DNA of 7,899 nt, from NCBI GenBank assembly GCA_022848825.1, contig JAJISH010000370.1, positions 1-7,899 on the forward strand. The letters run 5' to 3'. Under the pieces are notes generated by a model that was not told the origin of the DNA, searched no databases, and saw only the letters and a list, made by a program, of their open reading frames with translations. The DNA comes from Thermoplasmatota archaeon. Its GTDB lineage: Archaea; Thermoplasmatota; Thermoplasmata; RBG-16-68-12; JAGMCJ01. This document shows, in pieces, positions 1 to 7,899 of this stretch (positions within the stretch are counted from its first letter, which is position 1; each line of letters opens with the position of its first letter). A program made the position numbers and the translations under genes.

Positions 1-665
1 CCTTCCATCGTAGCTGCTCGGTTGTTGTATATGACGATTGGAGAGTCCTCCACCACATATCTTACGTCAGGGATGGCGACGAGTTCATTCATTCGGATCC
101 CATTGACCATCACATTCACAGTCCCATGACGAGCGGATGTCCCATAGACCACGCCAAGGTTTTCGATTTCCTTCAGGTTCCGATCGAAATCCACATCTGG
201 GTACAGATGCACCCTCACCTTCACGACCCCGTGTCCGAACAGGTCCGGGGAGACCTTGAAGGCTGGGTAGTATGGAATCAGAAACCTGACGTAATCGAGG
301 CTTCTCACCTTTGAGACACTTGACTCATCCATTCTCACAACGTAGCCGTTGTACGGAAGGTATTCGTACAGCCCGACGCCCATGTCCTCGAGCCTCTCCA
401 CCCTGTCAGCGGTCAAATAGCCCGAGTACTGGATGACGTAGTAGTCTCCCGTTTCCACGTTGGCGTAGGTCTCCATCACGGCTTGGGAATCGCTCGTGTC
501 TATCTCCAATCCAGAGTAGTAGAACCAAAGAAAGGAAGGTTCTACGGGAGACTGGCGTTCTTCTTCCGTGGAAATGCTAGTGGCGCTTGTCGGGAGAACC
601 ATTCCGATCACCACGAGTCCAACCATAAGTCCAACTAGCATTCTGCGATTATTTCCTGCTTTCAT
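1..665 (-). CDS. Secreted S8-type serine protease, N-terminal part only (signal peptide plus tandem pro-domains)
   Basis: The frame is open from the ATG at 665-663 to the window edge: 221 residues with no stop, so the 3' part is missing. The start is fixed by a GGAGG at 676-672, six bases upstream. Residues 1-30 form a Sec signal peptide: basic NNRR, a hydrophobic core over about 9-24, then PTSA with likely cleavage near residue 28. Residues 72-143 resemble the I9-type pro-domain of large subtilases (YYVIQYSG, LEDMGVGLYEYLPYNGYVVR, VRSLDYVRFLIPY). Residues 146-213 look like a second copy (VKVRVHLYP, LKEIENLGVVYG, VNVMVNG, IPDVRYVVEDSP). In this family such pro-domains act as intramolecular chaperone and inhibitor, and the S8 domain normally follows. 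None of its catalytic motifs is in the window, so protease activity is inferred. It is transcribed divergently from the giant S8 protease. Confidence 0.87.
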   Translation of the reverse strand, partial: MKAGNNRRMLVGLMVGLVVIGMVLPTSATSISTEEERQSPVEPSFLWFYYSGLEIDTSDSQAVMETYANVETGDYYVIQYSGYLTADRVERLEDMGVGLYEYLPYNGYVVRMDESSVSKVRSLDYVRFLIPYYPAFKVSPDLFGHGVVKVRVHLYPDVDFDRNLKEIENLGVVYGTSARHGTVNVMVNGIRMNELVAIPDVRYVVEDSPIVIYNNRAATME

Positions 666-669
666 GCTA

Positions 670-676
670 CTCCTCC
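670..676 (-). promoter_or_regulatory. Ribosome-binding site of the minus-strand protease gene
   Basis: Read on the minus strand the sequence is GGAGGAG, with six bases between GGAGG and the ATG at 665. It complements the 3' end of 16S rRNA and selects this ATG over the later in-frame methionines 9 and 14, which lie inside the signal peptide. Confidence 0.8.
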
Positions 677-682
677 ATTCCG

Positions 683-695
683 AATGACAATCATT
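683..695. promoter_or_regulatory. Perfect 5-3-5 palindrome, candidate operator
   Basis: AATGA-CAA-TCATT is a perfect inverted repeat with a three-base spacer. It differs at one position from the 13-base core of the bacterial Fur box (AATGATAATCATT). It lies downstream of the predicted start site of the minus-strand gene and 18 bases upstream of its ATG, where a bound repressor could block transcription. The RNA could also form a small 5-bp hairpin just before the ribosome-binding site. The regulator, if any, is unknown, and a palindrome this short could arise by chance in AT-rich intergenic DNA. Confidence 0.35.
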
Positions 696-737
696 TTCTG
701 CCCACAATTTCGGTAGTTGTTGCTATATTCCAGTTTG

Positions 738-751
738 TATTTAAATGTTCC
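738..751 (-). promoter_or_regulatory. Archaeal BRE/TATA promoter element for the minus-strand gene
   Basis: On the minus strand, GGAAC (BRE-like, 751-747) is followed by ATTTAAATA (746-738), a good archaeal box A. A start site about 25 bases downstream would fall near 717 and give a leader of about 50 bases carrying the palindrome and the ribosome-binding site. A second AT-rich element, GAATATAG on the minus strand at 730-723, is a weaker alternative. Confidence 0.6.
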
Positions 752-801
752 TCCAGCGGTCTGGGCAGTTGACAGATGACCAGCAGCGAAGGCATTCCGA
801 C

Positions 802-814
802 AAAATACTTATAG
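802..814 (+). promoter_or_regulatory. Archaeal BRE/TATA promoter element for the giant protease gene
   Basis: The sequence AAAATACTTATAG, with CGAC just before it, fits an A-rich BRE followed by a TATA box (ACTTATAG, 807-814). A start site about 25 bases downstream, near 835, leaves a leader of about 24 bases with the ribosome-binding site directly before the ATG at 859. The rest of the intergenic region up to 738 shows no other clear element. Confidence 0.6.
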
Positions 815-846
815 TTCAGGCAACATGACTTCAACAGAACTTCTAC

Positions 847-856
847 GAGGAGGAGG
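847..856 (+). promoter_or_regulatory. Strong ribosome-binding site of the giant protease gene
   Basis: GAGGAGGAGG gives two overlapping GGAGG registers. The 849-853 register leaves five bases before the ATG at 859, which is normal spacing; the 852-856 register leaves only two. It fixes residue 1 upstream of the hydrophobic signal-peptide core and argues against starting at the internal ATG at 916. Confidence 0.8.
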
Positions 857-858
857 AC

Positions 859-939
859 ATGGCAGAATCACCTCGAGTTTGGCTTTTCGCCAGAGCTGTC
901 TTTCTTGCCCTACTCATGTTGGCATCTGCAGCACAGGCA
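859..939 (+). other. Sec signal peptide of the giant protease
   Basis: Residues 1-27 carry arginines at 6 and 12, a hydrophobic stretch over about 13-22 (AVFLALLMLA) and the signal-peptidase-I motif A25-Q-A27 before G28. There is no twin arginine and no lipobox, so Sec export with type I cleavage is the simplest reading. Confidence 0.85.
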
Positions 940-3900
940 GGGCTTGGGTTGCTGGGGGACAGTGACGCGCAAATCGCGATGACCGAGCATCGGGAAACGT
1001 ATGGGACGTTCGGTGTGGACGACGGTCTGGGGACCCTGAGAGGGAAGGCGGCCACAGAGCCCGAAAGCACGGGAATCGAGAAGATTGCGGTGATGACATT
1101 CAGACCGGACATCCTACACGACTTCCTAGTGGGGAACAAGGTCGCTTCGGAAGGGCTCGGCTTGACGCAGGAATCGTATGAGATGACGGTCAGGATCCTT
1201 GAGGTCCCTGCCTCCCTCGTCCCAGATATTGGGAGCCTCGAGGGTGTTGTGGGTGTCTCAGAGTACTCCGAACCCAACCTGCCGATGGACAGCGGAGGAG
1301 ACGGCCCGGCCCCATCGTTGGATGTGATCAACGAGAGACATGGAATCGATTCCGCCCGAGACAAGGGTTTCTCCGGCCAAGACGTCAAAATCGCCATACC
1401 GGACACCGGTGTCGACTTCGCGAATCTCGATCTGATTGGCACTCAGGCACGAGACACCAAGACCTACTCCACAACCGGCGAAATCGTCGTGCAATCTGCG
1501 GTTGCTGGGCAGGACAATGCGACACTCGTTCACAAGAAGGTGATTCCGAGCACAGAGACTCTCTACGTCAATGGGACCCCCATGCCAGGAGCGAGCTACA
1601 GCGTCGACTACGATACGGGGCAAGTCTCCTTCACACCGCCCTTGAACATAGCCGACGTGGTGACTGCTTCCTATGACTACTACTCCCCTTACTACGGGTG
1701 GCCTATTGTCTTCGACCCGATGTCCGTCGCGACATACATGAAGAACAAGTACCCTGACGAGACCTGGTTCGTGAACGCCACTCAGAACGGTACTGACAAC
1801 TTCCCGGTCAGTCACAGTATCAAGATCGACGGCAAGAACGACTTCGCCGAGCGTGAACAGTGGGGAAGTGACGATTCGGGTGATGTGAAGTACCAGCCTC
1901 CTGTGGGGGCCAAGACGACTGACTTCGATCTGATAGACGTCTTCGTGACACGGGACCAGGACTTCTGGTACCTCGGATTCCATACGAGCATGGGCACCCT
2001 GAACAAGACGTACGGCATCTACATTGATGTCGACAATGCCACGTCTGGTGCAGAGTACGATCCCGTAGGGAATCTCGTAGACACGAACGCTTCCCACTCC
2101 GACTCGATCACGGATGTGCAATTCAACCCAGACGGAAGCCTCATCGCGACTGCATCAAAGGACCGAATGGTGAAGATATGGAGCAAGGATGGGGACCTGC
2201 TCTTCGATCTCTTCGGGCATCTATCCGCACCGCACTCGGTGGCTTGGTCACCGGACGGGAGTCTGCTGGCAACGGCCGAGATAAGTTACGTGCGGATTTG
2301 GGATCCAACAACTGGGAGCCAGATTAGAGAGATACCCATCCCAGAGGGGACTGTCTCGGAGGGAAGAGCCCTCCTGAGTTTCAATGAGAATGGGACCTGG
2401 ATCGCGGTGGGGGGCGGCCTTTCGAACAGGGTCTACATTCTCGATGTCAACGATGGAAGCGTAATAGGCTATCTGAAGCCGATAAATGGGTTCACTCCGA
2501 ATTCCGTAGCCTTCAATCCATTCCTTGCCTACAGCGATGTCATTGCCATAGGTTCGGGAGACAGACAGGTCTACATCTACAATGTGAACGCCACGAACCT
2601 GAATGACCCCGCCGGGGGGATCCCACTCACTGTCCTCCAAAGGTTTCCGGTGAATCCTGAAGGACATTCCCAGAAGATCCAGAGCATCTGCTGGTCACCG
2701 GACGGAACAAGGCTAGCATCATCCGCCGCAGAGACAACCTACAACGTGAAGGTCTGGGATGTCTGGGGAGCAAATCCCGTTCAGAATCTCACGGGGCTCT
2801 TCGGTGACGTGAGGACTCTGGAGTGGACAGGTGACATGATTGCCGCTGGCGACCTCCTAGGAACAGCGAAAGTCTGGCAAGAATCTGGTTCCACGTTCGT
2901 GGAGATCTTCTCTCAGCAGGCAAGCCAGGCCCAGATAAACGGCGTTTCCATTTCACCCACGGATGACAAGCTTGCAACTGTCGCTGAGGACACACAGCTC
3001 AAGCTGTGGGACATAGGCACCGGACAGCTAGAGGGCATATTCAAGCACAAGCTCCCCGACTTCGCCATCTACGCCAACTATACGAGTGCCCTTTGGGGCT
3101 ATGACGATGATGGATACCCGTGGAGCCAGAACGACACCTTCATGAATGCCACGCTTTACGAATGGGAAGGTTCCCGCTGGAATGGCTCCAGACTGATTGA
3201 CATAGGCGGATCCCAGAAATACAAAAGCCTGAAGGATGGTGATTTTGTTGACAGCGGGTTCTTCGAAATGGCAGTGCCGAGAGGCGCGTTGGGAGACCCG
3301 CCGGGATTCGCCATTGAGCTTTTCAGTGTGGGCAAGAACGGATCCCATCCTCATGACTCTGCCCCAACGGACTTCAACATACAGGGGGATGTCGCATGGG
3401 ACAGCAGTTTCAGGTCGCTCTCCAACTTCGCGTACCGGAGGATCCAGATATACAAGGTGAACATCTCACCGCAGAATGCCACGAAATCTGTCTATCACTT
3501 CGGGAACCATCCCGGCGAGAATCTCGTGAAGACGTTCGGGACGATAGGCGTACTCGTCGCGGACAACCGAACCGCTGGTGTATATGAGAGAGTGTACGTG
3601 GATCTCAACAACGACAAGATCTTCGATGACACTGACGTGGTTCTCTATCGCGGGAACGAGGTTGGATACTTGGATGATTACAACGCGACCGCCGCATTCA
3701 GAAACGACTATCAGAACCTCACAACACCTGACGGAATCCCCGACCTGTCGGCAGGAATGGTGTACTTCATCTCGGACGGAGAGACCTACATCCCCTATTC
3801 GGATGTCTACTGCGAGGACAATCTGATCGAGGACTGCATCGTTCCGAAGAACGGGGAGCTTGTAGCGTTCGCGGGAGAACTGGGGCTCCAGAAGTACCAT

Positions 3901-6900
3901 GGAACCAGGATGGCATCAGCGATCGTGGGCCAGGGCAGGCTTGACACGGACCTGGGCGACCCGGACATAGGAAGGGTCGTCGGAATCGCCCCGAACGCGA
4001 CGATCATCATGATTCCCAACGCCTTTGACAATATCTTCGCTGCCTGGACCTTTGCAGTGGAGGGATACGACGGAGTTCCAGACTCAGGGGATGAGGCGGA
4101 CATAGTGATTAACGGCTTCAACTATGCACGCTTGCTCAACAGCGGATGGGATGTATTCAGCCGGTTCGCCGACTGGGCATCCGTCAAGCGGTCGGGGGCG
4201 AGTACCGTGTTCGTCACCGCAGCGGGCAACGACGGATTCGGATATGGGACAATCAACTCGCCGTCCTCTGCGACAGCGGTCATAACGGCTGGCGTCGCAA
4301 CCGACTACACAAGAGACTCGTCCATGTATGCATCCTATGGCGCGAAGGAAGGATCCAATCCGAAATGGGGAGATGTCATGCCATACTCCTCGAAGGGTCC
4401 GACGCCCATGGGAATCCCCAAGCCAGATGTTGTCACGATCGGAGTCGCAAACGTCGATGATCCGCTGTGGAGAGGGCCTGACGGAAGCAATATGACGGCC
4501 CTTAAGTTGGGGCTCTTCGAGGGCTCTCACGTATCGGCGGCGATTACAGGAGGCGTCGTTGCGCTCATATACGAGGCGTTCCACTCGACCCACCTGAGAT
4601 TCCCGACGGTCCAGGAAGCGAAGGCGATACTGAAGTCATCAGCTGACAACATCAACCATGACGTTCTGTCGCAAGGTGCTGGATTCGTCAATGCGAGCAG
4701 GGCGGTGGACCTGGCCGCGAACGTTGGCGGGATAGTTGTTGATCCCACGTACTGGGTGCCAGGATTCTACGCAGGCGGAAAACCCGAGGCGTTCGCAAAG
4801 CTGATGTTCCCTGGTGAGAGCGATTCGATCGACTTCACCGTTGAGAACACGGATTTGACATCGTCCGTTTCCGTTCAGGCTAGCGATGAGGTCTTCAAGA
4901 AGACCGCCACATACTACACCGATGGAGTCACGAGATTCGACGGCTGGTTCTCCACGGACGGAAGGCTGACGTACTGGATCAATGACACGGGACTGACAAA
5001 GATACTGCCACATCCCTTCATCTGGGACAACTACACGCTTGTTCAAACGCCAATCGACGCCGGTCTGTGGAATTCTGCGGACCTGATGAAGGTCACGGCA
5101 TGGTCCAACTTCACAGACATCGATACGGACAGCAATGGCATGATAATCCGCGAGTCGCAGGACCCGGTGATGATTCTGGAGCTTCGCGACTGGGAGAACC
5201 TTCCCGTATTCCCAGTCCGAGACTATCCGGACACGATCATGCAGCAGATCGAGACGAACACATTCACGCGATGCAACAACGTGGCCAATGTCCTTGAGGC
5301 AACGGTCCACAATCCGGCTTCAAGAATCCATGATGCGCTCATAATCAACCTCAAACCAACGCCGACAAAGTTGGACCAAGGCCAGTACTGGAAGCTCAAG
5401 ATCGAGTTCTTCGAGAGATTCGACTGGGACTGGCTCTCCTTGGACAGCACTTCGTTCACGATACCGGCTGGCGGCACGCAGGACCTCACAGCAACGATGA
5501 CCCTGCCTCCGGATGTTGGCATCGGCTCCTACGAAGGAGGGATCTATCTTGACGCGAACGGTCTCGTATCGGTAATCCCCGTGCTCGTCAACGTCGCTTC
5601 GAGGGAGACGCGTTTCACGTTTGGCGGGTTCTCCTCGATATCCCAGGACCTCTTCAACAACACGAAGATAGGAGGGGGCATGGGAGGCGGGTTCGAAGGC
5701 GACCTTGAGAGATCCGGTGACTGGAGGTACTTCTACATCGATGTCCCGAGACAGGGCAAGTTCATAGATCCCTACAATTACAAGTTCTATATCGATGTCT
5801 CCTGGAATCTCAAGCCCTCCGACATTGACATTCACGCGTTTGGCAAGGATCCGGCCCCCGCCTATGCGGACTACTTCTCGGACAGCAGCAGGTACGGGGG
5901 CTACACGCTGAGCGAGACCGGAGCCAGCGAGGACGATGATGAATTCAACACTGTCACGAACACGAGCCAGGAGATCATAACCCCTCCACTGAGACCGGGG
6001 CTGAACGTCATCGCCCTCCACTGCGTGATGTTCAATGGAACACAAGAGCCTGAGGAGAACGTCTCGGGCCAGGTCGGCTGGGTGGAGATCACTCCGGTGG
6101 AGCTCAGGAAGGTCACGAACCAACTCTCCGGAGAGGCGCGGATGACCTTCACGTCGAACTTCGATTGGCCGATGGGGATGGAAACGATGGCTGTCGGCCC
6201 GGCTCAGATGGAGAGGTTCGATGACGTGGAGATATTCTTCGACAAGAAGATCGTGGAGGAGCTCATTGGGGGTGAGATAACGTTCGTGGAGGCTCTTGCA
6301 CGCGGCAACTACACCTACGTTGTCAGGGTCAAGGACGCCCTCATCTTCGACGTTCACATATGGGGAAAGGCTGATGCACCAGACCTGGACCTCGGGATCT
6401 TCCTGGATGCCAATGGGAACGGGGAAGCGGAACCGGGTGAGTTTGTGGAATACGACGCGGATGCGGACGCGGACGAGCAGGTCAAGCTGAAGGCCCCGAA
6501 GGATGGCCAGTACATCATCAAGGTCCTCGGTTTTGACACTCGAGACCCGGGTCACTTCGACATCGAGATAAGCGTCACGATAGCTGGCATAGAGGGCTAC
6601 AAGATGGTCGATGCCCCAGAAGGCCCCATCACGGCGAACACGCCGCTCAACTTCGGGATGTCCTGGGAGTTCATGGGCGACACCGAGGACCGGGACTATG
6701 GTGGCGTGCTCACGCTCGGTCCGCCTGGAGCGAGCGAGGCCGTGCTCATCCCAGTGACTATCACGCTTGACAGAACGCCGCCGTCGATTGGGGATCTTGT
6801 CATGAGCACCGGCGATAAGCAGGTGAACTACCTGGACAACAGAACGACGAACCAGATCCAGCCTCAGTTCTCCGTCGCGGTGTTGGATCTTGAACGAGGA

Positions 6901-7899
6901 GAGATAGATCCCGGGCTGTGCGCCGTGTACTTCGATGGCGAGGATTCCACATCTTGGAGCACGATTGACATCAAGTTCGTGAGGAACGCCGAAGACGCAT
7001 ACGGATACTGGGCAGGGGGAATCCTCTATAGCCCCGTCACTCCGCTTTCCGAGGGCGTGCACAACATCACATTCGTCACTGGTGATGCTGCCGGCAACTT
7101 GGTCATAAAGGACTTCATAATAGTCGTTGATACCCAGTCCCCGCCGCTCGTGCTCGACCAACCGACAACGATGCATACTCAGGTGACCGAGGTGACGGTC
7201 AGCGGGACGACGGAGGCCCTCGCAACTGTCTTCGTCAGATCGGAAATGCTGACGGCGGGTCCAGATGGGAGGTTCAAGACGACGATCACACTCGTCAATG
7301 GAACAAACATCATTCAGGTCCGAGTTGTTGACTGGTTCGGCTTGACCGCCTCGGGTGATCTCGTCTCGGCAAACGACAACTCTGCAACGATTGAGATCGT
7401 CTCGGATTCCGTCTCTCCGACATTCGGGCGGATAGACTATCCTGCGGTGACGAACAGTGAGTTCGCAGTGTTCAGCGGACTAGTCGATGATCTCGTCTCC
7501 CAGTTACCGGAGGAGCATCTGGACCTGGACATGCTGTCATTGAGGATCGCGGGCATCGACGTCCCCGTCCAGAGCGACGGCTCCTTCTACGCCGTCATTC
7601 CGCTCCCGCTCGAGGGAGAGAACAACATCACGTTCCTCCTCTCCGACCCCGCGGGGAACACAGCGTCCGACAGCAGATTGGTCACCAGGGACACCACGCC
7701 TCCCGCCCTCACGCTGGAGTCCGTCCCCGAGACGACGACGTCCAACACGGTAAGGGTGAGGGGCACCGCCGAGGCGGGAAGCACCGTGACCATAAACGGT
7801 CGCTTCATTCCGACGGAACTCGATGGAAGCTTCTCCGAGGACGTGACACTGAGCTGGGGACCCAACATCATCATAGTGGAGTCCACGGACGAGGCGGGC
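859..7899 (+). CDS. Giant secreted subtilisin-like (S8) serine protease with a WD40 propeller nested in its catalytic domain, 3' end missing
   Basis: The frame is open for 2347 codons to the window edge, with no stop or frameshift. In order: Sec signal peptide 1-27 (cleavage AQA|G); short pro-region with an I9-like segment about 73-138; S8 domain with Asp182 in DTGVD; a long insert; His1014 in HGTRMAS; oxyanion Asn1124 in TAAGND; the SSKGPT..KPD segment 1177-1190; Ser1223 in EGSHVSAAI; S8 end about 1286; beta-rich region to about 1970; then Ig-like domains. The full triad suggests an active extracellular endopeptidase. Asp and His are 832 residues apart, against a few tens in ordinary subtilisins, because a DOMON/CBM9-like domain and a seven-bladed propeller are inserted. 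Six cysteines occur, including C985 and C993. N-x-S/T sites are numerous, fitting a glycosylated surface protein. Substrate and means of cell attachment are not visible. Confidence 0.93.
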   Translation, partial: MAESPRVWLFARAVFLALLMLASAAQAGLGLLGDSDAQIAMTEHRETYGTFGVDDGLGTLRGKAATEPESTGIEKIAVMTFRPDILHDFLVGNKVASEGLGLTQESYEMTVRILEVPASLVPDIGSLEGVVGVSEYSEPNLPMDSGGDGPAPSLDVINERHGIDSARDKGFSGQDVKIAIPDTGVDFANLDLIGTQARDTKTYSTTGEIVVQSAVAGQDNATLVHKKVIPSTETLYVNGTPMPGASYSVDYDTGQVSFTPPLNIADVVTASYDYYSPYYGWPIVFDPMSVATYMKNKYPDETWFVNATQNGTDNFPVSHSIKIDGKNDFAEREQWGSDDSGDVKYQPPVGAKTTDFDLIDVFVTRDQDFWYLGFHTSMGTLNKTYGIYIDVDNATSGAEYDPVGNLVDTNASHSDSITDVQFNPDGSLIATASKDRMVKIWSKDGDLLFDLFGHLSAPHSVAWSPDGSLLATAEISYVRIWDPTTGSQIREIPIPEGTVSEGRALLSFNENGTWIAVGGGLSNRVYILDVNDGSVIGYLKPINGFTPNSVAFNPFLAYSDVIAIGSGDRQVYIYNVNATNLNDPAGGIPLTVLQRFPVNPEGHSQKIQSICWSPDGTRLASSAAETTYNVKVWDVWGANPVQNLTGLFGDVRTLEWTGDMIAAGDLLGTAKVWQESGSTFVEIFSQQASQAQINGVSISPTDDKLATVAEDTQLKLWDIGTGQLEGIFKHKLPDFAIYANYTSALWGYDDDGYPWSQNDTFMNATLYEWEGSRWNGSRLIDIGGSQKYKSLKDGDFVDSGFFEMAVPRGALGDPPGFAIELFSVGKNGSHPHDSAPTDFNIQGDVAWDSSFRSLSNFAYRRIQIYKVNISPQNATKSVYHFGNHPGENLVKTFGTIGVLVADNRTAGVYERVYVDLNNDKIFDDTDVVLYRGNEVGYLDDYNATAAFRNDYQNLTTPDGIPDLSAGMVYFISDGETYIPYSDVYCEDNLIEDCIVPKNGELVAFAGELGLQKYHGTRMASAIVGQGRLDTDLGDPDIGRVVGIAPNATIIMIPNAFDNIFAAWTFAVEGYDGVPDSGDEADIVINGFNYARLLNSGWDVFSRFADWASVKRSGASTVFVTAAGNDGFGYGTINSPSSATAVITAGVATDYTRDSSMYASYGAKEGSNPKWGDVMPYSSKGPTPMGIPKPDVVTIGVANVDDPLWRGPDGSNMTALKLGLFEGSHVSAAITGGVVALIYEAFHSTHLRFPTVQEAKAILKSSADNINHDVLSQGAGFVNASRAVDLAANVGGIVVDPTYWVPGFYAGGKPEAFAKLMFPGESDSIDFTVENTDLTSSVSVQASDEVFKKTATYYTDGVTRFDGWFSTDGRLTYWINDTGLTKILPHPFIWDNYTLVQTPIDAGLWNSADLMKVTAWSNFTDIDTDSNGMIIRESQDPVMILELRDWENLPVFPVRDYPDTIMQQIETNTFTRCNNVANVLEATVHNPASRIHDALIINLKPTPTKLDQGQYWKLKIEFFERFDWDWLSLDSTSFTIPAGGTQDLTATMTLPPDVGIGSYEGGIYLDANGLVSVIPVLVNVASRETRFTFGGFSSISQDLFNNTKIGGGMGGGFEGDLERSGDWRYFYIDVPRQGKFIDPYNYKFYIDVSWNLKPSDIDIHAFGKDPAPAYADYFSDSSRYGGYTLSETGASEDDDEFNTVTNTSQEIITPPLRPGLNVIALHCVMFNGTQEPEENVSGQVGWVEITPVELRKVTNQLSGEARMTFTSNFDWPMGMETMAVGPAQMERFDDVEIFFDKKIVEELIGGEITFVEALARGNYTYVVRVKDALIFDVHIWGKADAPDLDLGIFLDANGNGEAEPGEFVEYDADADADEQVKLKAPKDGQYIIKVLGFDTRDPGHFDIEISVTIAGIEGYKMVDAPEGPITANTPLNFGMSWEFMGDTEDRDYGGVLTLGPPGASEAVLIPVTITLDRTPPSIGDLVMSTGDKQVNYLDNRTTNQIQPQFSVAVLDLERGEIDPGLCAVYFDGEDSTSWSTIDIKFVRNAEDAYGYWAGGILYSPVTPLSEGVHNITFVTGDAAGNLVIKDFIIVVDTQSPPLVLDQPTTMHTQVTEVTVSGTTEALATVFVRSEMLTAGPDGRFKTTITLVNGTNIIQVRVVDWFGLTASGDLVSANDNSATIEIVSDSVSPTFGRIDYPAVTNSEFAVFSGLVDDLVSQLPEEHLDLDMLSLRIAGIDVPVQSDGSFYAVIPLPLEGENNITFLLSDPAGNTASDSRLVTRDTTPPALTLESVPETTTSNTVRVRGTAEAGSTVTINGRFIPTELDGSFSEDVTLSWGPNIIIVESTDEAG
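1075..1272 (+). other. I9-like pro-domain segment of the giant protease
   Basis: Residues about 73-138 follow the pro-domain pattern: a first strand (KIAVMTFRPD), a helix with a sequence turn, a second strand (YEMTVRILEVPA), then IGSLEGVVGVSEYSEP, equivalent to the usual 'leaves V..V.' strand ahead of the cleavage region. Homology is weak by eye. It is shorter than the tandem pro-domains of the divergent neighbour. Residues 28-72 before it show no recognisable fold. Confidence 0.5.
1321..1416 (+). other. S8 catalytic domain, first fragment with the Asp motif
   Basis: Residues 155-186 hold an amphipathic segment (INERHGIDSARDKGFSG) and the strand VKIAIPDTGVD, matching the subtilase Asp motif; Asp182 is the predicted catalytic aspartate. 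The next residues, FANLDLIGTQA, match the usual HPDL-type continuation before the long insert begins. Confidence 0.9.
1543..1680 (+). other. Small beta-rich insert module after the Asp motif
   Basis: Residues about 229-274 contain LYVNGTPMPGASYSVDYDTG followed by QVSFTPPLNIADVVTASYDY, a strand-turn-strand pattern seen in small beta-sandwich modules of surface proteins. I cannot name the family with confidence. The following segment, YYGWPIVFDP (276-287), resembles one I associate with the Asp-His insert of large archaeal and bacterial subtilases. That is from memory, not from an alignment. Confidence 0.4.
1810..2085 (+). other. DOMON/CBM9-like beta-sandwich, first half
   Basis: Residues about 318-409 show the start of a carbohydrate-binding or DOMON-type sandwich: IKIDGKNDF (321-329), W335, TDFDLIDVFVTRD (354-366), FWYLGFHT (369-376) and YGIYIDVDN (385-393), ending in YDPVGNLVDT. 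Domains of this pattern occur in glucodextranase-like and other secreted proteins and often bind sugars or ligands. The expected later strands are absent here and reappear at residue 730, after the propeller. Confidence 0.6.
2086..3045 (+). other. Seven-bladed WD40 beta-propeller inserted in the protease
   Basis: Residues about 410-729 contain seven repeats. Their D-strand ends are VKIWS (W441), VRIWD (W481), VYILD (L528), VYIYN (Y574), VKVWD (W633), AKVWQ (W673) and LKLWD (W717), spaced 40-59 residues apart. Blades 1, 2 and 5 carry the classic (N/S)PDG turn and a preceding VxFxP or VxWSP strand; blades 1, 2 and 5 have the LIATAS/LLATAE/LASSA strand; GH-type starts occur at H454 and GH 602-603. 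Seven blades make a closed propeller whose ends lie side by side, suited to insertion in a loop. WD40 propellers usually bind proteins or peptides; no catalytic residues are expected. Confidence 0.88.
3046..3381 (+). other. DOMON/CBM9-like beta-sandwich, second half
   Basis: Residues about 730-841 resume the sandwich with LPDFAIYANY (732-741), ATLYEWEGSRWNG (764-776), SLKDGDFVDSGFFEMAVPRG (790-809), FAIELFSVG (817-825) and HDSAPTDFN (832-840). The order of the Y.W.G..W strand, the FE.AVP..ALG strand and the DSAPSD-like ending matches the C-terminal half of the family begun at residues 318-409. Together the two halves give about 200 residues, a normal single domain. Confidence 0.6.
3601..3636 (+). 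other. EF-hand-like calcium-binding loop in the Asp-His insert
   Basis: Residues 915-926 read D-L-N-N-D-K-I-F-D-D-T-D, placing acidic or amide ligands at loop positions 1, 3, 5, 9 and 12. It lies in the segment VYHFGNHPG (878-886) to MVYFISDG (967-974) that leads to His1014, so bound calcium could stabilise the catalytic core, as in many subtilases. Calcium binding is inferred. Confidence 0.5.
3871..4716 (+). other. S8 catalytic domain, main fragment with His, Asn and Ser motifs
   Basis: Residues about 1005-1286 contain YHGTRMASAIVGQG (His1014), VGIAPNATIIMIP (the usual GVAPxA segment), ADIVINGFN, VFVTAAGNDG (oxyanion Asn1124), YSSKGPTPMGIPKPDVV and EGSHVSAAITGGVVALI (Ser1223), then ILKSSADN and GAGFVNASRAVDLA, which close an S8 fold. 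The serine motif is divergent: Gly replaces Thr before Ser, and Met-Ala-x-Pro-His is replaced by His-Val-Ser-Ala-Ala. All four key residues are present, so activity is plausible. Confidence 0.88.
4717..6768 (+). other. Beta-rich C-terminal region, including a PPC-like domain with an acidic loop
   Basis: Residues 1287-1970 look like a chain of beta-sandwiches, as in other giant subtilases. About 1300-1600 include PGESDSIDFTVENTD and SFTIPAGGTQDLTATMTLPPD, typical of Fn3-like post-catalytic domains. A glycine-rich stretch (IGGGMGGG, 1604-1611) may be a linker. DWRYFYIDVPRQG (1621-1633) and LRPGLNVIALHC (1711-1722) follow. Residues about 1815-1906 resemble a pre-peptidase C-terminal domain (VVRVKDALIFDVHIWG, QYIIKVLGFDT) with a D-A-N-G-N-G-E loop at 1850-1856 and an acidic DADADADE run at 1866-1873, both possible calcium sites. 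Exact boundaries cannot be set by eye. Confidence 0.55.
6769..7899 (+). other. Tandem bacterial-Ig-like stalk domains (at least four, last one cut)
   Basis: Domains begin at the recurring D-x-T/S-P-P-type linkers: DRTPP (1971), DTQSPP (2091), DSVSP (2183) and DTTPP (2278). Each ends with a pattern like GxNxIxxxxxDxAGN (GVHNITFVTGDAAGN, GTNIIQVRVVDWFG, GENNITFLLSDPAGN, GPNIIIVESTDEAG). The second and fourth carry a V.GT.E....V.V.....DG.F core, as in glucodextranase-B-like and related Ig folds. Such arrays usually hold a catalytic head away from the cell surface. More repeats or an anchor may lie beyond the window. Confidence 0.75.

Follow-up and report, generated by a model that had tools for sequence, protein, structure and literature searches.

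The window, a stretch of 7,899 nucleotides that makes up one whole contig (G000:C302:1-7899) of a Thermoplasmata archaeon with a genome of 453 contigs, encodes a large protein in which a seven-bladed WD40 propeller lies within a sandwich domain, the sandwich within a subfamily insert and the insert within a subtilase fold, and in which the catalytic serine is replaced in the alignment by histidine. We consider it likely, with a probability of about 0.55, that this protein is anchored in the membrane and acts, without proteolytic activity, as the partner of a secreted subtilase whose divergent gene lies beside its own. The main gene (ORF 859..>7899, plus strand) runs off the end of the window, and 2347 residues lie within it. 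Pfam detected WD40 repeats, the His-Ser half of Peptidase_S8 and C-terminal Ig-like repeats; PF00082 scored 62 bits (curated cut-off 21.8), which assigns the protein to the Peptidase S8 fold. The features of the window are as follows.

3..707, minus strand: N-terminal portion of a second S8 subtilase, the divergent partner, truncated at the window edge (BLAST identity)
859..942, plus strand: N-terminus with a signal-like hydrophobic stretch (residues 1-28), read from the translation alone
1084..1275, plus strand: propeptide-like domain (residues 76-139), matched at E 1.1e-21 by a profile of family N-termini whose building set included the window protein itself
1402..1404, plus strand: Asp182, catalytic Asp position, present (alignment to relatives)
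1459..1683, plus strand: small beta domain, DUF2460-like (residues 201-275; segment comparison and Pfam DUF2460 at E 1.1e-6, 28.7 bits, under its cut-off of 30.4)
1684..1740, plus strand: YYGWPI..DP, start of the subfamily insert (residues 276-294; family comparison)
1801..2094, plus strand: CBM9/DOMON-like sandwich, first half (residues 315-412; segments, profiles, structure comparison)
2089..3045, plus strand: seven-bladed WD40 propeller in the sandwich (residues 411-721, or to 729; Pfam, profile and structure rows)
3055..3381, plus strand: CBM9/DOMON-like sandwich, second half (residues 733-841; segments, profiles, structure comparison)
3493..3780, plus strand: 'HFGN' block, end of the subfamily insert (residues 879-974; segments and profiles; in Pfam just a weak GEVED match, E 0.0097, below cut-off)
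3856..4755, plus strand: His-to-Ser half of the subtilase fold (residues 1000-1299; PF00082 and family profile)
3898..3900, plus strand: His1014, catalytic His position, present (alignment to relatives)
4228..4230, plus strand: Asn1124, oxyanion Asn position, present, Asp in most class A relatives (alignment)
4528..4530, plus strand: His1224 (codon CAC) replacing the catalytic Ser (alignment to relatives)
7015..7899, plus strand: Ig-like / Glucodextran_B repeats (residues 2053-2347), cut by the window end (Pfam: Glucodextran_B above cut-off, Big_13 at its cut-off, Big_6 just below)

A 618-residue minus-strand ORF (window 5320-7176), antisense to the main gene, was taken to be a shadow of the main frame and no gene of its own. 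The closest named relatives, both Thermoplasmata, were P0001 (Candidatus Thermoplasmatota archaeon), 95% identical to the window protein over residues 150-1290, and L020 (isolate RS_14_3), 97% identical over residues 876-1300. A search with residues 876-1300 gave hits in 53 of 400 genomes sampled from the window's class at E <= 1e-30 and in 37 of 292 genomes of its phylum at E <= 1e-10, both counts taking in active relatives. The DUF2460-like domain between Asp182 and the GWPI block occurred in some relatives only (including P0011, P0019 and P0027), with several copies in P0011, P0019 and others.

For the comparison with relatives, the Asp-His-Ser stretch was cut into segments, each of which was traced through 37 other sequences by BLASTP and then with profiles through 81 proteins, later 137 including loci from genome contigs. 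De-duplication at 97% over the His-Ser half reduced the 137 to 119 and covered that set only, so that 4 + 12 class A proteins added later lie outside it; L096, L102, L112 and L113 were set aside by place or motif as repeats of the window, P0024, L046 and L041, respectively. Class A (36 proteins and one 5'-cut) shows GWPI, first sandwich half, propeller, second sandwich half, HFGN and His-Ser half in this order. In class B (13) the sandwich is unsplit and a propeller lies within the HFGN block; class C (7) has a sandwich without propeller, class D (55) GWPI and HFGN only, with GWPI not found in some distant members, and class E (2) no sandwich and a propeller after the catalytic domain; five relatives were too cut to be assigned. 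The class E proteins, both with intact D-H-N-S, are L064 and L017, the latter from the window's own genome (G000:C382).

The GTSxxxP motif reads GSHVSAA in the window protein; of the residues expected in an active S8 peptidase, Asp182 and His1014 are there, but the serine is not. An earlier note, made from these letters alone, had called the protein a subtilase, which holds for the fold, but it had missed the replacement of the nucleophile by His1224. A sequencing error was ruled out by histidine at the same place in the records of P0001, P0002, P0004, L020, L021 and L096 (P0003 has Asp), six records that are not independent, P0001 and L096 being apparently one contig and P0002 falling with L021 at 97%. 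Serine was lost in 51 of 52 readable class A proteins, P0005 being the lone keeper. These 52 comprise 36 of the first set (35 class A and the one 5'-cut; L022 was not readable) and the 4 and 12 added later, with losses in 35/36, 4/4 and 12/12, respectively. At the serine position of these proteins, Asp occurs 41 times, His and Glu 3 times each, and Val, Tyr, Gly, Ala and Ser once each; 36 of the 52 are of the type 'D-H-D-D', with Asp at both the serine and the oxyanion positions and the histidine kept. Among the 39 class A rows of the alignment, which include two cut fragments placed there by the tree, the oxyanion Asn had become Asp in 29, a new Asn stood at column 1088 in 30 and His1014 was conserved in 38, while Asp occupied the serine position in 29 of 38; in two class A proteins found later, L101 and L108, the His1014 position holds Ser and Arg.

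We then asked for columns of the His-Ser half kept in at least 85% of 69 active relatives and in fewer than 30% of the 39 class A rows, and obtained only 1086, 1088, 1124, 1223, 1224 and 1228. The active relatives were chosen by H-N-S, and columns 1124 and 1224 are thus conserved by selection, the other four not. We take the six to be subtilisin Ser125, Gly127, Asn155, Thr220, Ser221 and Pro225, all at the active site. At the level of the alignment, these results demonstrate that the loss is focused on the active site and that the catalytic serine is gone from the window protein. Serine was kept in all 13 class B and both class E proteins, and in class D in 51 of 54 readable proteins and 29 of 30 in a later set, where the exception, P0176, looks like a 5'-cut fragment of the Asp type. 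The whole D-H-N-S set was kept in 13/13 class B, 51/54 readable class D and 2/7 class C proteins. Five class C proteins (L036, L049, L055, L059 and P0029) have lost Ser, His (to Q/R) and Asp (to T/S) and are decayed beyond class A.

A tree of 86 rows, built from the His-Ser half minus the catalytic columns, placed class A and the two cut fragments in one clade (support 100/98). A node with support 97/94 joins this clade to dead C and D proteins without propeller, whose own grouping reached merely 91/73, and class B forms a separate group with the two active C proteins (94/94). Mapped on this tree, the nested propeller changed once and the serine state twice, with one independent pair only; nesting and serine loss are therefore roughly single events and not independent replicates, and the link between them is not replicated. 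The nested propeller as the cause of the serine loss was rejected, because the dead C and D relatives, the nearest group, have lost the serine without a propeller. The propeptide-like domain was matched in all 8 class A proteins that retain Asn1124, the subset that includes the window protein, and was missing in 24 of 26 with Asp or Glu at 1124, a count in which P0018 is too short to tell and which leaves the 4 later class A additions outside. Since the profile also misses many active class D proteins (19/51 without match, 7 weak), the absence in class A leans as well on shorter N-termini, the median number of residues before the Asp block being 111 in class A vs 168 to 186. The core class A lineage thus stands one step beyond the window gene, as both Asn1124 and the match to the propeptide-like domain are missing there.

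The minus-strand ORF at 3-707 of the window is 94% identical to L020_0 and 86% to L021_3; the L021 partner is an S8 peptidase by Pfam, and the L020 and L021 partners have an intact triad. From residue 249 on, the window's partner continues on contig C241 of the same genome, where its D, H, N and S motifs are intact (ADTGFD, GHGTH, AAGN and GTSASTP). In the congener G301 (L096), both genes are complete and divergent with 106 bases between the open frames. All 8 partners scanned were S8 subtilases (Pfam E 2.5e-22 to 1.5e-37), and the profiles of the main family did not list the partner as a member. Of the 19 non-redundant class A loci whose upstream sequence reaches 800 bp or more, 18 have a divergent S8 neighbour (15/16 + 3/3); the remaining one, L046, shows no such neighbour in 7.7 kb. 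The neighbour was found at 0/8 non-redundant class B loci (9 loci, each with about 6.9 kb or more upstream) and at 0/16 class D loci with 2 kb or more upstream; class D loci L038, L048, L050 and L062 gave partial same-strand matches, and a partner-like fragment adjoins the dead D-type protein L105.

The partner's D-H-N-S was intact in 16/16 readable cases (11 beside class A, 3 beside dead C and 2 beside active C proteins), four more partners that are cut before the serine being outside the 16. The serine motif is present in the partners of L096, L099, L102 and L108; by simple pattern match, no HGTH was found in the L108 partner and no AxGN in the L102 partner. Two class C relatives with intact serine, L030 and L041, have the same divergent neighbour, which suggests that the pairing probably came before the inactivation and that a dead subunit is not needed for it. 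The genes flanking the loci looked at were mostly housekeeping, so part of the linkage may reflect conserved chromosome order.

Several side observations were made at these loci. Matches to the final part of the partner, covering about 145-385 residues, turned up at 24 further sites of G000, out of 27 places listed in all; this widespread C-terminal domain (GWNLIG...YWV, e.g. C426:2507-3475 and C222:1-954) may be a common module for export or for the cell surface. Six loci (L024, L025, L037, L053, L054 and L058) have a CrtC/lipocalin_9-like gene of about 480 residues between the genes of the partner and the pseudo-subtilase, on the partner's strand, identified by Pfam for L037 (5850-7283 minus) and by BLAST clustering for the rest. 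The partner at L054:653-5511 (CP070767.1) is in two overlapping frames, indicating a frameshift or an assembly error. Downstream of a class A locus, L037:16510-17388 encodes a serine recombinase (Resolvase/Recombinase), with BLAST-related genes in L026, L053, L054 and L058.

The two proteins are predicted to differ in topology. Hydropathy (19-residue mean of at least 2.0 for C-terminal and at least 1.9 for N-terminal stretches, cut-offs set after seeing the values) gave a C-terminal hydrophobic helix in 25 of 30 class A proteins, some of them partial at the C-terminus, vs 1 of 11 partners, and an N-terminal hydrophobic stretch in 10 of 11 partners. Among class A, no such helix was seen in L025 and L029 or in P0003, P0004 and P0006, which are short or partial, and the P0121 hit is doubtful, as it contains a proline. 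Class A does not stand alone in having the C-terminal helix, which also occurs in 8/10 class B and 4/4 class C proteins. In the orthologue P0001, the helix lies at 2332 and is followed by a 119-residue acidic tail, beyond the point where the window's gene ends. The kept fold, the lost cutting residue, the constant intact subtilase and the opposite topology signals together suggest that the class A protein may hold or tune a secreted protease at the membrane. The helix predicted from P0001 would anchor the pseudo-subtilase in the membrane, the partner subtilase, predicted to lack such a C-terminal helix, would be exported, and the two would meet outside the cell. There the propeller and the sugar-binding-type sandwich may bind ligands or partners, and the dead subtilase domain may retain its fold as a docking or regulatory surface. 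In the window protein's subgroup the propeptide would stay attached, since self-cleavage would not be possible.

The reading that follows most closely is that the subtilase domain is an inert scaffold of a large surface adhesin or glycan-binding protein, linked to its neighbour by conserved chromosome order only. We rate it as possible though unlikely: the Ig-like repeats at the C-terminus, a Ca_tandemer adhesin-repeat match to the main protein below cut-off and the CBM74/CBM9-like sandwich agree with a scaffold, yet drift would not give a histidine kept in 38/39 rows with Asp at the serine in 29/38 and at the oxyanion position in 29/39. Likewise, the housekeeping surroundings of the loci looked at and the presence of the neighbour where the main protein is intact (L030, L041) favour a linkage by order, which has to be set against its retention at 18/19 loci although identity to the window protein falls to about 40% among the proteins encoded there.

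Dead subtilases beside an active one have a precedent in Clostridioides difficile, where the pseudo-subtilases CspA and CspC are encoded with the active subtilase CspB (PMC6636752). Like the window protein, these combine a subtilase fold that has lost catalytic residues with an inserted beta domain (a jelly roll), and the prodomain of CspC stays uncleaved; unlike it, their three-domain make-up as described there contains no propeller and no CBM9-like domain (PMC6636752). In CspC, G485 occupies the Ser position and T170 the His position, whereas class A has D or H at Ser and keeps His; the Csp proteins are soluble spore proteins, whereas class A is predicted to be membrane-anchored. A finding in C. 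difficile tells against a model in which a dead subunit pairs with the active one, in that the two dead proteins bind each other, CspC binding CspA instead of active CspB (PMC12880746). The window protein had no NCBIfam CspC match at E <= 0.1, and the L096 partner reached 20.8 bits with the CspC model (cut-off 675). With the IteS anti-phage S8 peptidase model (NF042956), the window protein scored 16.8 bits, against a cut-off of 900.

The Asp-rich site of class A also allows a bolder reading. Since Asp at two positions with the histidine kept may mean a new use of the site, the D-H-D-D lineage might form a metal or Asp-nucleophile centre, working with the intact subtilase as a two-gene machine and aimed by the propeller within its glycan-binding-type domain; we regard this as doubtful. 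If it were true, a serine-protease site would have been turned to new chemistry across an archaeal surface-protein lineage. As an account of class A in general, it would make most members enzymes of a new kind, their metal or Asp nucleophile in a site that presumably corresponds to Asp32-His64-Asp155-Asp221 in subtilisin numbering, with the window's His221 a variant. D, H or E at the serine position in 47 of 52 class A proteins, D at both positions with His kept in 36/52 and the new Asn at 1088 in 30/39 speak for such chemistry. It is improbable nonetheless, for the 12 D-H-D-D additions (12/12) were found with query P0017, itself of that Asp-type lineage, a bias that slightly lowers its odds, and among 4 class A additions found without an Asp-type query only L110 (1/4) is of that type; moreover, in the window's subgroup Asn1124 is retained and the serine position holds His1224, other class A proteins have V, Y, G or A there, and the searches made found no known enzyme with such a site. 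A non-proteolytic partner of the secreted subtilase is still the reading that we prefer for the window protein.

The nesting order itself is shown by these comparisons. Asp182 and His1014 are separated by 831 residues, the figure that the earlier note had counted, and the three levels that it proposed between them all stand. The same GWPI...HFGN insert lies between Asp and His in relatives of classes B, C and D (among them L015 and L016, from the same genome, L030 and P0043); those of B and C also carry the sandwich, but unsplit, and class D has neither sandwich nor propeller, leaving the outer subfamily-type insert alone. Each nesting level is thus found as a living protein, in the series of classes D (no sandwich), C (unsplit sandwich), B (unsplit sandwich with a propeller at another place) and A. 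The class A propeller interrupts the sandwich at a single point, the 411|733 junction of the query, and homologues without a propeller at this point, proposed as a check, were found in classes B and C, where the sandwich is unsplit. Seven repeats close one propeller, with limits of 411-721 by profile and most structural rows and 413-729 by the best row, in agreement with the 410-729 first put forward. A single propeller moving between classes A and B was disfavoured, since unrelated WD40 proteins outscored the other classes for 35/35 A, 13/13 B and 2/2 E propellers, although that set, with 87 proteins, is the larger one, includes proteins with many blades and was gathered by its likeness to the query. 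The propellers of the sister classes, which lie at other sites, appear to be separate acquisitions.

The nested sandwich is predicted to have a CBM9/DOMON-like, sugar-binding-type fold. In the structure model of L030, the unsplit sandwich forms one confidently predicted domain (pLDDT 86), whose fold in the model agrees with the sandwich of the CBM9/DOMON superfamily. VIA-align over Foldseek's 1000 candidates ranked CBM74/CBM9 at the top, and Foldseek's ranking alone placed antibodies first at E 0.04 or worse. The structural likeness was to CBM74 of Ruminococcus bromii Sas6 and CBM9 modules (7uww, 1i82) and to glucodextranase (1ug9), whose sandwich-type domain we take to be DOMON; no propeller is named in the titles of these three entries, and none gave a convincing match to the sandwich by sequence. 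Pfam had no model at E <= 1 for the sandwich of L015 or either half in the window protein, and sequence searches against Pfam and the PDB gave nothing convincing; as there is no Pfam match, we call the domain CBM9/DOMON-like and not a member. A PDB search with alignment A3 was swamped by the propellers in that alignment, and matches in a viral structure library were mainly WD40/propeller-type. The proposal that the two flanks form one sandwich holds for L030, where the unsplit halves fold as one, but less well for the window protein, in whose own model the first half is poorly predicted. This poor model is also what favours a propeller that adjoins the sandwich and merely looks nested, which is hardly credible given that the same halves are contiguous in classes B and C, where they meet at 411|733, and form one domain in the L030 model.

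Pyrolysin and tripeptidyl peptidase II are active peptidases with a large insert between the catalytic Asp and His, and we know of no nested WD40 propeller in either. A propeller nested in a subtilase was not found in the literature searched, including passages of PMC6636752, PMC9549277, PMC2605481 and PMC12880746.

For the family, these proteins provide living intermediates of stepwise nesting in a complete series: an insert, a domain in the insert and a propeller in that domain. They are also a large natural set of subtilases in which just the active site has been rewritten, mostly with Asp at two positions and the histidine kept, and whose genes lie next to that of an intact subtilase. This brings the question of how a pseudo-protease might serve or control an active relative within reach of tests outside spore germination.
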